NCBI RefSeq assembly: GCF_021278025.1
Contig: NZ_JAIBHJ010000008.1
Span: forward strand, 1 to 64,000
Length of the DNA stretch: 64,000 nucleotides
Reading direction: 5' to 3'
Origin: Motilimonas sp. E26
GTDB taxonomy: Bacteria; Pseudomonadota; Gammaproteobacteria; Enterobacterales; CBDFNC01
Numbering within the stretch: the stretch's first letter is position 1; each line of letters opens with the position of its first letter. Under the pieces are notes generated by a model. It was not told where the DNA came from, searched no databases, and saw nothing but the letters and a program-made list of their open reading frames with translations. The translations under genes and the position numbers were made by a program. Below, piece by piece: positions 1 to 64,000 of the stretch.

Positions 1-43
1 CAACCTTGGCAAGGTTGCGCTCTACCAGCTGAGCTAGTACCGC
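1..43 (-). tRNA. tRNA-Gly (GCC), 5' part, cut by the window edge
   Basis: Read on the minus strand from 43 down to 1, the sequence begins GCGGTACTAGCTCAGCTGG, then has the D-loop and anticodon arm with CTTGCCAAG, giving anticodon GCC for glycine. The 3' part lies outside the window. It sits downstream of a strong promoter at 162-189 and beside orn, as tRNA-Gly genes do in related gammaproteobacteria. Confidence 0.9.
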
Positions 44-73
44 ATCACAATTAACTCATACTTTTAGAAAGTC

Positions 74-119
74 ACAACCAAGGTTGCGTCTCTCAACGAG
101 GCAGCTGAGTCACTACTGC
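74..119 (-). pseudogene. Decayed tRNA-Gly fragment
   Basis: On the minus strand from 119 the sequence GCAGTAGTGACTCAGCTG parallels the 5' end of the intact tRNA-Gly, including the shared GATGC just upstream and the CGCAACCTTG of the anticodon stem. The D-arm is altered and carries extra bases, the anticodon loop is broken (CCTTGGTTG), and no T-arm or acceptor 3' strand follows. It lies in the first-gene position between the promoter and the intact tRNA, so it looks like a decayed tandem tRNA copy. Confidence 0.6.
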
Positions 120-127
120 ATCATAAC

Positions 128-152
128 GTAAGCGCTTTGTTGAAGTGCTTAC
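128..152. other. Stable hairpin ahead of the tRNA-Gly remnant
   Basis: GTAAGCGCTT (128-137) pairs with AAGTGCTTAC (143-152) around a short loop, with one G-T wobble. No U-run follows on either strand. It would lie in the 5' leader of the tRNA transcript, so a processing signal is as likely as a terminator. Confidence 0.4.
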
Positions 153-161
153 GGGGAGCGG

Positions 162-189
162 ATTATAAGGAGCTTTGAAATCAATGCAA
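162..189 (-). promoter_or_regulatory. Sigma-70 promoter for the tRNA-Gly unit
   Basis: On the minus strand TTGCAT (189-184) and TATAAT (167-162) are separated by 16 bases and followed by a GC-rich stretch (CCGCTCCCC) at the expected start site. A GC-rich discriminator is typical of stringently controlled stable-RNA promoters. It points toward the tRNA, away from orn. Confidence 0.7.
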
Positions 190-241
190 GTATTTTTTTT
201 ACTACAAAAACCGTTCGCTCACAAAACAATCAAAGCACAGC

Positions 242-790
242 CTAAAACGTAAAAAAGTGTTTCTTGTAATGCACTAATTCAGCAATAGATTCACGAATAT
301 CATCAAGGGCTAAATGAGTACCTTGCTTTTTAAAGCTTTTAACCATGTCAGGAGCCCAGCGGCGCCCTAGCTCTTTAATTGTACTCACGTCGATATTGCG
401 GTAATGGAAAAACGCCTCTAAATCGGCCATATGTTTAACCATAAAACGGCGATCTTGGCCAATACTGTTGCCACACATCGGTGAGCTACCAGCAGGAACC
501 CAATCTTTTAGAAAGTCTAACGTCATCGCAACCGCATCCGTTTCGCTCAATGTACTTTCCTGTACTCGTTTAACTAAGCCTGAACCTGTATGCGTGTTAG
601 TACACCAATCATCCATTTTATTCAGTTCAGCTTCAGATTGATGAATAGCAATCACCGGACCTTCAGCCAGAATATTCAACTCACTATCAGTGACAATAGA
701 AGCAATTTCAATCACCTTGTGTTGCTCGGGATCTAAACCCGTCATTTCTAAATCGATCCAAACAAGGTTATTTTCATTCGTGCTCATCAT
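242..790 (-). CDS. orn: Oligoribonuclease
   Basis: This is a 3'-to-5' exonuclease of the DEDDh family that degrades 2-5 nt RNAs and dinucleotides such as pGpG, the product of c-di-GMP breakdown. The first acidic pair is in [11 protein letters not shown] (residues 11-21) and the last motif is [10 protein letters not shown] near residue 159, carrying the catalytic His and Asp. The length of 182 aa is normal. Two adjacent ATG codons (790 and 787) could start it. It is divergent from rsgA, the usual arrangement in this class. Its turnover of pGpG links it functionally to the several c-di-GMP proteins in the window. Confidence 0.97.
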
Positions 791-874
791 TGTCTACCTG
801 TATAAATGCAGTAATTTAATCATAATATCTGTATCATACGCCCTTTCAGTTTCGAGACAAACCAAAGGTATCAA

Positions 875-1918
875 GTGACCAAAAAAAAACGCTTAAGCAA
901 TAACCAAGCAAGACGAGTCAGAGCTAACCAAACCAAGCGCTTAAAAACCACTGAAATCGAACAGTTGGACGAGTCGCTCCTTGGTCAACCGATTCAAGGC
1001 GTGGTTGTTAGTCGTTTTGGTCAACATGCTGATATTGAAGATGAGCACGGTAACATTCAGCGTTGTAATTTACGTCGCTCTATTAAATCTTTGGTGACGG
1101 GCGACAAAGTGGTTTGGCGTCCAGGTAATGAACAACACCAAGGCTTAAATGGCATCATTGAAGCGGTGCATCCACGAGAAACCGTTCTCACAAGGCCTGA
1201 TGTATACGATGGCATTAAAGCCATTGCCGCCAATATTGATCAAATAATTATTGTCTCGGCAGTTCTCCCTGAGTTCTCAACTAACATCATCGACCGTTAT
1301 TTAGTCGCCTGTGAAGAAACAGGTATCGAACCTGTTATCCTGTTAAACAAGGTCGACCTACTTGACGATGACGCTTTTGCTGAACTAGATAAAACACTGC
1401 AAATTTATCGTGATTTAGGCTATGACGTATTCCTTAGCTCAGCTCATGAAAAGTCAGGATTAGACAATATTCAAGGCTTACTTAAAGACAAAACTACCAT
1501 TTTTGTAGGTCAATCTGGCGTCGGAAAATCATCATTGGTCAATGCACTAATGCCTGAAGTAGCGGCCACCATTGGTGATGTATCAGAGAACTCAGGTTTA
1601 GGCCAACACACAACTACTACAGCACGCTTGTATCACTTCCCTAGCGGCGGCGATTTAATTGATAGCCCAGGAATACGTGAATTCGCCCTTTGGCATTTAG
1701 AGCCACAACAAATTTTTGATGGTTTTGTTGAGTTACGAGCCCTTAATGGCTTATGCAAATTTCGTGACTGCAAGCATAAAACCGACCCCGGCTGCGCCGT
1801 TGTCGCCGCGGCAGAAAGTGGTAAGATCCACCCCATGCGCTATCAAAGTTATTTACGCATCACCGATGCCATGGCTGAGAATAAGCCAACTCGCGTGATC
1901 CCAGAGCATAAACGTTAA
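875..1918 (+). CDS. rsgA: Ribosome small subunit-dependent GTPase A
   Basis: RsgA is a circularly permuted GTPase that helps late 30S subunit maturation and checks the decoding centre. The G4 motif NKVDLL (about residue 157) comes before the G1 P-loop GQSGVGKSS (about 212), which is the hallmark permutation; G3 is DSPGIREF. An N-terminal OB domain precedes these, and a Zn site with [14 protein letters not shown] lies near residue 293. The start is GTG at 875 and gives 347 aa, close to the E. coli protein. It is divergent from orn and followed by psd. Confidence 0.97.
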
Positions 1919-1989
1919 AATAAATCGGTGGCAGCGGCGCAAACACGCATCGCCACACTCATTATTTGAATTAGAAGTAGGACTATCCA

Positions 1990-2841
1990 GTGTTAGATCA
2001 GCTAAAAATTGCCGGCCAATACCTTTTACCTAAGCATTTACTGTCGCGCTTACTCGGCAAACTTGCTAGCGCCGAAGCGGGCGGTTTAACCACCTTTTTG
2101 ATTGAAGCTTTCATCAAAAAATACCAAGTAAATATGGCTGAAGCCTTAGATAGCAACCCAAGTAATTACAAAACCTTTAACGACTTCTTCACCCGTGCGT
2201 TAAAAGAAGACGCTCGCCCTATTCTGGCCGATGAAAACCAGTTATCGATGCCTGTCGATGGTAAGGTGAGTCAAGTGGGTCAAATTACTCAGGGCCGTAT
2301 CTTCCAAGCGAAAGGCCATGACTTTAGTGCTCGCGAGCTGCTTGGAGGTTTTGATATTGACGTTGCGCCATTTGATGAAGGCAGCTTTGCAAATATCTAT
2401 TTAGCCCCAAAAGACTACCACCGCATTCATATGCCGGTGGCAGGGAAGCTCGAAAAAATGCTGTTTGTACCCGGCGACCTATTTTCGGTTAATCCTCTAA
2501 CCGCTGAGAATATACCTAATTTATTCGCGCGCAATGAACGCGTGGTCGCAATATTTTCTACCGACAAAGGGCCACTAGCCATGGTGCTAGTCGGCGCAAC
2601 CATTGTTGCCAGTATTGAAACCGTGTGGGCAGGCACTGTGGCTCCCGCTAACGGTAAGCAAGTACAAGTTTGGGATTACAGTGAACAAAACATTACCTTA
2701 GAAAAAGGTGAAGAAATGGGCCGCTTTAAGCTCGGTAGCACCATTGTTGCTCTATTCCCGAAAGATACAGTAACGTTTTCAGAGCACTTGACGCCGGGCG
2801 CACCAACGCGCTTGGGTGAAGTGTTTGCAAACTATCAATAA
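1990..2841 (+). CDS. psd: Phosphatidylserine decarboxylase proenzyme
   Basis: Psd is an inner-membrane enzyme that turns phosphatidylserine into phosphatidylethanolamine. The self-cleavage motif LGST is present (residues 248-251): cleavage between Gly249 and Ser250 would make the pyruvoyl cofactor and the small alpha subunit. The family motif DYHRIHMP lies in the middle. The length of 283 aa is normal and the start is GTG at 1990. The rsgA-psd-mscM order matches E. coli except for the transporter gene that follows here. Confidence 0.96.
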   Translation: MLDQLKIAGQYLLPKHLLSRLLGKLASAEAGGLTTFLIEAFIKKYQVNMAEALDSNPSNYKTFNDFFTRALKEDARPILADENQLSMPVDGKVSQVGQITQGRIFQAKGHDFSARELLGGFDIDVAPFDEGSFANIYLAPKDYHRIHMPVAGKLEKMLFVPGDLFSVNPLTAENIPNLFARNERVVAIFSTDKGPLAMVLVGATIVASIETVWAGTVAPANGKQVQVWDYSEQNITLEKGEEMGRFKLGSTIVALFPKDTVTFSEHLTPGAPTRLGEVFANYQ

Positions 2842-2869
2842 CTTAAAGCTAATCGAGCAGGAAAAAGCA

Positions 2870-3736
2870 GTGCCAAGTAAAGGATTGTTATCGGTACACA
2901 TAGCAGTCATTTTACTTGCAGGCACCGGGCTATTTTCACAACTGGTGCCCCTACCTGCCCTTGATATCACTTTCTATCGCTGCCTCGTGGCTTTCGTATT
3001 TTTAGCCTTAGTATTAAGTTTCACCGGGCAACGATTTCGTTTAAGAAATAGCAAAGACTATCAAACCGCAATAATTTTGGGTGTGTTAGTCAGCTTCCAC
3101 TGGGTAACCTATTTTTATGCCATGCAATGGTCAAGTGTGGCCGCAGGCATGATCGCCCTTTACACTTACCCCGTTATTACCGTCCTCATCGAGCCGTTGC
3201 TGTTACGACAAAAACCCAAGCTAAATGATGTTATTTGCGCCTTGATCGTGTTGCTGGGCATAATACTGATGCTGCCACTGCAAAATCCACTTAGTGACGC
3301 AGGTCTGGGCATTTTATTGGGTGTGTTTTCGGCTATGCTATTTGCCGCTCGCAATTTACTCTACAAGCACAAATTTTCGCAGTATAACGGCCCTCAGACC
3401 ATGCTCTATCAAGTATTAGTTGGCTGCATACTGCTGTTACCTTTACTACTTGTTAATAATCAAGGAATGAATTGGAGCCTACCAACATCATCTAGTCTGC
3501 TGTTACTATTGCTGCTAGGGACCCTATTTACCGCCTTACCTCATACGCTGCTAGTTACGTCTTTACGCTACTTAACTGCATCAAGTGTGGCACTTATCTC
3601 TTGTTTGCAACCTCTATATGGCATGATCTTAGCTGCACTTATTTTAGCGCAAATGCCAACTTGGCAAACATTGTTCGGCGGCGCCCTCATTCTTTCGGGC
3701 GCCCTTTATGAAACACTAAAAAATCGTAACCGCTAA
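2870..3736 (+). CDS. EamA/DMT-superfamily transporter
   Basis: This is a membrane protein of about 288 aa with some ten hydrophobic segments in two repeated halves, the usual EamA (drug/metabolite transporter) layout. The substrate cannot be read from the sequence. I prefer the GTG at 2870 (protein starting VPSKGLLS), which has GAGCAGG about ten bases upstream and avoids overlapping psd. An ATG at 2816 in the same frame would overlap the psd end by 26 bases. It lies between psd and the mechanosensitive channel gene, which are adjacent in E. coli, so it is an insertion into a conserved pair. Confidence 0.85.
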   Translation: MPSKGLLSVHIAVILLAGTGLFSQLVPLPALDITFYRCLVAFVFLALVLSFTGQRFRLRNSKDYQTAIILGVLVSFHWVTYFYAMQWSSVAAGMIALYTYPVITVLIEPLLLRQKPKLNDVICALIVLLGIILMLPLQNPLSDAGLGILLGVFSAMLFAARNLLYKHKFSQYNGPQTMLYQVLVGCILLLPLLLVNNQGMNWSLPTSSSLLLLLLLGTLFTALPHTLLVTSLRYLTASSVALISCLQPLYGMILAALILAQMPTWQTLFGGALILSGALYETLKNRNR

Positions 3737-3806
3737 CCCACTCTCACTTTAAAGCAATAATTAGCTGGTCTATTATCAGGTTGCCAAAAATGAAAAGGAA
3801 TTAGAT

Positions 3807-6800
3807 TTGAAATCACTCTTCGTCTCATTACTACTTTGTCTGACTCTAATTTCTAACGCTTTTGCCGCTTCCCCCGATAAGGCGTTATTGCAAGATAAGC
3901 TTGACGCCTTAGCAAGTGAGCCGGAATCAAGTGAAAAGTTAAGCTTGCAAGACGCTTATCAAAAAACCATTGATTACCTTGAACAAGCGGAAACATTTTC
4001 GAGTAAAGCGCGTCAATACCAGAAAGTCATGGATGATTTTCCATATCAATCAAACTTGCTACAAAAACAGATCGATGAATTCAAGCCTGAGCAATATGCA
4101 GACCCAAGCAATTGGTCAAAAACCGCACTTGAAGAAGAATTGGCAATGCGCACCTCGCAATTATCAGGCTTAAAACGCAAACAACTAGACAAGCAACTAC
4201 AAGCGGAAGAAATCGAGCATCAACTATCAGGTTTTCAACCTAAAATAGATACGCTGCGAAATGAATTAGTCAGCTTACAACACAAGCTAGATATTCAAAA
4301 ATTCAGCGCGCAAGACGATCCTATCTCACAAGCTTTACTGGTACAGAGTCAGGTTCATGAGGCGGCTTTATCAAATCAAATTTTAGCTCTCGAATTAGGC
4401 CAGCTTAGTGCCAGTAACCGTAATGAGCTATATCGCTTAGAAAGTACTTTACTCAACCAAAAAATTACCGCGCTTCAAGAATACAGCATCACACTACAGC
4501 AAGGCCTTAGCAACATACGCAAACAAGCTACCGAAGATGCCATCGCAAAGGGCGAAAAAATCGCCCAAAATACACAAATTACCTCACCACTATTGCAAAT
4601 GTTACTCGAGGAGAACCAAGGCTATAGCGAGCAGCTCAATGCTCTAACTCAAGACATGGAGGTTACCTTACAAACACAAGCCCAAGTGGCTAAGCAGATG
4701 GAGGAAATTAACAATGCTGTCAGCAATATTCGCGAACAGGTTGAGTGGCTAAAGGTGTCTAATGCCTTTGGTGAGAATCTTAGAGCACGTCTTACACAAT
4801 TGCCGAACCCTCCTCCATTAGAGGCAGCCGAACAAACAATTGTAGAAGCGCGACTAGCCAAATATGCCTATCAGCAAGCTTTGGACCCTCTACAACATTT
4901 AAACGAAGCAGCCAGCACTTTTCTCGAAGATAGCAAAGAAACCCTCAGTAGCACCGAACAAAACGATCTTCATGCCCTACTCGGCGTGCGTAAACAACTG
5001 TTAACACAACTGCTATCAGTAAGCGAAAACTACATTTATGAACAAGCTAAATTAAAAGTCGCCTATAGCCAAATGAGCTCTAAACTAGGCCAAATTCGCG
5101 ATATCGCAAGTCAATACCTATTTTGGACCCCCAACACTAAAGCCATCAATATTAATTTTATTGCCGATACGCTGGCATCAATCGCTTGGCTATTCGCGAC
5201 TAACAACACGCAACAAATACCATTTGCTATCCAAGAAGCGGTAAGCGAATACTGGCTGTTGTACATAGTTGGTTTTTCACTACTACTATATTGCTGGTAC
5301 TTATCCAATCGCTTTTTCCGTCCTTACCTAAAGAGCAGTGCCGATCAAGTAGGTAAAGTAACAAGGGATAAGTTCAGCTATACCTTTAACAACGTCTTAC
5401 TTTCAGCTTTATTAGCACTTCCAGTACCGCTACTCATTGGTAGCATGGCTTTTTTACTCGACTCTAGCTGGCAGTATCCTTTTGCGCAAAATATCGGTAA
5501 TGCGCTTTATCCTTTTGCTATTGGTCTGTGGTGTTTTTTGCTGGTAAAAAATATGGCAAGAAAAAACGGCTTGTTTATTGCTCATTTTAAATGGGCACCA
5601 CAACGAGTTGAACAAAACTTTAGCTACATCAGAACAATGGCATTTATTGCCCTACCCTGCTTAGGATTTTATAACTTCACCACCGGCTTTGAAGAGTTGG
5701 TGGTTTATTCCAGCTTAGGCCGTCTAGCATTCATTACTTTAAACCTCTCTCTAGCTTGGTTTTATTGGCAAATCTATCAAGAAAAGTTGCCATTAACTTA
5801 TAAAAATAAAAACCGCAAAGATCCTCATTTATTGCATCACGTGCTTTGGCCTATTTTAGCTATAAGCCCAATAGTAAACGTACTAGCCACGTTAATGGGC
5901 TATTTCTACACAGCCCATGCACTGCTAAAACAGGTACAATTTTCAGTGCTTGTTGGCATGGTATTTTTACTTAGCTATTTTTTAATTCATCGTTGGATGT
6001 TCATTCAAAAACGCCGCTTAGCCTTTGATCGAGCAAAAGCCAAACGAGCAGAAATACTGGCCCAACGCGAAAAAGAAGATCAAGGCGATTCAGGCAAGAA
6101 TGAAGGCATATTGGAAAACATTGAAGATACAGTGATCGATCTTGAAACCATTAGTGCACAATCTTTAGGCCTATTACGCACCGTATTAACCCTCAGCTAC
6201 ACCCTACTGCTTATATATCTTTGGGCACAGATTTATTCTGCTTTTTCATTTTTAGAGGGAGTAACGATTTGGAGCTCATCTTCCAGCATTAATGGCATCG
6301 ACACGCTCAATCCAGTCAATCTGCAGGATGTCATTTTTGCAGTATTTTCTATTTCAATTATGTTTGTAGTGGTGAAAAATTTACCCGGCGCCTTAGAGTT
6401 ATTAGTCCTACAACATTTTGATTTAGCCCCTGGTACCGGCTTTGCCATTACCACTCTTACCAAATACATCGTTATTCTCGTTGGAGTGTTGGTCGGCTGT
6501 GCCTTTCTCGGTGTTGATTGGTCGAAAACCCAGTGGCTGGTTGCAGCATTAACCGTTGGCTTAGGCTTTGGTTTACAGGAAATTTTCGCCAATTTTGTTT
6601 CTGGTTTAATCATCCTGTTTGAAAAACCCATTCGCATCGGCGATACCGTCACCATCCGCGACTTAACCGGCACCATCGCCAAGATTAAAACCCGAGCCAC
6701 AACGATTATCGACTGGGATCGAAAAGAAATTATTGTGCCTAACAAGGCCTTTATCACTGAGCAATTTATTAACTGGTCACTTTCCGACCCTATTACTCGA

Positions 6801-7115
6801 GTGATCACTAAAGTAGGCGTCGCTTATGGGTCAAACACCCAACAAGTAACACGAGAGCTTTATGCCGCAATAAATGACTGTACTTTAGTGCTTGAAACGC
6901 CCGCACCAGAAGTTTTCTTTGTCGGTTTTGGTGACAGCACATTAAACTTTGAGACGCGTGTTTACGTTAATGAAATGGCACATCGAATGCCCATGGCCCA
7001 TGAATTATATAGCGCGATAAACACTCGCTTTAAGGCCGCTGGTATCATTATTGATTACCCGCAACTCGACATTCATATTAAGGATGGCATGCCCGATTTT
7101 GACCAAAAAAAATAA
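3807..7115 (+). CDS. mscM: Large mechanosensitive channel of the MscS family (MscM/MscK type)
   Basis: The product is 1102 aa with a signal peptide (residues 1-20, ending NAFA), a long periplasmic coiled-coil region to about residue 450, around eleven membrane segments, and a C-terminal MscS core. The pore helix region GLGFGLQEIFANFVSGL and the following beta domain (KPIRIGDTVTI) are clear. It would open under membrane tension to release solutes. The length matches E. coli MscM (YjeP), as does its position near psd. The start is TTG at 3807, preceded by AAAAGGAA at 3792-3800. MscK is the other close family, but gene order favours MscM. Confidence 0.9.
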   Translation: MKSLFVSLLLCLTLISNAFAASPDKALLQDKLDALASEPESSEKLSLQDAYQKTIDYLEQAETFSSKARQYQKVMDDFPYQSNLLQKQIDEFKPEQYADPSNWSKTALEEELAMRTSQLSGLKRKQLDKQLQAEEIEHQLSGFQPKIDTLRNELVSLQHKLDIQKFSAQDDPISQALLVQSQVHEAALSNQILALELGQLSASNRNELYRLESTLLNQKITALQEYSITLQQGLSNIRKQATEDAIAKGEKIAQNTQITSPLLQMLLEENQGYSEQLNALTQDMEVTLQTQAQVAKQMEEINNAVSNIREQVEWLKVSNAFGENLRARLTQLPNPPPLEAAEQTIVEARLAKYAYQQALDPLQHLNEAASTFLEDSKETLSSTEQNDLHALLGVRKQLLTQLLSVSENYIYEQAKLKVAYSQMSSKLGQIRDIASQYLFWTPNTKAININFIADTLASIAWLFATNNTQQIPFAIQEAVSEYWLLYIVGFSLLLYCWYLSNRFFRPYLKSSADQVGKVTRDKFSYTFNNVLLSALLALPVPLLIGSMAFLLDSSWQYPFAQNIGNALYPFAIGLWCFLLVKNMARKNGLFIAHFKWAPQRVEQNFSYIRTMAFIALPCLGFYNFTTGFEELVVYSSLGRLAFITLNLSLAWFYWQIYQEKLPLTYKNKNRKDPHLLHHVLWPILAISPIVNVLATLMGYFYTAHALLKQVQFSVLVGMVFLLSYFLIHRWMFIQKRRLAFDRAKAKRAEILAQREKEDQGDSGKNEGILENIEDTVIDLETISAQSLGLLRTVLTLSYTLLLIYLWAQIYSAFSFLEGVTIWSSSSSINGIDTLNPVNLQDVIFAVFSISIMFVVVKNLPGALELLVLQHFDLAPGTGFAITTLTKYIVILVGVLVGCAFLGVDWSKTQWLVAALTVGLGFGLQEIFANFVSGLIILFEKPIRIGDTVTIRDLTGTIAKIKTRATTIIDWDRKEIIVPNKAFITEQFINWSLSDPITRVITKVGVAYGSNTQQVTRELYAAINDCTLVLETPAPEVFFVGFGDSTLNFETRVYVNEMAHRMPMAHELYSAINTRFKAAGIIIDYPQLDIHIKDGMPDFDQKK

Positions 7116-7212
7116 ACCAATGTTTAGCTAAAGAAATGTGCATCACAGCAAGCTAAGCCTACCTAATAATTGGTAGAGTTTATCCCTGAGCTACTATAAT
7201 TAAGGTCTGCAT

Positions 7213-8619
7213 ATGAAACTATCGAAGAAGTTAATCAACACGCTAGTTTGTTTCAGCGTTCCATTACTTATTTTAGCGCTACCCAGTGAGCTAATGCCCT
7301 TGCCTGAGCTCACCTTGGTACAACACCGCATTATCGCGATTTTTGTGCTTGCCGCTTTGCTGTGGATCTTAGAGCCTGTGCCTGTGTTCGCCACTTCCAT
7401 TTTGATTATTACCTTAGAAGTCGTCATGGTTTCAGATAAAGGGCTCAACTTTTTCAGCCATGATTCAGCCACCACACCCCTTGGTGAGTTACTCAGCTAC
7501 AACAGTATTTTTGCTAGCTTTTCATCACCTATTATCATCTTGTTCATGGGCGGCTTTGCTCTCGCTATTGCCGCCTCAAAATTTGATTTAGACACCAACT
7601 TAGCCCGTGTATTACTTAAGCCCTTTGGCCGGCAAATACATTTTGTCATGCTTGGCTTAATGCTCATCACAGCCATCTTCTCCATGTTTATGAGTAATAC
7701 CGCCACGACTGTCATGATGTTAGCCATTCTAGGGCCTATTGTTGCAACCGCACCAGTTGGTGACTTAGGCGCAAAAGGGTTAGTACTTGCTATTCCCATT
7801 GCGGCGAATACCGGCGGAATTGCCACACCAATCGGCACACCTCCGAATGCCATTGCGCTGCAATATTTACCCGAAGGCGCGGTTACCTTTGCTCAATGGA
7901 TGATGGTAGGCTTACCTTTTGTTCTGATCCAACTCACACTCGCGTGGTTTCTACTGCGTTACATGTACCCAGCTAAAGAAAAAGAACTTCCACTAAAACT
8001 AGAGGGCACATTTTTACAAACGCCGCGCGCTTGGGTGGTCTACCTCACATTTGGCTGCACGATTTTATTGTGGTTAACGACGCAACTACATGGCATGAAT
8101 GCATACGTCGTTGCCATTATTCCCCTCGCAGTGTTTACTTTAACTGGCGTTATTAACAAGCAAGATTTAAAGCTGATTAACTGGGACGTGCTCTGGCTTG
8201 TAGCGGGCGGGATCGCCATGGGCATGGCCCTTGACACAAGTGGCTTAGCCGTTAAATTAGCCAGCAGCATCGACTTTGCCAGTATGAGCACTTGGTTAGT
8301 AATTATAAGTTTATCAGTGACTTGTTATATGATGGCGAACTTTATGTCTAACACTGCTACCGCCAACTTAATTATGCCCATTGCCGCTGCGGTAGCGACC
8401 ACCCTGCCAGCAGCAGCCCAAGGTGGCGGCATAACACAGCTGTTAATGGTAGTGGCATTTTCTTCCTCGCTGGGTATGATTTTACCCGTTAGTACACCAC
8501 CAAACGCCCTAGCTTATTCAACCGGATTTATTGAAACCAAAGATTTACTCAAAAGCGGCGGCATTGTAGGTATAATCGGGCTAGGATTAATGTATCTTGG
8601 TCTATATTTATTCTTTTAG
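7213..8619 (+). CDS. DASS/SLC13-family sodium:anion symporter
   Basis: This 468 aa inner-membrane transporter of the divalent anion:Na+ symporter family carries both SNT signature motifs, FMSNTATTV and FMSNTATAN, each followed by its partner loop (TPIGTPPNA and LPVSTPPNA). These form the substrate and sodium sites in the VcINDY fold. Family substrates are dicarboxylates, citrate or sulfate, and the sequence does not decide between them. It is a single gene, 97 bases after the channel gene. Confidence 0.9.
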   Translation: MKLSKKLINTLVCFSVPLLILALPSELMPLPELTLVQHRIIAIFVLAALLWILEPVPVFATSILIITLEVVMVSDKGLNFFSHDSATTPLGELLSYNSIFASFSSPIIILFMGGFALAIAASKFDLDTNLARVLLKPFGRQIHFVMLGLMLITAIFSMFMSNTATTVMMLAILGPIVATAPVGDLGAKGLVLAIPIAANTGGIATPIGTPPNAIALQYLPEGAVTFAQWMMVGLPFVLIQLTLAWFLLRYMYPAKEKELPLKLEGTFLQTPRAWVVYLTFGCTILLWLTTQLHGMNAYVVAIIPLAVFTLTGVINKQDLKLINWDVLWLVAGGIAMGMALDTSGLAVKLASSIDFASMSTWLVIISLSVTCYMMANFMSNTATANLIMPIAAAVATTLPAAAQGGGITQLLMVVAFSSSLGMILPVSTPPNALAYSTGFIETKDLLKSGGIVGIIGLGLMYLGLYLFF

Positions 8620-8701
8620 CGCACGCGGTTTTCCCCTTACTTACAGCTATACCCAAGCAACTCTAGCCACATATATTTTACCGTTGTTTGGGTCACTTAC
8701 T

Positions 8702-9264
8702 ATGTTGTATCTATGGTTAACCAAATCCTTTACCTTAACCAAAATTGTCTGTTTATTTCTGCTATTTAACACCTAGCAAGGCTTCGCCGCACTAGTTGAT
8801 CAAGACATTAAAACCTTTAGTCAAAGTCTTCATGGCTTAGCACCTCTGGTAAAGCGGCGCAAAACCGAGTTCTTACTCTAGTACCAGTCAATGGCTGTAG
8901 CATCACCACAACACACCTAGCTGAATACATACGCCAGCTTGGTATCGAACAACAAGTAGCCACACAACACGGTTTTACTGATATACCCACTTGGTTAAAT
9001 ATTGGTCACAGCATAGCAAGTGCTTGGCTTAGCTATCACTTACATAGAGAAAAGCTGAGTGCTTTTGCCGCACATTACATTGAAGAGTACACCCAACAAA
9101 CAGAGCTAACCACGCAACAGCAAGCAAATATGGAAGAGATGATCCGAGCCGAAACACAATTATTTGCCAGCTTTCAACCGCAATACCCAGATATTGAAGT
9201 AGTCAAACGTAACCAGCTGATAATTGAACAAACAATTAGAGAATTACAACAACTTGTTAAGTAA
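8702..9264 (+). pseudogene. Broken gene for a small exported protein
   Basis: An ATG at 8702 opens a reading frame with a signal-peptide-like start (MLYLWLTK, then a hydrophobic run) that meets TAG at 8774-8776. The same frame continues (QGFAALVDQDIKTF) until about 8845-8870, where the frame must shift to read SGKAAQNRVLTLVPVNGCS. That frame stays open for more than 120 codons to TAA at 9262-9264. The total length is not a multiple of three. One stop plus one frameshift makes a gene of about 187 codons nonfunctional. I do not recognise the family. The C-terminal part is hydrophilic with charged helices. Confidence 0.6.
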
Positions 9265-9436
9265 AGCATAATAAGCCGCATAAAAATGCCAAATACATGA
9301 ATAAGGCAACACACTCATGTTAGACATCGTATTATTCTAAATCTACTATATATAAATCTTAACTCACTCAATATTTGCAGAATCATTAACTTAGTTAAAA
9401 CCTTTAAATAAAAATAAATAGAAGGATTTTAGGTTT

Positions 9437-11305
9437 ATGGCATTATCAATAAAACAAAAATTGCTGATTGCCGTTACGGCCATCATTTTGGCTATAACGG
9501 GCTTACAGATTTGGTTACTTAGTAGTCAAATGACCAATCAAACACTGACTTCACTAAAAAGCCATCAAACCAGTTTAAGTGAATCAGAAGCCAATGGCAT
9601 TGCATTCTGGCTAAACACTAAAAAACGAATTTTAGAAGCAGCAGCCAACACCATAGCACAAGGCCAAAGCCCCTTACCTCAATTACAAAATGCCGCCCAA
9701 GCCGGCGATTTATCTCTTGCCTATTTAGCCACTGTCCAAGGTGAGATGATAATGAGTAATCCAGAAGAGACGCTACCCGAAGGGTATGATCCTCGAACAC
9801 GTGATTGGTATAAACAAGCGCAAGCTGCCAGCCAAACGATCGTGACCCAGCCTTATGAAGATGCCAGCAGCGGTGAGCTGGTTATTTCACTATCAAAAGC
9901 ATTTACTAATGGCGTTATCGCAGCGGATGTTTCAATAGACGAAGTAGTGAAAAACATTGAAGGGCTTAAGCAGGTTGGTAGCTTTGCCATGCTGACCAAT
10001 AAAGAAGGGGTTATCGTTGCCCACCCTGACAAAAGCCTAACCCTAAAAAATATCACTAACTTAAACCCAAAACTGTCTCAAAGTGAGCTAGCGCGAATTG
10101 CTAGCGAAACCACACTGAGCCCAGTATTAATTAACGGCCAAGAAAACTTTATCAATGTTCAAGCTATCGCTGATTCAGATTGGTACTTCATTGTTATTTC
10201 AGAAAAAGAACATGCATTACAAGCAGTAGGTAAGCTGATATTTGATTCAATGATCACCAGCATCATTCAAGTATTAGTCATCGGTGCCCTTGCCCTGTTC
10301 CTATTAAACAAGTTATTACAACCTTTAGGACAACTTGTAAGCGCCCTTGAAGATTTAGCTTCTGGTGATGCAGACTTGACTAAGCGAATAGCCTTCGCCC
10401 GTAATGATGAAATAGGCATGTTAGGTAAAAGTGTTGATGCATTTGTCGACCGCTTACACGTAATGGTCACCGACATCGTTGGTACCTCGGAACACTTAGC
10501 GACCGAAGCGAAAGCAGCAAGCACCGCGGCCCAAGTCTCTAGTAAAGAGCTGTCGGTACAACAAAGCGAGATATCACAAATAGCGGCGGCGGTTCATGAA
10601 ATGTCTGCTACCGCCACTGAAGTCGCTTCGAACGCAGAGCAAACCGCCAGTGCAGCGAAAAGTTCAGCAGATAGCTGTGATGAGGGAAAACACATCATCG
10701 CACGTAACCAAAGCTCAATTGAAAGCTTAGCAGCAAATGTTGAGGATGCAGCAGGTATTATTCAAGAGCTTGAAAAAAACACTCAAGATATCAACGTCAT
10801 TCTATCGACGATTCAAGGCATAGCCGAACAAACCAACTTATTAGCCCTTAACGCTGCGATTGAAGCTGCACGAGCTGGTGAACAAGGCAGAGGCTTTGCT
10901 GTTGTAGCCGATGAAGTACGAGTGTTATCACAGCGCACCCACAGCTCCACTGTTGAAATTCGCAATATGATTGAAACCCTGCAGCGCAACACTCAAAACG
11001 CAGTAACCACCATGAATGAAAACGAGGGCTTAGCTAAAATGGGCGTTGAAGATGCCCATGCAGCAACTAAAGCATTAGAGCGAATTACCGAAAGCATTAC
11101 ACATATCAGTGATATGGCGATTCAAATTGCTAGTGCAGCCGAGGAGCAAAGCTCTGTAACAGAAGAAGTAAGTCGCAATACCCAAGCCATTAAGGATGTC
11201 TCAGATCAATTAAGCCATGAAGCAGAAACCTCTCTAGCTCGTGCCCAAGAGCTTAATCAAATTTCAACTCATTTAAATACCCAAGTAGGCAGTTTTAAGG
11301 TTTAA
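9437..11305 (+). CDS. Methyl-accepting chemotaxis protein with dCache sensor
   Basis: This 622 aa chemoreceptor has a membrane segment at about 9-29, a periplasmic double-Cache domain to about 270, a second membrane segment (about 273-295), a HAMP domain and a long cytoplasmic signalling domain. The hairpin tip contains [19 protein letters not shown], the CheA/CheW contact region. The sensor has [12 protein letters not shown] followed by PYEDA and an Asp in AADVSID, resembling the amino-acid-binding dCache motif, so an amino-acid ligand is a reasonable inference. No CheB/CheR-binding C-terminal pentapeptide is visible. Confidence 0.93.
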
Positions 11306-11318
11306 TCTGGTTATCACT

Positions 11319-11347
11319 GAGTGGCGTGCATTTTAATGCCGCCACTT
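11319..11347. terminator. Hairpin after the chemoreceptor gene
   Basis: AGTGGCG (320-326) pairs with CGCCACT (340-346), continued inward by GCAT/ATGC. No clear U-run follows, so termination is probable but not certain. Confidence 0.4.
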
Positions 11348-11436
11348 AGAAAAGTTTTACAAACTCCCACCTAGCTCAAATTAAACCGAGTTCACTGTTT
11401 ATATACTCAACATACATCAAGCAATTAAAGTATGTT

Positions 11437-13359
11437 ATGAGACATTACGCCATAGTATGTATTCACAGCGATGCGAACCTACTGCTCAATATGCAACTTA
11501 GCTTAAGCAGCTTAGCATCGCATTTTCATATCTTACTGTTTCGTGACGTGCAGCAAGCGAGTACTCATTTAACAAAAGATCAGCCTATTGCAATGCTGAT
11601 CAGTGAACTAAGCCTACAAACACAGGTTTTTTTAGTCGCTCAAACGCAATTGCATTCCCCACCAAAATGCTTGGTATATAACCCTAATGATCCCGCATTA
11701 TTGATTAACCTTATAAATCAGGGCAGAGTCGACCAGGTTCTCACTGCCGATCAAGTAAACCTGGAAACAGTTAAACGACAACTAAGCCAATTTTTGCAAC
11801 AGAAAGATGAAATGCTGGCTCATTACGCTGATGTGTTAGATACCACTCAGCTAAAATCGGCTTCTATTCCACTGCAAGGGCAATTTTTAGATTACAGCCT
11901 GTATTCAGATAGTGAGTTATCTAACTTAGTCATCAACGCCCTATACAAAGTATTTAGTAACAATGATGAACACCATGTTTGTCGGAGATACAGCAAGAAC
12001 CATTTGCTTACCCGAGAAGGTGAGCATAACAATGCCCTTTGGTTCATCGCCGATGGCGAAGTGCAGTTAAAAAAACATATTGCGGCAGGGCAAGAGCAAG
12101 AAGTCACCATAATGCGCGCAGGCTCTATGGTCGGCGGCATGTCCTTTATTACCGGTGAGCCCGCTTTTACTACCAGTATCACTTTAACGGGAACCGAAGT
12201 GATCAAACTAGAAAAAAGCCAATTCGCAACCCTAATGAAATCGAACAGTGAACTACTTGGGCCATTCACCCACTTATTACTCAGAAACTTTAATCGCCGC
12301 TTACAAAGTAGCATCATTACCAAGTTAAAATTACAATCCACCCTGCAGTCACTTGATGCCGCTCATGCACAGCTAGTTGAAACCGAAAAAATGGCTGTAC
12401 TTGGGCAACTAGTAGCAGGTATCGCCCACGAACTAAATAATCCCGTCGCCGCAATACTGCGTGGTGCCGACACCTTAAAACTAAAAGTCCCCAGCTTAGT
12501 CTCACAAGAAATTAGCGCCAACTTACGCCAGCTCGGCGCGGCTACGTTAAACAATGCAATGAAAATAACGCCCTTATCAACTGCCATTACTAGACAAAAA
12601 ACTAAAGCTGCCATTCCGCTGTTTGGCTCAAATGCCTTGGCGCGCAAAGCGGTGCAAATGCAACTCGACAGCCCCGAGCAATTTGCTCAACATTTCGCCC
12701 CCCTTGGGTCTGAGTTAGCAGCAACCATCCAACAACTCGATACCTATTATTTAGTTGGTAACTTTCTCCGTAGTATTGATGTTTGCGCTAAAAGAATCGC
12801 AGACCTAGTAAAAGGGCTTAAGCATTATGCTGGTCAAGATATCGAGCAAGCCGTCTTTTCCGATTTACATGAAGGGTTAGAAGAAACCTTAGTGATCTTT
12901 GAAAACAGGCTAAAATCTTATCAAGTGATTAAAGAATATGGTGAGCTACCTCAGGTTCAATGTCACCCGATCGAATTACAACAAATTTGGACTAATTTGA
13001 TCGCCAATGCTATCGACGCCACTCAAGGTGAGGGGGAGATCAAACTTCACAGCTACACCATAAGCAAACAGCAAAAAGATTTTGTGTGTATCAGCATTGA
13101 AGACAATGGTATTGGCATTCCTGAAGATAAAAAGGCGCGAATTTTTGAGCTTAATTACACCACCAAACGAGAAGGTAATTTTGGCCTAGGCATTGGCCTT
13201 ACCGTTTGTCAGCAAATTGTAAAACGCCATCATGGCGAGATAAAGGTCATTAGCAACAATGAGGAACAATCTCACTTCACTCGGTTTGAAGTGTATTTAC
13301 CCGTAATCAACCCCGATATTAAGCAGCGTTCCAGAGCGGAAAATGAGCAGGAGGCGTGA
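11437..13359 (+). CDS. Soluble histidine kinase with receiver-like and cyclic-nucleotide-binding-like domains
   Basis: The protein has 640 aa and no membrane segments. Residues about 1-125 look like a receiver fold without an obvious phospho-Asp. Residues about 180-290 form a Crp-type cNMP-binding domain (DGEVQLKK, then GSMVGGMSFITGEPAF). A coiled linker leads to the H-box AGIAHELNNPVAA (His about 332). After an unusually long spacer of roughly 100 residues comes an HATPase domain with NLIANAIDA, DNGIGIP and GLGIGLTV. The FITGEPAF pocket lacks the classic RxA arginine, so true cAMP binding is doubtful. The stop overlaps the start of the next response-regulator gene, its likely partner. Confidence 0.88.
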   Translation: MRHYAIVCIHSDANLLLNMQLSLSSLASHFHILLFRDVQQASTHLTKDQPIAMLISELSLQTQVFLVAQTQLHSPPKCLVYNPNDPALLINLINQGRVDQVLTADQVNLETVKRQLSQFLQQKDEMLAHYADVLDTTQLKSASIPLQGQFLDYSLYSDSELSNLVINALYKVFSNNDEHHVCRRYSKNHLLTREGEHNNALWFIADGEVQLKKHIAAGQEQEVTIMRAGSMVGGMSFITGEPAFTTSITLTGTEVIKLEKSQFATLMKSNSELLGPFTHLLLRNFNRRLQSSIITKLKLQSTLQSLDAAHAQLVETEKMAVLGQLVAGIAHELNNPVAAILRGADTLKLKVPSLVSQEISANLRQLGAATLNNAMKITPLSTAITRQKTKAAIPLFGSNALARKAVQMQLDSPEQFAQHFAPLGSELAATIQQLDTYYLVGNFLRSIDVCAKRIADLVKGLKHYAGQDIEQAVFSDLHEGLEETLVIFENRLKSYQVIKEYGELPQVQCHPIELQQIWTNLIANAIDATQGEGEIKLHSYTISKQQKDFVCISIEDNGIGIPEDKKARIFELNYTTKREGNFGLGIGLTVCQQIVKRHHGEIKVISNNEEQSHFTRFEVYLPVINPDIKQRSRAENEQEA

Positions 13360-13850
13360 TGAATAAGTACGTTTTACTATGTGTTGACGACGAGCGCGAA
13401 GTGCTCGACAGTGTATTAGCCGACCTTGATACCTTAGGTGACTTGTTCGATATTGAAGCTGCGCAAAGTGTCGAAGAAGCAAGAGAGCTATTAACTGAAA
13501 TGCAACAGAACCAACAACAATTAGCATTAATACTCTGTGACCATATGATGCCCGGCACTCAAGGAGTCGACTTTCTTGTTGAGCTTAACCAAGATAAAAC
13601 TCATAAGGCAGCTAAAAAATTACTGCTTACCGGCCAAGCAGGGCTTGACGCCACAGTAGAAGCTGTCAACCATGGCGGCTTAGATTTTTACATCGCCAAA
13701 CCTTGGCAAGGAGATGAGTTAGTTGCCCATGTACAAGAGTTACTTACTGATTTTATATTAGAAAATGAGCCTGACCTGATGCGCTACGCCCGCGGCCTTG
13801 ACGCTGAAAAAATATTTAGTGCAATCCATGCTAGGCGCCAGAGCCTATAA
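13359..13850 (+). CDS. Single-domain response regulator
   Basis: This is a receiver protein of about 163 aa. It has the acidic pair DDE near residue 9, the phospho-acceptor Asp in LILCDHMMPG, a Thr in LLLTGQAG and the conserved Lys in IAKPWQGDEL. A C-terminal extension of about 40 residues shows no DNA-binding or output domain. The ATG at 13359 overlaps the kinase stop (13357-13359); a GTG at 13356 is also possible. The overlap implies translational coupling, and the kinase is the likely phosphodonor. Similar kinase/receiver pairs exist in c-di-GMP and redox signalling, but the output here is unknown. Confidence 0.9.
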   Translation: MNKYVLLCVDDEREVLDSVLADLDTLGDLFDIEAAQSVEEARELLTEMQQNQQQLALILCDHMMPGTQGVDFLVELNQDKTHKAAKKLLLTGQAGLDATVEAVNHGGLDFYIAKPWQGDELVAHVQELLTDFILENEPDLMRYARGLDAEKIFSAIHARRQSL

Positions 13851-13978
13851 CTACCGCTTAGCAGCAGGGAACCAAAAAGGCCCCCTAAAAATGGCTTAAA
13901 TTGTAATCAGTTAACTTCTGCCAATGCTCAACAATCAAATTGTTGAATTCGGCTGATAAAAGGTATGATAGCGCGGAT

Positions 13979-14824
13979 ATGTCCAGCGAATTAAGTATGA
14001 AGATGAGTATCCCGTTCTTTTTTGAAGCCGCAGAAAAGCGATTAGAACTACATTTAAAGACAACTACTAACACAGCTGAGAAAGTTAATTTATTGCAATA
14101 CACAGATGATTTCTGGCAACATCAGCTTAATCATTGTGGCGCAACAATTCTTACTCAGCTAAAAAATCAACACTGTCATGCTTATGTCTTATCGGAATCG
14201 AGCTTATTCGTTTTTCCACATCGGCTAATATTGGTGACATGTGGAAATTGTCCATTAGTGCAGACGGCTACCGCCCTGATTGAATATTTTGGCGTTGAAA
14301 ACATCACTATCCTAGACTTTGAACGCCAACAAGAGCAGCAACCACAATATCAACTAAGCCAATTTGTACAAGATGCCCAGCAGCTGCATGCCAAGCTAGG
14401 TGGTGCAGGCCATAGTCAAAATAGAAAATTTAGATATTTCACAGCGACAGCAGCACACTCAACAGCAACCAGCGAGAAACTACAGTTATCTAAACTAAAA
14501 GGGCCACATATTGCCGCTATTCAGAAAGGCCTGTTTAACAAATCAGAGCTACAACACAAATTAGGATTAAAGCAATTTGCAGCAAATTATCACCTGAATG
14601 ATTGGTTATTTGAACCAATGGGCTATTCAGTGAATGGGCTTAATGGTAAGCAGTACTTTACTTTGCATTTAAGCCCAGAGGAAGAGTCTAGCTTTCTCAG
14701 CTTAGAAACAAATGATCGCCAGCTATCGCAGCGCTTATCGTCTTATTTACTGCAGCAGTTTTCACCACTACAGTACAATACCACCTTAGCTAATTTGCAA
14801 CGGCACACAGTGGCAGTAGATTAA
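13979..14824 (+). CDS. S-adenosylmethionine decarboxylase proenzyme, eukaryotic type
   Basis: The protein (about 281 aa) resembles the eukaryotic-type AdoMet decarboxylase, which supplies decarboxylated AdoMet as aminopropyl donor for spermidine. Numbered from the ATG at 13979, FEAAEKRLE (15-23) matches the human FEGTEKLLE with both active-site Glu (16 and 19). YVLSESSLFV carries the self-cleavage site Glu73-Ser74 that would make the pyruvoyl group. TCG holds the catalytic Cys (88). GYSVNGL with Ser217 and the downstream LHLSPEEE with His230 match the processing residues. The start is uncertain: ATGs at 13979, 13997 and 14003 and an upstream TTG at 13940 are all in frame. It is not in an operon with a spermidine synthase. 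Confidence 0.85.
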   Translation: MSSELSMKMSIPFFFEAAEKRLELHLKTTTNTAEKVNLLQYTDDFWQHQLNHCGATILTQLKNQHCHAYVLSESSLFVFPHRLILVTCGNCPLVQTATALIEYFGVENITILDFERQQEQQPQYQLSQFVQDAQQLHAKLGGAGHSQNRKFRYFTATAAHSTATSEKLQLSKLKGPHIAAIQKGLFNKSELQHKLGLKQFAANYHLNDWLFEPMGYSVNGLNGKQYFTLHLSPEEESSFLSLETNDRQLSQRLSSYLLQQFSPLQYNTTLANLQRHTVAVD

Positions 14825-15078
14825 ATACCCATTCCACTTAAAGTGTTCATTAGATTACGAATTGCTTGACTAAGCTGGGGATGAGCTTGCTCAAAGTTAA
14901 GTAACTCTACTTCTAGCTGCTCTTCAACTTGTTGCTGAGGTGAATGACCCGTTTGAATGGCGAGGGATATTTCATCCGCTACTTGCCGTAAATTAGCTGC
15001 TGTGCACTCATCGGCTGGAAAAGCCTGCTTAATAGCTTGATCCAACTGCTCTAGATCTTGCGTTAGTTTTTGTTTCAT
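14821..15078 (-). CDS. DUF4404 family protein
   Basis: A small 85 aa, mostly helical acidic protein. The C-terminal pattern HPQLSQAIRNLMNTLSGMGI matches the conserved end of DUF4404 proteins (…LxxxLSNMGI). The function is unknown. It converges on the AdoMet decarboxylase gene and overlaps its stop by four bases. TTAGGAG-like Shine-Dalgarno bases lie upstream of the ATG at 15078. Confidence 0.75.
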   Translation of the reverse strand: MKQKLTQDLEQLDQAIKQAFPADECTAANLRQVADEISLAIQTGHSPQQQVEEQLEVELLNFEQAHPQLSQAIRNLMNTLSGMGI

Positions 15079-15369
15079 CTTCTAACTCCTCAACCAGATA
15101 TTGTTTCTATCATAGCTGTCAAATAGAATAAAAGTCTGCGACTATTCACAATAATAGGATTCACCTCAACTAACAAGACAGAGTGCGGTAATGCCCACAC
15201 ATTTATGCTCTAACTCATGCTTAAATATTAGCTAGAAACGCTATCATATACCCTTTAATTAGCTTCATTTGATCAATCGCCATAAATAAAACTATCAACA
15301 TAGGTCAAAAAACATTGTTTATTTGTTTGAAAATAATCAAAAATAGTAGGTTCTTACCTGAGGGAGAAC

Positions 15370-17370
15370 TTGGCTTTCCCTTTACTTTGTTCGATGAGTC
15401 CAGAAGAGAGCACTAAAGTGAGCCTGACATCAAAACCATCTGCAGATCGTCCCCACTTTGTAAAGTGGTTAACGCCACTGGTGATCCTCGGACTCATGCT
15501 ATTACTTAGCCTGTTTTTCTCGATATATCAGCTTAACTACAATAAAACCTTACAAATACAAAACTACCAATTTCAAAATAATGCAATGGCGCAACGCTTA
15601 AGTGTCGACTTAGAGCAAGGTAATGTCGGTAATGCTGTTAACCAAACCAATAACCTAGTCCAAGATAAACGCATTACCAAGATGGTTATTTTTGATCAAC
15701 AACTCAATCAAATCCATTCTTGGCCTTTTAGTCAAAAAACACCGCCGCCAAACTTAAACCAAGATACGTCATTGCTGCAAAAAGACTACTGGCTAAAACA
15801 AGATATTGTTTTTAATGACAGGATAAAAGGCTATCTATACACGCAAATTTCTTTTGAGGATGCATTATTTCATGCTCAGAAGAGCCTCTACTTTGGTTTT
15901 GTGCTTAGTTTATTATTTACTTTCTTAAGCATGTTTTTTATTTCCTGTCATCAACGCTTCTATCGCCAATTTGTTCAACAGTTGGCTTTCCTGATGCGAG
16001 AGTTTAAACCTAATGCTGGCACCCACCCAAAAGCACACAAATACTACCCACTGGAAATGTTTCAACAGGATTTTGAAGCATTATTACAAGAAGTTAAAAC
16101 CAGAGAAATGTATCAAAATGAAACCGTGGCTCAACTAGAGAAGCGTAAAGCCTTTGCTGAAACCATCATAGAAACGGTGCAACATAGCTTAGTGGTACTG
16201 GATAAGACTTTATGTATCAAACGCGCTAACCAAGCTTTCTATAATTTAATTGAAGATCAAGAAGATGATATTATCGATCTATTCTTGCCTGAGTTCATCC
16301 CGCAAATTTTGGAACAAAAAAATGATCTCGAGCTCATCTTTAGTGGTGAACACAATCAATACAGCAACCAGTTGACGCTGACCGTCAACAACAAAACAAA
16401 ACATATTCGCTTTACAGCTACCCGCCTCAATCAAATAGGCCATGCCAGCCAATTACTGCTAGCATTAGAAGACATTACCAGCGAAATAACATCCGCGAGA
16501 CAAACTCAGTTAGCCGCAAAAATGTTCCAAGCGAATCGCAACGCCGTATTGATTTTAGACCGCCGTAATTTTGTGCAAATGAGCAACCCAGCCATGCTCA
16601 AATTACTTCAGCTGCAGAATAAAAAAACGAACCAAGAAATCAGAGGAGAGCTACAACAAATTATCCCTGATCCGCTCCAATTAAAGATACTAAACAATAT
16701 TCTCAGCCAACCGAAAAATTGGCAGAGCAAAGAAATGTTAACTATCAATAATGTGAAAATTCCATTCGAAATTAACTACACCGCGATTTTTGATAAAAGA
16801 GGAGAAAAAGAGTACAGCATTTTACAACTTATCGATCTGCGAGATAGCTATCAAATAGAGCGACTAGAGAAGCTAGCCTTACATGATGAACTAACTGGCC
16901 TACCTAATCGCGCTCACTTGATGCAAAGCTTAGAGCGCACTCAAATAAACCATCAACATAAACAGCAAAACTACGCTGTCGCCTTTTTAGATTTAGATGG
17001 CTTCAAACAAGTTAATGATACCTATGGTCATGATGCGGGTGACTTGTTACTGCAACAAACTGCCAAACGCCTGCGTGACAATATTAGGCAAACCGATCTT
17101 GCCGCACGACTAGCAGGCGATGAATTTGTACTGGTATTAAAACATTGTCATAGTATTGAAGTGTTACAAAAGCTAGCACAAAAACTTTTGACCGCACTCA
17201 CCCAACCTTGTCGTAAAGGAAAGGCTGAGTTTTCTGTATCTGCAAGTATAGGTATATTCTTTGTAACCCGTGATACCTTGCATATGGACATCAACCAGCA
17301 ACTGAAGCTGGCCGACGAGGCCATGTACCAAGCGAAACAAGCGGGTAAAAATCAGGTTATTATCCGCTAA
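15370..17370 (+). CDS. Membrane-bound PAS-GGDEF diguanylate cyclase
   Basis: This is an inner-membrane c-di-GMP synthase of up to 666 aa. Two membrane segments (about 33-56 and 175-200) flank a periplasmic sensor region of about 120 residues. Two PAS-like domains follow (about 265-375 and 385-490), then GGDEF (about 500-665). The signature is AGDEF in RLAGDEFVLV, a variant usually still active, and an RQTD I-site lies five residues before it for product inhibition. Possible starts are TTG 15370, ATG 15394 and GTG 15418. The TTG has AGGGAGA too close, so one of the later two may be real. It is a single gene. Confidence 0.9.
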   Translation: MAFPLLCSMSPEESTKVSLTSKPSADRPHFVKWLTPLVILGLMLLLSLFFSIYQLNYNKTLQIQNYQFQNNAMAQRLSVDLEQGNVGNAVNQTNNLVQDKRITKMVIFDQQLNQIHSWPFSQKTPPPNLNQDTSLLQKDYWLKQDIVFNDRIKGYLYTQISFEDALFHAQKSLYFGFVLSLLFTFLSMFFISCHQRFYRQFVQQLAFLMREFKPNAGTHPKAHKYYPLEMFQQDFEALLQEVKTREMYQNETVAQLEKRKAFAETIIETVQHSLVVLDKTLCIKRANQAFYNLIEDQEDDIIDLFLPEFIPQILEQKNDLELIFSGEHNQYSNQLTLTVNNKTKHIRFTATRLNQIGHASQLLLALEDITSEITSARQTQLAAKMFQANRNAVLILDRRNFVQMSNPAMLKLLQLQNKKTNQEIRGELQQIIPDPLQLKILNNILSQPKNWQSKEMLTINNVKIPFEINYTAIFDKRGEKEYSILQLIDLRDSYQIERLEKLALHDELTGLPNRAHLMQSLERTQINHQHKQQNYAVAFLDLDGFKQVNDTYGHDAGDLLLQQTAKRLRDNIRQTDLAARLAGDEFVLVLKHCHSIEVLQKLAQKLLTALTQPCRKGKAEFSVSASIGIFFVTRDTLHMDINQQLKLADEAMYQAKQAGKNQVIIR

Positions 17371-17401
17371 TCAGATACAAGCAAAGGATAACAGGCTACT
17401 C

Positions 17402-17623
17402 TTATTCGATATGCTCATCATCGACTTGTTGGCCCTTTATTTTTTGAATCCCCCAAATATAAAGAGGGAATGCAATAATCATGACTCCTGCAGTAGCAAG
17501 CCAATCTAACTCAGGATCTGAAATAAAGCCTTGTCCAGCATAAATAATGACTAATACCGCTAGCCAGTAAGCAATGCGTAAAACTTGTCCGAAGTGAGAA
17601 TCTGTTACTTTTCTTAATCGCAT
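17402..17623 (-). CDS. Small membrane protein, unknown
   Basis: A 73 aa protein with a basic start (MRLRKVTDSHFGQ), two hydrophobic segments (about 15-32 and 42-58) and a charged tail. I do not recognise a family. Only nine bases separate it from the upstream epmA gene, so it is probably co-transcribed with it. Confidence 0.65.
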   Translation of the reverse strand: MRLRKVTDSHFGQVLRIAYWLAVLVIIYAGQGFISDPELDWLATAGVMIIAFPLYIWGIQKIKGQQVDDEHIE

Positions 17624-17632
17624 AACACCTTC

Positions 17633-18598
17633 CTATGCACGCTCAACAGGGAACGCTATCACTTGCTCAATATGCTCAGCACCTAAAGCAAGCATAATTA
17701 AACGATCAACCCCCATCGCCACCCCAGCACAAGGAGGCAAGCCATGCTCTAAACCCGCTAACAATAAATAATCAATTGGCATTTCAGGCTTACCTGTTAT
17801 TCGGCGCAGTGCATTATCCCCCTTGAAACGCGCCAATTGCTCTTTTGCGTCAGTTAACTCATGAAAACCGTTAGCAAGTTCAATCCCCTTATAATAAACC
17901 TCAAAACGCTCTGCTACCCGGTTATCAGGCTCATGCAGTCTTGCTAGCGCGGCTTGAGAAGCGGGAAATTGATAAATAAAACAAGGTTCATCTTGGCCAA
18001 TCTGTGGCTCAATCACCATACAAAACAGTAATTGTAACAAGGTGTCACGACTGTTTTCATTGGCAGCAATCTCGCTAAAACCTTGTTCACTCGCCACTTG
18101 TTTTAGCTCAGCCAAGTCAGCTGCTAAGGGGTCAAACTGTAAACATTGCTCAAAAACTTGCTGGTAAGTTAAACGTGTAGCAACATCACAGTGTAAAACG
18201 AGGCGTAATAGTTGCTCAACTTCATCCATCAGTTCAAGGTCGTCAAAACCAGGCCGGTACCATTCCAACATAGTGAATTCAGGGTTATGAAAACGCCCCG
18301 ATTCTTCATTTCGAAATGCCTTACAAATTTGGTAAATTGGGCCAGCTCCCGCTGCTAATAATCGTTTCATATGAAACTCGGGAGATGTTTGCAAATACAA
18401 GGTTTCGCCTACGGCCGCTCCTGGACCAACATATTGACTTGTAAAAGGAAATAAATTGACGTCGGTAATGCTTGCTTGACTCATGGCTGGCGTATCGACT
18501 TCAAGTACATCTCGCTCAGCAAAAAACTGGCGGATTTGAGCCATTATCTGCGCCCGCTGTGCCAACGCCGACATCGATGTAGTTGGAAACCAGTTCAT
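17633..18598 (-). CDS. epmA: EF-P--(R)-beta-lysine ligase
   Basis: EpmA is a lysyl-tRNA-synthetase-like enzyme that attaches (R)-beta-lysine to Lys34 of EF-P. The 321 aa protein is just the class II catalytic core without the N-terminal anticodon-binding domain. Motif 2 is [20 protein letters not shown] and motif 3 is [15 protein letters not shown]. The substrate is made by EpmB and the target is Efp, both encoded at 32.8-34.5 kb. In many relatives epmA is divergent from frdA; here fruBKA and other genes lie between them. Confidence 0.96.
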
Positions 18599-18640
18599 CC
18601 TTTATCCTTATATATATGAACGCCAAATCCGATCGTCAAA

Positions 18641-19138
18641 CTAATGTGCGTGCTCATGTTCGTGTTCATCTAGGCTGACACCAAATCGCGTAAATAGCTC
18701 AGCACTTGGGCTTTGCTCATCTTCTGCGCCAGCCAAATAGCGCAAGTGCTCCCAAGTCAAAGCATAGGCTAACGCTAAACGTTGCTTACGTTTCAGCTTA
18801 AGGGTAGAAGTGGGTAACACTTGGCTGCCACTATATTGTTGCAGCTCTTCAATGGTATTAACAAAGCGCAATCCCTTTACTTGCAACCCTTGACGCACAC
18901 GCCAAGACTGTTGCTCAAAATGCTGTAACACTGACCAAAAACGATAGCCTGTTTCTGCATCATTCAACTTAGCCGCTTGCTTGATATCATGTTCAAAAGA
19001 GCCTGATACTTTACCTTCTTTAATCAAATAAGCCGCTAGCTGCTCTGCTAAAAATGCCTTACCGACACCAAAAATCAGCTCTTGTGAAACGCTCGAGCCG
19101 TCTCCCATTGAATCAAAAAATTCCTGCCATGCTGCCAT
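18641..19138 (-). CDS. Uncharacterised protein with His-rich C-terminus
   Basis: A 165 aa soluble protein of unknown family. It is helical, has a basic stretch (TLKLKRKQRLA, about 112-122), and ends in a Glu/His tail (EHEHEHAH), a possible metal-binding feature. Its first codons overlap the end of the J-domain-like gene by 26 bases in another frame, which suggests translational coupling and a joint role. It is followed by epmA after 42 bases. Confidence 0.75.
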   Translation of the reverse strand: MAAWQEFFDSMGDGSSVSQELIFGVGKAFLAEQLAAYLIKEGKVSGSFEHDIKQAAKLNDAETGYRFWSVLQHFEQQSWRVRQGLQVKGLRFVNTIEELQQYSGSQVLPTSTLKLKRKQRLALAYALTWEHLRYLAGAEDEQSPSAELFTRFGVSLDEHEHEHAH

Positions 19139-20264
19139 TTTGGTTCCTCATTCTATTTTTTTCCGCAATATTGCGCTGCTGTAAGGCCGCGCGCAATTGT
19201 GCGGGGCCCGTCACCTGATCAACAAACTGCTTTAATTGTACTTTAGTTTTTTCAAGTTGTTTAAGCTGTTGCTTTAGCTGTTGTTCAACAGGTGTATTAC
19301 TATGGCCAAATCGTCGCCAAGCCCACATTTTAGGAGTATCCGCTATCAATGTCTGCTGGTAAATCTGACTTAATTGCACACCTTGTTGTTTTAGCCATGT
19401 AGCAAGGTCGTTAGACGTAACTTGATCAAAGGTGGTTTGAGTATCGCCATGTGACTGATACAAGCGTAACAATGTGAGTACATCGCGGTTTTTTTTCGCG
19501 TCAGCTAATTGTTGCATTAACACTTGTTTGACTTGCTTGTTTGTTTCATTTGGCTCTTTATCAGGGTGTAATAAGCTAGCTAAACGCTTATAGATTTTGG
19601 CGATTTTTTTATTTTTAAACAATCTGTCCGCCAGCTCAGTGTCATCCTGTTTATTTGCTGTGTCTTGGCTTTCACTGTCATGGGAGTCTTCAGCTTCCTT
19701 CCCTTGGTTGCAGCCATCTAAAACTGCTTGCAAGCCATCGGGTTGCGCCATTAATTCCAGTAGTAAGCCGGTATCAAATCGTGTCTCAACACCCGTTAGC
19801 TTTACGAGTAATTGCTGCAAATTAGCTAAGGTCTGACCATCTGGAATGCCACCTTTACGCTGACAATATCCCAAAAACGTTTCAGTAAGCTCTCGCCATA
19901 ACTGTTGCTCTTGATCTTGAGGAATAAATACATGCTCACCCAATGTCGTGATATCTTGTATTAGCCAAGTAACTAGCGTCTGGTGCTCTTGGTCTACTAA
20001 GCTTTTGTCGGCAACAAAACCAATTAAATGGGTGAGTTGCTGACACTTTAGTTGCAACAAAGCTTGCTCAGCGGGCCCCAGTTCCTCCATAAAGCCTTGA
20101 TAAATCAAATCGGCATCTTGCCCTAATTGCTGCTGGTGTTGAGCAATTTCAGATACTTGCTGAAGTAGCAATGGCACTTCTGGATCACTAAAACCGACCA
20201 ATTCAGTGCTATTTTCAGGTATCGAAAGGGAGGCAGGGGCTTGAGGATCCACAACATTGGGCAT
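19113..20264 (-). CDS. J-domain-like protein, unknown role
   Basis: A 383 aa soluble acidic protein. Around residue 220 the sequence KKIAKIYKRLASLLHPDKEPNE contains helix II and the HPD loop of a J domain, the part that stimulates Hsp70 ATPase; DnaJ Gly/Phe and zinc regions are absent. The N-terminal 180 residues are helical and Gln-rich, and the C-terminal 80 form a Gln/Lys-rich coiled coil (QQLKQQLKQLEKTK). It overlaps the downstream 165 aa gene by 26 bases. A DnaK co-chaperone for a specific client is an inference from the HPD motif only. Confidence 0.75.
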   Translation of the reverse strand: MPNVVDPQAPASLSIPENSTELVGFSDPEVPLLLQQVSEIAQHQQQLGQDADLIYQGFMEELGPAEQALLQLKCQQLTHLIGFVADKSLVDQEHQTLVTWLIQDITTLGEHVFIPQDQEQQLWRELTETFLGYCQRKGGIPDGQTLANLQQLLVKLTGVETRFDTGLLLELMAQPDGLQAVLDGCNQGKEAEDSHDSESQDTANKQDDTELADRLFKNKKIAKIYKRLASLLHPDKEPNETNKQVKQVLMQQLADAKKNRDVLTLLRLYQSHGDTQTTFDQVTSNDLATWLKQQGVQLSQIYQQTLIADTPKMWAWRRFGHSNTPVEQQLKQQLKQLEKTKVQLKQFVDQVTGPAQLRAALQQRNIAEKNRMRNQNGSMAGIF

Positions 20265-20350
20265 AGTAAACTGGGCTTAACTTGCTGAGAAAAGGTACGT
20301 AATGGTAACGGAGAACTAGGTAAGACAAAAGCTTAGAGCAATTAAAGAAG

Positions 20351-20374
20351 CGCCGCCACTGATAAGTGGCGGTG
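20351..20374 (-). terminator. Terminator of the fru operon
   Basis: CCGCCACT (353-360) and AGTGGCGG (365-372) form an eight-pair GC-rich stem with a GATA loop, just past the fruA stop. On the minus strand it is followed by CTTCTTTAATT. Confidence 0.7.
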
Positions 20375-20387
20375 TAAATTAGATAAC

Positions 20388-22139
20388 TTAGGCAACAGCT
20401 GGCACAACACGATCACTGCGTTTTAACATGGCATAACCTAAACCTGTCACTAAGGTGCCCGCTGCTATCGCGACCAAGTATAATAAGGCTGGACTAATTG
20501 CACCTGGGATCAACAACACAAACAAACCACCATGAGGCGCCATTAATTTTGCGCCAAACAACATAGATAACGCCCCCGTTAATGCGCCACCAGCCATGCA
20601 ACAAGGGATCACCCGCATTGGATCTTTAGCTGCAAACGGAATCGCCCCCTCAGAGATAAAGCACAAGCCCAAAACAAAAGAAGCTTTACCGGCTTGTAGT
20701 TCGTTATCAACAAATTTCGATCTCGCTATAAAAGTGGCTAAGCCCATGCCAAGTGCAGGGACCATGCCCGCCGCCATAATCGCAGCCATCGGTAAATAAG
20801 TTTGCGAAGCCAATAAGCCGACACCAAAGGTATAAGCCGCTTTATTAACGGGTCCACCTAAGTCAAAGCACATCATCGCCCCCAATAACACACCTAATAG
20901 AACGGCATTAGTTGAGCCCATATTATTCAAAAACTCAGTTAATCCCGACATCATGGCGGCAACAGGTCCACCGACCACATAAATCATTACTAAGCCAGTA
21001 ACTAGCGTCGCTACTAAAGGAATAATTAAAATCGGTTTCAATGCTGCCATCGAATCTGGTAACGAAATTTTTTCCGCTAAAAATTTGGCACAATAACCCG
21101 CTAAAAAGCCAGCCACGATCCCGCCTAAAAAGCCGGCCCCAATACTGCTGGCCAACATGCCACCAATCAAACCTGGTGCCAAGCCTGGGCGATCAGCAAT
21201 AGAAAAGGCAATAAAGCCAGCCAAAACGGGGATCATTAACGCAAACGCCGAACCACCACCGATAGTCATTAACGCTGCGGCCAATGTCCCTTCTTCTTTG
21301 AATGCCTCAATGCCAAACACAAACGAAAGAGCAATCAGTAACCCCCCCGCAACCACCAGCGGCAGCATGTGTGATACACCTGTCATTAAATGCTTATAAA
21401 CACTGGACTTTTCATTATTACTGTTATTTTGAGAAGAGCTAGCGCCAGCTTGATGTTGGTATACATCAGCTGTAAAAGCTTTTTTAATTTCTTGCTCGGT
21501 TTTTTTCAACGCCAGACCAGTGCTGGTCTTAAATAGTTTTTTACCTTGGAATCGAGCCAAGTCCACTTCAATGTCGGCAGCAATAATCACGAAATCAGCT
21601 TGGGCAATATCGTCTTCTGTCAGTTGATTTTTTGCCCCCACCGAGCCGCGGGTTTCAACTTTAATCTGATGACCTTGCTTTTGGCCTTCAGCAAGTAAGG
21701 CCTCTGCCGCCATAAAAGTGTGAGCGACGCCTGTAGGACAAGCCGTGATCGCAACAATACGAGCCTGATTATTCATCGATGTCTTTGCTGTGTCGTTGTT
21801 TGACACCACAATTTGCGATTGTGCTAGCGGCTTGGCTTGCTCTTTTGCAAGGGCTAAGTAAGCGTTGGGATCTTCAAAACAAGCCTCAACACTGGATTGA
21901 TAAACATTTTTACCAACGAAACGAGTTAAATCGAGCTCAACGCTCGCCGCAACAATCACTAAATCAGCTGCCGCTATCTGTGCTTGAGTAAGCGGAGCAA
22001 CCTCACTGACTTGGCTATGGCACTCTACACTGACTGACCAATTAAGAGTTTTGGCAGCTTGCTCTAACAGTCCTGCCGCGATAAAGCTGTTGGCGATACC
22101 ATTATGGCAAGCGGTAATAATTACAATATTCATATTCAT
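20388..22139 (-). CDS. fruA: PTS fructose transporter subunit IIB'BC
   Basis: FruA takes up fructose and phosphorylates it to fructose 1-phosphate. The 583 aa protein has two IIB-like domains: ITACHNGIANSF with Cys11, and the canonical ITACPTGVAHTFMAAE with the phospho-Cys at 134. The membrane IIC domain of about eight to ten segments starts near residue 250. The IIB'-IIB-IIC order equals E. coli FruA. Its start shares a base with the fruK stop (22139), giving tight coupling in the fruBKA operon. Confidence 0.95.
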   Translation of the reverse strand: MNMNIVIITACHNGIANSFIAAGLLEQAAKTLNWSVSVECHSQVSEVAPLTQAQIAAADLVIVAASVELDLTRFVGKNVYQSSVEACFEDPNAYLALAKEQAKPLAQSQIVVSNNDTAKTSMNNQARIVAITACPTGVAHTFMAAEALLAEGQKQGHQIKVETRGSVGAKNQLTEDDIAQADFVIIAADIEVDLARFQGKKLFKTSTGLALKKTEQEIKKAFTADVYQHQAGASSSQNNSNNEKSSVYKHLMTGVSHMLPLVVAGGLLIALSFVFGIEAFKEEGTLAAALMTIGGGSAFALMIPVLAGFIAFSIADRPGLAPGLIGGMLASSIGAGFLGGIVAGFLAGYCAKFLAEKISLPDSMAALKPILIIPLVATLVTGLVMIYVVGGPVAAMMSGLTEFLNNMGSTNAVLLGVLLGAMMCFDLGGPVNKAAYTFGVGLLASQTYLPMAAIMAAGMVPALGMGLATFIARSKFVDNELQAGKASFVLGLCFISEGAIPFAAKDPMRVIPCCMAGGALTGALSMLFGAKLMAPHGGLFVLLIPGAISPALLYLVAIAAGTLVTGLGYAMLKRSDRVVPAVA

Positions 22140-23101
22140 TATCCTTCTATGACCAGATCCATCGGATCAACCAATTTAACTTGTTCTAGTAATGGCATTA
22201 ATTGTGATAAATCATCAATCCCAACCCCCACTTGACTAACGGCGAGCGCGGCTAACGCAGTAGAAAAAGATAAGGTTTGCGATTTTGGCCAGGCATTTAG
22301 CTCACCCCAGCATAGCCCGGCAACTAAGGTATCGCCTGCTCCCACAGTGCTGACTAGCTCAACCTTAGGCGGTAATGCGGCTAAGCAGCCTTTTTCATCA
22401 AACCACAATAGGCCTTGCTCACCGAGAGACACCACCACATTGCGACAGCCTTGTTGCTGCAAAGCTTGACCCGCTTCAGACAAACTGGCTATATCGATTA
22501 AAGGGAGTTGAGTGAGCTCTCGTAACTCAGTCTCATTCGGTTTGACTAAAAAGGGTTGGGCTTGGATCCCTTGTGCAAGAGCTTGCTGACTACTATCGAA
22601 AAATACTTTACAGCCTAATTGGTTTAATCGAGCCACTAAGCAGCCACACTGACTTGGCGAAACCCCTTGAGGTAGACTGCCTGAAATGACAAAAATCCGA
22701 TGGCTGTCAGTCAGCTTGATCAGTTTCGCGACTAATGCTGCAAACGCGACATCATCAATTTGCACACCAGGAAAGTTAACATCGCTTACCTGACCATCTT
22801 GCTCAACCAGCTTTACGTTGATTCGAGTTGCACCTGGTACTCGAATAAACGCATCTTCAATCCCACTGCGTAGAAACAAGTCAGCGAAAGGGGCATCATT
22901 TTCTTTCCCCAAAAAGCCAGTCACTGTAACTTGCGCACCTAGCTCAGCCAACACCTTAGCCACATTAACGCCTTTGCCAGCAGGGTGAAGCGTGGCTTGC
23001 TTAACTAAATTGACTTGGCCAAGTTTTAGCTCTGCAAGTGAGCCGGTTAAATCCAGAGCCGGGTTCAAAGTAACAGTTACAACAGATAAATTAGTGTTCA
23101 T
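22139..23101 (-). CDS. fruK: 1-phosphofructokinase
   Basis: FruK phosphorylates fructose 1-phosphate to fructose 1,6-bisphosphate. The 320 aa PfkB-family kinase has HPAGKGVNVAKVLAELG near residue 37 and the C-terminal GAGDTLVAGL motif with the catalytic Asp. The length is normal. It overlaps fruB by 11 bases and abuts fruA. Confidence 0.96.
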   Translation of the reverse strand: MNTNLSVVTVTLNPALDLTGSLAELKLGQVNLVKQATLHPAGKGVNVAKVLAELGAQVTVTGFLGKENDAPFADLFLRSGIEDAFIRVPGATRINVKLVEQDGQVSDVNFPGVQIDDVAFAALVAKLIKLTDSHRIFVISGSLPQGVSPSQCGCLVARLNQLGCKVFFDSSQQALAQGIQAQPFLVKPNETELRELTQLPLIDIASLSEAGQALQQQGCRNVVVSLGEQGLLWFDEKGCLAALPPKVELVSTVGAGDTLVAGLCWGELNAWPKSQTLSFSTALAALAVSQVGVGIDDLSQLMPLLEQVKLVDPMDLVIEG

Positions 23102-24218
23102 GCATGCTCTCCCCTAACCCTTGCTCGATGGCTTCACCTAACGCAGCCAGTGCTGCTTCAGCATCATCACCGTCAGCGGTAAAAGTTAAACGATGACCGC
23201 ACTTAACCCCTAACGTCATTAGCTTCATTAAACTTTTGGCGTTTGCACTTTTACCTTCACTATCCAGATTAGTAATTTGGATGGTGGCATTAAATTTTTT
23301 CGCCACGCTTACTAGCAGCGCCCCCGGACGAGCATGTAAACCATGTGGGTTCTTAACGGTAAAGGTTTCACTGATACCTTTAGCTGGTGCTTGAGTAAGC
23401 AATTGAATAATTTCTGATTCTGAGCCATTCAGCAGTGACTCTAGGGAGCGCGAGGCGATTAAATTAATTAACAAAGATAAATTGTTAGCATGTAAATCAT
23501 TGCAACTGGCAATACAAAGTAAACCTAACAAAGGCTTTTCAGCTTCGATTAAGGGTGCCTGCGGTGTAACAAATGATATCGCCGTTTCAGCCACGCCAGC
23601 CTTAGCACTGCTCAGCCATAACCCCTGTCCTAAATAAGTAGGCTCGTTAGTGATGACCTCTGCAACAAAAGCTTTATCCACATAGTGTTTGTTCTTGAGT
23701 AAACCGGCAGCGACTGCGCTAAGCTGCAATAAATCCGCAGCGTTAAATTTTAGCTTAATCAGATCTACTTCAACATGGGTTTGCAATTGTTGCTGCCCAC
23801 TTAACAACTGAACCAGCGCACTCTCATCTTTAGCTTGTTGTAATGCAGCCTCAACACCATCAGCGCTTAACACCTTAGTGAGCTGTTTTAAGATCGCCAG
23901 ATGCTGATCAGACTGAGCAGCAATACCGATGGCTAAGTAGACTGTATTGCCATCTCCCCAGTCAACACCATCAGGAAAGTGATGAAGTAAAACGCCCGTT
24001 TGCTTAACCTGGTCGCGGGTATCTGTCGTGCCATGCGGGATCGCAATACCACTACCCAAAAATGTCGAGCTTTGTCGCTCACGCGCTAGCATGCCTTCAA
24101 TGTAACCCTCAGCGACATAGCCCTGCGCTATGAGTCCTTTTGCTATGGCCGTGATCGCTTGCTGTTTATTGTCAGCTTGCTGCGCCATCACTATGTCTTT
24201 TTGGCGAATAGATAGCAT
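23091..24218 (-). CDS. fruB: Fructose PTS diphosphoryl transfer protein (IIA-FPr)
   Basis: FruB passes phosphate from enzyme I to FruA. The 375 aa protein has an N-terminal IIA domain with the phospho-His in GSGIAIPHGTTDTRDQ, a central linker domain, and a C-terminal HPr-like domain (FPr) with GLHARPGA carrying the second phospho-His. This matches E. coli FruB. It is the first gene of the minus-strand operon and lies under the operators at 24252-24346. Confidence 0.96.
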   Translation of the reverse strand: MLSIRQKDIVMAQQADNKQQAITAIAKGLIAQGYVAEGYIEGMLARERQSSTFLGSGIAIPHGTTDTRDQVKQTGVLLHHFPDGVDWGDGNTVYLAIGIAAQSDQHLAILKQLTKVLSADGVEAALQQAKDESALVQLLSGQQQLQTHVEVDLIKLKFNAADLLQLSAVAAGLLKNKHYVDKAFVAEVITNEPTYLGQGLWLSSAKAGVAETAISFVTPQAPLIEAEKPLLGLLCIASCNDLHANNLSLLINLIASRSLESLLNGSESEIIQLLTQAPAKGISETFTVKNPHGLHARPGALLVSVAKKFNATIQITNLDSEGKSANAKSLMKLMTLGVKCGHRLTFTADGDDAEAALAALGEAIEQGLGESMHEH

Positions 24219-24251
24219 TGTCCACCTACCTTGTCGTATTTGCTGATAAAG

Positions 24252-24266
24252 GTGAAACGATTCAGC
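24252..24266. promoter_or_regulatory. FruR/Cra-type operator 1
   Basis: TGAAACGATTCA (24253-24264) is a near-perfect match to the Cra/FruR consensus TGAAACGTTTCA. It lies closest to fruB (start 24218), so FruR here would act on fruBKA. Confidence 0.75.
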
Positions 24267-24308
24267 AAATAGGGAAAAAATAATTCAGCTGGTATTATTT
24301 TACCATCA

Positions 24309-24324
24309 GCTGAATCGGTTCAGT
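24309..24324. promoter_or_regulatory. FruR/Cra-type operator 2
   Basis: TGAATCGGTTCA (24311-24322) is a symmetric variant of the same operator. It is immediately before the TTGACA at 24324-24329, in the middle of the divergent intergenic region. Confidence 0.65.
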
Positions 24325-24352
24325 TGACATACTGAAACGATTCAGCGACAAT
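24324..24352 (+). promoter_or_regulatory. Likely fruR promoter with embedded operator 3
   Basis: TTGACA (24324-24329) and GACAAT (24347-24352) are 17 bases apart. Operator 3, TGAAACGATTCA (24333-24344), fills the spacer, so FruR binding would block this promoter, implying autoregulation. The -10 is weak. Confidence 0.55.
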
Positions 24353-24422
24353 TGCAACCACTTTTTATTATAGAATCAAAAAACATGTTTATTTTTTTGA
24401 TTCCCGTTGGGATGTGTTCATG

Positions 24423-25409
24423 ATGAAGTTAGAGCAAATCGCAAAATTAGCGGGTGTATCACGTACTACCGCCAGTTATGTCATTAATGGCAAAGCACAG
24501 CAGTATAGGATCAGCGAAAAAACCCAACAAAAAGTCATGGCTGTCGTTAATCAACATAACTACACACCTAACTACGCAGCTAGCTCACTACGAGCAGGGA
24601 ATAGCCGTACGTTTGGGCTCATTATTCCTGACCTAGAAAATGCCAGCTATGCCAAGCTAGCCAAGTTACTTGAACGAGATGCACGAAAGCTTGGTTACCA
24701 GCTTATTATTTCGTGCTCAGATGATGATATCGAAACAGAAATACAGGTGGCAGAAAACCTACTAAGTCGACGTATTGATGTGCTCTTAGTCGCCAGTTCA
24801 CTGCCTGCGGAGCATCCCTTCTACCGTCAAGCTCTCAACAAAGGAATTCCCATCGTTGCCTTAGACAGAGCCATGGATGACGAGGTATTTGCCAGTGTAA
24901 TTAGTGAAGACTTAGAAGGCGCGTTATCCCTTTGTCAGACCTTACTAACACCCCATACTCGCTCAATCGGCTTAATTGGTGCCGTGCCTGAACTAGTCGT
25001 ATCAAAAGAGCGACAACAGGGTTTTGATAGTGCCATTAAGCAATGCCCACAAAAGATTAAGGTGCAATATTCCTATGGCGATCATTTTAGCATTGAACAG
25101 GGCAAATTATTAATGCAAACATGGATCGATCAACAGCAAATCCCCGATGCAATATTAGTCACCTCTTATACCCTGTTTGAAGGCGTGCTGGATTGCGTGT
25201 CTGCCTACCCAGAAATATTGGCAAACACTCGCTTTGCGACCTTCGGCGATCATCGATTATTAGATTTTCTGCCAATGAAAATTCAGTCCTTACCATTACA
25301 GTTAGAAATAATTGCCGAAAAAGCGCTTTGTTTAGCGATGCAGGCCAGTAAAAGCGATTATCAAGTAGGTATTGAAATTGTCCCTCGGCGGTTGATTACG
25401 CGGGGGTAA
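24423..25409 (+). CDS. fruR: Catabolite repressor/activator FruR (Cra), LacI family
   Basis: FruR is a LacI-type regulator whose DNA binding is relieved by fructose 1-phosphate. The N-terminal helix-turn-helix LAGVSRTTASYVING (about 8-22) and hinge match Cra closely, and the rest is a periplasmic-binding-like effector domain (GLIIPDLENASYAKLA, then VALDRAMDD). I chose the ATG at 24423 because the protein then starts MKLEQIAKLAGVS like E. coli Cra; in-frame ATG 24420 and GTG 24414 also exist. It is divergent from fruBKA across three operators. Confidence 0.93.
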   Translation: MKLEQIAKLAGVSRTTASYVINGKAQQYRISEKTQQKVMAVVNQHNYTPNYAASSLRAGNSRTFGLIIPDLENASYAKLAKLLERDARKLGYQLIISCSDDDIETEIQVAENLLSRRIDVLLVASSLPAEHPFYRQALNKGIPIVALDRAMDDEVFASVISEDLEGALSLCQTLLTPHTRSIGLIGAVPELVVSKERQQGFDSAIKQCPQKIKVQYSYGDHFSIEQGKLLMQTWIDQQQIPDAILVTSYTLFEGVLDCVSAYPEILANTRFATFGDHRLLDFLPMKIQSLPLQLEIIAEKALCLAMQASKSDYQVGIEIVPRRLITRG

Positions 25410-25448
25410 ACCCCAAACAAGCTAAACTAAACGCTTGATTACACGAAA

Positions 25449-26768
25449 TTAAGTTTCTGACAAGTTTTGTCCTTGGTAGAAGCAATATGCGGATTGCTGC
25501 TGCGGTTTAGCACTATACATAGCTTGATCTGCTGCTTTAAGTAGTTCAGTAAACTGCTTGCCGTCATAGGGAAAAATACTGATGCCAATGCTGCAGCCGA
25601 CAGCCAGTGGTTGCCCTAAATACTCAATCGGTTGCGTCAGTGCTTCCATGATACCTTGAGCTTTATTTCCAACTTCTTCTTTCTTAGATATCAAATCCAA
25701 CCAAACCACAAATTCATCACCACCGAGTCTGCCAAGTAAGTCAGACTCCCTAATCAGTCCTTTCAATCGTTCAGCGGTCACCGTCAATATAAAGTCGCCA
25801 ACATCATGGCCGTGGGTATCATTAATTTCTTTAAATTTATCGAGATCGATAAATAGCATCCCTGCCATTGAATCGGTGCGACGATCCCGTGCTAACGCAA
25901 TCTTAACTTGGTTTTCAAATGCTCTGCGATTGTAAAGTCCAGTGAGATCATCATGCTCCGCTAAAAAACGTAATCTCATGTGTTGAGATCTAAGCTGGCT
26001 AGTTTGCTGCTCAACCTCATATTGTAGTAAGTCTCGTTTTATCGTGGTTTTTTCTAATGAACCTTTCATTTGATTGAAATATTCAGCCAACTGAGTAAAT
26101 TCATCTTTTTGGCTTGGGCACAAGCGACTACTTAAATCCCCTTTTGCTAAATCGTTCATACCATGATGCAGCATAGTAAAGCCCACTTTGAATCGTCTTA
26201 ATGTAGCGTATGCAAATACCGCTAGAACGATAGCTATTATTAACAATGTAATGCCATTCAAATAAAGTAACTGCAAGGTGACCCGCTGCGCCTCATTAAT
26301 GGCTTGTTGGTGTAAACGGTACAAATCTTCAGTCATCCCTTGAATGGTCATATTAAATCTAGCTTGAAGCATACTTTTAGCATGAGGTTGCTCTAGTGAT
26401 CGCCCCAACCGAGAGCTTGCCACGTTCATTTCTAATAACGCTCCTATAGTGGCATTCATTCGTTGTAAATTAAGTAACTCCAATGGCTGTAAATCTGACT
26501 GGATATGAGTTAGTACTAGCTTTTCAGCTAGCGCTTGCTGGGTACGTTGCGCCTGCTCAAAACCAGATTGATCTTCGTATTCATGAAACTGCCAAAGGTG
26601 GCTACGCAAAATATCTAGATTTAACTGTAACTGCATAATATGTTGCAGCTCTTTATTTACTTCAGTTTGATGTGAATGGAGTCGAAACAAAGAAAAAATG
26701 ACAGCAAAAATCAAACCCATAGAGAGTAGGGATAAAATTAATAAACGCCGAGAGATGATTAAATTCAC
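25449..26768 (-). CDS. HAMP-GGDEF diguanylate cyclase
   Basis: This membrane c-di-GMP synthase of 439 aa has a membrane segment (about 8-28), a periplasmic helical region, a second segment (about 165-188), HAMP (about 189-243) and a GGDEF domain (about 265-430). The catalytic motif GGDEF is intact, with the I-site RESD five residues before it. Its start overlaps the stop of the substrate-binding-protein gene by four bases, so the pair is co-translated. The upstream product may feed it a ligand signal. Confidence 0.92.
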   Translation of the reverse strand: MNLIISRRLLILSLLSMGLIFAVIFSLFRLHSHQTEVNKELQHIMQLQLNLDILRSHLWQFHEYEDQSGFEQAQRTQQALAEKLVLTHIQSDLQPLELLNLQRMNATIGALLEMNVASSRLGRSLEQPHAKSMLQARFNMTIQGMTEDLYRLHQQAINEAQRVTLQLLYLNGITLLIIAIVLAVFAYATLRRFKVGFTMLHHGMNDLAKGDLSSRLCPSQKDEFTQLAEYFNQMKGSLEKTTIKRDLLQYEVEQQTSQLRSQHMRLRFLAEHDDLTGLYNRRAFENQVKIALARDRRTDSMAGMLFIDLDKFKEINDTHGHDVGDFILTVTAERLKGLIRESDLLGRLGGDEFVVWLDLISKKEEVGNKAQGIMEALTQPIEYLGQPLAVGCSIGISIFPYDGKQFTELLKAADQAMYSAKPQQQSAYCFYQGQNLSET

Positions 26769-27775
26769 TTGTGCTCCAATGGCTCATCTAATAACGCTAA
26801 TGACTTGCCGTCTAAAAACATAGCACGAAAATTTGGCACTTCAGCGCCCGTAATTAGTTGCCGATCTAGTGCCCAGCGAGCTTGAGTATGAAGATTTGAT
26901 AGCAGAGAATTGCCTAAAGACAAACGAAATAAATAGTCTTGCCAAGACCAATTTAACTGACGAAAAGAAATACCTAATGTTTCACTGACGAGCGTTTGGC
27001 TTTGCTTAGGATGCGTGATGAGATAAAGGTTCGCCTGCTCAAGCGCCGCTAGAATGCCTGAGATTGCTTCTGGCTTTCTATGCTTACCAGCTAAACCAAT
27101 GAGATTAAAAGATAAGTTATAAACGCCACGACTTGGCAGCTGCTCAACTTGCTCTGGCACCGTATTGGTAAGCTCATAACCATACGGCTCCCACACCGCA
27201 ATGGCATCCACCTCAGTCAGTAGCAACGCCTCCACTAACTGGGTTGGTTTATAATAAACACGCTCCACCGAACTCGAATCGATACCGTTTAAAATGAGTA
27301 AGCTATCAAGAAAAAATTCACTAGCACTGGCTTTAACTACCCCCACTTTTTGACCTTCAAGTGAGGTTAAATTTACAATCCCTCCCCCCTTTAAAGTAAG
27401 CAGTTTTACATCATTGTCTGATTCAACAAATGAAGAAATCAGCCTAAGTTCAGGCTGAGTGAAGCTATTAAACATAAATACCGTTTCGGATGCTGTCGCA
27501 AAGTCTACTTCGTGATTAAGTAACATTTCCATGCATTTATGACCGCCAAAACAGGGCACTAAAACGACCGCTAAATCTTGTTGTGAAAATAAACGCTTAC
27601 TCTGTGCAATAAAAAAAGGTGAAGAAAGCGGCGTTTGTGAAACAGCAATACGAATAATTGGCGCATTAGAAGGTTCACGAAGCGAATCAGAGCCAATAGC
27701 ACGCCCATCAACCAACCACCACAATAGCGCTGTAAGCAAAACGATTCCCAACAATGTTGTGGCGACTTTTATCAT
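26765..27775 (-). CDS. Membrane-anchored substrate-binding protein (NMT1/SsuA-like)
   Basis: A 336 aa periplasmic protein with an N-terminal hydrophobic anchor (about 5-22) and no lipobox. The body looks like an ABC-type type-2 periplasmic binding protein of the NMT1/SsuA group (IRIAVSQTPLSSPFFIA, then VGVVKASASEFFLD and DAIAVWEPYG). No transporter permease or ATPase gene is nearby. Instead it overlaps a diguanylate cyclase gene, so a sensory role is more likely than uptake. The ligand is unknown. Confidence 0.82.
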   Translation of the reverse strand: MIKVATTLLGIVLLTALLWWLVDGRAIGSDSLREPSNAPIIRIAVSQTPLSSPFFIAQSKRLFSQQDLAVVLVPCFGGHKCMEMLLNHEVDFATASETVFMFNSFTQPELRLISSFVESDNDVKLLTLKGGGIVNLTSLEGQKVGVVKASASEFFLDSLLILNGIDSSSVERVYYKPTQLVEALLLTEVDAIAVWEPYGYELTNTVPEQVEQLPSRGVYNLSFNLIGLAGKHRKPEAISGILAALEQANLYLITHPKQSQTLVSETLGISFRQLNWSWQDYLFRLSLGNSLLSNLHTQARWALDRQLITGAEVPNFRAMFLDGKSLALLDEPLEHK

Positions 27776-28196
27776 CCGTAAATTCTGTCTTGATTCATCA
27801 ATAAACTAGAGTGTAGTCAGAATTCCCTTTATGTTCCCCTTGATAGAACTATTAATTGAAATTATCAACCACAAGTTCTATGTCAACGCACATTCTCTGC
27901 CTCGACCTTGTTCATAAATGCACCAACAACAAACCGTCACACAGATCACAGAGTAAAGATAGTTTAATCACTAAAGGCCGATTCATGATTCAAGTTATGT
28001 TGATTTCAACTAACTTTATTTTGTTTTCTTTGATTCTGAGAGCCCCGATAAAAAAACTTTAATCAATTGTTTTGAAATAAGAAAAATTCATCAATTTCGT
28101 TCATTTCAGAAACAGTTTTTGATCAAGATCATCTCTTAGCGCAAGGAAGAGAGGATCATCAACAAATATAAAGTAATCACTCCTTAGGAGGTCAAT
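27776..28196. other. Intergenic region upstream of frdA
   Basis: This 421-base AT-rich region separates the divergent binding-protein gene and frdA. It holds the FNR-like box at 28119-28132 and a possible half CRP site (GATCACAG near 27944). An open frame at 27856-28062 has no good ribosome site and low-complexity content; I do not regard it as a gene. Confidence 0.5.
28119..28132. promoter_or_regulatory. Probable FNR box of the frd operon
   Basis: TTGATCAAGATCAT matches the FNR consensus TTGATNNNNATCAA at nine of ten positions. It is 65 bases before the frdA start, consistent with anaerobic activation of fumarate reductase, which is well known in enterobacteria. Confidence 0.65.
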
Positions 28197-29993
28197 GTGG
28201 AAATCATAAAAACGGACGTTGCAATTATTGGTGCAGGAGGAGGTGGTTTACGCGCCGCCATTGCCGCGGCAGAAGCGAATCCAGAATTAGAAATTGCTTT
28301 GATTTCTAAAGTTTACCCAATGCGCAGCCATACTGTCGCCGCCGAAGGAGGGGCCGCAGGCGTAGTTCAAGAGCACGATTCTCTCGACAACCACTTTAAC
28401 GATACCGTCTCTGGCGGCGATTGGCTTTGTGATCAAGATACTGTCGAATACTTTGTCGAAAATGCCACTCGACAGCTTACTCAGCTAGAGCATTGGGGTT
28501 GTCCCTGGAGTCGTAAGGAAGATGGTAAAATCAATGTTCGTGCCTTTGGCGGAATGAAAATTGAGCGCACTTGGTTTGCTGCCGACAAGTCTGGCTTCCA
28601 CATGCTTCACACCTTATTTCAAACTTCAATAAAGTATCCCTCAATCAAGCGATTTGATGAGCATTTTTGTCTCGATTTATTAGTATTTGATGGCAAGGTA
28701 CAAGGGGCTGTACTACTTGATATTGCAGAAGGGATTACCCGTGTGATCCATGCTAAAACCGTGATTGTTGCCACCGGCGGTGCAGGCCGCGTTTACACAT
28801 ATAACACCAATGGTGGCATAGTTACGGGTGATGGCATGAGCATGTGTTACCGTCACGGCGTCCCACTACGTGATATGGAGTTTGTGCAGTATCATCCTAC
28901 CGGATTACCTGGCTCAGGCATTTTAATGACGGAAGGCTGCCGCGGCGAAGGCGGCATTTTGGTCAATAAAGACGGCTATCGCTACTTACAAGATTACGGC
29001 TTAGGGCCGGAAATACCCGTAGGTAAAACTAAGAATAAACACATGGAGCTTGGCCCGCGCGATCGCCTTAGCCAATGCTTTTGGCAAGAACAGCAACAAG
29101 GCCGTGTTATATCAACTAAGCGTGGCGATGTCGTTCACCTTGATTTACGCCATCTTGGCGAAGAAAAAATTAACGAACGCTTACCTTTCATCCGTGAATT
29201 AGCAAAAGCCTATGTCGGTGTTGATCCTGTTCATGAGCCCATTCCTGTTCGTCCTACTGTGCATTACACCATGGGCGGTATTGAAACCGATGCTAAAACT
29301 GCAACCCGCTTACCGGGCTTATATGCTGTTGGTGAATGCGCCTCCAGCGGCTTACATGGTGCCAATCGTTTGGGCTCAAACTCATTAACAGAACTGGTTG
29401 TGTTTGGTGAAGTCGCAGGCCAACAGGCCGCTAAATTCGCGCAAGAAAATAAGCACAGTGCAATAGCTAAAGTGCGGGATGCGGCAAAAGCAGTTATTGA
29501 TAAAGCAGAAGCCTTATTACACAGCGAGGGGACTGAGAGCATAGCCAATATCCGTCGAGAAATGGGCGATTGCATGGAGGCGGGTGTCGGTATTTATCGC
29601 ACTGAAACATCGATGCAACAAGCAATAGACAAATTAGCGGAACTAAAACAGCGGTATAAAAACATTAAGATCAGCGACAAGTCTAGTGTCTTTAATACCG
29701 AGCTGTTATACGCCATTGAGCTAGGCTACCTACTTGATACTGCTGAAGCTATGGCTCATAGCGCTATTTTACGCAAAGAATCCCGTGGCTCTCATCAACG
29801 TATTGACGGTTATGAAAAACGCGATGATGAAAACTATCTGACCCATTCACTGGCTTTTTATAACCCAGATAAAGCCCCCACTATTGACTATGCCAGTGTC
29901 ACCATCACAAAAAGCCAACCAGCTGAGCGAGTTTATGGCGCCGCCTCAGACGCGCAAGATGCAGCTAAAGCAGCAGAGGTGAAGCATGACTAA
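28197..29993 (+). CDS. frdA: Fumarate reductase flavoprotein subunit
   Basis: FrdA reduces fumarate to succinate on the cytoplasmic face in anaerobic respiration. The 598 aa protein has the FAD-binding [13 protein letters not shown] near residue 12, the flavin-linking His in [10 protein letters not shown] (His45), and active-site motifs HPTGLPGSG and [11 protein letters not shown]. The start is GTG at 28197, with AGGAGG at 28186-28191; the overlapping ATG at 28195 hits a stop at once. It heads the frdABCD operon and overlaps frdB by eight bases. Confidence 0.97.
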
Positions 29994-30723
29994 CCCAATA
30001 ATCGAAATTGACATTTTACGTTATCGGCCAGAGCAAGATACGACGCCGTTTATCCAAACTTATAGCATTCCATACGACGAAGAAATGTCGATCTTGGAAG
30101 CCTTGCAATATATTAAAGATGAACTTGATGGCAGCATTAGCTTTCGCTGGTCTTGTCGGATGGCAATTTGCGGTAGCTGCGGCATGATGATCGATGGCGT
30201 ACCTAAGCTGGGTTGTAAAGCTTTTTTACGTGACTATTACCCTAATAAAATCAAACTTGAACCACTGGCCAACTTTCCCATTGAGCGGGATTTAGTCGTG
30301 GTGATGGATGATTTTATTAAAAAACTTGAAAGTATTAAGCCATATATCATTCCAGCCCAAGAAAAATCCATTGATGATGGTGAATACATTCAAACCCCAG
30401 AGCAGATGGCTAAATATAAGCAGTTTTCCATGTGTATTAACTGCGGATTATGTTACTCGGCTTGCCCACAGTATGCCCTTAACACTGAATTCACGGGGCC
30501 AGCGGCGTTAGCTTTATTGGCACGTTACAACCGTGATTCACGCGATGCCGGCAGCGCCCAGCGCATGGAAATAGTGAATGCGGAAGAAGGCGTTTGGGGT
30601 TGTACCTTTGTTGGTTACTGCTCGCAAGTGTGTCCAAAAGGTGTCGATCCGGCGGCCGCCATCCAGCTATTTAAAGTCGAAAGTGCCAAAGATTACCTGA
30701 TTGGTATGTTTAAACCAGATTAA
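29986..30723 (+). CDS. frdB: Fumarate reductase iron-sulfur subunit
   Basis: FrdB carries electrons from menaquinol to FrdA. The 245 aa protein has the 2Fe-2S ligands in [10 protein letters not shown] and a distal Cys, then two ferredoxin-type motifs [13 protein letters not shown] and [17 protein letters not shown] that bind the 4Fe-4S and 3Fe-4S clusters. The length matches E. coli FrdB. It is followed by the repeat array and frdC. Confidence 0.97.
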
Positions 30724-30734
30724 AGGGTGGTGAC

Positions 30735-30833
30735 ATGAAGCGCACTTCAAACAAACGTAAACCCTATCAGCGCGAGTTAGCCGTTGTTAGTTCGGTTAGT
30801 ATGCTTAGAGCAAAGAGCACTGTATATGGGTAA
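30735..30833 (+). CDS. frdC-derived short leader ORF 1
   Basis: A 32-codon frame starts ATG AAG CGC ACT, 11 bases after the frdB stop and behind GGGTGG. It encodes NKRKPYQRELAVV, nearly the same as the N-terminus of FrdC (SKRKPYQRELPVD), then runs into unrelated sequence and stops. Its place and ribosome site are those expected of the original frdC start. Whether it is translated is not known; a remnant of duplication is the simplest reading. Confidence 0.5.
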   Translation: MKRTSNKRKPYQRELAVVSSVSMLRAKSTVYG

Positions 30834-31060
30834 TACAATGAGTAAAAGTAAACCCTATCAGCGTGAGTTAGCCGTTGTTAGTTCGTTAGTATGCTTAGAG
30901 CAAGGAGCACTGTATATGGGTAATACAATGAGTAAAAGTAAACCCTATCAGCGTGAGTTAGCCGCTGTTAGTTCGGTTAGTCCGTCTCAACTAAGGAATA
31001 CAGTATATGAATAATCCAGCAAGTAAACGTAAACCCTATCAGCGTGAACTGCCCGTGGAT
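30756..31060 (+). repeat. Tandem 90-91 bp array made from the frdC start region
   Basis: The core AAACCCTATCAGCG occurs at 30759, 30850, 30940 and 31031, giving spacings of 91, 90 and 91. Units 2 and 3 (30801-30890 and 30891-30980) differ by only two substitutions and one inserted base. Each unit holds a ribosome-site-like stretch (CAAGGAGCAC), a start codon (ATGGGTAATACAATG) and codons for SK(S/R)KPYQREL. The last unit runs into the real frdC. The array therefore repeats the translation start and first 16 codons or so of frdC within the operon. Confidence 0.9.
30826..31014 (+). CDS. frdC-derived leader ORF 2/3
   Basis: A 62-codon frame beginning MGNTMSKSKPYQREL. Because the unit is 90 bases it reads through two units in frame (the KPYQREL segment appears twice) and stops at TAA 31012-31014, overlapping the frdC start at 31007. 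The overlap could couple frdC translation to this frame. A longer in-frame TTG start exists at 30784. Function as a protein is unlikely; function as a leader is possible. Confidence 0.45.
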   Translation: MGNTMSKSKPYQRELAVVSSLVCLEQGALYMGNTMSKSKPYQRELAAVSSVSPSQLRNTVYE

Positions 31061-31408
31061 TGGTGGTTGAAACATGCTTTCTATACTAAATATATGATTC
31101 GTGAAGGAACCAGTATCGCCATCACTATTTACAGCTGTATCTTGGCATGGGGTTTATTACGACTATCCCAAGGGCCTGAGGCTTGGCAAGGATGGCTTAA
31201 TGCTCTACAGCACCCTATTGCCGTCCTGTTTCATATTCTCGCTTTAGCATTCGCTCTATATCACACGGTAACTTGGTTTGATTTAGCTCCAAAAGCCGCC
31301 GATATTTGGCTCAAAGGAAAGAAGCTAGATGATAAATTCATCGTCATCGGCCATTACGTAGGCTTTGTCTTAGCAACCTTGGCCGCTCTGATAATTATTA
31401 CGCTATAG
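31007..31408 (+). CDS. frdC: Fumarate reductase membrane anchor subunit C
   Basis: FrdC binds the complex to the membrane and helps form the quinone site. The 133 aa protein starts NNPASKRKPYQREL and has three membrane helices (about 34-56, 66-88, 110-131), with the family motif GPEAWQGW. The ATG at 31007 follows AAGGAATACAGTAT. Upstream, its own start region is repeated three times, see the array entry. It is followed by frdD after eight bases. Confidence 0.95.
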   Translation: MNNPASKRKPYQRELPVDWWLKHAFYTKYMIREGTSIAITIYSCILAWGLLRLSQGPEAWQGWLNALQHPIAVLFHILALAFALYHTVTWFDLAPKAADIWLKGKKLDDKFIVIGHYVGFVLATLAALIIITL

Positions 31409-31416
31409 GAGGCGTT

Positions 31417-31794
31417 ATGAGTCATACCGATTCAACTAAATTAAAGCGCTCTCACGAGCCCGTATTTTGGGGATTATTTGGCGCTGGTGGCATGCTCACC
31501 GCCTTTTTAACGCCAGTAATGATACTAATTACCGGTATTTTAGTGCCATTGGCTATTATTAGCCCAAAAGCACTTAACTATGAGCGTGTACATGGTTTTG
31601 CTACCTCTTGGTACGGTGCGGCTATTTTATTGGTACTGATCGCACTACCACTCTGGCATACCTTACATCGTATTTTTCACGGCTTACACGATATTGGTGT
31701 TAAACGGGGGCGAGATTGGCAACAAGTGATCTGTTATGGCGCCGCTTTTGCTATCTCAGTTTTTGTCTTTACCTTGCTACTTCAGATGCTTTAA
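31417..31794 (+). CDS. frdD: Fumarate reductase membrane anchor subunit D
   Basis: FrdD is the second quinol-site anchor. The 125 aa protein has three helices and the typical start KRSHEPVFWGLFGAGGM, with the conserved LPLWHTLHRIFHGLHD. AGGAGGCG lies before the ATG at 31417. It is the last gene of frdABCD. Confidence 0.95.
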   Translation: MSHTDSTKLKRSHEPVFWGLFGAGGMLTAFLTPVMILITGILVPLAIISPKALNYERVHGFATSWYGAAILLVLIALPLWHTLHRIFHGLHDIGVKRGRDWQQVICYGAAFAISVFVFTLLLQML

Positions 31795-31825
31795 TTAACA
31801 CAAAGCTCAATTACCTCCTTTTACA

Positions 31826-31855
31826 CAGTAAAGTCCAAGGCTTTGGGCTTTACTG
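31826..31855 (+). terminator. Hairpin after frdD
   Basis: CAGTAAAGTCC (826-836) pairs with GGGCTTTACTG (845-855), with one wobble and an eight-base loop. No U-run follows, so it may be a terminator or a 3'-end stabilising hairpin. Confidence 0.55.
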
Positions 31856-32022
31856 CCGTACTTATCATGTCAAAAATAAACTATAACCAACTGTTTAAAA
31901 TATAGTTTTCAAACATTAATTTAATTTAATCTCTATAGGTAAGTTTTTTTGCGCTAAAAACTAAGCAACTTTGTTTTTAGGGTATATGCTATTGAGAGTG
32001 GCCAATAAGTAGTAATGAAATT

Positions 32023-32769
32023 ATGAATGATTCTCAAGCTAATGTTTTTACTTTTAACGTTAAGGCAGACACTGGGCAGGATCCCCTTGCACAACCGCAT
32101 TCTCAAATGACTAAACGCTTAAGTGCGCTATATGAAATCTCTGAACTTGGTAAAACTGTGTTGCCATTAAATCAGGTTTTTCACGCTTTCCATCAAGCCC
32201 TAAAAAAAGCCCTTTATGCCGATAACATGTTATTAGCACTGTATAATTCTGAACGTAGTCATATCCATATACCCTATTTCGTTGATCAGGCTGACGAAAA
32301 TAGCGAATTTACCGGTTTGATACCCGCGAGAGAGTTTATTGAATCGACCTTGGTTGGCTATATTTTTCGCCGCAAGCAAGCTTTTCTAGCGGATAGTGAA
32401 AAACTACAAAGACTGAAAGAATCCGGTGCTATCACCTTTCGAGGCACGCAAAGCGAGAGCTGGCTAGGTTTGCCTTTAGTATTTCAAGATGAATTACTAG
32501 GTGTGTTAGTGCTACAGAGTTACGACCCTGCAAAACTATATAAAAATGAGGATTTAGAATTTTTAAACTACGCAGGTAATCAGCTGTCAGCGGTCCTAGG
32601 CTATCAATTGGCACAAACATCACACAACGCTTATGTTGAGCAGCTTGAAGATCTAATTGATTGGCAAATAGATGAAATAAAACATATAAGCAAAAAAGCG
32701 GTGAAATTAGAAGCCTTTCAAAAGGCAGAAACGAGCCCGAGAGCAATGAAGGAAAAAGTAACGCATTAA
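32023..32769 (+). CDS. GAF domain protein
   Basis: A 248 aa soluble protein. Residues about 40-205 form a GAF-type sensory domain (LYEISELGKTVLPLNQVFHAFHQALKKAL, in part, then WLGLPLVFQDELLGVLVLQSY). The last 45 residues are a charged helix (WQIDEIKHISKKAVKLEAFQ). No output domain is attached, so it may act on a partner in trans. The ligand is not predictable. Confidence 0.8.
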   Translation: MNDSQANVFTFNVKADTGQDPLAQPHSQMTKRLSALYEISELGKTVLPLNQVFHAFHQALKKALYADNMLLALYNSERSHIHIPYFVDQADENSEFTGLIPAREFIESTLVGYIFRRKQAFLADSEKLQRLKESGAITFRGTQSESWLGLPLVFQDELLGVLVLQSYDPAKLYKNEDLEFLNYAGNQLSAVLGYQLAQTSHNAYVEQLEDLIDWQIDEIKHISKKAVKLEAFQKAETSPRAMKEKVTH

Positions 32770-32799
32770 CGCTCGCCATAAAGCAATCAATAGGCAATA

Positions 32800-32827
32800 A
32801 AAAAAGCGGAAAACATTCCGCTTTTTT
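32800..32827. terminator. Bidirectional terminator between the GAF gene and efp
   Basis: AAAAAAGCGGAA (32800-32811) and TTCCGCTTTTTT (32816-32827) form a perfect stem with A- and T-runs on both sides, able to stop transcription from both convergent genes. Confidence 0.88.
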
Positions 32828-32842
32828 GTTGTCGCCAAGAAA

Positions 32843-33409
32843 TTACTTAACACGACCTACATATTCAGCTGAACGTGTATCAACTTTAATCACTTCACCA
32901 ATCTGAATGAATAAAGGAACACGCACCACTGCGCCAGTAGCAAGTGTTGCAGGCTTACCACCCGTTCCAGCTGTATCGCCTTTTAGGCCAGGGTCGGTTT
33001 CGGTAACTTCAATCTCAACGAAGTTAGGTGGGGTCACCGCAATCGGGTTATCATTCCACGTGGTAATAGTGCAGATGTCTTGCTCTATTAACCATTTCCC
33101 TTGATCACCTACCGCTTTCGCATCTGCAGCGACTTGCTCAAACGTGTCATTGTTCATGAAATGCCAAAACTCACCATCGTTGTATAAGTAAGCTAGGTCA
33201 TAATCCATCACGTCAGCCGCTTCAACTGACTCGCCTGATTTAAAGGTTTTTTCTAATACTTTACCTGACAGTAAACGACGGATACGAACACGGTTGAAGG
33301 CTTGGCCTTTACCCGGCTTTACAAATTCGTTTTCGATGATGGCACATGGCTCGTTATCGAGCATTATTTTTAGGCCGCTGCGAAAATCACTGGTACTATA
33401 TGTTGCCAT
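32843..33409 (-). CDS. efp: Elongation factor P
   Basis: EF-P relieves ribosome stalling at polyproline. The 188 aa protein has the KOW and two OB domains of the family. Lys34 in VKPGKGQAF is the residue modified by EpmA/EpmB, both also encoded here. The gene is divergent from epmB with only 31 bases between them, the usual arrangement. Confidence 0.97.
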
Positions 33410-33440
33410 TTTTTCCTCTTAGCAAAATCGAGTTACGCAA

Positions 33441-34463
33441 ATGCCGCAAATAATAACCCGAAATGACCTCCCTGTGCAGGGGCATTGGCAAAAAGAACTG
33501 GCAAATGCGATCAAAACCCCCTCTGAATTGATCAAAATCCTAAATTTGAACGAAAAGGATTTTATTGAGGGCTTTATTGCACGCCAATCTTTCCCAATGT
33601 TAGTGCCGATGCCCTTCGTCAAAAAAATGCAAGTGGGGGATAAACAGGATCCCCTCTTGCGGCAGGTACTGCCCCTTAAAGAAGAATTACTCGAGGTTGA
33701 AGGCTTTGGCCCCGATCCCCTTGAAGAACACAATACCGCAGTGCCTGGATTGCTGCATAAGTACAAGAGCAGGGTATTGTTTATTGTAAAAGGCGGCTGC
33801 GCTGTGAATTGCCGTTATTGCTTTCGTCGCCACTTTCCATACCAAGACAACAGCCCGAATAAAACTGAGTGGCACACTGCGATCGATTACATTCGCCAGC
33901 ATACTGAAATTAATGAAGTCATACTCAGTGGCGGCGATCCCCTCATGGCCAAAGACGAGCATATTGATTGGTTGTTAACTCAGTTAGAGCAGATCCCACA
34001 CCTTACTCGAGTTAGGTTACACACTCGCCTGCCCGTGGTTATTCCTAGCCGTTTAACCGATGCATTACTAAGCCGACTACAGCAAAGCCCTTTAAAGGCG
34101 GTCATGGTGTTACACATTAACCATGCTAACGAATTAGACCAAGAGCTAACCCGAATGCTACAGCGTACACGGCGTTATGGCATCACCTTGCTGAACCAAA
34201 GTGTGCTGTTAAAAGGCATCAATGACACTAGCGCCGACTTAATTAACTTAAGTGAAGCTTTATTCACCGCTGATGTGCTCCCTTATTACTTACACCAATT
34301 AGATAAAGTAGCTGGTGCGGCGCATTTTGAGGTGCATGAAGATAAAGCCAAGCAACTGGTAAAAATGATGTTAAATGAACTGCCAGGTTTTTTGGTACCG
34401 AAGTTAGTGCGAGAGGTAGCAGGGGAAAAAAGTAAAACGCCGTTAGATTTGTTTCATCCTTAA
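33441..34463 (+). CDS. epmB: EF-P beta-lysylation protein, lysine 2,3-aminomutase
   Basis: EpmB converts (S)-alpha-lysine to (R)-beta-lysine for EF-P. The 340 aa radical-SAM enzyme has the cluster motif CAVNCRYCFRRHFPY (CxxxCxxC), and PLP-site motifs follow. It is short compared with clostridial lysine aminomutases, as EpmB enzymes are. It works with epmA and efp. Confidence 0.95.
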   Translation: MPQIITRNDLPVQGHWQKELANAIKTPSELIKILNLNEKDFIEGFIARQSFPMLVPMPFVKKMQVGDKQDPLLRQVLPLKEELLEVEGFGPDPLEEHNTAVPGLLHKYKSRVLFIVKGGCAVNCRYCFRRHFPYQDNSPNKTEWHTAIDYIRQHTEINEVILSGGDPLMAKDEHIDWLLTQLEQIPHLTRVRLHTRLPVVIPSRLTDALLSRLQQSPLKAVMVLHINHANELDQELTRMLQRTRRYGITLLNQSVLLKGINDTSADLINLSEALFTADVLPYYLHQLDKVAGAAHFEVHEDKAKQLVKMMLNELPGFLVPKLVREVAGEKSKTPLDLFHP

Positions 34464-34492
34464 TATAAGCACATTTCTTAGGAAAGTTTTAT

Positions 34493-34520
34493 AAAAAACG
34501 CGCTAATAAAGCGCGTTTTT
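34493..34520. terminator. Terminator after epmB
   Basis: AACGCGC (34497-34503) and GCGCGTT (34511-34517) pair around an AATAAAG-type loop, with A-run before and T-run after, so it can serve epmB and the convergent small gene. Confidence 0.85.
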
Positions 34521-34547
34521 AATGAAGCCTGAATCCAACAGCATTAA

Positions 34548-34736
34548 CTAAACCTGAATATTAATATTCTGACCAATCGAACTTGACGGATCCGGTTTGG
34601 GTGCTGAGCCTGATGACTCAGCGGTTGCTGACTGGATAAGCTGCAACGCCTGCTGCCCTTCGGCTTGCTGCTGCTTTTTACCAATGGCTGCCTGCCATGC
34701 TTCTTGGCCTAAACCAGAATTTCCTGATACTTGCAT
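34548..34736 (-). CDS. Small YjfB-like putative motility protein
   Basis: A 62 aa protein with a strong ribosome site: GGGGAGG five bases before the ATG at 34736. It is Gln/Ala-rich in the middle and ends SSIGQNINIQV, resembling the GxNIDI end of YjfB-type putative motility proteins. The family call is tentative; that the gene is real is much surer because of its ribosome site and flanking terminator. Confidence 0.6.
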   Translation of the reverse strand: MQVSGNSGLGQEAWQAAIGKKQQQAEGQQALQLIQSATAESSGSAPKPDPSSSIGQNINIQV

Positions 34737-34883
34737 GTCGCCTCCCCATTACTATGCGAATTTGCTAGCTGATCTAAATAGTTACGGTTGTATATTAAAA
34801 CCATTCAGTCAATTTAGATGCTCATTCAGCTTGTTGTAACTTAAGTATATACTAATGCCATTACTCACGGCTTAATATAGATT

Positions 34884-35204
34884 ATGACACACGAACAAAT
34901 TTTAAACAGTATAAAAGAGAATATTCAGCTAATTTATCGCCAATCCGTGGATGCGGACCAGTCTATCGAGGCACTTAAAGAGCAGGATAAAGCCAAGTTT
35001 ACTGCAATATTTGGCGACAACACGCCATTTACCACGCGGTCTGCATTGTTTTTAGTACATGTAGAAGAGCTAGCAGCCGATTTATTGGCACTGCAACAAA
35101 GTCGCTCAGATGCTGAATTTGAACGAGACTTACCACGTTTAGTGAAAAAAATTGAGCTAATGTTCAAAACACTACAGGGCTTTAAGCAAGGCTTGCGAGG
35201 GTAA
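34884..35204 (+). CDS. Uncharacterised small helical protein
   Basis: A 106 aa soluble, predominantly helical protein (LNSIKENIQLIYRQSVDADQ in part, then LPRLVKKIELMFKTLQGFKQGL). I do not recognise the family. It has its own putative terminator and lies between a YjfB-like gene and a PilZ gene. Confidence 0.65.
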   Translation: MTHEQILNSIKENIQLIYRQSVDADQSIEALKEQDKAKFTAIFGDNTPFTTRSALFLVHVEELAADLLALQQSRSDAEFERDLPRLVKKIELMFKTLQGFKQGLRG

Positions 35205-35212
35205 AGTGGATT

Positions 35213-35233
35213 GCGCCTTGTTACACAAGGCGC
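35213..35233. terminator. Hairpin between convergent genes
   Basis: GCGCCTTG (213-220) pairs exactly with CAAGGCGC (226-233) around TTACA. It sits between the 106 aa gene and the convergent PilZ gene. Confidence 0.6.
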
Positions 35234-35255
35234 TAATAACCCTTATTTGTGATTG

Positions 35256-35912
35256 TTACCTATCATCTAAGGTAACCAGCATTTTTTCGAATAACTTCTC
35301 TATATTCTGGCTAGCTGTTTGGTCTAGCTTGATCCCTACCGACCATAAACCAGACTCTTCTTTTTGATTACAGACCACACCCAACAGCTTGAACAATTCA
35401 CTCTTATTGGCATTCTCAACCATAATGGTCATTTGCTGCCCTTTAAAAGCCGCATTTTGTACAGGATCTACCAGCCTTACTCGACAGCCATGCACCGAAA
35501 TATCGAGCAGTTGACCCGCCATCATTTGCGTACCACAACGTACCTTCGCTAACAACTTTGTTGCCATACGCCGTTCAGCTCGCAGTGGTTGCTGCTGTAC
35601 TATTTTAGGGTAAGACGCCACCAGCATTTTAATAGGCCGAGTCACTGTGGGTAATATTTGACATTTAAAGGCCACCACAGAGCCAAGATCATCTTCCGCT
35701 AATACCCGTACGATTAATTCATATCCTTCTCTAAGCACATCATATTTATCTCCCCAACGACTAGGATCAGGGTATTGCAGTAACAAAAAATCACCCGCTT
35801 GAAAACCAATTAGTGGCAGCTTCATTTTTGAGCGAACGCCTGCTGGTGTTACCGCTTCAACATGGAGCATCATTCCGGGGCGAAGAAAAGCGAGATCATC
35901 AATTTGCGTCAT
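35256..35912 (-). CDS. PilZ domain c-di-GMP-binding protein, YcgR-like
   Basis: A 218 aa soluble protein with an N-terminal YcgR-type beta domain and a C-terminal PilZ domain. The two c-di-GMP-binding motifs are present: RAERR (about 109-113) and DISVHGCRV (about 132-140). YcgR-type proteins slow flagella when c-di-GMP rises, so this is a likely target of the cyclases at 15.4 and 25.4 kb. A different target protein cannot be excluded. Confidence 0.85.
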   Translation of the reverse strand: MTQIDDLAFLRPGMMLHVEAVTPAGVRSKMKLPLIGFQAGDFLLLQYPDPSRWGDKYDVLREGYELIVRVLAEDDLGSVVAFKCQILPTVTRPIKMLVASYPKIVQQQPLRAERRMATKLLAKVRCGTQMMAGQLLDISVHGCRVRLVDPVQNAAFKGQQMTIMVENANKSELFKLLGVVCNQKEESGLWSVGIKLDQTASQNIEKLFEKMLVTLDDR

Positions 35913-35935
35913 GCCATGATTCCATCATATAAGGC

Positions 35936-36442
35936 TTAAAACTCTTTTAGCATGTCTCTTGAATATGCTTCGGTCTTGAGCTCAACATTGAATTGCTGTG
36001 CTAACTTATCAAGCTCATTGATTAGAGGACGTAAATCATCCAAGGTAATAGTATTGTCATCCAATTGCCAAAGCTGCTGTGAACCTTGATAGGAAAAATG
36101 CAGCGCCAACATCGCTTTATAATTCCCTTGCTGCGCCGCTTGTTGCACTTTACGTAAGCGTCGGTTAATTAAATTAAGCTCATGCTTTAAGTCCCAAACA
36201 TACATGATTTCATGCATATAAGGATGGGTTCGAAAATGGCGAAGTAGTTGCAGAACGAGCCCCCCGCCTAACACAACCCCAATTAGATTTAGCATGAAGT
36301 GGGTTTCAGAGCCGTCGGAAAAAAAGTAAATTAACACAGTCGAAATAGACAAAGCTGATACGGTAAGCACCGCAATACACGCGAGGATCACCCGATTGAG
36401 TCGATGGCGATATTGAGCTTTATCGATATCCATTAATTTCAT
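35936..36442 (-). CDS. DUF3087 family membrane protein
   Basis: A 168 aa protein with the typical DUF3087 start MDIDKAQYRHRLNRVI, two membrane segments (about 18-40 and 48-66) and a soluble helical C-terminus. The function is unknown. It is 23 bases upstream of the PilZ gene on the same strand, so the two are probably co-transcribed. Confidence 0.75.
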   Translation of the reverse strand: MKLMDIDKAQYRHRLNRVILACIAVLTVSALSISTVLIYFFSDGSETHFMLNLIGVVLGGGLVLQLLRHFRTHPYMHEIMYVWDLKHELNLINRRLRKVQQAAQQGNYKAMLALHFSYQGSQQLWQLDDNTITLDDLRPLINELDKLAQQFNVELKTEAYSRDMLKEF

Positions 36443-36726
36443 TATTCATTCCTTAGGTTTCAACGCCATCATTTTAAAGGGAGAGAGAGCAAGCAACAAG
36501 CTTAACCCACTACTAGATGCGCATCAGGTTCACCATCCTCACTTAAAACCAACTCATTCAATTTACAGCCCACTCACAATAATATGCCTAACATAACAAC
36601 GCGGGAAACATTAGCTACGAATGCAGGCTTATTGAACCAACATCAGGGAAAATTAACGGGCTTTTTTGCGCAATTGATAATGAAAGGTTATGCTAGCGCC
36701 ACTTTTTTTTGGAACCCTTTACCATT

Positions 36727-37383
36727 ATGGCAATGCTGCACTATACCCCTCCTACCGACCCTTGGTTAGAAATTTTATTTCAAGATCGCGATATCATAGT
36801 GGTGAATAAGCCAAGTGGACTGTTATCTGTTCCTGGACGCGATCCTAATCATAGTGATAGCACTTGGCGCAGGGTACAAGAGCAGTTTCCTGACGCACAA
36901 ATTGTACATCGTTTAGATATGGCAACATCAGGTGTGATGGTGTTAGCCATGCACAAAGAAGCTGAGCGAAACTTAAAAATGCAGTTTATGAACCGAGAAA
37001 CAGAAAAGGTTTATTATGCGAGGGTTTGGGGACACCTAACAGAGAAGTCAGGCGAAGTTGATTTACCTTTAATTTGCGACTGGCCAAATCGGCCAAAACA
37101 AATTGTCTGCTACGAAAACGGTAAGGCATCTAAAACCTACTTTGAAGTTGAAAGCGAAGATCAGCACAGCAGCTTAGTCAAGTTGACACCAATCACCGGA
37201 CGCACTCACCAACTTCGAGTACATATGCAAGCGATTGGCCACCCTATTTTAGGCGATTATTTTTACGCGACACCTGAAGCCTTAGACATGTCTGATCGGC
37301 TCTTGCTACATGCCACATGGCTTAAAATAAAACACCCAAGAACGCACCAAAGCATGGAGTTCAGCTGCGAACATGGGTTTTAA
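36727..37383 (+). CDS. rluA: Dual-specificity RNA pseudouridine synthase RluA
   Basis: RluA makes pseudouridine at position 746 of 23S rRNA and position 32 of several tRNAs. The protein (about 218 aa) tracks E. coli RluA along its length: DIIVVNKPSGLLSVPGRD, the catalytic Asp in VHRLDMATSG, DLPLICDWPNRPKQ and ITGRTHQLRVHM. I chose the ATG at 36727; a TTG at 36709 and ATG at 36733 are in frame. Confidence 0.95.
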   Translation: MAMLHYTPPTDPWLEILFQDRDIIVVNKPSGLLSVPGRDPNHSDSTWRRVQEQFPDAQIVHRLDMATSGVMVLAMHKEAERNLKMQFMNRETEKVYYARVWGHLTEKSGEVDLPLICDWPNRPKQIVCYENGKASKTYFEVESEDQHSSLVKLTPITGRTHQLRVHMQAIGHPILGDYFYATPEALDMSDRLLLHATWLKIKHPRTHQSMEFSCEHGF

Positions 37384-37770
37384 GATAAACCTTAAATTTA
37401 AGCCTTTATAAAATAACCTTAGCTGTGCGGCTGTGCCGCACGAAGAATAAGCTACAATGGCGTTTCAGGACTTAAATAGCGCTCCAAACTTCTTCGCCAC
37501 TGCATTTTGAAAAATCCTTTGAAACCTTATCAGAAACACAAAAAATTCATATGTTGCTTCAGAACAAAGAAAGAAAATAAATAGCCATCGCGCTTTTTTG
37601 AGTTGTGTTTCAGATTAATACGACAAAGCTATTTCATTATTTTGTTAACTAATTTAAGTAATTAATTTCAGTTAAGCACTACGTTTTACCTGCTGAATAA
37701 TAATTATATACTCCTGTTAGCAAACGCTTTTTCCGATATAATTTACTCTTGTGCTCTTATAGGTTCAGTT
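37384..37770. other. Intergenic region after rluA
   Basis: This 387-base AT-rich stretch contains a perfect seven-pair hairpin, GTGCGGC/GCCGCAC (37425-37441), probably the rluA transcript end. I see no gene or repeat in the rest. A promoter for the next gene is likely near 37690-37750. Confidence 0.5.
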
Positions 37771-38550
37771 ATGAAAATAATTAAGTGGCTATGCCAATCC
37801 GTGTTCATCTTCTGCAGCTTTCCCCTTTGGGCGCAGACAGAGCTCACCATACTAACCTCCCATGAACCTCCGATGAATTTTGAACAAGATGGCGAAATAA
37901 ACGGCATTATCACCGATTATGTAAAGCTGTTAATGCAGCATGTGGATATCAAAAATGAAATTCAAATAGCCCCTTGGGCCAGAGTGCTTGAAGCAGGAAT
38001 GCAGCAGCCGAATACATTAATTTTTAGTGCAGAGCGCAATGCGCAGCGAGAAGAACACTTCTATTGGATAGGTCCGGTAATGGCAAAACGTTGGTACTTT
38101 ATCGCACGCAATGCAGCATCTTTTCCATATCAACAGCTGGAACAATACAAACATGTTGATAGCATTGGCGTACTACGCGCTGATAACCGCGAAACTTGGC
38201 TGAAAGCACAAGGTTTTACTAACTACTACCCCGTGAGTAATTTAGAACAGGCTTACAAAATGCTGATGTCTGAGCGCTTAGACTTAGTACTAACAGGCGA
38301 TATCGAGCACGCTTATATGCTCTCCCATCACCCTGAATATCGCTCTTTAGTGACAGTATTTTATGTTAACACCGCCTACAGCTATCTGGCGCTATCCCAT
38401 AACACACAAGCCACAGTCTTAACGCAATGGCGTGACGCTTTTGAGGAGCAAAAATTTAGCCCTGAATTACAACAGATTCAACAAAACTGGAGCAAAAAAC
38501 TAGGGCAGGAATTACAACTAAACAACGGCATGTTTGAGTTCAGCAATTAA
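37771..38550 (+). CDS. Solute-binding protein family 3 (orphan periplasmic protein)
   Basis: A 259 aa protein with a signal peptide (MKIIKWLCQS to LWAQ, cut about residue 22) and a type-2 periplasmic binding fold (TELTILTSHEPPMNFEQDG, in part, and APWARVLEAG). No ABC permease or ATPase gene is adjacent. Many such lone proteins in marine gammaproteobacteria act as sensors or scavengers. The ligand is unknown. Confidence 0.82.
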   Translation: MKIIKWLCQSVFIFCSFPLWAQTELTILTSHEPPMNFEQDGEINGIITDYVKLLMQHVDIKNEIQIAPWARVLEAGMQQPNTLIFSAERNAQREEHFYWIGPVMAKRWYFIARNAASFPYQQLEQYKHVDSIGVLRADNRETWLKAQGFTNYYPVSNLEQAYKMLMSERLDLVLTGDIEHAYMLSHHPEYRSLVTVFYVNTAYSYLALSHNTQATVLTQWRDAFEEQKFSPELQQIQQNWSKKLGQELQLNNGMFEFSN

Positions 38551-38635
38551 AACCGAAATAATGCATCGTAATATCCGCATTTTAAAGGTTAAAAAGAATG
38601 TTCAATTAATCTGTTGTAATAAGTTGTAGGTTAAA

Positions 38636-39286
38636 ATGAACGCTGCTTTATACCGAGATCATGTCATCGCTCTCCAATCTTGCTACTCGCAGGCTAAATC
38701 TAACACTAACCAGCTAGCCAAGTTAGCTGCGTTACAAACTGCGCAACTGAGTGAGAAGATGTCTCAACAAGCTGAAATAGCTTGTACAAAAGGCTGTTCA
38801 ACATGCTGTAATATAAGAGTTCTTGCTTTCCCACATGAAGTCATAGCGATATATTTTTACATCAAAACAGAGCTTAGTCGCGAGCAAAGTGAAGCCCTCA
38901 TTACCCGAATAAAATCAACTGCAGCAATGCTCAAAAACATCACAACCGAGCAACATGACACAACCAATATCGAATGCCCCTTATTGTTCAATGACGCCTG
39001 TTCAGTTTACCCGGTAAGATCTCTTGCTTGCGCAGGCTACCATTCAACATCCCTCTCTCAATGCCAAAAATCTTACTCCGATCCGACAGACTTAACTGGC
39101 TTTATCCCCCAAGTCAGAGAGATTCAAATCGCGCAGGAGCGTTTGACTCAGGCGACTTATCAAGTACTGCATCACAATAAAGAGCCATTACACAAAGTAG
39201 AACTGATTAGTTCCTTAGGAAAGCTATTGGCGTCGCCAACTTTGATCAATAAATGGCGTAAAGGCAGAAAAGTTTTCACACCATAA
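38636..39286 (+). CDS. YkgJ-family cysteine cluster protein
   Basis: A 216 aa protein with the metal-chelating cysteine pattern CTKGCSTCCNIRV (about 46-58), followed by CPLLFNDACSVYPVRSLACAGYH. These match the YkgJ/PF03692 Zn- or Fe-binding cluster family, whose biochemical role is unclear. It stands alone between an orphan binding protein and a pseudogene. Confidence 0.85.
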   Translation: MNAALYRDHVIALQSCYSQAKSNTNQLAKLAALQTAQLSEKMSQQAEIACTKGCSTCCNIRVLAFPHEVIAIYFYIKTELSREQSEALITRIKSTAAMLKNITTEQHDTTNIECPLLFNDACSVYPVRSLACAGYHSTSLSQCQKSYSDPTDLTGFIPQVREIQIAQERLTQATYQVLHHNKEPLHKVELISSLGKLLASPTLINKWRKGRKVFTP

Positions 39287-39543
39287 CATCAATAATACGG
39301 CCATTTTTCAAGTATGTAGTGTGTTGCTAGACAATCACCTGACTAAAGAGGGCTGACTGTAATCCAATTTTATCGTTCAAGCGTATAGTTTACTATGCCT
39401 AAACAACTTCGAAATGCAGATCAGGTAGGCAGATCCGAGAAACGATAAATCCGCCTCGTCTTGGTTATCAATTATTGTTTTAGTCATCAGTTGAGCCTAA
39501 AGTAAAACTGGAACAAAACACTTGCTCTCCCGAGTAGGATAAA

Positions 39544-39904
39544 ATGAGATTACTTATTACACTATTTACCATCGGCTTACTTAGCGCCTGTGCCAACATC
39601 GAGCAGCAAAATTTTGCTACTGAGAATAATTGGTATCAAGTCGGTACGATAGACGGACAGCAGGGTCACCTAGAAAAATCATCTAATGACCTAAAAAGTT
39701 GGCTAGCTCAGGAGAGATCAATTTAGCTGACTATAAAAAGGCTACCAAGAAGGGCTGGATAGTTATTGTGAGTTATCCAATGCTTATATTCTTGGCGTGA
39801 CAAGACAATATTATCAAGGTGTGTGTGAAGATCGGCCTAATGGTTGGAAATTTCGCGAAAATTGGATCAGTGGCAGGCATTCAACAGCGGCAGGTGTGAG
39901 GTAA
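39544..39904 (+). pseudogene. Frameshifted DUF2799 lipoprotein gene
   Basis: The first frame (39544-39726) encodes a lipoprotein signal with lipobox LLSAC and ends early at TAG. Just before the stop the intended frame moves by one base (near 39711) to read INLADYKK, and moves again in the A-run at 39734-39738 to read GYQEGLDSYCELSNAYILG and YYQGVC, to TAA 39902-39904. DYxxGxxxGLxxYC…YxGVC is the DUF2799 pattern. Two single-base deletions account for the break. Sequencing error in an A-run could explain one of them. Confidence 0.75.
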
Positions 39905-39920
39905 TTTTTCATTAATGAAT

Positions 39921-39948
39921 AAAAAAGCCAGTTTAAACTGGCTTTTTG
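39921..39948. terminator. Terminator after the DUF2799 remnant
   Basis: AAAAAAGCCAGTTT and AAACTGGCTTTTT form a strong stem with A- and T-runs, serving both the remnant and the convergent 56-codon gene. Confidence 0.85.
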
Positions 39949-40119
39949 TTAAAATGAGTTGTCGTCACTCTCGGCATATTTCTTTTGGCGCCTTTTTTCG
40001 CGCTCTAGATTAGCTTGAATTTTTTCTTTCTTTTTACGTTTATGATCTGCAGCATCGTGAAATTCTGCATCGTCATAATCATCATCGTAATCGTCGTCGT
40101 TAATGAATGTTTTACCCAT
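39949..40119 (-). CDS. Small acidic/basic protein, 56 aa
   Basis: A complete frame of 56 codons begins ATG GGT AAA ACA TTC and reads MGKTFINDDDYDDDYDDAE, then a Lys/Arg-rich helix (HKRKKKEKIQANLEREKRRQ). An acidic start and basic helical end resemble small conserved proteins of marine gammaproteobacteria such as the PA3496-like group, but I am not sure of the family. It is bounded by a terminator, and codon use is ordinary. Confidence 0.6.
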   Translation of the reverse strand: MGKTFINDDDYDDDYDDAEFHDAADHKRKKKEKIQANLEREKRRQKKYAESDDNSF

Positions 40120-40298
40120 TACCTAAGGCTCCAATATCAATTGCAGGGCAATAAATAACGTTAGCCTGCAATGAAATAAAGTGAATATTTTTCATCCTGA
40201 TGAAAAATATTTTTTAACCCAAAATGATTGGCCTTAATTAGCGCCTAAACCATTAATAAAAAATAACAAAAACTAATAATAATCAAACCATTAACATA

Positions 40299-41378
40299 TC
40301 AATCCTGGCTCCAAAGTTGAGTTTTATTGGCATCAAATTCAAATTCTTTATTCAACCACCCTAGCACTTCTTGCGCCATCGGATGATTAAATTGGTCATA
40401 TCGTGCTTTCAATGCGGTAACTTCTGCATCTGATAACTGCTTAAAGCCTCTATCGGCAAATGTCGCAACATCGTTAAGTAACTGCTGAGCTAACTCTGTT
40501 GGCGCTAATTCTGATAAAGCTTGGCGCAAAGCTAAATTAGGCTCATATTGATCTCCCTCTGCGTATAAACGCGGCAAGGTATGTAGGGCAACTTTAGATA
40601 ATTGGGGCTGATTCATTGGGTTAACAAAATGCCCTCGGGTTAAGTCTGGCATACTGGCTAATCGGTCCTGAAAGGCACGCAAAAATAAATAGTGCCAATT
40701 TTTCATGTCATTAACTGGGTAGTTGTCCCAAATCACGGGTTTTCTACCTAATTGATCAGCAACTCGTATTAGATGCTCTGGCGGATACGATACCGACCAC
40801 ACGCTGGGGCCAGTCCAAAACACATCAAATTTTGCATCTAGTTGCTGGCCAAGATCTTCTAAATAGTCATCCGGTTTTGCACCAAAAATTCGTTCTAGAA
40901 CAGGATCGTCAGAGTAGTAGGTTGGGCACATGATGATTTCCTGTGCCTGGCTCTGCTGGGCAATGAAATCACAAATTTCACCTTGATTAATAGCCAACTC
41001 AGGCACGTCACCACGCATATCATCAAATAAAATACACAGAATATCCGCACCGATAGCATTAATTTCGGCCATCTTGATAGTGAGCGCTTGACGCGTGTTT
41101 TGATTCCAGCGCTGGTAAACCTCATACGGGCTCAACGCAATACCAAATTTAAGCCCCGCTTGTTGATAACAAGTGGCAAGTTGCTTTAAGTGATTAAACT
41201 CCTGAACGGTCCAAGGTTTCTGCCACTCTTCGCGCAACTTTAGATCAAACTTAGGACCGTAAATATAAGCGCCGTAACCTTGCTCCAATAAAAAATCACT
41301 ATATTGCTCACGCGTTTGCCAAGACCAAGGCTTACCATAAAAACCTTCGATCACGCCGAGGTTAAACCCTTGTTGCAT
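40299..41378 (-). CDS. Beta-N-acetylglucosaminidase/O-GlcNAcase-like enzyme (GH84)
   Basis: A 359 aa protein whose start GVIEGFYGKPWSW (8-20) is the GH84 signature (O-GlcNAcase and bacterial NagJ-type hexosaminidases). The catalytic Asp pair is in ILFDDM (Asp119, Asp120). No signal peptide is visible, so it should act in the cytoplasm, unlike secreted clostridial NagJ. The length covers only the catalytic barrel and a helical tail. No other N-acetylglucosamine genes are near. The substrate is unknown. Confidence 0.85.
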   Translation of the reverse strand: MQQGFNLGVIEGFYGKPWSWQTREQYSDFLLEQGYGAYIYGPKFDLKLREEWQKPWTVQEFNHLKQLATCYQQAGLKFGIALSPYEVYQRWNQNTRQALTIKMAEINAIGADILCILFDDMRGDVPELAINQGEICDFIAQQSQAQEIIMCPTYYSDDPVLERIFGAKPDDYLEDLGQQLDAKFDVFWTGPSVWSVSYPPEHLIRVADQLGRKPVIWDNYPVNDMKNWHYLFLRAFQDRLASMPDLTRGHFVNPMNQPQLSKVALHTLPRLYAEGDQYEPNLALRQALSELAPTELAQQLLNDVATFADRGFKQLSDAEVTALKARYDQFNHPMAQEVLGWLNKEFEFDANKTQLWSQD

Positions 41379-41527
41379 TATCCTATCCCTCGCTATTCGT
41401 TTCCTTCAGCATAAAACAAAAACTAATGAAAAACTAAGGGGCTAGCTCACAGGTTACCCTTATTGATTGGCATGAACCTGAACTTACGCCTAAGTTAATA
41501 ATCAAAAAACCAATAAAATTAACATTT

Positions 41528-42460
41528 ATGCGAAAATTACTCGTCATCGCCTGCTCCCTTGCATTACTTGCTTGCCAATCCAGTAATAACGCCATAGAGA
41601 TGCAGCAAGCCACAGATAATGATCTCAGCTCACCCCTCACTTGTTCAAAAATAGATATTCCTAGTCAATCAGACCAAACTATCTGCCGCGATGGTTATAT
41701 CGTAGGCTTTAACTACCTAAATAGAGTTGCAGATTGGGTAAGTTACACCTTAACCCCTGAGCGTATCTCTGGCTTTGTAAGTATCGAATCCTTTAGTAGC
41801 GATGCTTCCTTGCCGGTTTCGGCACAGGTTACGCCCGCAGATTACATCGGATCAGGCTATGACCGTGGACACTTAGCCCCAGCCGCTTCAATGGACTTTA
41901 CAGTTGCCTCTGCCAAGCAATCTTATTTAATGAGTAATATTGCTCCGCAACTGGCCGAATTTAACCGCCAAGGCTGGGCTGAACTAGAAGCTTGGGAGCG
42001 CCAATGTACTCAGCAAGTCGGCGCGCTAAAAGTTGTAACCGGCCCGTTATACAGCAAGCAAGACAATCAGTGGATGAATAACAAAGTGCGCATTCCCTCG
42101 GCCTACTTTAAAGCCTACTTAGCACCACAAGCAGCAAACACTAACATGGCATTTATTATCCCTCATCAGCGCTTTGATCTATCTGAAATTAACCAGTTTC
42201 AGGTCACTATGTATCAATTAGAGCAGCTATCTAATTTGTCCCTATTTCAACCATTCAATACCAATAAAAATACCCTGCTTAGCTTATGCCAACTAACCAA
42301 CAAGACCGCACCTGATCATCAAGCTTTTAGCTGCCAAGATAAGTATTACTGCAACGAAATGACAAGCTGCCAAGAAGCGCAGTTTTACCTCAATAGCTGC
42401 GGCATTGATCGACTTGATAATGACAACGATGGCTTGGCCTGTGAGTCACTCTGCTTTTAA
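41528..42460 (+). CDS. DNA/RNA non-specific endonuclease lipoprotein with excalibur tail
   Basis: A 310 aa protein with lipobox LLAC (Cys16), so it is anchored in the envelope. The NUC1-type active site is DRGHLAPAAS (112-121) with the catalytic His115, and MSNIAPQ carries the metal-binding Asn. Residues about 276-310 form an excalibur domain (DNDNDGLACESLC), a small Ca2+-binding fold. Possible jobs are nutrient nucleic-acid use or degradation of incoming DNA at the surface. The lipoprotein-NUC1-excalibur order is uncommon. Confidence 0.87.
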   Translation: MRKLLVIACSLALLACQSSNNAIEMQQATDNDLSSPLTCSKIDIPSQSDQTICRDGYIVGFNYLNRVADWVSYTLTPERISGFVSIESFSSDASLPVSAQVTPADYIGSGYDRGHLAPAASMDFTVASAKQSYLMSNIAPQLAEFNRQGWAELEAWERQCTQQVGALKVVTGPLYSKQDNQWMNNKVRIPSAYFKAYLAPQAANTNMAFIIPHQRFDLSEINQFQVTMYQLEQLSNLSLFQPFNTNKNTLLSLCQLTNKTAPDHQAFSCQDKYYCNEMTSCQEAQFYLNSCGIDRLDNDNDGLACESLCF

Positions 42461-42588
42461 ACAAGCGAGTAAACATTTGGAGCAGTTCACAATTGTATTA
42501 TTTTTGTTCATTTAGGGCGGCATTCAAGGTTTCAGTTTGACCTAAATGTGCCAAACTGAAATCTGCTAACATATTGAGACATATAACA

Positions 42589-43524
42589 ATGACAAACTTA
42601 TCCTCTCCCCTTTGGCTCGGTAAGCAAGACCGCGAAGAAAGTGAGCTGGCAATTCGCTGGCACAACAAGGTGACTAAACTAGCTGTAGACGATACACCAG
42701 GCACCTGCTTAGTTGGCTTCCCTTGTGATCTAGGCGTTCGCAAAAGCAAAGGTCGCCATGGCGCAGCAAAAGGCCCAGAGGCGATACGCCGAGTCCTTGC
42801 CAATCTTGCTTGGCACTTAGACACCCCCGTTTACGATGCAGGCAATCTAGATTGTGAGTGGTTTGAACTAGCAAAAGCGCAGCAAGATTTGGGCATTATG
42901 GTGAACAATATCCTCAAACAAGGACACTTCCCCATCATTTTAGGAGGTGGACAAGAGCTTGCGTTTGGCGGCTATCAAGGACTAGAGCAACACCTTGATG
43001 CAGGACAAAAAATTGGCGTGATTAACTTCGATACCCATTTTGATATTCGCAGCGATCAAGATGGTGGCTCATCTGGTAGCCAATTTTTTCAAATAATGAA
43101 ACGGGCTAACCAACAACAACGCCATTTGAGTTATCTTTGCTTAGGTGTGAGCAAAATAAGTAACAGCCAAGCTCTTTTTGCTCGTGCGAGAGAGTTTGGC
43201 GTGCAATACAAATACGATACCGATTTACATTGGAATAATATCGATACCATTAAAGCAGGGCTGCGTTCATTTATCAGTGAAGTGGATGCCATTTATGTTA
43301 GTATCGACTTAGCCGTGCTACCCGCCTACATAGCGCCTGGTGTCAGCGCTCCCGCAGCCTATGGCATGCCTTTAGAGTTACTTGAGCACCTGCTAATTAC
43401 GATCAAGAAAAATGCCCGCAGTAAATTGAAACTGGCTGATATATGTGAATATAACCCAAATTTTGATCAAGATAACCGCACAGCAAATGTAGCGGCACGC
43501 TTAATTAGCCAACTCGCAAAATAA
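42589..43524 (+). CDS. Formimidoylglutamase-like protein with two lost metal ligands
   Basis: A 311 aa ureohydrolase-fold protein closest in pattern to HutG (formimidoylglutamase). In active enzymes GGGHE, DAHFD and IDLDVLP hold six ligands of two Mn ions. Here GGGQE replaces His by Gln122, and SIDLAVLP replaces the second Asp by Ala242; Asp148, His150, Asp152 and Asp240 remain. APGVSAPAAYG and FDQDNRTA are conserved. No other hut gene is nearby. It may be an inactive or repurposed family member. The ATG at 42589 is preferred to a TTG at 42574. Confidence 0.85.
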   Translation: MTNLSSPLWLGKQDREESELAIRWHNKVTKLAVDDTPGTCLVGFPCDLGVRKSKGRHGAAKGPEAIRRVLANLAWHLDTPVYDAGNLDCEWFELAKAQQDLGIMVNNILKQGHFPIILGGGQELAFGGYQGLEQHLDAGQKIGVINFDTHFDIRSDQDGGSSGSQFFQIMKRANQQQRHLSYLCLGVSKISNSQALFARAREFGVQYKYDTDLHWNNIDTIKAGLRSFISEVDAIYVSIDLAVLPAYIAPGVSAPAAYGMPLELLEHLLITIKKNARSKLKLADICEYNPNFDQDNRTANVAARLISQLAK

Positions 43525-43719
43525 ATAACCGCAAATGTAAAGATAGTGTCATATAGCCCACTTAATATAAGGAAGCTTAATTTAGACTTAGCGAACTTAG
43601 CTTATGTGGGTTGGAAAATTGGTTTCATATCCCAGACGGAATCTAGATTTCAGTGAAGGCGTAGTAATCAGTTATGATATCCGATCTGGATTAGTTTCAA
43701 TCAGGGACTTCTCCGGTGA

Positions 43720-43896
43720 ATGTTGGCGCGGCCAATTACACCTTATTTCATTGTTGTAATATCGTTCTGGAAAAACAATAAAGACTCCTTTCAAGCACAA
43801 ACGGCACTGGTAGCAATCGCTATCGCTGCCGTTTTTCTTAGCTTAATCATCCTCTATATAACCTTGGCATCGTTTTTGCTTAGTGTTATTCAGTAA
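43720..43896 (+). CDS. Small membrane protein, 58 aa
   Basis: An ATG at 43720 opens 58 codons: MLARPITPYFIVVISFWKNN, then a hydrophobic C-terminal segment of about 28 residues (LVAIAIAAVFLSLIILYITL). The layout (short amphipathic start, KNN/DSF, one membrane helix) is like DUF2970 proteins, but that is only suggestive. AGGGA lies 12 bases upstream. It lies just before the SieB-like gene on the same strand. Confidence 0.5.
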   Translation: MLARPITPYFIVVISFWKNNKDSFQAQTALVAIAIAAVFLSLIILYITLASFLLSVIQ

Positions 43897-43952
43897 AAGA
43901 AAGAGCTATTCACACTTGTGTTAACGCTCATAGGGTAAACAGGGGATGTCAC

Positions 43953-44546
43953 ATGAAACAAATCATCACACAATTTTCAATGAACGTACAAATTAGCTTG
44001 TTAATGGCTTGGTTATTACTGGCCAGCATATTTATTGTGTTACTACCAGACGGTTTAGCTCAGTCATTGAATATGCTGACACTGCGTAGCCAACTTAGTC
44101 CCTATTTAAGCATCGCTATTATTGTTAGCGCCTCATACTTCATTGCTAAGTTATTGCTATTCATACACTTCAAACTAACTAACAAAACCGAACAAGAAGA
44201 GCAAAATAAGCGAATGATGAGTATGATTAAGCGCTTAGACTTTGAAGAAAAGGCCGTTCTGCGGGAATATATTATCCAACGGAAGAATATGTTGTCATTG
44301 CCATTAAACGAGCCAGCGGTGGCAAATTTATTGGAGGCGGGTGTATTAGTACCTGCCTTATCAACCCAAGAAATCAACGGTGAACGCCGCATTGTTAAAT
44401 TATCAATTAACTTGGCCGCCCGACCTTTGTTAACTCATAAACTACTTGGATTACCACAAGGTAAAATGACTGAGGCTGAGGTAGAGCTGTTGAAATCGGC
44501 ACGCCCTGAATATGCCCGTCAAAATTTTATCGGTATGCGTAGCTAA
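43953..44546 (+). CDS. SieB-like superinfection exclusion family protein
   Basis: A 197 aa protein with two membrane segments (about 14-31 and 50-70) and a soluble domain with LDFEEKAVLREYIIQRKN (about 90-107), followed by a winged-helix-like part. This is the pattern of the SieB family, named after the phage protein that aborts infection by other phages. No other phage gene is present, so it may be a chromosomal family member with a different job. Confidence 0.6.
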   Translation: MKQIITQFSMNVQISLLMAWLLLASIFIVLLPDGLAQSLNMLTLRSQLSPYLSIAIIVSASYFIAKLLLFIHFKLTNKTEQEEQNKRMMSMIKRLDFEEKAVLREYIIQRKNMLSLPLNEPAVANLLEAGVLVPALSTQEINGERRIVKLSINLAARPLLTHKLLGLPQGKMTEAEVELLKSARPEYARQNFIGMRS

Positions 44547-44572
44547 ATTAACTCTTCCTCTGTGAGTTAGTC

Positions 44573-44600
44573 AAAAAGGCGCCAATTGCGACGCCTTTTT
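44573..44600. terminator. Bidirectional terminator
   Basis: AAAAAGGCG (573-581) pairs with CGCCTTTTT (592-600). It ends the SieB-like gene and lies downstream of the convergent MOSC gene. Confidence 0.85.
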
Positions 44601-44678
44601 GACAATAGCATATCAGGCCAAAGCCATAGCAAGTTGATTAAGCCACCTACAAAACCAAGCTCACATACAAAAACAGTA

Positions 44679-46607
44679 TCAAGCCTGCCCAATAACGAGA
44701 TCCGATTGCGGTACACAGCTACAAGCGAGAACGACACCCGATTCAACTTCATCAGGGGTCAAAGCTGAATCACTTAGCCGCCTAACTTCCCCTGAATGTA
44801 GCTGCACTTTACAAGCCCCACACATACCGCCGCGACAAGAAAAAGGTAAGCTCAATCCCGCTTGCTCTGCCTGCTCTAATAATGTCAGTTGATTATCGCC
44901 CTCAACATACGTATCCCAACTATCAAACAAAATATTGACCTGTTTTTTGCTACCACCAAAACTGGCTTTCTGACCGAAGCTTTCATCAAAATACTGCGCT
45001 TCGGGTAAACCTAACTGCAGTAATGATTGTTTTATTTGCTCCATAAACATATTGGGGCCGCAAACAAAGGTCGTACGCTCAGAGAGATCGGAGACAGTGG
45101 CTAATGCAGCTTGGTTTATGTGTCCGTAATGTAACTCAGCTTTTGACCCAGCTATTTCTTGATGGGAATCGTGTTGAGTTTCACGGCTCAAAAAGTAATG
45201 AATAGAGAGTTTAGGAAGCAGCGAGCTAAAGAAATTAAGCTCTTGGTAAGCGATTAAGTCTTTTACCGTTTTCGCGCCATGGATAAAAACAATATCCCGC
45301 GCTTGATGTTGATCGGTGATTGCTCTGAGCATGGCCAATATAGGCGTTATCCCCACGCCAGCTGAAATCAATAGTAGAGGCGCTTCAGGCAAAGCCTTTT
45401 GTAGGTGAAAACTACCTGCGGGTGCTATTGCACTAATACTATCACCAACATTTAAATGATCATGAAGCCAAGATGACACCATTCCATCGGACAGTTTTTT
45501 CACTGTGATGCTCAATAAATCAGGGCGAGTTGGTGTTGACGACAATGTGTAAGTGCGCTTATAAGGTTTATTATTTATCACCACTTCAACATTGATGTAC
45601 TGGCCCGCTAAATAACTAAACCTTGGCAATGTTGGACAGCTGAAACGGAAGGTTTTTACGTCATGACTTTCTTCTGTTACAGCAACACATAACAAGGGTT
45701 TAGCCTGTTGCTTTGGCCAATCTAAACGACTATCAACACTGCTAATTTCACGCACTTTAGGCGCATGATTAACGTATTCAACGGGCTGATGATATTCCAG
45801 CACTTCTACGGTATCAAATACCGAAATTTTACCACTGTTAAGCGCCAGTAAATTTTGCCCAAAATACACCTGCCCATCATCCCCTTTACGGTATTTTTGT
45901 AACGTGTTTAAAGGCTCATTAACAAGGCTTTTTTCTCCAGTGAGGGGATCTAAGGTGGTAAAAACACAGCGAGAACAAGGTTTCACTAACGCAAACTTCA
46001 CTTCACCAATCTGGATAGTTTTCCAACTATCTTCAGCAAATGCGCTGCAACCTTTTATGACTAAATTAGGCCGAAACTGATCCATTAGCACAGTTTCATC
46101 TGCCCGTTCATTCAAATCGGCCAACGACGCTTCTGAAATCAGTAATAACGGATAGCCATCAGCAAAACTAACTTGCGTTTGATGACCTGAAACCAAACGC
46201 TCACTTTTCTCGCCAAAAAATAATAACCGACAAGGCATGCCGAGATAATCGCTAAACCAAGTATCGTAATTTTTATGGCACCACTGCCCTTGTACTTTTG
46301 TGCCCCATATTTCCACCTCTGTGTACAAATGACCAAACTCATTTTTGTTTATTTCAAGTGCTGGCATGTCAGGGGCTCGCACATGAAATCCATTTTCACT
46401 AATAGCACTATGAACTAAGGCTAACCGCGGATGAGTGCGTGCGGTGATAAACTTCCCTTTGTTGTCTACTAGCACAAAGCGCCGATCAAAAATAAGACCT
46501 TTTTCTTCAACAAAAGAGTGATTTAAATGAATACCTGCAGTCGATTTTATTGGGAATATGGTTATCTGACTGAGTTGCGGTGTCGTAGTGAGAGTTTGAG
46601 AAGTCAT
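44679..46607 (-). CDS. MOSC domain-ferredoxin reductase fusion (YcbX-like)
   Basis: A 642 aa protein. The N-terminal ~280 residues are MOSC_N plus MOSC, with the Mo-cofactor Cys region KPCSRCVFTTLDP. Next comes an FAD/NAD(P)-binding reductase (KRTYTLSSTP, then LLISAGVGITPILAM and FVCGPNMFM). The C-terminus is a plant-type 2Fe-2S ferredoxin (CRGGMCGACKVQL … ACSC). E. coli YcbX has only MOSC plus ferredoxin, so here the reductase is in the same chain, making a self-contained NAD(P)H-to-Mo enzyme. YcbX/mARC reduce N-hydroxylated compounds. The ATG at 46607 has AAGGAAGG at 46612-46619. Confidence 0.87.
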   Translation of the reverse strand: MTSQTLTTTPQLSQITIFPIKSTAGIHLNHSFVEEKGLIFDRRFVLVDNKGKFITARTHPRLALVHSAISENGFHVRAPDMPALEINKNEFGHLYTEVEIWGTKVQGQWCHKNYDTWFSDYLGMPCRLLFFGEKSERLVSGHQTQVSFADGYPLLLISEASLADLNERADETVLMDQFRPNLVIKGCSAFAEDSWKTIQIGEVKFALVKPCSRCVFTTLDPLTGEKSLVNEPLNTLQKYRKGDDGQVYFGQNLLALNSGKISVFDTVEVLEYHQPVEYVNHAPKVREISSVDSRLDWPKQQAKPLLCVAVTEESHDVKTFRFSCPTLPRFSYLAGQYINVEVVINNKPYKRTYTLSSTPTRPDLLSITVKKLSDGMVSSWLHDHLNVGDSISAIAPAGSFHLQKALPEAPLLLISAGVGITPILAMLRAITDQHQARDIVFIHGAKTVKDLIAYQELNFFSSLLPKLSIHYFLSRETQHDSHQEIAGSKAELHYGHINQAALATVSDLSERTTFVCGPNMFMEQIKQSLLQLGLPEAQYFDESFGQKASFGGSKKQVNILFDSWDTYVEGDNQLTLLEQAEQAGLSLPFSCRGGMCGACKVQLHSGEVRRLSDSALTPDEVESGVVLACSCVPQSDLVIGQA

Positions 46608-46675
46608 CAGACCTTCCTTTGTCAAATTTTAAGGCGGGAGGCTAAGCCAGTAAAACTGGCTTAGTTAAAGCTTGG

Positions 46676-47134
46676 TTACTGAGTGCGCTCTGCTAAGTAG
46701 CCAGCATAATCTGGAATTTCAATCTCACACGGCTTATTCATAAACTCTGAATTCATTAAAAAATTGGCGCTAGATTTATTGGTTGCACAGGGAATATTCC
46801 ATACCGCAGCTAATCGCAATAGTGCTTTAACATCCGGGTCATGTGGCACTGCATTGAGGGGATCCCAAAAAAAGATCATCACATCAATCTCTCCCTCAGC
46901 AATAAGCGCGCCTAATTGCTGATCGCCGCCCATCGGACCTGACAATAAACATTTCACTGGTAGGCCCACTTCCTTACTTAACAATGTCCCTGTCGTGCCG
47001 GTGGCAAATAAGTGATGTAATTTCAGCTGCTCAGCCTTGTCACTGGCCCATGCTAATAAGTCCGCTTTTTTGTGGTCATGAGCGACAAGAGCAATGCGTT
47101 TATTACTCGCCATAGTTCGAGTGGTATAGTTCAC
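46676..47134 (-). CDS. mgsA: Methylglyoxal synthase
   Basis: MgsA turns dihydroxyacetone phosphate into methylglyoxal, a bypass when phosphate is short. The protein matches E. coli Mgs[35 protein letters not shown] and [23 protein letters not shown] chose the GTG at 47134, with AAGGAG at 47141-47146; it gives 152 aa, the same as E. coli. An in-frame TTG at 47161 would add nine residues. Confidence 0.95.
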
Positions 47135-47398
47135 CGTTAACTCCTTGAGACAGCCTAACAATTAAGAAAATTTAGCTGCTTAGTTATATTCATCATTGAG
47201 TTTCTGTTAGTAGCGTTAAAGTGACCAGCTACCAACAAGAGAGCTCTTTATATTTGCTTGATACAAATCAATTTACCCGTGAATAGTAAAAACTTCTAGT
47301 GCTTGTCACGCTAAGTTCGCTCAAATTGTGCTAAAACAATTTTTCTTTGATGTGATTATCGCAAAATGCCAATCCACTAACCGTGTTTAGAGTATGCA

Positions 47399-47884
47399 AT
47401 GATAAAAAGTAACCAGCTATTAGTGCAAACCTTAGAGCAGCTACCTCAGTTGTTTATCGCCAACCCTGAGATCAAACTAATGGGGTTGTGGATAGATGAA
47501 AGCAAAACCCCCCACTTACTTCATGCGTTATATCTAGAAAAAGATGATATTTCCGAAGAGTTGCCCTATCGCGCGCAACTTGCCATTGGAGAATGGGACA
47601 ACACTGACAACAGCGAAGAATTTTTCATTGAAGCCTTGACCGCATCACGTCTAGCGGAAAAGTTGAAAAGTTTTATCGATCCAGAGCGGTTTGTATTTTT
47701 TGAAGTGCCAAAAAGCATCACTATCGATGTCGTCAACATGTATCCAGACCCGATGATGTATAAATTGTTTCCTGAATTAGGCGAATTTGATGCCACATTA
47801 GAAGCACAGGATTTAGCATTAGCGCGAAAACAAGCCAGTCAAATACTAAACAATTTGCTCGAACGTTCAGATATGACTATTTAA
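47399..47884 (+). CDS. Uncharacterised protein, 161 aa
   Basis: A 161 aa soluble acidic protein with no recognised family. It contains an alpha/beta part (IKLMGLWIDES, then RFVFFEVPKSITIDV) and a helical C-terminus (LALARKQASQILNNLLERS). It is divergent from mgsA and followed by aroG after 143 bases. Confidence 0.65.
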   Translation: MIKSNQLLVQTLEQLPQLFIANPEIKLMGLWIDESKTPHLLHALYLEKDDISEELPYRAQLAIGEWDNTDNSEEFFIEALTASRLAEKLKSFIDPERFVFFEVPKSITIDVVNMYPDPMMYKLFPELGEFDATLEAQDLALARKQASQILNNLLERSDMTI

Positions 47885-48027
47885 GCTAAAAACCCGCATA
47901 AACAGTCTTTAAACTTATCAGTAAAATTTCAGCAAAATTTGCGCCAGATAGGTGAAGGCTGGTACATTATCTAGCCAAAGGGATCAGAGTAGCCGATGTA
48001 CTCGGCTAAAACTAACGAGTGAATAAT

Positions 48028-49083
48028 ATGCAGTACCAAACGGATGACCTTCGCATTCGCGAAACTAAAGAGCTTCTACCCCCCATTGCCGTATTAGAGA
48101 AATACCCAGCAACAGAAAAAGTGTCTGCAACGGTATTTCAAGGACGAGCTGCCATTCAAAATATTCTCAACGGTCAAGACGATCGCTTAGTTGTTGTTAT
48201 TGGCCCTTGTTCAATTCATGATACCCAAGCGGCAGTTGAATATGGCAAAAAGCTACTAACATTACGCGAAGAATTAAAAGACAATCTAGAAATTGTTATG
48301 CGCGTTTATTTTGAAAAGCCACGCACCACAGTTGGCTGGAAAGGGCTAATCAACGACCCATATATGAACGACAGCTTCCAAATCAATGACGGTTTACGCA
48401 TTGGCCGTAAATTACTACTTGATTTAAACGAGCTTGGCATGCCAACGGCAAGTGAGTTTTTAGACATGATTTCACCACAATATGTCGGCGATTTAATGTC
48501 TTGGGGCGCAATTGGCGCGCGCACCACAGAATCGCAAGTGCACCGCGAACTGTCTTCTGGTTTATCTTGTCCAGTCGGTTTCAAAAACGGTACCGACGGT
48601 ACGATAAAAGTGGCAATTGATGCAATTGGTTCAGCCAGTGCACCTCATCACTTTTTGTCTGTTACTAAGTTTGGCCACTCAGCGATTGTCTCCACAACAG
48701 GTAACCCTGATTGCCATATTATTTTACGCGGTGGTAAAGAGCCTAACTACCGCGCCCAGCATGTTGAAGCTATCTGCAATGACTTAGCGAAAGCAGGGTT
48801 ACCAGAAAAAGCCATGATCGACTTCAGCCATGCCAACTCAAGCAAGCAATATAAAAAGCAACTTGAGGTATCTAGCGACGTTGCAGGCCAAATAGCAGCA
48901 GGTAATAAAGCAATATTTGGCGTGATGATTGAAAGCCATTTGGTCGAAGGTCGCCAAGATCTCGTTGACGGCAAGGCCGCAACCTATGGCCAAAGCATTA
49001 CTGATGCTTGTATTGGCTGGGACGACACAGAAACCGTATTACGCCAATTAGCGGATGCTGTTGCAACCCGTCGTAACGCCTAA
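48028..49083 (+). CDS. aroG: 3-deoxy-7-phosphoheptulonate synthase, AroG type
   Basis: DAHP synthase is the first enzyme of the shikimate pathway. The 351 aa protein follows E. coli AroG almost residue for residue: DDLRIRETKELLPP, VVIGPCSIHD, KPRTTVGWKGLINDP, GARTTESQVHRELSSGLSCP and DFSHANSSKQ. The start ATG at 48028 gives MQYQTDDLR, like E. coli MNYQNDDLR; a GTG at 48019 is in frame. Feedback by phenylalanine is expected from the isozyme class but is not proved by the sequence. Confidence 0.95.
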   Translation: MQYQTDDLRIRETKELLPPIAVLEKYPATEKVSATVFQGRAAIQNILNGQDDRLVVVIGPCSIHDTQAAVEYGKKLLTLREELKDNLEIVMRVYFEKPRTTVGWKGLINDPYMNDSFQINDGLRIGRKLLLDLNELGMPTASEFLDMISPQYVGDLMSWGAIGARTTESQVHRELSSGLSCPVGFKNGTDGTIKVAIDAIGSASAPHHFLSVTKFGHSAIVSTTGNPDCHIILRGGKEPNYRAQHVEAICNDLAKAGLPEKAMIDFSHANSSKQYKKQLEVSSDVAGQIAAGNKAIFGVMIESHLVEGRQDLVDGKAATYGQSITDACIGWDDTETVLRQLADAVATRRNA

Positions 49084-49104
49084 ATATCATCCTATTTAGT
49101 CACA

Positions 49105-49142
49105 CAAAAAAGCCAGTTGAGTTTACCTTAACTGGCTTTTTT
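49105..49142 (+). terminator. Terminator after aroG
   Basis: AAAAAAGCCAGTT pairs with AACTGGCTTTTTT around a loop, followed by T-run. Confidence 0.88.
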
Positions 49143-49265
49143 AGTTAATTGGAGTTATAACGGAAAACAAAAACCGCTCAAATAGATATATCTAGGAAAT
49201 CCCCAATGGTACGTTTGGCGACCATTAATCATAATAGCGTCTCCCACAATCCTTCAGGAGACGAT

Positions 49266-49367
49266 ATGCAAAGCTTAAATTTGTTTTTTCTGTGCCTGCA
49301 AATAGGTTTTGTTGGCGCCACCAGTTTCAGTATTTGGCTACTTTGGCGGTTTTTAAAGCGACTTTAA
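49266..49367 (+). CDS. Small membrane protein, 33 aa
   Basis: A complete 33-codon frame, MQSLNLFFLCLQIGFVGATS, then a hydrophobic part ending WRFLKRL. One membrane helix with a basic C-terminal end. A strong ribosome site, AGGAG at 49256-49260, sits five bases from the ATG. The short hairpin after it (CCTTG … CAAGG, 49373-49395) ends the unit. I do not recognise the family. Confidence 0.6.
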   Translation: MQSLNLFFLCLQIGFVGATSFSIWLLWRFLKRL

Positions 49368-49407
49368 GCAACCTTGCTGTACATAGCAACAAGGCTGTTT
49401 TGCTAGA

Positions 49408-50589
49408 CTAGCCTTTCGCTAATATTTGATTTAAGCGAGTAAACCCTTGCTCTAAATCCGCAATCAAGTCATCGGGATCTTCCAAGCCAACATGCACTCG
49501 CATTAACGGGCCAGCGGCTTGCCACTGGGTAGCACTACGTAAGCCCTGCACGTTATTCACCGCGAGAATTAAACTTTCAAATCCCCCCCATGAATAACCC
49601 ATTTTGAAATGATGCATGCCATCTAACAATGCGGTTAGGGCTTCATCATTACCGCGATTTAAAACAAACGAGAATAGACCATTACTGCCGGTAAAATCGC
49701 GTTTAAAAAATTCATGGCCGGGGCATGTAGCAAAGGCGGGATGGCGCACATGATCCACTTCTTCACGCTGCGCTAACCAATTAGCCACCTTAAGTGCGTT
49801 TTCTTGATGCTGACGCATGCGCACGCCAATAGTGCGTAATCCTCGCATTGCCAAGTAGATATCATCAGGCGAGGTACACTGCCCCATAATATAGCTATTT
49901 TCACGAAGCTGTGGCCAATGAGCAGCGTTGGCTGTTGCTGTTCCCATCATCACGTCAGAGTGACCAACGATGTACTTAGTGGCAGCTTGAATGCTGATAT
50001 CAACACCATGAGCAAAGGGGTCAAAGTTGAGCGGAGAAGCCCAAGTGTTATCGAGCATCACAGTGATGTCACTTTCATGGGCGATACGAGCAAGGGTTGG
50101 CACGTCTTGCACTTCCATGGTCAAAGAGCCGGGTGATTCTAAAAATAATATGCGGGTGTTAGGTTGAATTAGATCGCGAATACCTTCGCCAATCATAGGA
50201 TCGTAGTAGGTAGTACTTACACCCAAGTTAGCCAGCATCTTGCCACAAAAATCACGGGTTGGCTCATACGCAGTGTCGACCATTAAAATATGATCGCCCG
50301 ATTTAACAAAAGACAAAATAGCATTACTGATAGCGGCAGTACCCGATGGATATAAAGCGCAACCAACACCGCCTTCCATTTCAACCATTGCCTCTTGGAA
50401 AGCAAAAGAAGTGTCAGTGCCACGACGGCCATAAAACATCACTTGGTTCGCACGATTGCGAGTCGCATGCTTCATTTCTGCAACAGAATCAAATACAACT
50501 GTAGAAGCGCGTACTAGTGGCGGGTTCACCACCCCTTTAGTCCATTTTTTGGCTCTGCCGGCAGAGACTATCTTGGTATCTTTTTTCAT
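49408..50589 (-). CDS. metC: Cystathionine beta-lyase
   Basis: MetC cleaves cystathionine to homocysteine in methionine synthesis. The PLP enzyme follows E. coli MetC: RASTVVFDSV, HATRNRANQVMFYGRRGT, the PLP Lys in QAATKYIVGHSD (Lys205) and YSWGGFESLI. From the ATG at 50589 the protein has 393 aa; a TTG at 50601 lies in frame but is too near the AAGGA. It is convergent with the 33 aa gene. Confidence 0.95.
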   Translation of the reverse strand: MKKDTKIVSAGRAKKWTKGVVNPPLVRASTVVFDSVAEMKHATRNRANQVMFYGRRGTDTSFAFQEAMVEMEGGVGCALYPSGTAAISNAILSFVKSGDHILMVDTAYEPTRDFCGKMLANLGVSTTYYDPMIGEGIRDLIQPNTRILFLESPGSLTMEVQDVPTLARIAHESDITVMLDNTWASPLNFDPFAHGVDISIQAATKYIVGHSDVMMGTATANAAHWPQLRENSYIMGQCTSPDDIYLAMRGLRTIGVRMRQHQENALKVANWLAQREEVDHVRHPAFATCPGHEFFKRDFTGSNGLFSFVLNRGNDEALTALLDGMHHFKMGYSWGGFESLILAVNNVQGLRSATQWQAAGPLMRVHVGLEDPDDLIADLEQGFTRLNQILAKG

Positions 50590-50803
50590 TAACTTTGCCA
50601 ATCCTTCGAGAAATAAAAACTATTCTCGCATTTTTTATACTCAACTGGCAAAGTTCACGATAACAGCTGGCAATCAATATCAGCTAGGTAAACTAAACAG
50701 AAAAAGGATATATACCCGATCAACCTAGAGATGCTTGATTTCAGCAAAGAGATACACGCGCTCAGGGCAAGGCATTATTGATGAAATGTTCGGATGGGAA
50801 TAA

Positions 50804-50833
50804 TGGCTCAACAGCACAGTATCAGTTGAGCCA
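50804..50833 (-). terminator. Terminator of the DUF3581 gene
   Basis: TGGCTCAAC (804-812) pairs perfectly with GTTGAGCCA (825-833), directly after the stop of the minus-strand gene. Confidence 0.6.
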
Positions 50834-50838
50834 GCCAG

Positions 50839-51549
50839 TTAGATTTCGTAGTTTTCACGACTGGCCAAATATTCGACACAAAATGCGTCAATGGCCGCTT
50901 TATCAAACTCACGCAGACCACTTAATACCATTTTCTTTGACCCTGTACCGACCACTTCGTCACCGGATTTCACATCGAAAATAAGATAGGCAACTCCACG
51001 CTTACCATTAACTTCTAACTTACTCTCAGCTAGCTCTAATTGCGGCGGTTGCGAAAAATTAACATGTGATAGGTTAAATTCCATGCTCTCATAAATAACC
51101 AATGGCCGCTCGGGGTTAAGCATAACATTGTGTTCGGCCATTAAAGGTACCAATATATGAGGGAAGTTATGACCAGAAAATTCAACATAGTTTCGTGCCA
51201 TCGCTTCAATCACAGCTGCGTCGTTATTAATCGCCCCTTCGCGCTCAACGCCTAGGTAAACCTTATCTTTATCATCGGTCACGTTAAACTGATTTTCAGT
51301 TGTGTCAGGAAAATTTAACCAAACATCTTTGCCAACCATACCCGCAAAGTTAAACGCCATACGCTGGCTTAATCCGTATTTCGCTAATACCATCGAAAAC
51401 AGCAAATCGCCAGGCACACAAAAACGCTTGTTACTCGGGTCGTGCAGAGGATTAAAATCACCAGCAACGCCTTTGGCAAAATGACTAGCCTGTTCAGGTG
51501 TGATCAAAACTTGTTTGTTGTTCTCGGTAAAAAATTCGGATAAAAACAT
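50839..51549 (-). CDS. DUF3581 family protein
   Basis: A 236 aa protein of the DUF3581 family, recognisable by HFAKGVAGDFNPLHDPSNKRFCVPGDLLF near residues 23-51 (given here only in part: DFNPLHDP, KRFCVPGDLLF). The DFNPLH motif is like hot-dog-fold dehydratases of the MaoC group, so a thioester or lipid substrate is possible; no activity is established. I chose the ATG at 51549 because DUF3581 proteins start MFLS; upstream codons in the frame are low-quality. Confidence 0.8.
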   Translation of the reverse strand: MFLSEFFTENNKQVLITPEQASHFAKGVAGDFNPLHDPSNKRFCVPGDLLFSMVLAKYGLSQRMAFNFAGMVGKDVWLNFPDTTENQFNVTDDKDKVYLGVEREGAINNDAAVIEAMARNYVEFSGHNFPHILVPLMAEHNVMLNPERPLVIYESMEFNLSHVNFSQPPQLELAESKLEVNGKRGVAYLIFDVKSGDEVVGTGSKKMVLSGLREFDKAAIDAFCVEYLASRENYEI

Positions 51550-51894
51550 CGAAATGACACTGCCTTGTACTGGTAAAAAACAAAAAATAATAGTCAAACT
51601 ATTAACGAAGGCGGATTTATACCAATTCTTCGGCCAACTGTTAAGCAAAAATAAATAAAACCCCTTGCTCGCGCCACTAATATTGCTTTTTTTGCCGTTA
51701 AGCTTAATCTTGCAGACCTGAGCCACGGTTGCCTAACTGGCATGGTATAAATAGCGTATTATTTTGCTTTGCTTAGTCACATAGCCAATATCCTCTATTT
51801 CTGTGATCCACTTTCACTGCTAATCTATAGTTAATAGCTATCTGCTTAAATAGCCGTAGAATATCGAGTGAGATTTAACTAAGGTGAGATAAAA
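51550..51894. other. Divergent intergenic region, DUF3581 gene and cheV
   Basis: This 345-base stretch separates the divergent DUF3581 and cheV genes. It is AT-rich, has no good reading frame with a ribosome site, and should hold the two promoters. I see no repeat or RNA gene. Confidence 0.4.
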
Positions 51895-52803
51895 ATGAAA
51901 ACAAAAAGCGGCGCTAATCAATCACAAGGGTTATTGCTATTTCATTTAACTCAACTGCAAAGCTTTGCTATTGGCACCTTGAAGGTACAAGAAATTGTAC
52001 CTTATACAAAACTAACGAGCATACCTAACTCCCACTCAAGTGTATTAGGTGCGGCCAATTTCAGGGGTAAAACCATCGCAGTCATTGATATGGCAAAAGC
52101 GATTGGCTACCCTGCTATCGCCAAAGAAGATCGACAAGACTGCGTTATCATCATTACTGATTGCAGCCGTCAACTGGTTGGTTTTCTAGTGCGCAGTATT
52201 GATAAAATTATTGAATGTGATTGGAAGAAGATAGCCCCTCCTAACAAATCTCTCGGCAAGCATACTTATGTTACCGGAGTCACTAAAGTGGCAGATAAGC
52301 TTGTCCAATTAATGGATGTCGAGCTGCTACTTGATCAAATTTATCCGCATAAAGACAATGAAGATTTACCTAGCCTTTCACCAAAAGAGCAAGCCCTACT
52401 AAAAGCACAAAATATTTTAGTGGTTGATGACTCGTCCGTTGCTAGAAGACAACTTGCTAGCGCGTTAGATGAAATGGGGGTACATTATTTTGTTAATGAG
52501 AATGGCCATGATGCGTTTGAACAAATGAAAGCCCGAGCTGATAAAGGGGAGCCCATCGATATTCTGGTTAGTGACATCGAAATGCCGGGCCTAGATGGCT
52601 ATGAACTCGCTTTTGAAGTACGCAGTGAACCCAAAATAGCCGATTCCTACATCATTTTACATACCTCACTATCAAGCGAAATCAGTGTTGACAGAGCCCA
52701 CCAAATTGGCGCAGATGAAGCCTTAACCAAGTTTGATGCCGACGAACTCATCCATGCCATTTTACGCGGTGCAGAAAAAAATCAAGCTCGCAAACAGCTA
52801 TAA
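51895..52803 (+). CDS. cheV: Chemotaxis protein CheV
   Basis: CheV joins an N-terminal CheW-like coupling domain (about 12-155: FAIGTLKVQEIVPYT, VLGAANFRGKTIAVIDM) to a C-terminal receiver (about 175-298) with ILVVDDSS, the phospho-Asp in LVSDIEMPG and the Lys in ALTKFDADEL. It couples CheA to receptors and is tuned by phosphorylation. The gene is alone, and its stop overlaps the convergent cpsB stop by six bases. Confidence 0.93.
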   Translation: MKTKSGANQSQGLLLFHLTQLQSFAIGTLKVQEIVPYTKLTSIPNSHSSVLGAANFRGKTIAVIDMAKAIGYPAIAKEDRQDCVIIITDCSRQLVGFLVRSIDKIIECDWKKIAPPNKSLGKHTYVTGVTKVADKLVQLMDVELLLDQIYPHKDNEDLPSLSPKEQALLKAQNILVVDDSSVARRQLASALDEMGVHYFVNENGHDAFEQMKARADKGEPIDILVSDIEMPGLDGYELAFEVRSEPKIADSYIILHTSLSSEISVDRAHQIGADEALTKFDADELIHAILRGAEKNQARKQL

Positions 52804-53502
52804 ACCAATTATTTCAGCAGGGGTATCCAATACTAATTTAGTCGCCGCAGCTTCCCCTAACCATTCTTTAGCTTTTTGATATCCCCCTGATAGCACAGGA
52901 GGGCGGTTAGACAAATTGTGGGCGTCAGTGGCAATAACAGTGGCGCTCCCTTCGACTAATAAGGCTTTACCACGTGCTAAGCTGCGCTCACCAAATACCC
53001 CGAGTAACGAGCCAGCGGTAATTTGCATTAGACAGCCTTGCTCGATAAAAGGCTGTAGTTTATTGGGCCGCTCCCAGACGACACGATTTCGTTCCGGATG
53101 CGCAATCATCGGAATAATATTATTACTAAGTAGCCAAGCCGTTAGATTGTCACTGCCAGGTGGGATATGGGCATGAGGAAATTCTAACAGCAAGACAGAT
53201 TTACCTTGGTATTGACCAATAAAGGGCAATTTACCTTGCTTAGCCCAGATCATAATCTGCGGATCAAGTCGCACTTCAGCGGCTAACGAAAAAGAAAACG
53301 AGTTAGACGCCGAAGCTAACTGGTCAGCAGCAGCCTTAATGCTGGCAATATCATTTTCGAAACGGCCCGGCTCTATATGTGGAGTCATTACACTATGAGT
53401 AATTCCATCTTGCTTGGCCATCTCTAGCATCGCTAAACTGGTGATCACATTAGGTGCGCCATCATCTATTCCCGGCAAAATATGACAATGTAAATCAATC
53501 AT
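52798..53502 (-). CDS. Tyrosine phosphatase CpsB/CapC type (PHP domain)
   Basis: A 234 aa metal-dependent phosphatase with PHP motifs MIDLHCHILPGIDDGA (1-16), MTPHIEPG, AHPERN and ATDAHNL. CpsB-type enzymes dephosphorylate the autokinase that controls capsule polymer length, so the partner is the BY-kinase at 54.9-57.1 kb. The ATG at 53502 has AAGGG six bases before it; a TTG at 53508 is in frame. It is 0.46 kb from galU, separated by a repeat. Confidence 0.88.
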   Translation of the reverse strand: MIDLHCHILPGIDDGAPNVITSLAMLEMAKQDGITHSVMTPHIEPGRFENDIASIKAAADQLASASNSFSFSLAAEVRLDPQIMIWAKQGKLPFIGQYQGKSVLLLEFPHAHIPPGSDNLTAWLLSNNIIPMIAHPERNRVVWERPNKLQPFIEQGCLMQITAGSLLGVFGERSLARGKALLVEGSATVIATDAHNLSNRPPVLSGGYQKAKEWLGEAAATKLVLDTPAEIIGL

Positions 53503-53518
53503 GCTCAACCCTTACTTC

Positions 53519-53806
53519 TAGGATCTGTTGATCTTTGTTGGTTAATTTTTGTTCGAGAGGGGACTCCTTGTCTAAAAACGTTTTGAGCAAGGCAAGCAGT
53601 GTGTAGCTTAGCATTCTAAGTAAATACTGCTCAACGATGGCAAAACGCTTTTAGCCGAATCCGTAGGACAACGCTTGTTGGTCATTTCTACTGCGTTAGC
53701 GCCTTTTCGCGTAGTTTACTATGCCACAAAGGTGCTGGCCACAACGAACGTTTTGTCTAAATAATCAACAAATCGCTGAAAAAACCAACACAAAGAGCAG
53801 CGACCT
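53519..53806. repeat. MITE-like interspersed repeat between galU and cpsB
   Basis: The ends are imperfect inverted repeats: left GGATCTGTTGATCTTTGTTGG (53521-53541) and the reverse complement of the right end (GGTCGCTGCTCTTTGTGTTGG, from about 53785-53805). Inside are AAACGTTTTG-type segments near both ends and phrases (ACTGCGTTAGCGCC…GTAGTTTACTATGCC) of a kind I have seen repeated in marine gammaproteobacterial genomes, from memory only. No reading frame of merit is present. It interrupts the exopolysaccharide gene block. Confidence 0.55.
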
Positions 53807-53958
53807 GTTTTATCATTCAAGCTCGACATATTTGCCATACACATTCGCAATAAAACATATAAAAAATAAGCCTGATCGCGAACAATGCTACCAGGCTTTG
53901 GGGATATTCATCACTAAATTTTGCGCATCTGTATATCGGCAGTTAAAGCCGTTTACGA

Positions 53959-54792
53959 TTAACCTTTATAGAAGTTTTCGTAGCAATAGTTGGTCGCTTC
54001 AATAAAACCAGGTACGCTACCACAATCAAAACGACGACCTTTAAATTTGTAAGCCAACACGCAACCTGATTTAGCTTGCTTGAGCAACGCATCGGTAATT
54101 TGAATTTCACCACCTTTACCAGGCTCTTGGTTTTCAAGAATATCAAAGATATCTGGAGTCAAAATATAACGGCCAATAATCGCAAGATTGCTTGGCGCTG
54201 TACCCGGCTCAGGCTTTTCTACCATGTCATCTACACGGTATAGGTCATCTTTAATCATTTCACCAGAAATCACACCGTACTTGTGAATTTCGTCGGCAGG
54301 CACTTCTTCTACAGCGACAATACTGCAACGGAACTGCTTGTACAAAGCAACCATTTGCGCCAACACGCCATCACCTTCATTGATGCATAAATCATCTGCG
54401 AGCACGACAGCAAAAGGTTCGTCACCGACTAATTCTTTACCGGTTAAAATAGCATGGCCTAAGCCTTTCATTTCACTTTGACGAATAAAGGTAAACTTAG
54501 CTGTGTCAATAATATTGCGGATATCTACCAGCATATTCTCTTTGCTAGTGCCTTTGATCTGATGCTCCAGTTCATAGTTCATGTCAAAGTGATCCATTAA
54601 CGAGTGTTTACCACGACCCGTTACGATACACATTCCTTCAATACCCGCTGCAATGGCTTCATCAACACCATATTCGATCAAAGGTTTGTTCACGATAGGC
54701 ATCATTTCTTTTGGCATTGATTTTGTGGCAGGTAGAAAGCGCGTGCCATAGCCAGCCGCAGGAAATAGACACTTATTGATAGTAGACTTCAT
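53959..54792 (-). CDS. galU: UTP--glucose-1-phosphate uridylyltransferase
   Basis: GalU makes UDP-glucose for polysaccharide synthesis. The 277 aa protein has the nucleotide-binding CLFPAAGYGTRFLPATKSMPKEM-type start (given in part: AAGYGTRFLP, KSMPKEM), VVLADDLC and the C-terminal CGSVPGFIEATNYC. It is in the exopolysaccharide block and has a normal length. Confidence 0.95.
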   Translation of the reverse strand: MKSTINKCLFPAAGYGTRFLPATKSMPKEMMPIVNKPLIEYGVDEAIAAGIEGMCIVTGRGKHSLMDHFDMNYELEHQIKGTSKENMLVDIRNIIDTAKFTFIRQSEMKGLGHAILTGKELVGDEPFAVVLADDLCINEGDGVLAQMVALYKQFRCSIVAVEEVPADEIHKYGVISGEMIKDDLYRVDDMVEKPEPGTAPSNLAIIGRYILTPDIFDILENQEPGKGGEIQITDALLKQAKSGCVLAYKFKGRRFDCGSVPGFIEATNYCYENFYKG

Positions 54793-54863
54793 TAAATTAT
54801 CCCTAATATTACAATTCAGAATTAAAAAGCTGGCCCTTAATCATTGCTAAGGGCATAAATTTA

Positions 54864-57113
54864 TTAAACAGTTTGCGGCTTTTGCTTAACTGGACTTAAC
54901 TTGGTCTTTTCGGCATAACCGTAATATTCATGATAATTACCATGACCGCCGTACTTAGCTGCTTTTTTAAGATTTAGGCGATTAAGAATAACACCATCAA
55001 TTTTGATTCCTTGCTGCACAAGCTTAGCCAAAGTTTGCTTAACCACACCAGTACGAGTGTGCTCTGCACGTGTTACTAAAATACAAGAATCCACCTTTTG
55101 TGACAGCAAATAAGCATCACTTACCGCCAAACAAGGAGGGGTGTCTAACACTATTTTTGAATAACGTTGCTTGAGCTTATCGAGTAGCATAGTAAAACGC
55201 TCAGATGCGAGTAGTTCTTGTGGGTTTGATGGCACTAAACCAGCGGACAATATATCCAACCCAGAAACCTCATCTTTAACCAAACACTCTTCAAATGTAT
55301 GAGTTCCAGCTATCAAGTTAGCCAACCCTGGCTGCGCAGCCGATAGCTCAAAACGGCGACCAATCGTAGGTCTACGTAAATCACAATCAATAAGAATGGT
55401 TTTTTCCAGTTGCGCTAAACCAAAAGCTAAGTTAATGGCCGAAGTCGTTTTACCTTCATTTGGCTCCGACGAGGTCACAATCACAGACTGATTATCATTA
55501 TTCATATTCGACAACATATAACTGGTTCGAATGGTACGCACCCCTTCAGAAAACGCACGTTGCTTTTCATCATAATACAGGTAGGTAGAAACCTTGTTTT
55601 TCTTCGCTTTCACCAACGGTAATACGCCCAGTAGGCTGACCCCTAAAGTGCTTTCAACTTGCTTAGCACTAACAAACGTATCATTTAACGCTTCTAAGAC
55701 AAAAGCCACGACACAAGCAAAACCAAAAGACACGACAAAAGCCATAACAATAATTAACTTTCGATTTGGAGCACTTGGTAATAAAGGAGGGTGAGCCTCA
55801 TCAGTAAATCGCGCAATGGTTGAGCCAAAATCACTAGAAGCCGATGTCTCTTTATAGCGATTTAGAAATAGATCATACAGCTGTTTATTTGAGTCAACTT
55901 CGCGCTGAAACTCTGAGTATTTGGCAGTTTTAACCGTCAGGTCTTGAAACTCTGCTTTACGGCTTTCAATTTCACTGCGAATGCTATTTTCAGCCTGTCT
56001 AGCCGCGGTCACTTCCGAACCGATCCCTTTAACCAACTGGCGTAATTCACGATCCAAGTTGACTTTAGCACTTGCCAATTCAGCCTCTGCTGCTTTCATT
56101 TTCGGATGCTTCGGACCATAACGCTTCGTCAAGTCTGAAATTTTACGCTCAGCCTCTGAAACCGCCAATTTGACATCACGAATGACAGGATGATTGCTAA
56201 TTTCAGGAATTGCTGATACTTGCGTAACATTTCGTGTGCTGCTTTGCGCTAAATTATATAAAGATTCAGCGGCAACACGGCGATCTCTCGCAATATTTAA
56301 CTGTGAAGTGAGCTCATTCAATTCTTGAGATGCAAGCCCGCCAACACCAGCAATATCAACTAACCCCTCCTGTTTTAAGAAGTTTTGTAATTTAGATTCT
56401 GACGCCTGTAATTCAGCTTTTAACGTAGCAAGACGGTCATTCAGCCAACCAGAAGCTTTATTGGCAACTTGCAACGTTGCATCTAAATTACTTTCTATAT
56501 AAACATTACCTACTTCATTAGCAATCTGAGCTGCCAATTCAGGGCTAAAACTATTAAAGGTGATATCCACTAACTGCGTTTTACGTACTGGCGCAATAGA
56601 GAGATTTTGCTTAAATTGCCCCAATACTCGTTGCTCTAAACGATATATATTTTCTTCAGTGGATAACTCATTCACTGTGTTTGGCGCTTTATTTAAGAAT
56701 GGCAGCAAATTAGATATTGCTGCCGAAAAATCGAATTGCTTTTCTTTTTCCGCCAACTCGGGGTTAAACTCAGGATGATTAATAAGATCCATCTTTCTAA
56801 TCACAGCTAAAGCAATACTGTCTGATTTTAAAATTTCAAACTGAGTATAAAAGTATTCATTAATCCGCGTATCTAAGCCATATACTTCTTCAACGGACAC
56901 AGCTTTTGCTTGTTTCGATTCAATTAATAACGTTGCCGTTGCGGTATAAATCGAAGGTTTAGACTTCGCAACAAAACTAGCAGCAACCGTCACAATGAGT
57001 GAAAAAAACAAAATACTCCATTTATACTTTAACAACGTTAACCAAATTTGTTTAATATCGATCAACTGTTCCATTTGAGGCTTGTCTGCCGCAGCAGATA
57101 CTTTCTGTTCCAT
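54864..57113 (-). CDS. Polysaccharide co-polymerase/tyrosine autokinase (Wzc, VpsO-like)
   Basis: A 749 aa inner-membrane protein. The N-terminus has a Wzz chain-length domain between two membrane segments (about 31-50 and 430-452) with a long coiled coil. The C-terminus is a BY-kinase: Walker A SSEPNEGKTT, Walker A' LIDCDLRRP, Walker B VLDTPP, and a Tyr-rich tail (YGGHGNYHEYYGYAE) that is autophosphorylated. It controls polymer length with the phosphatase CpsB. The position equals vpsO in the V. cholerae vps-II cluster. Confidence 0.93.
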   Translation of the reverse strand: MEQKVSAAADKPQMEQLIDIKQIWLTLLKYKWSILFFSLIVTVAASFVAKSKPSIYTATATLLIESKQAKAVSVEEVYGLDTRINEYFYTQFEILKSDSIALAVIRKMDLINHPEFNPELAEKEKQFDFSAAISNLLPFLNKAPNTVNELSTEENIYRLEQRVLGQFKQNLSIAPVRKTQLVDITFNSFSPELAAQIANEVGNVYIESNLDATLQVANKASGWLNDRLATLKAELQASESKLQNFLKQEGLVDIAGVGGLASQELNELTSQLNIARDRRVAAESLYNLAQSSTRNVTQVSAIPEISNHPVIRDVKLAVSEAERKISDLTKRYGPKHPKMKAAEAELASAKVNLDRELRQLVKGIGSEVTAARQAENSIRSEIESRKAEFQDLTVKTAKYSEFQREVDSNKQLYDLFLNRYKETSASSDFGSTIARFTDEAHPPLLPSAPNRKLIIVMAFVVSFGFACVVAFVLEALNDTFVSAKQVESTLGVSLLGVLPLVKAKKNKVSTYLYYDEKQRAFSEGVRTIRTSYMLSNMNNDNQSVIVTSSEPNEGKTTSAINLAFGLAQLEKTILIDCDLRRPTIGRRFELSAAQPGLANLIAGTHTFEECLVKDEVSGLDILSAGLVPSNPQELLASERFTMLLDKLKQRYSKIVLDTPPCLAVSDAYLLSQKVDSCILVTRAEHTRTGVVKQTLAKLVQQGIKIDGVILNRLNLKKAAKYGGHGNYHEYYGYAEKTKLSPVKQKPQTV

Positions 57114-57133
57114 TTGATTTGACCTGCTTAAAT

Positions 57134-57670
57134 TTAAAAGAAGCTTTGTTCTATGGTAACAATGTCACCAGGCATGATGTTGGTATCTAACTCGACGGGT
57201 TTAGGCTTTTGATCAGGTAAGTCACTGCTAGAAACATAAATATTACTTTTCGATGCTCGCGGAGTAAAACCACCAGCCAAAGCAACAGCTTTATTGACCG
57301 TTAATCCCGGCTGAAAAGCATAGCCTCCCGGTTGTTTTACTTCACCATTGATAAAAAATGGGCGATATTCAACAATACTGACATGTACACTAGGATTAAT
57401 GAGGTAATCCCCTTCTAATCCCTTTTGAATAATATCTTTTAGCTTTTCTATCGTTAAACCTTTAACCGTAATTTGCCCTAAGAAAGGGTAGTTAATCCGG
57501 CCACTATCACTTAACAAGGTTTCCATAGTAAGCTCTTCTTCACCGTAAACGAGAATAGAAATAGTATCTCCCGCCCCCAGCTTGTATGTTGCATCAAAGT
57601 TGTTTGCTTGCGCCTGTAAAGCAAAAAGCATTACCAGCCCCGATAGAAAAAACGAAAAGAATACTTTCAT
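57134..57670 (-). CDS. Outer-membrane polysaccharide export protein, short OPX (VpsN-like)
   Basis: A 178 aa secreted protein with signal peptide (cut after ALQAQA, about residue 22), a Poly_export domain (YKLGAGDTISILVYGEE) and one SLBB domain (FFINGEVKQPGGYAFQPG). It lacks a lipobox and the C-terminal helix of Wza, so it belongs to the short export class and needs another outer-membrane pore, most likely the adjacent beta-barrel. It is 20 bases upstream of the kinase gene. Confidence 0.9.
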   Translation of the reverse strand: MKVFFSFFLSGLVMLFALQAQANNFDATYKLGAGDTISILVYGEEELTMETLLSDSGRINYPFLGQITVKGLTIEKLKDIIQKGLEGDYLINPSVHVSIVEYRPFFINGEVKQPGGYAFQPGLTVNKAVALAGGFTPRASKSNIYVSSSDLPDQKPKPVELDTNIMPGDIVTIEQSFF

Positions 57671-57675
57671 TATTG

Positions 57676-58881
57676 TTACATCACCATATTTACAGAAATA
57701 GAGAACACGTTCTTGTCATAACCGATATTAGCTGCGGTTGAATCTTTCTGGGTAACTCGATAGCCTAAGCCGATCTGTAGCCAACGGCGAAGGTCGTAGT
57801 TAAGCGAAATTTGATATTCATCAGTATCATCTTTGCGAGCTGAACCACTATAATCATCCTGAATGTATGACCAGCTCACGTTACTCGATAGACGCTCTAA
57901 CCAGTAATGTTGCCAAGCGGCTAGATAATATAGCTCTTCAATGTAATCACCAAATTGATCGGGATCTTTCGCTTTATAACGTGTAGCAAAATCAAACTTA
58001 GAATATTCTTTGGCTTGCCAAGTTAGGCCAACATCCCAACTAAAACCATCAAAAGACTCACGGTTCGACGTTTTAAAATCTTTGTTTTGGTAACCAACTT
58101 TAGCTACACCCGTTATCGTTGCTGTCGTATCCCAAGTCGTTCCAATATACGCGAAATGGTCGTCAGAGTCCCGAGAGATGCCTGTAGTATCAACAGCATC
58201 ATAACGTTTATCATTTTTCAACAACTCAAATATCAAACTAGTTTTAGGGGCTACGCGGTAATAAAAAGCACCGCCATAGCGCATCTCATCAAAATCACGG
58301 AACTGTGTGATACCGCGGAAGTTGCTGTAGCTTTTGTCAAAATAGCCTAAGTTAAACTGCAAACGCCCGGTCGCATCCATGCCGCCAAAACCATAATGGG
58401 CATTGGCATAATTAGTCTTGTAACGAATAACCTCATCAAGTGCGTTACCAGCACCATCTGAGATACCCGTACCACGCTCTTCATGCGTAGCGTTAAAGTT
58501 GTAAAGCAAGCCAGCACGGTTTCGCTCGTTAAACTCCCAATTACCACTTAAACGTAATAAGTGGTCGGTGTAATCATCATTATGCGAACTGAAATAGTTA
58601 CCTTGGCTTAAGCGATAAAGCAAAATATATTCATTATTGCCAGGGTTCATTTTAACCATTACACCAGGATCAATCACGTTAGCCCAGGAGCTTTTTTCAT
58701 TACGCCCCACATTAGCTACGTTATCATCATGCTTTAACTCAACATTAACAAAAGGCAACACCTCAATCCCGCTTTCCGTTACATAAGGATTTGGAGTTAC
58801 CTCTGCCATGACAGATGCTGAAGTCAAGGCTGCTAAGCTAAAGCAAACCGATGACATTTTTACTATCGGATGTAATTTCAT
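57676..58881 (-). CDS. Outer-membrane beta-barrel, exopolysaccharide export (VpsM-like)
   Basis: A 401 aa protein with signal peptide (cut after SVMA, about residue 26). The body has alternating aromatic strands with short turns, ending with a Met/aromatic strand (FSISVNMVM), typical of an outer-membrane barrel of the BBP2 group. In the vps-like order it pairs with the short export protein five bases downstream and likely forms the outer pore. Confidence 0.88.
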   Translation of the reverse strand: MKLHPIVKMSSVCFSLAALTSASVMAEVTPNPYVTESGIEVLPFVNVELKHDDNVANVGRNEKSSWANVIDPGVMVKMNPGNNEYILLYRLSQGNYFSSHNDDYTDHLLRLSGNWEFNERNRAGLLYNFNATHEERGTGISDGAGNALDEVIRYKTNYANAHYGFGGMDATGRLQFNLGYFDKSYSNFRGITQFRDFDEMRYGGAFYYRVAPKTSLIFELLKNDKRYDAVDTTGISRDSDDHFAYIGTTWDTTATITGVAKVGYQNKDFKTSNRESFDGFSWDVGLTWQAKEYSKFDFATRYKAKDPDQFGDYIEELYYLAAWQHYWLERLSSNVSWSYIQDDYSGSARKDDTDEYQISLNYDLRRWLQIGLGYRVTQKDSTAANIGYDKNVFSISVNMVM

Positions 58882-58889
58882 CTATATTT

Positions 58890-60290
58890 TTAGTAAGCTG
58901 TTTTGCTTACAAATCCTTTAAAAATAGTTAAAAACACAATTTTAATATCCAACCACAGTGACCAACGATGGATATAGTCAAGGTCAAATTGAACTCGTTT
59001 CTCCATTTTATCTAACGTATCCGTCTCACCACGCCAACCATTAATTTGCGCCCAACCAGTGATACCCGGCTTCACCTTATGACGCAGCATATAGCGCTCA
59101 ACCAAAACACGATATTCTTCATTATGGGCAACGGCATGCGGCCTTGGCCCAACAATTGACATAGAGCCCTGTAATACATTAATAAACTGTGGCAGTTCGT
59201 CCAAAGAAGTACGGCGAAGAAAGCTTCCCAGAGGTGTTACGCGAGGGTCATTTTTAGTTGCTTGTACAACTTTTTCGCCATTGTCCATAGTTGACATAGA
59301 ACGAAACTTCCAAACTTTAATTTTCCGGCCATCTAAACCATAGCGATATTGCTTGAAGATGATTGGGCCGGGTGACGTTATCTTTACTGCAGCAGCAATA
59401 GCAACCAATAAAGGTGAAATTAAGGCTAAAATCATACTTGAGAGAACAATGTCTTCAAGACGTTTTATCCAACTAGTTAAACCGTTAAACGGAGTATCAA
59501 ATACACTGAGAGTGTGAATATCACCAACAGAATCCCAACGCGAGTGCAACAGGTTATAGGTAAAGAAGTCAGGCACTAAATATGTACAAGCAGTGGTATC
59601 GGCAAATTCTGATAAGAGATGCGCAATTCGGTCTTTAGCGTGCATAGGTAATGCAATATACACTCGCTCAATGGTACCTTTTTTCGCCAGCTTTAAAGCT
59701 CTTTCGGCATTGCCGCGTAGACGAGCAGGTAGCTCTTTATCTAACCTACTGGTATCCCTATCGTCATAGAAGCCCAACACTTTAACGCCTATTTCAGGAT
59801 GGCGTTGCAGATTATGAACCAAAGAAATAGCTTGAGGGGTAACGCCTATCACCACAGCATTACGAACGTTTAAACCTTTACGGCGAATTTGCGCGCGATA
59901 GAAACGCAACACCACTCGCCATGTAAGCAAACCACTCCACGTAATTAAAAACCACCAGCCAATAACTAAGCGTGAGTAGTCGATGCCTAACTTAGAGAAG
60001 TAAGCCAGCAACATAAGTAAGGAGCAAACAATCGCCCAACTGAGTGTAGTGAGCATCGCTAGGTAGCTAAAGTTACTGCCTCGCCATGAACGATATAAAT
60101 CAACGCTTTCAGACGTGATTGTAAATCCAACTGTTGCTAAAAGCGCCACCGCAACATAATGAACATTAAACCCCTGTTCATGTAGAGATAAAGAAATAAT
60201 CAAGGCGAGGGAAATCACCACGATATCAACCAGACGATAAAAAAAACTAGATGATTTACCAAGTGTTCGTATATGGCCTTGTGCGCCCAT
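58890..60290 (-). CDS. Undecaprenyl-phosphate glucose-type phosphotransferase (WcaJ/VpsL-like)
   Basis: A 466 aa initiating sugar-phosphate transferase that loads the lipid carrier. Four N-terminal membrane segments, a CoA-binding-like domain (AVVIGVTPQAISLV), then the transferase core starting KRLEDIVLSS and containing KITSPGPIIFKQ, KVWKFRSM and SLDELPQFINVLQGSMSIVGPRP. It heads the operon with the OPX, barrel and kinase genes. Glucose is probable because VpsL and WcaJ use it, but the sugar is not proved. Confidence 0.93.
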   Translation of the reverse strand: MGAQGHIRTLGKSSSFFYRLVDIVVISLALIISLSLHEQGFNVHYVAVALLATVGFTITSESVDLYRSWRGSNFSYLAMLTTLSWAIVCSLLMLLAYFSKLGIDYSRLVIGWWFLITWSGLLTWRVVLRFYRAQIRRKGLNVRNAVVIGVTPQAISLVHNLQRHPEIGVKVLGFYDDRDTSRLDKELPARLRGNAERALKLAKKGTIERVYIALPMHAKDRIAHLLSEFADTTACTYLVPDFFTYNLLHSRWDSVGDIHTLSVFDTPFNGLTSWIKRLEDIVLSSMILALISPLLVAIAAAVKITSPGPIIFKQYRYGLDGRKIKVWKFRSMSTMDNGEKVVQATKNDPRVTPLGSFLRRTSLDELPQFINVLQGSMSIVGPRPHAVAHNEEYRVLVERYMLRHKVKPGITGWAQINGWRGETDTLDKMEKRVQFDLDYIHRWSLWLDIKIVFLTIFKGFVSKTAY

Positions 60291-61272
60291 TTTTATAATC
60301 CTTTATAACAAGATACCTTCACAACACGTGAAAAAAATTCATATTCTTGAGAGAGCGTACAGCAATAAGTTGTCTTTTTTGTTGCAGTGCTTTGTGAGGT
60401 GCATTTATTTTTCGTTCTAACTTTCCAATCAAAATATGGTTTTGTTAGCATTTTTTGAAACCGCTATACTAATCAACTTGACAGCATTGCTCAAGGCGTT
60501 TTTGTTATAAATTCACAAATTTTATACTTATGCATGACACACTTTAAACCTCTAGTAACACAATCAGTCAATTATGATAAATTCGCTTGCCAATTAGATG
60601 TTATTAACGTTAATCGATTCATGCTATCCCACACATTTTGCCAATGCTGAGCATCACCATATTTACTGAAGTGGCATGACCTGCCATAGATATCAACCAG
60701 CTTATTTACACCGATTCTGCTTCAAGAAATTAATAGCCATCATGATAACGAAGCTGAACTATGTGTCAAAAATCGAAAAAAAGACCAAATAAAGTCAAAA
60801 ATAACAATAAGATAAGATAGGGCAAGCCAGATTGTTACATATTTTTTACAAGCATATAAAACTTGCTGACGATATTAAGCATTAGAAAAAGATGGCAATT
60901 AGCCACGTATCCCTAGAGTGTGTTGATGGTGAGAATGTCTCTATTGCGAAATATCCCCCGCTCAACAGGCTGAGCATCACTCAAAATAACAGACCTATGA
61001 TGTACGCCAAAGCTCTCGAATATAATCAAGCTAATATGGTGGTCACTTACATTCCAAGCCTAGGTACCCCCCCTTTGATGCTAGATAATATAAATCGTGA
61101 TATCGTAGGTGCAAAGCAACGTCTGCACCTAAAACCAATCCCTAACTTTTAATGGCCAAGGTTGATGAATGACAAAGCACAAGGTTTCGGGAACTAGGTC
61201 AAAAAAAGTAGAGGATTAGCCCCTTGGGTGAAACTTATTAAACGGATTGAACAAGGTCAATAGAGAATAAAT
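60291..61272. other. Long divergent intergenic region
   Basis: This 982-base AT-rich region separates the exopolysaccharide operon from the LapD-like gene and should carry its regulated promoters. One frame (60892-61152, 86 codons) starts ATGGCAATTAGC without a good ribosome site and has no recognised family; I do not call it a gene. I found no clear JUMPstart, RNA gene or repeat. Confidence 0.45.
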
Positions 61273-63183
61273 ATGAGCTTATTTGCCCGCCTTAACGGCA
61301 TGCTATTTGGTGTTATATTAATGTGCTTTTTGAGCAATTTAATTACTAACATTCAAGAAAGCCAAAATTACCTTGAAGAGCAATTAGACTCACACAGCCA
61401 AGATGCAGCAACGTCACTGGGGCTGTCTTTAAGCAATATCATTGGGCTTGAAGATATTGCCATGCTAGAGACCACTGTTAATAGTATCTTTGATTCTGGT
61501 TACTATCATTCCATTAAGCTGTACAAAATTGATGGCACACCACTGGTGATCAGAGAGTATCCGACTCAAGTGGAAGGCATCCCAAACTGGTTTATTTCAC
61601 TCTTTCCATTAAACCCACCAACCAATCAAACTGAAATCAATGATGGTTGGCGTATTGTCGCCACCATGAAAATTCAAAGTAACCCAGGTTTGGCTTACTA
61701 TCAGTTATGGCAAATGGCCAGTAATACTTTTATTTCATCCGGTATCATCTTTGTTTTGGCGCTCATTACGGGCTGGTTTTTACTGCGTATCATTTTACGT
61801 CCTTTAAACGCCATGGAAGCAAAAGCCAATGCAATTGCCGACAAAGACTTTAGCCCTATCTCGATGCTACCCAAAGCGCGAGAATTGCGCGTAGTGGTAG
61901 ATGCATTTAATCGCATGGCTGCAGCATTGAAACGTAACTTTGATGAAGTTTCGACCTACGCAGAAAAAATGCGCCAACAAGCATTTATGGACATTTTGAC
62001 TGGATTTGGTAACAAACGTAGCTTTATGTCAAAGCTGGCACTGGAGTTAGAATCAAAAAAGAGCGGCAACAGCGGCCTAGTAGGACTCTTTCAGCTACAG
62101 GGTTTGCAAGCACTAAATGAACAACACGGTTACCAAGAAGCCGATCGCCACCTAAAAGCCCTATCAATGAAATTAAAGCAGAGCTTCAGTGAGTATCCAC
62201 ACTCATCTTTTTTCCGTTTGCAAGGGGCGGAATTTGCAGTGATTATGCCCAACACTGATATTGGCATTTTGGAGCAAATTCAACCGCTACTCAACCAGGC
62301 TTTAAAACAAGCCAATACCAAAGTGGCAGGCGCTTTTGTGCGCTATCAAGAAGGTCAACAATGCGGTGAAGTATTGGCTCAGCTAGACAATCAAATCAGT
62401 CACTCACTACAAAATGGCTGCCAGATCAGCGTAGCCAGTGACGAACGTCAAGCAACCCAACGAACAGATTGGCGAGGTGTTATTGAAAACATCTTAGCTC
62501 ATCAACGTATTCATCTCGTTTTCCAGCCCATTATTGATAAAAACAAACAAGTACTTTATTACGAAACTTTGACGCGTTTTGTTGATGAGCAAGGCAAACC
62601 ACTCAATACCGGTGATGTTTTCTCAGCGGCTAATCGCATTAATAAAACCATGGCGCTAGATAAAGCCATTTTTCTTCAAGTACTAAACACATTAAAGCAA
62701 TCTAGCCAAGTCAGTCTTTCTATTAATCTAGCTGGTAGTTCACTAGCCGATGAAGGCTTTCAAGAGTTTATTTTTAATGAACTAAAACAAGAAGCTAAGT
62801 TGGCAAGCAGGCTAATAATGGAAGTCAGCGAAACCAGTGCCAATCACTTTCTTGTTGCCCTAAAAGCATTAGTTGTCGGCCTGAAGCAGTCAGGAGCGGC
62901 GCTCTCAATTGATCGGTTTGGTACTAGCTTCACCTCGTTTAGTTATATTCAGTCCCTCAAGCCTGACTATCTCAAAATTGACGGCAGCTATATTCGCCAA
63001 TTAGAGCAACATAAAGATAATCAGTTCTTTTTGAAAACCTTAGTTCAAATAGCCCACGGTATTGACACTAAGGTAGTTGCGGAACACATTGAAACTCAAG
63101 CAGAATTGGATACAGCGCAAGAGCTGTTAGTTGATGGCTTCCAGGGCTACCTAGTAGCTAAACCGGGAGCATTGACGAATTAA
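61273..63183 (+). CDS. LapD-like c-di-GMP receptor (degenerate GGDEF-EAL)
   Basis: A 636 aa inner-membrane protein: membrane segment (about 9-28), a LapD/MoxY-type periplasmic domain (LDSHSQDAATSLGLSLS, GWRIVATMKIQSNPGLAYYQLW), a second segment (about 152-174), HAMP, degenerate GGDEF (LQGAEFAVI) and degenerate EAL (YYETLTRF; DRFGTS in place of DDFG). These changes suggest no cyclase or diesterase activity. LapD binds c-di-GMP and holds the protease LapG, keeping a surface adhesin. No lapG or adhesin gene is in the window. Confidence 0.85.
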   Translation: MSLFARLNGMLFGVILMCFLSNLITNIQESQNYLEEQLDSHSQDAATSLGLSLSNIIGLEDIAMLETTVNSIFDSGYYHSIKLYKIDGTPLVIREYPTQVEGIPNWFISLFPLNPPTNQTEINDGWRIVATMKIQSNPGLAYYQLWQMASNTFISSGIIFVLALITGWFLLRIILRPLNAMEAKANAIADKDFSPISMLPKARELRVVVDAFNRMAAALKRNFDEVSTYAEKMRQQAFMDILTGFGNKRSFMSKLALELESKKSGNSGLVGLFQLQGLQALNEQHGYQEADRHLKALSMKLKQSFSEYPHSSFFRLQGAEFAVIMPNTDIGILEQIQPLLNQALKQANTKVAGAFVRYQEGQQCGEVLAQLDNQISHSLQNGCQISVASDERQATQRTDWRGVIENILAHQRIHLVFQPIIDKNKQVLYYETLTRFVDEQGKPLNTGDVFSAANRINKTMALDKAIFLQVLNTLKQSSQVSLSINLAGSSLADEGFQEFIFNELKQEAKLASRLIMEVSETSANHFLVALKALVVGLKQSGAALSIDRFGTSFTSFSYIQSLKPDYLKIDGSYIRQLEQHKDNQFFLKTLVQIAHGIDTKVVAEHIETQAELDTAQELLVDGFQGYLVAKPGALTN

Positions 63184-63812
63184 TGATAGCTAAAAGCCTT
63201 GGGCTCCTATTGGCCAGTCTCTAAAACCATATTGCTAAATTTGTTACTTAAGGACAGTTGCAACAAGGCTGTGCATTCTCTTGCCTCAGCAATACAAGTA
63301 TCAGTTAAACCTTGGGCACGCACACGCAATATCTGGGCTTGGATGTTATGTGTCTGCCATAATATTTAGCTCGCGTATTATCGCAACAGCAGCACAGCGA
63401 CAATTGCTCTTAAAGCTGGCAATAATAGTGATATTAGCTGGCCCCCTCTGCAAGCCCAACGACTACTTACGGCCCTCCCTTTACTTAACTATAGCAATAT
63501 CGCAGCCTAGTTTGTCACAAATATAGAGCTGAAAAACATAAGAAAAGCACTATGAATTCATCAATTTAAACTAGTATAAACTGAAGGATTTACTAGAATA
63601 TGATGACAACCTTGGCGAATAGCAGGCTGTTTCACAACTTTAAGCTAAGCTGTACCCATAAGCAGTGAGTGAAATGTGGGCTTAAAGGGCAACGAAATGG
63701 ACAAGAATAAGCACTAATCGATGTTACTCGGTTAACGTCTACACAAGCGGGAGCTTCATAAGGAATAAAATAATGTTAGTATCTCAATCTAGCTACTCAA
63801 CTTAATAAGCAT
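63184..63812. other. Intergenic region before zur
   Basis: This 629-base region holds only a weak frame (63281-63526, 81 codons) of odd composition, without ribosome site, which I reject as a gene. A ten-codon frame at 63773-63805 is preceded by AAGGAATAAAATA and may be a leader of zur; it may equally be chance. No RNA gene or repeat was seen. Confidence 0.4.
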
Positions 63813-64000
63813 ATGCATAATAACCCCATAGATTTACTAAAGCGCGCTGAGCTTATCTGCCAAAAACGCAGTGTAAGGTTTACTCCGATCCGTCAGAAAG
63901 TGTTTAGCATTATGGCCGAGCAGCCCGGCTCAATTAGTGCCTATGATTTATTAGACAAATTACGCGAGACAGAGAAAAGTGCCAAGCCACCGACTATCTA
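63813..64000 (+). CDS. zur: Zinc uptake regulator Zur, N-terminal part
   Basis: The first 62 codons of a Fur-family repressor that controls zinc transport genes; the rest is beyond the window. LLKRAELICQKRSVRFTPIRQ and SAYDLLDKLRETEKSAKPPT match the start of E. coli Zur (…AQAEKICAQRNVRLTPQR, ISAYDLLDLLREAEPQAKPPT). The ATG at 63813 has a weak ribosome site. Confidence 0.9.
   Translation, partial: MHNNPIDLLKRAELICQKRSVRFTPIRQKVFSIMAEQPGSISAYDLLDKLRETEKSAKPPTI

Follow-up and report, generated by a model that had tools for sequence, protein, structure and literature searches.

The window analysed here (64,000 nt of Motilimonas sp. E26 DNA) carries the fumarate reductase genes frdA, frdB, frdC and frdD. 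The gap between frdB and frdC is 283 nt long, and most of it is occupied by three additional versions of the start of frdC (30735-31006). Each copy comprises a ribosome site, an ATG and codons for KPYQREL, and all three are located ahead of the true frdC start. The features of the operon and of the array are as follows.

28197..29993, + strand: frdA, flavoprotein subunit of fumarate reductase (ORF; Pfam FAD_binding_2 and Succ_DH_flav_C)
29986..30723, + strand: frdB, iron-sulfur subunit (ORF; Pfam Fer2_3 and Fer4 families)
frdA/frdB junction, + strand: frdB start overlapping the frdA stop by 8 nt, ATGACTAA (read from the sequence)
30735..30833, + strand: mini-ORF 1, the first copy of the start module (32 aa, MKRTSNKRKPYQRELAVVSSVSMLRAKSTVYG; SD-like AAGGGTGGT)
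30759..30849, + strand: repeat segment 1 (91 nt, KPY-to-KPY register)
30826..31014, + strand: mini-ORF 2/3 (62 aa; a single frame across units 2 and 3)
30850..30939, + strand: repeat segment 2 (90 nt; three differences from segment 1)
30916..30918, + strand: ATG of the third start module (SD-like AAGGAG upstream)
30940..31030, + strand: repeat segment 3 (91 nt; leads into frdC)
31007..31408, + strand: frdC, membrane anchor subunit (Pfam Fumarate_red_C, E 2.7e-48; SD-like ACTAAGGAA)
31417..31794, + strand: frdD, membrane anchor subunit (Pfam Fumarate_red_D, E 5.7e-46)

The sequence AAACCCTAT (codons for KPY) was found at 30759, 30850, 30940 and 31031, i.e. with spacing of 91, 90 and 91 nt, in agreement with a preliminary description of this DNA in which the start region of frdC was said to be repeated three extra times. 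The head-to-tail repeat is above chance (score of the start-to-upstream alignment 35 versus at most 16 in 200 shuffles). Tandem Repeats Finder listed two arrays in the 64 kb, one of period 12 and the frd array, delineated at 30753-31047 (period 91, 3.3 copies, 88% matches, score 434). The imperfect 12-nt repeat, with 3.9 copies, is situated at 55698-55744, inside the minus-strand ORF 54864-57113, whose product presumably resembles polysaccharide chain-length or tyrosine-kinase proteins.

Only three places distinguish segment 1 from segment 2 (35/36 identical positions in the core, 53/55 in the linker); the earlier claim of a recent expansion thus holds for at least one unit. Segment 3 has a core almost identical to those of the other segments (34/36 and 35/36) and a diverged linker; linkers 1 and 3 are identical in 38 of 56 columns and different in 18. 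Because segment 2 is one base shorter, units 2 and 3 share one frame, and the ORF 30826-31014, already described as reading through both units into an 8-nt overlap with the frdC ATG, was confirmed.

Mini-ORF 1 begins 11 nt past the frdB stop, a distance equal to that of frdC in M. pumila. It overlaps mini-ORF 2/3 (ATG at 30826) by 8 nt, ATGGGTAA, and the stop of mini-ORF 2/3 (31014) overlaps the frdC ATG (31007) by 8 nt as well, ATGAATAA. The best predicted Shine-Dalgarno pairing with the 16S tail has energies of −7.5, −2.1, −7.7 and −6.0 kcal/mol for units 1, 2, 3 and frdC, respectively, with unit 2 being weak; there are several candidate ribosome entry points, as had been suggested. Neither mini-ORF 1 nor mini-ORF 2/3 matches a Pfam family. 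By RNA fold, listed sites and Rfam families, no sign of an attenuator-type leader was detected in the array: the RNA fold of 30700-31060 was no better than those of shuffled sequences (91 of 100 at least as stable, z-score +1.24), no promoter-like or terminator-like sites are listed in 30735-31007, and no Rfam family reached the gathering score in 27700-32100. The array was found at a single place in the genome (84 contigs, 4,625,348 bases). A dispersed element was rejected, as a 21-nt piece of the core (up to 3 mismatches) occurs in the four Motilimonas genomes searched only in the array (three places) and in M. cestriensis (one place).

All four Motilimonas genomes compared (one genome per species) have frdC. 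The number of extra units is zero in M. eburnea, zero in M. pumila, one in M. cestriensis and three in the window; a copy number uniform in all relatives, which the preliminary description had named as evidence against its own reading, was not observed. The upstream ORF of M. cestriensis, MNNTLYEHKPYQRELAVVSSSKLRSAVYE, overlaps frdC by the same 8 nt, ATGAATAA, as in the window. The start codon and KPYQREL codons ascribed to each unit were confirmed, with KPYQREL unchanged in the three window units and in M. cestriensis; the N- and C-terminal parts of the mini-ORFs are unconserved within Motilimonas. The duplicated segment would include the frdC ribosome site and the first ∼15-20 codons. From the near-identity of segments 1 and 2, together with the 38 of 56 columns shared by linkers 1 and 3, we infer as the simplest order a tandem duplication in an ancestor common with M. 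cestriensis, predating the split, followed by two further duplications in the lineage of the window, of which the second is recent.

Between the window and M. cestriensis the 36-nt core has 0-1 differences, compared with 15/35 in the 5′ flank and 18/56 in the linker; given the pooled divergence of 4-fold sites (0.30), the chance of at most one difference is 5e-5. However, of 47 intergenic regions compared for these two species, 36 contain a 36-nt window with at most one difference (one of five among the regions diverged by at least 25%), and 66 of 1070 such windows in frdB and frdC are without any difference. With these sequences equally conserved, the constrained core was rejected as evidence of selection. 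Differences from M. cestriensis at 4-fold sites amount to 8/62 in frdD, 33/91 in frdB and 19/49 in frdC; a recombination tract could possibly begin near frdD (31417-31794).

The frdB-frdC junctions were examined at 102 loci, and the gene pair was recognized by motifs in 93 of them and not in nine. Gaps shorter than 25 nt, too short for a copy, were observed at 65 of the 93 junctions; the other 28 were subjected to a shuffle test, which nine passed. Four of the nine (L022, L034, L037 and L045) were dropped as false positives, as their short gaps overlapped the compared segment. The five real arrays are those of the window, M. cestriensis (L003) and three Psychromonas genomes designated G206 (L036), G109 (L042) and G250 (L108). 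A match to frdC was present in 142 of the 247 genomes sampled across the order; 90 of the 142 were examined (the best 30 as loci plus 60 fetched), with the remaining 52, mostly weaker matches, outside the junction survey. The Psychromonas arrays are located as follows.

L036 (G206), frdB stop at 1264, reverse strand: three extra units
L042 (G109), 1342-1510: two extra units
L108 (G250), 1255-1500: one extra unit

Among 24 Psychromonas genomes, 22 have frdC; all 22 junctions were read and three have arrays, while the array is absent from the junction in 19. The related genomes G109 (one contig, 4,559,598 bases) and G206 have a common unit of ∼76 nt, and all five of their mini-ORFs are 23 codons long. 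The first Psychromonas unit is without the KPYQREL motif (MPKGKSY...). G250 has a different duplication, of 157 nt. A DNA query with the G109 array had matches in 18 of 41 relatives of G206, and the whole query was matched only in G109 and G206. In a tree of frdB and frdC (39 rows) the array label needs three changes, of which the starred branches force two. Their unlike periods (76 versus 157 nt) and unlike linkers speak for independent origins of the two Psychromonas arrays, though the tree alone does not force it. Start duplication at this junction would have arisen at least once in Psychromonas, and twice as judged by period and linker.

The next family (f2) has frdC in 10 of 11 genomes and an array in none of the 10. 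At three loci of this family (L027, L032 and L033) the frdB-frdC gap has short repeated pieces around GTGAGGAGTAGCAATG, for which the shuffle test was not significant; these pieces may be duplications of that ribosome site on a smaller scale.

For comparison with other gene starts, a strong repeat was defined as an ungapped repeat scoring at least 30. The background consisted of 642,678 bases from three genomes, with 497 gene starts tested (the window frdC included); the set of 35 frd loci (the window excluded) provided 129 gene starts. Strong repeats were detected at 3 of 497 background starts, namely at the window frdC and at two G109 starts where the repeat did not cover the start codon, and at 3 of 129 starts in the frd loci, all three of them frdC (M. 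cestriensis was under the threshold). Setting frdC (3/35) against ∼590 other starts (496 + 94, on the assumption of one tested frdC start per locus) with one positive allowed, we obtained a Fisher p of 0.0006, or 0.009 if the two Psychromonas origins are counted once each. This enrichment at frdC, against a background of only three genomes, is suggestive of a hotspot or selection: a neutral, non-specific array would not be expected to originate several times at one junction.

Tandem Repeats Finder, when run on the 35 frd loci, picked up only two of the arrays, in L036 and L042, and overlooked the ones in L108 and L003; for this reason its background counts are not fully sensitive. In a 320-kb sample of G109 it reported five arrays with periods of 63-243 nt (L134 450-592 and 11204-11500, L136 18668-18878, L137 12719-13370 and L139 15981-16292) and one with period 30 (L130); one array, that of frdC, was reported in ∼323 kb of Motilimonas. 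The G109 genome seems to be rich in tandem repeats.

The spacings between successive stops and starts are +11, −8 and −8 in the window, +11 and −8 in M. cestriensis, +10, +4 and +4 in G109, and +10, +5, +4 and +5 in G206; all steps lie within −8 to +11 nt in four of the five arrays. The spacing of coupled gene pairs (an overlap or few nt) is therefore present in the window and missing in G250, where the gap is unbridged: the first start is 86 nt after frdB and the 18-aa mini-ORF ends 100 nt before frdC. Simulated start duplications (51-111 nt, 10,000 trials) produced the coupled geometry in 31% of cases; the others had an early stop (35%) or were fused or stopped later (35%). Given that 31% of random duplications have such spacing, the coupled geometry is no proof of function. 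An SD site is predicted at frdC in all five array genomes (−5.8 to −10.0 kcal/mol).

Six of the eight changes in Psychromonas unit A alter a residue, versus 7 of 45 over the final 600 nt of frdB; the comparison of G206 units B or C with G109 unit B gave three of five. NG86 values of dN/dS are 0.098/0.245 for unit A (23 codons) and 0.014/0.393 for frdB. By these counts constraint on the Psychromonas mini-ORFs is far weaker than on frdB, though an ORF as short as unit A may be under some. The linkers were compared with the end of frdB, the body of frdC and frdD as possible sources (24 comparisons for Motilimonas, 12 for Psychromonas). No match stood firmly above shuffles; there were two nominal hits (p 0.006 and 0.038) among the 36 tests.

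The explanation that we favour, with rather more confidence than doubt, is recurrent tandem duplication that is tolerated and has a small net effect on FrdC, nearly neutral or mildly tuning, as opposed to an evolved control device. Every duplication would leave frdB and frdC intact and turn the upstream copies into mini-ORFs. Ribosomes would then proceed from frdB to mini-ORF 1 (+11 nt), to mini-ORF 2/3 (−8) and to frdC (−8), with frdC also open to direct entry at its own ribosome site; judging by the arrangement of starts and stops, the upstream starts are presumably used. The mini-ORFs would bridge an otherwise untranslated gap of 283 nt, so that a duplication could be tolerated with little net effect on FrdC. 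What would make the arrays tolerable is that every copy forms a complete start module and that the spacing, in four of the five, stays within −8 to +11 nt. In six gene pairs coupling was reported to be almost abolished at a separation of ∼20 nt (PMC10666635). A review places −8 nt among the enriched overlap spacings and cites a study where coupling was weaker with overlaps longer than −4 nt and did not fall up to +25 nt (PMC12548453).

Repeated selection of the arrays is an alternative to tolerated duplication: coupled start modules would raise or lower FrdCD relative to FrdAB, with the copy number as the setting, much as the preliminary description had proposed a possible change in the frdC:frdA ratio. 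It is suggested by recurrence at one junction, with two to three origins across two genera, by the excess of strong repeats at frdC relative to other starts and by the predicted SD site kept at frdC in all array genomes. Yet the conserved core is not special in comparison with other intergenic regions and frdB/frdC windows, the coupled geometry is common by chance, and most Psychromonas and half of the Motilimonas genomes with frdC have no array; we regard such selection as unlikely, if worth serious consideration. More doubtful is the general proposition that bacteria recurrently use start-duplication arrays to adjust how much is made from a single gene of an operon, the array acting as a serial ribosome relay in which the number of copies sets the FrdCD supply, with convergent evolution in Motilimonas and twice in Psychromonas. 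If the junction, on the other hand, duplicates often for reasons of its sequence, the arrays could be without any effect. Short repeats of the GTAAACGTAAACC type within the frdC start and the wide variation of the Psychromonas frdB-frdC gap (10-243 nt) would fit such a mutational hotspot, but no breakpoint homology was detected, the linkers matching no better than shuffles except for the two nominal hits, and we consider it improbable.

The idea of a slippage-prone switch, put forward in the preliminary description, found no support. Fast change of unit number would have to turn frdC up or down, and one expansion is indeed recent and the number of units varies between species; still, judging by the sequence, no ON/OFF state arises, since neither the start nor the frame of frdC is affected when a unit is gained or lost, and linkers 1 and 3 differ enough for part of the array to be old. 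The units are also long, few and imperfect, unlike contingency repeats, and phase variation appears very unlikely. We give still less credence to an action of the mini-peptides themselves, e.g. as mimics of the FrdC N-terminus: against the unchanged KPYQREL in Motilimonas stand the unconserved flanking parts, the prevalence of residue-altering changes in the Psychromonas units, the motif-free first Psychromonas unit and the lack of Pfam matches to the window mini-ORFs. An ordinary Illumina read is longer than 60 nt, the length of the longest exact repeat found in the array, and a collapsed or invented array is for this reason unlikely. The units differ from one another, M. cestriensis, whose genome was assembled separately, has a homologous unit, and the single-contig G109 has an array of this kind that is unrelated; hence, even though the E26 assembly is apparently Illumina only (PMC13182010), an artefact of assembly is barely conceivable. 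The array is real and recurrent, and its effect is probably small.

Duplication of a gene start, with conversion of the copy into a mini-ORF ahead of the gene, is a simple and repeatable route to short overlapping ORFs in operons. Relatives with 0, 1, 2 and 3 extra units make measurable the effect of each step on the protein ratio of a multi-subunit enzyme, and the convergent origins suggested here make a modest repeat worth a bench test. For annotation the array is a warning: of four similar-looking starts, only the last is that of frdC itself. A limited literature search found no papers on duplicated gene starts of this kind.

Intergenic tandem repeats (VNTR) occur in bacteria, and the frd array resembles them in its tandem units of ∼90 nt and in a copy number differing by species; it differs in having a complete translation start in each unit and in occupying one place in the genome. 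Translated leader ORFs, such as attenuator leader peptides, are known upstream of genes. The mini-ORFs are like them in being short and in lying directly upstream of a gene, with an overlap, but the array is situated inside the operon and not at its head, is derived from frdC's own start and gave no unusual RNA structure in the fold and Rfam searches. Translational coupling by termination-reinitiation offers a further parallel: 8-nt stop/start overlaps are present at frdA/frdB, at mini-ORF 1/mini-ORF 2-3 and at mini-ORF 2-3/frdC, and the neighbouring genes encode subunits of one complex. Unlike in known coupled pairs, the putative partners here include mini-ORFs in series, which derive from duplication of the start of the gene downstream.
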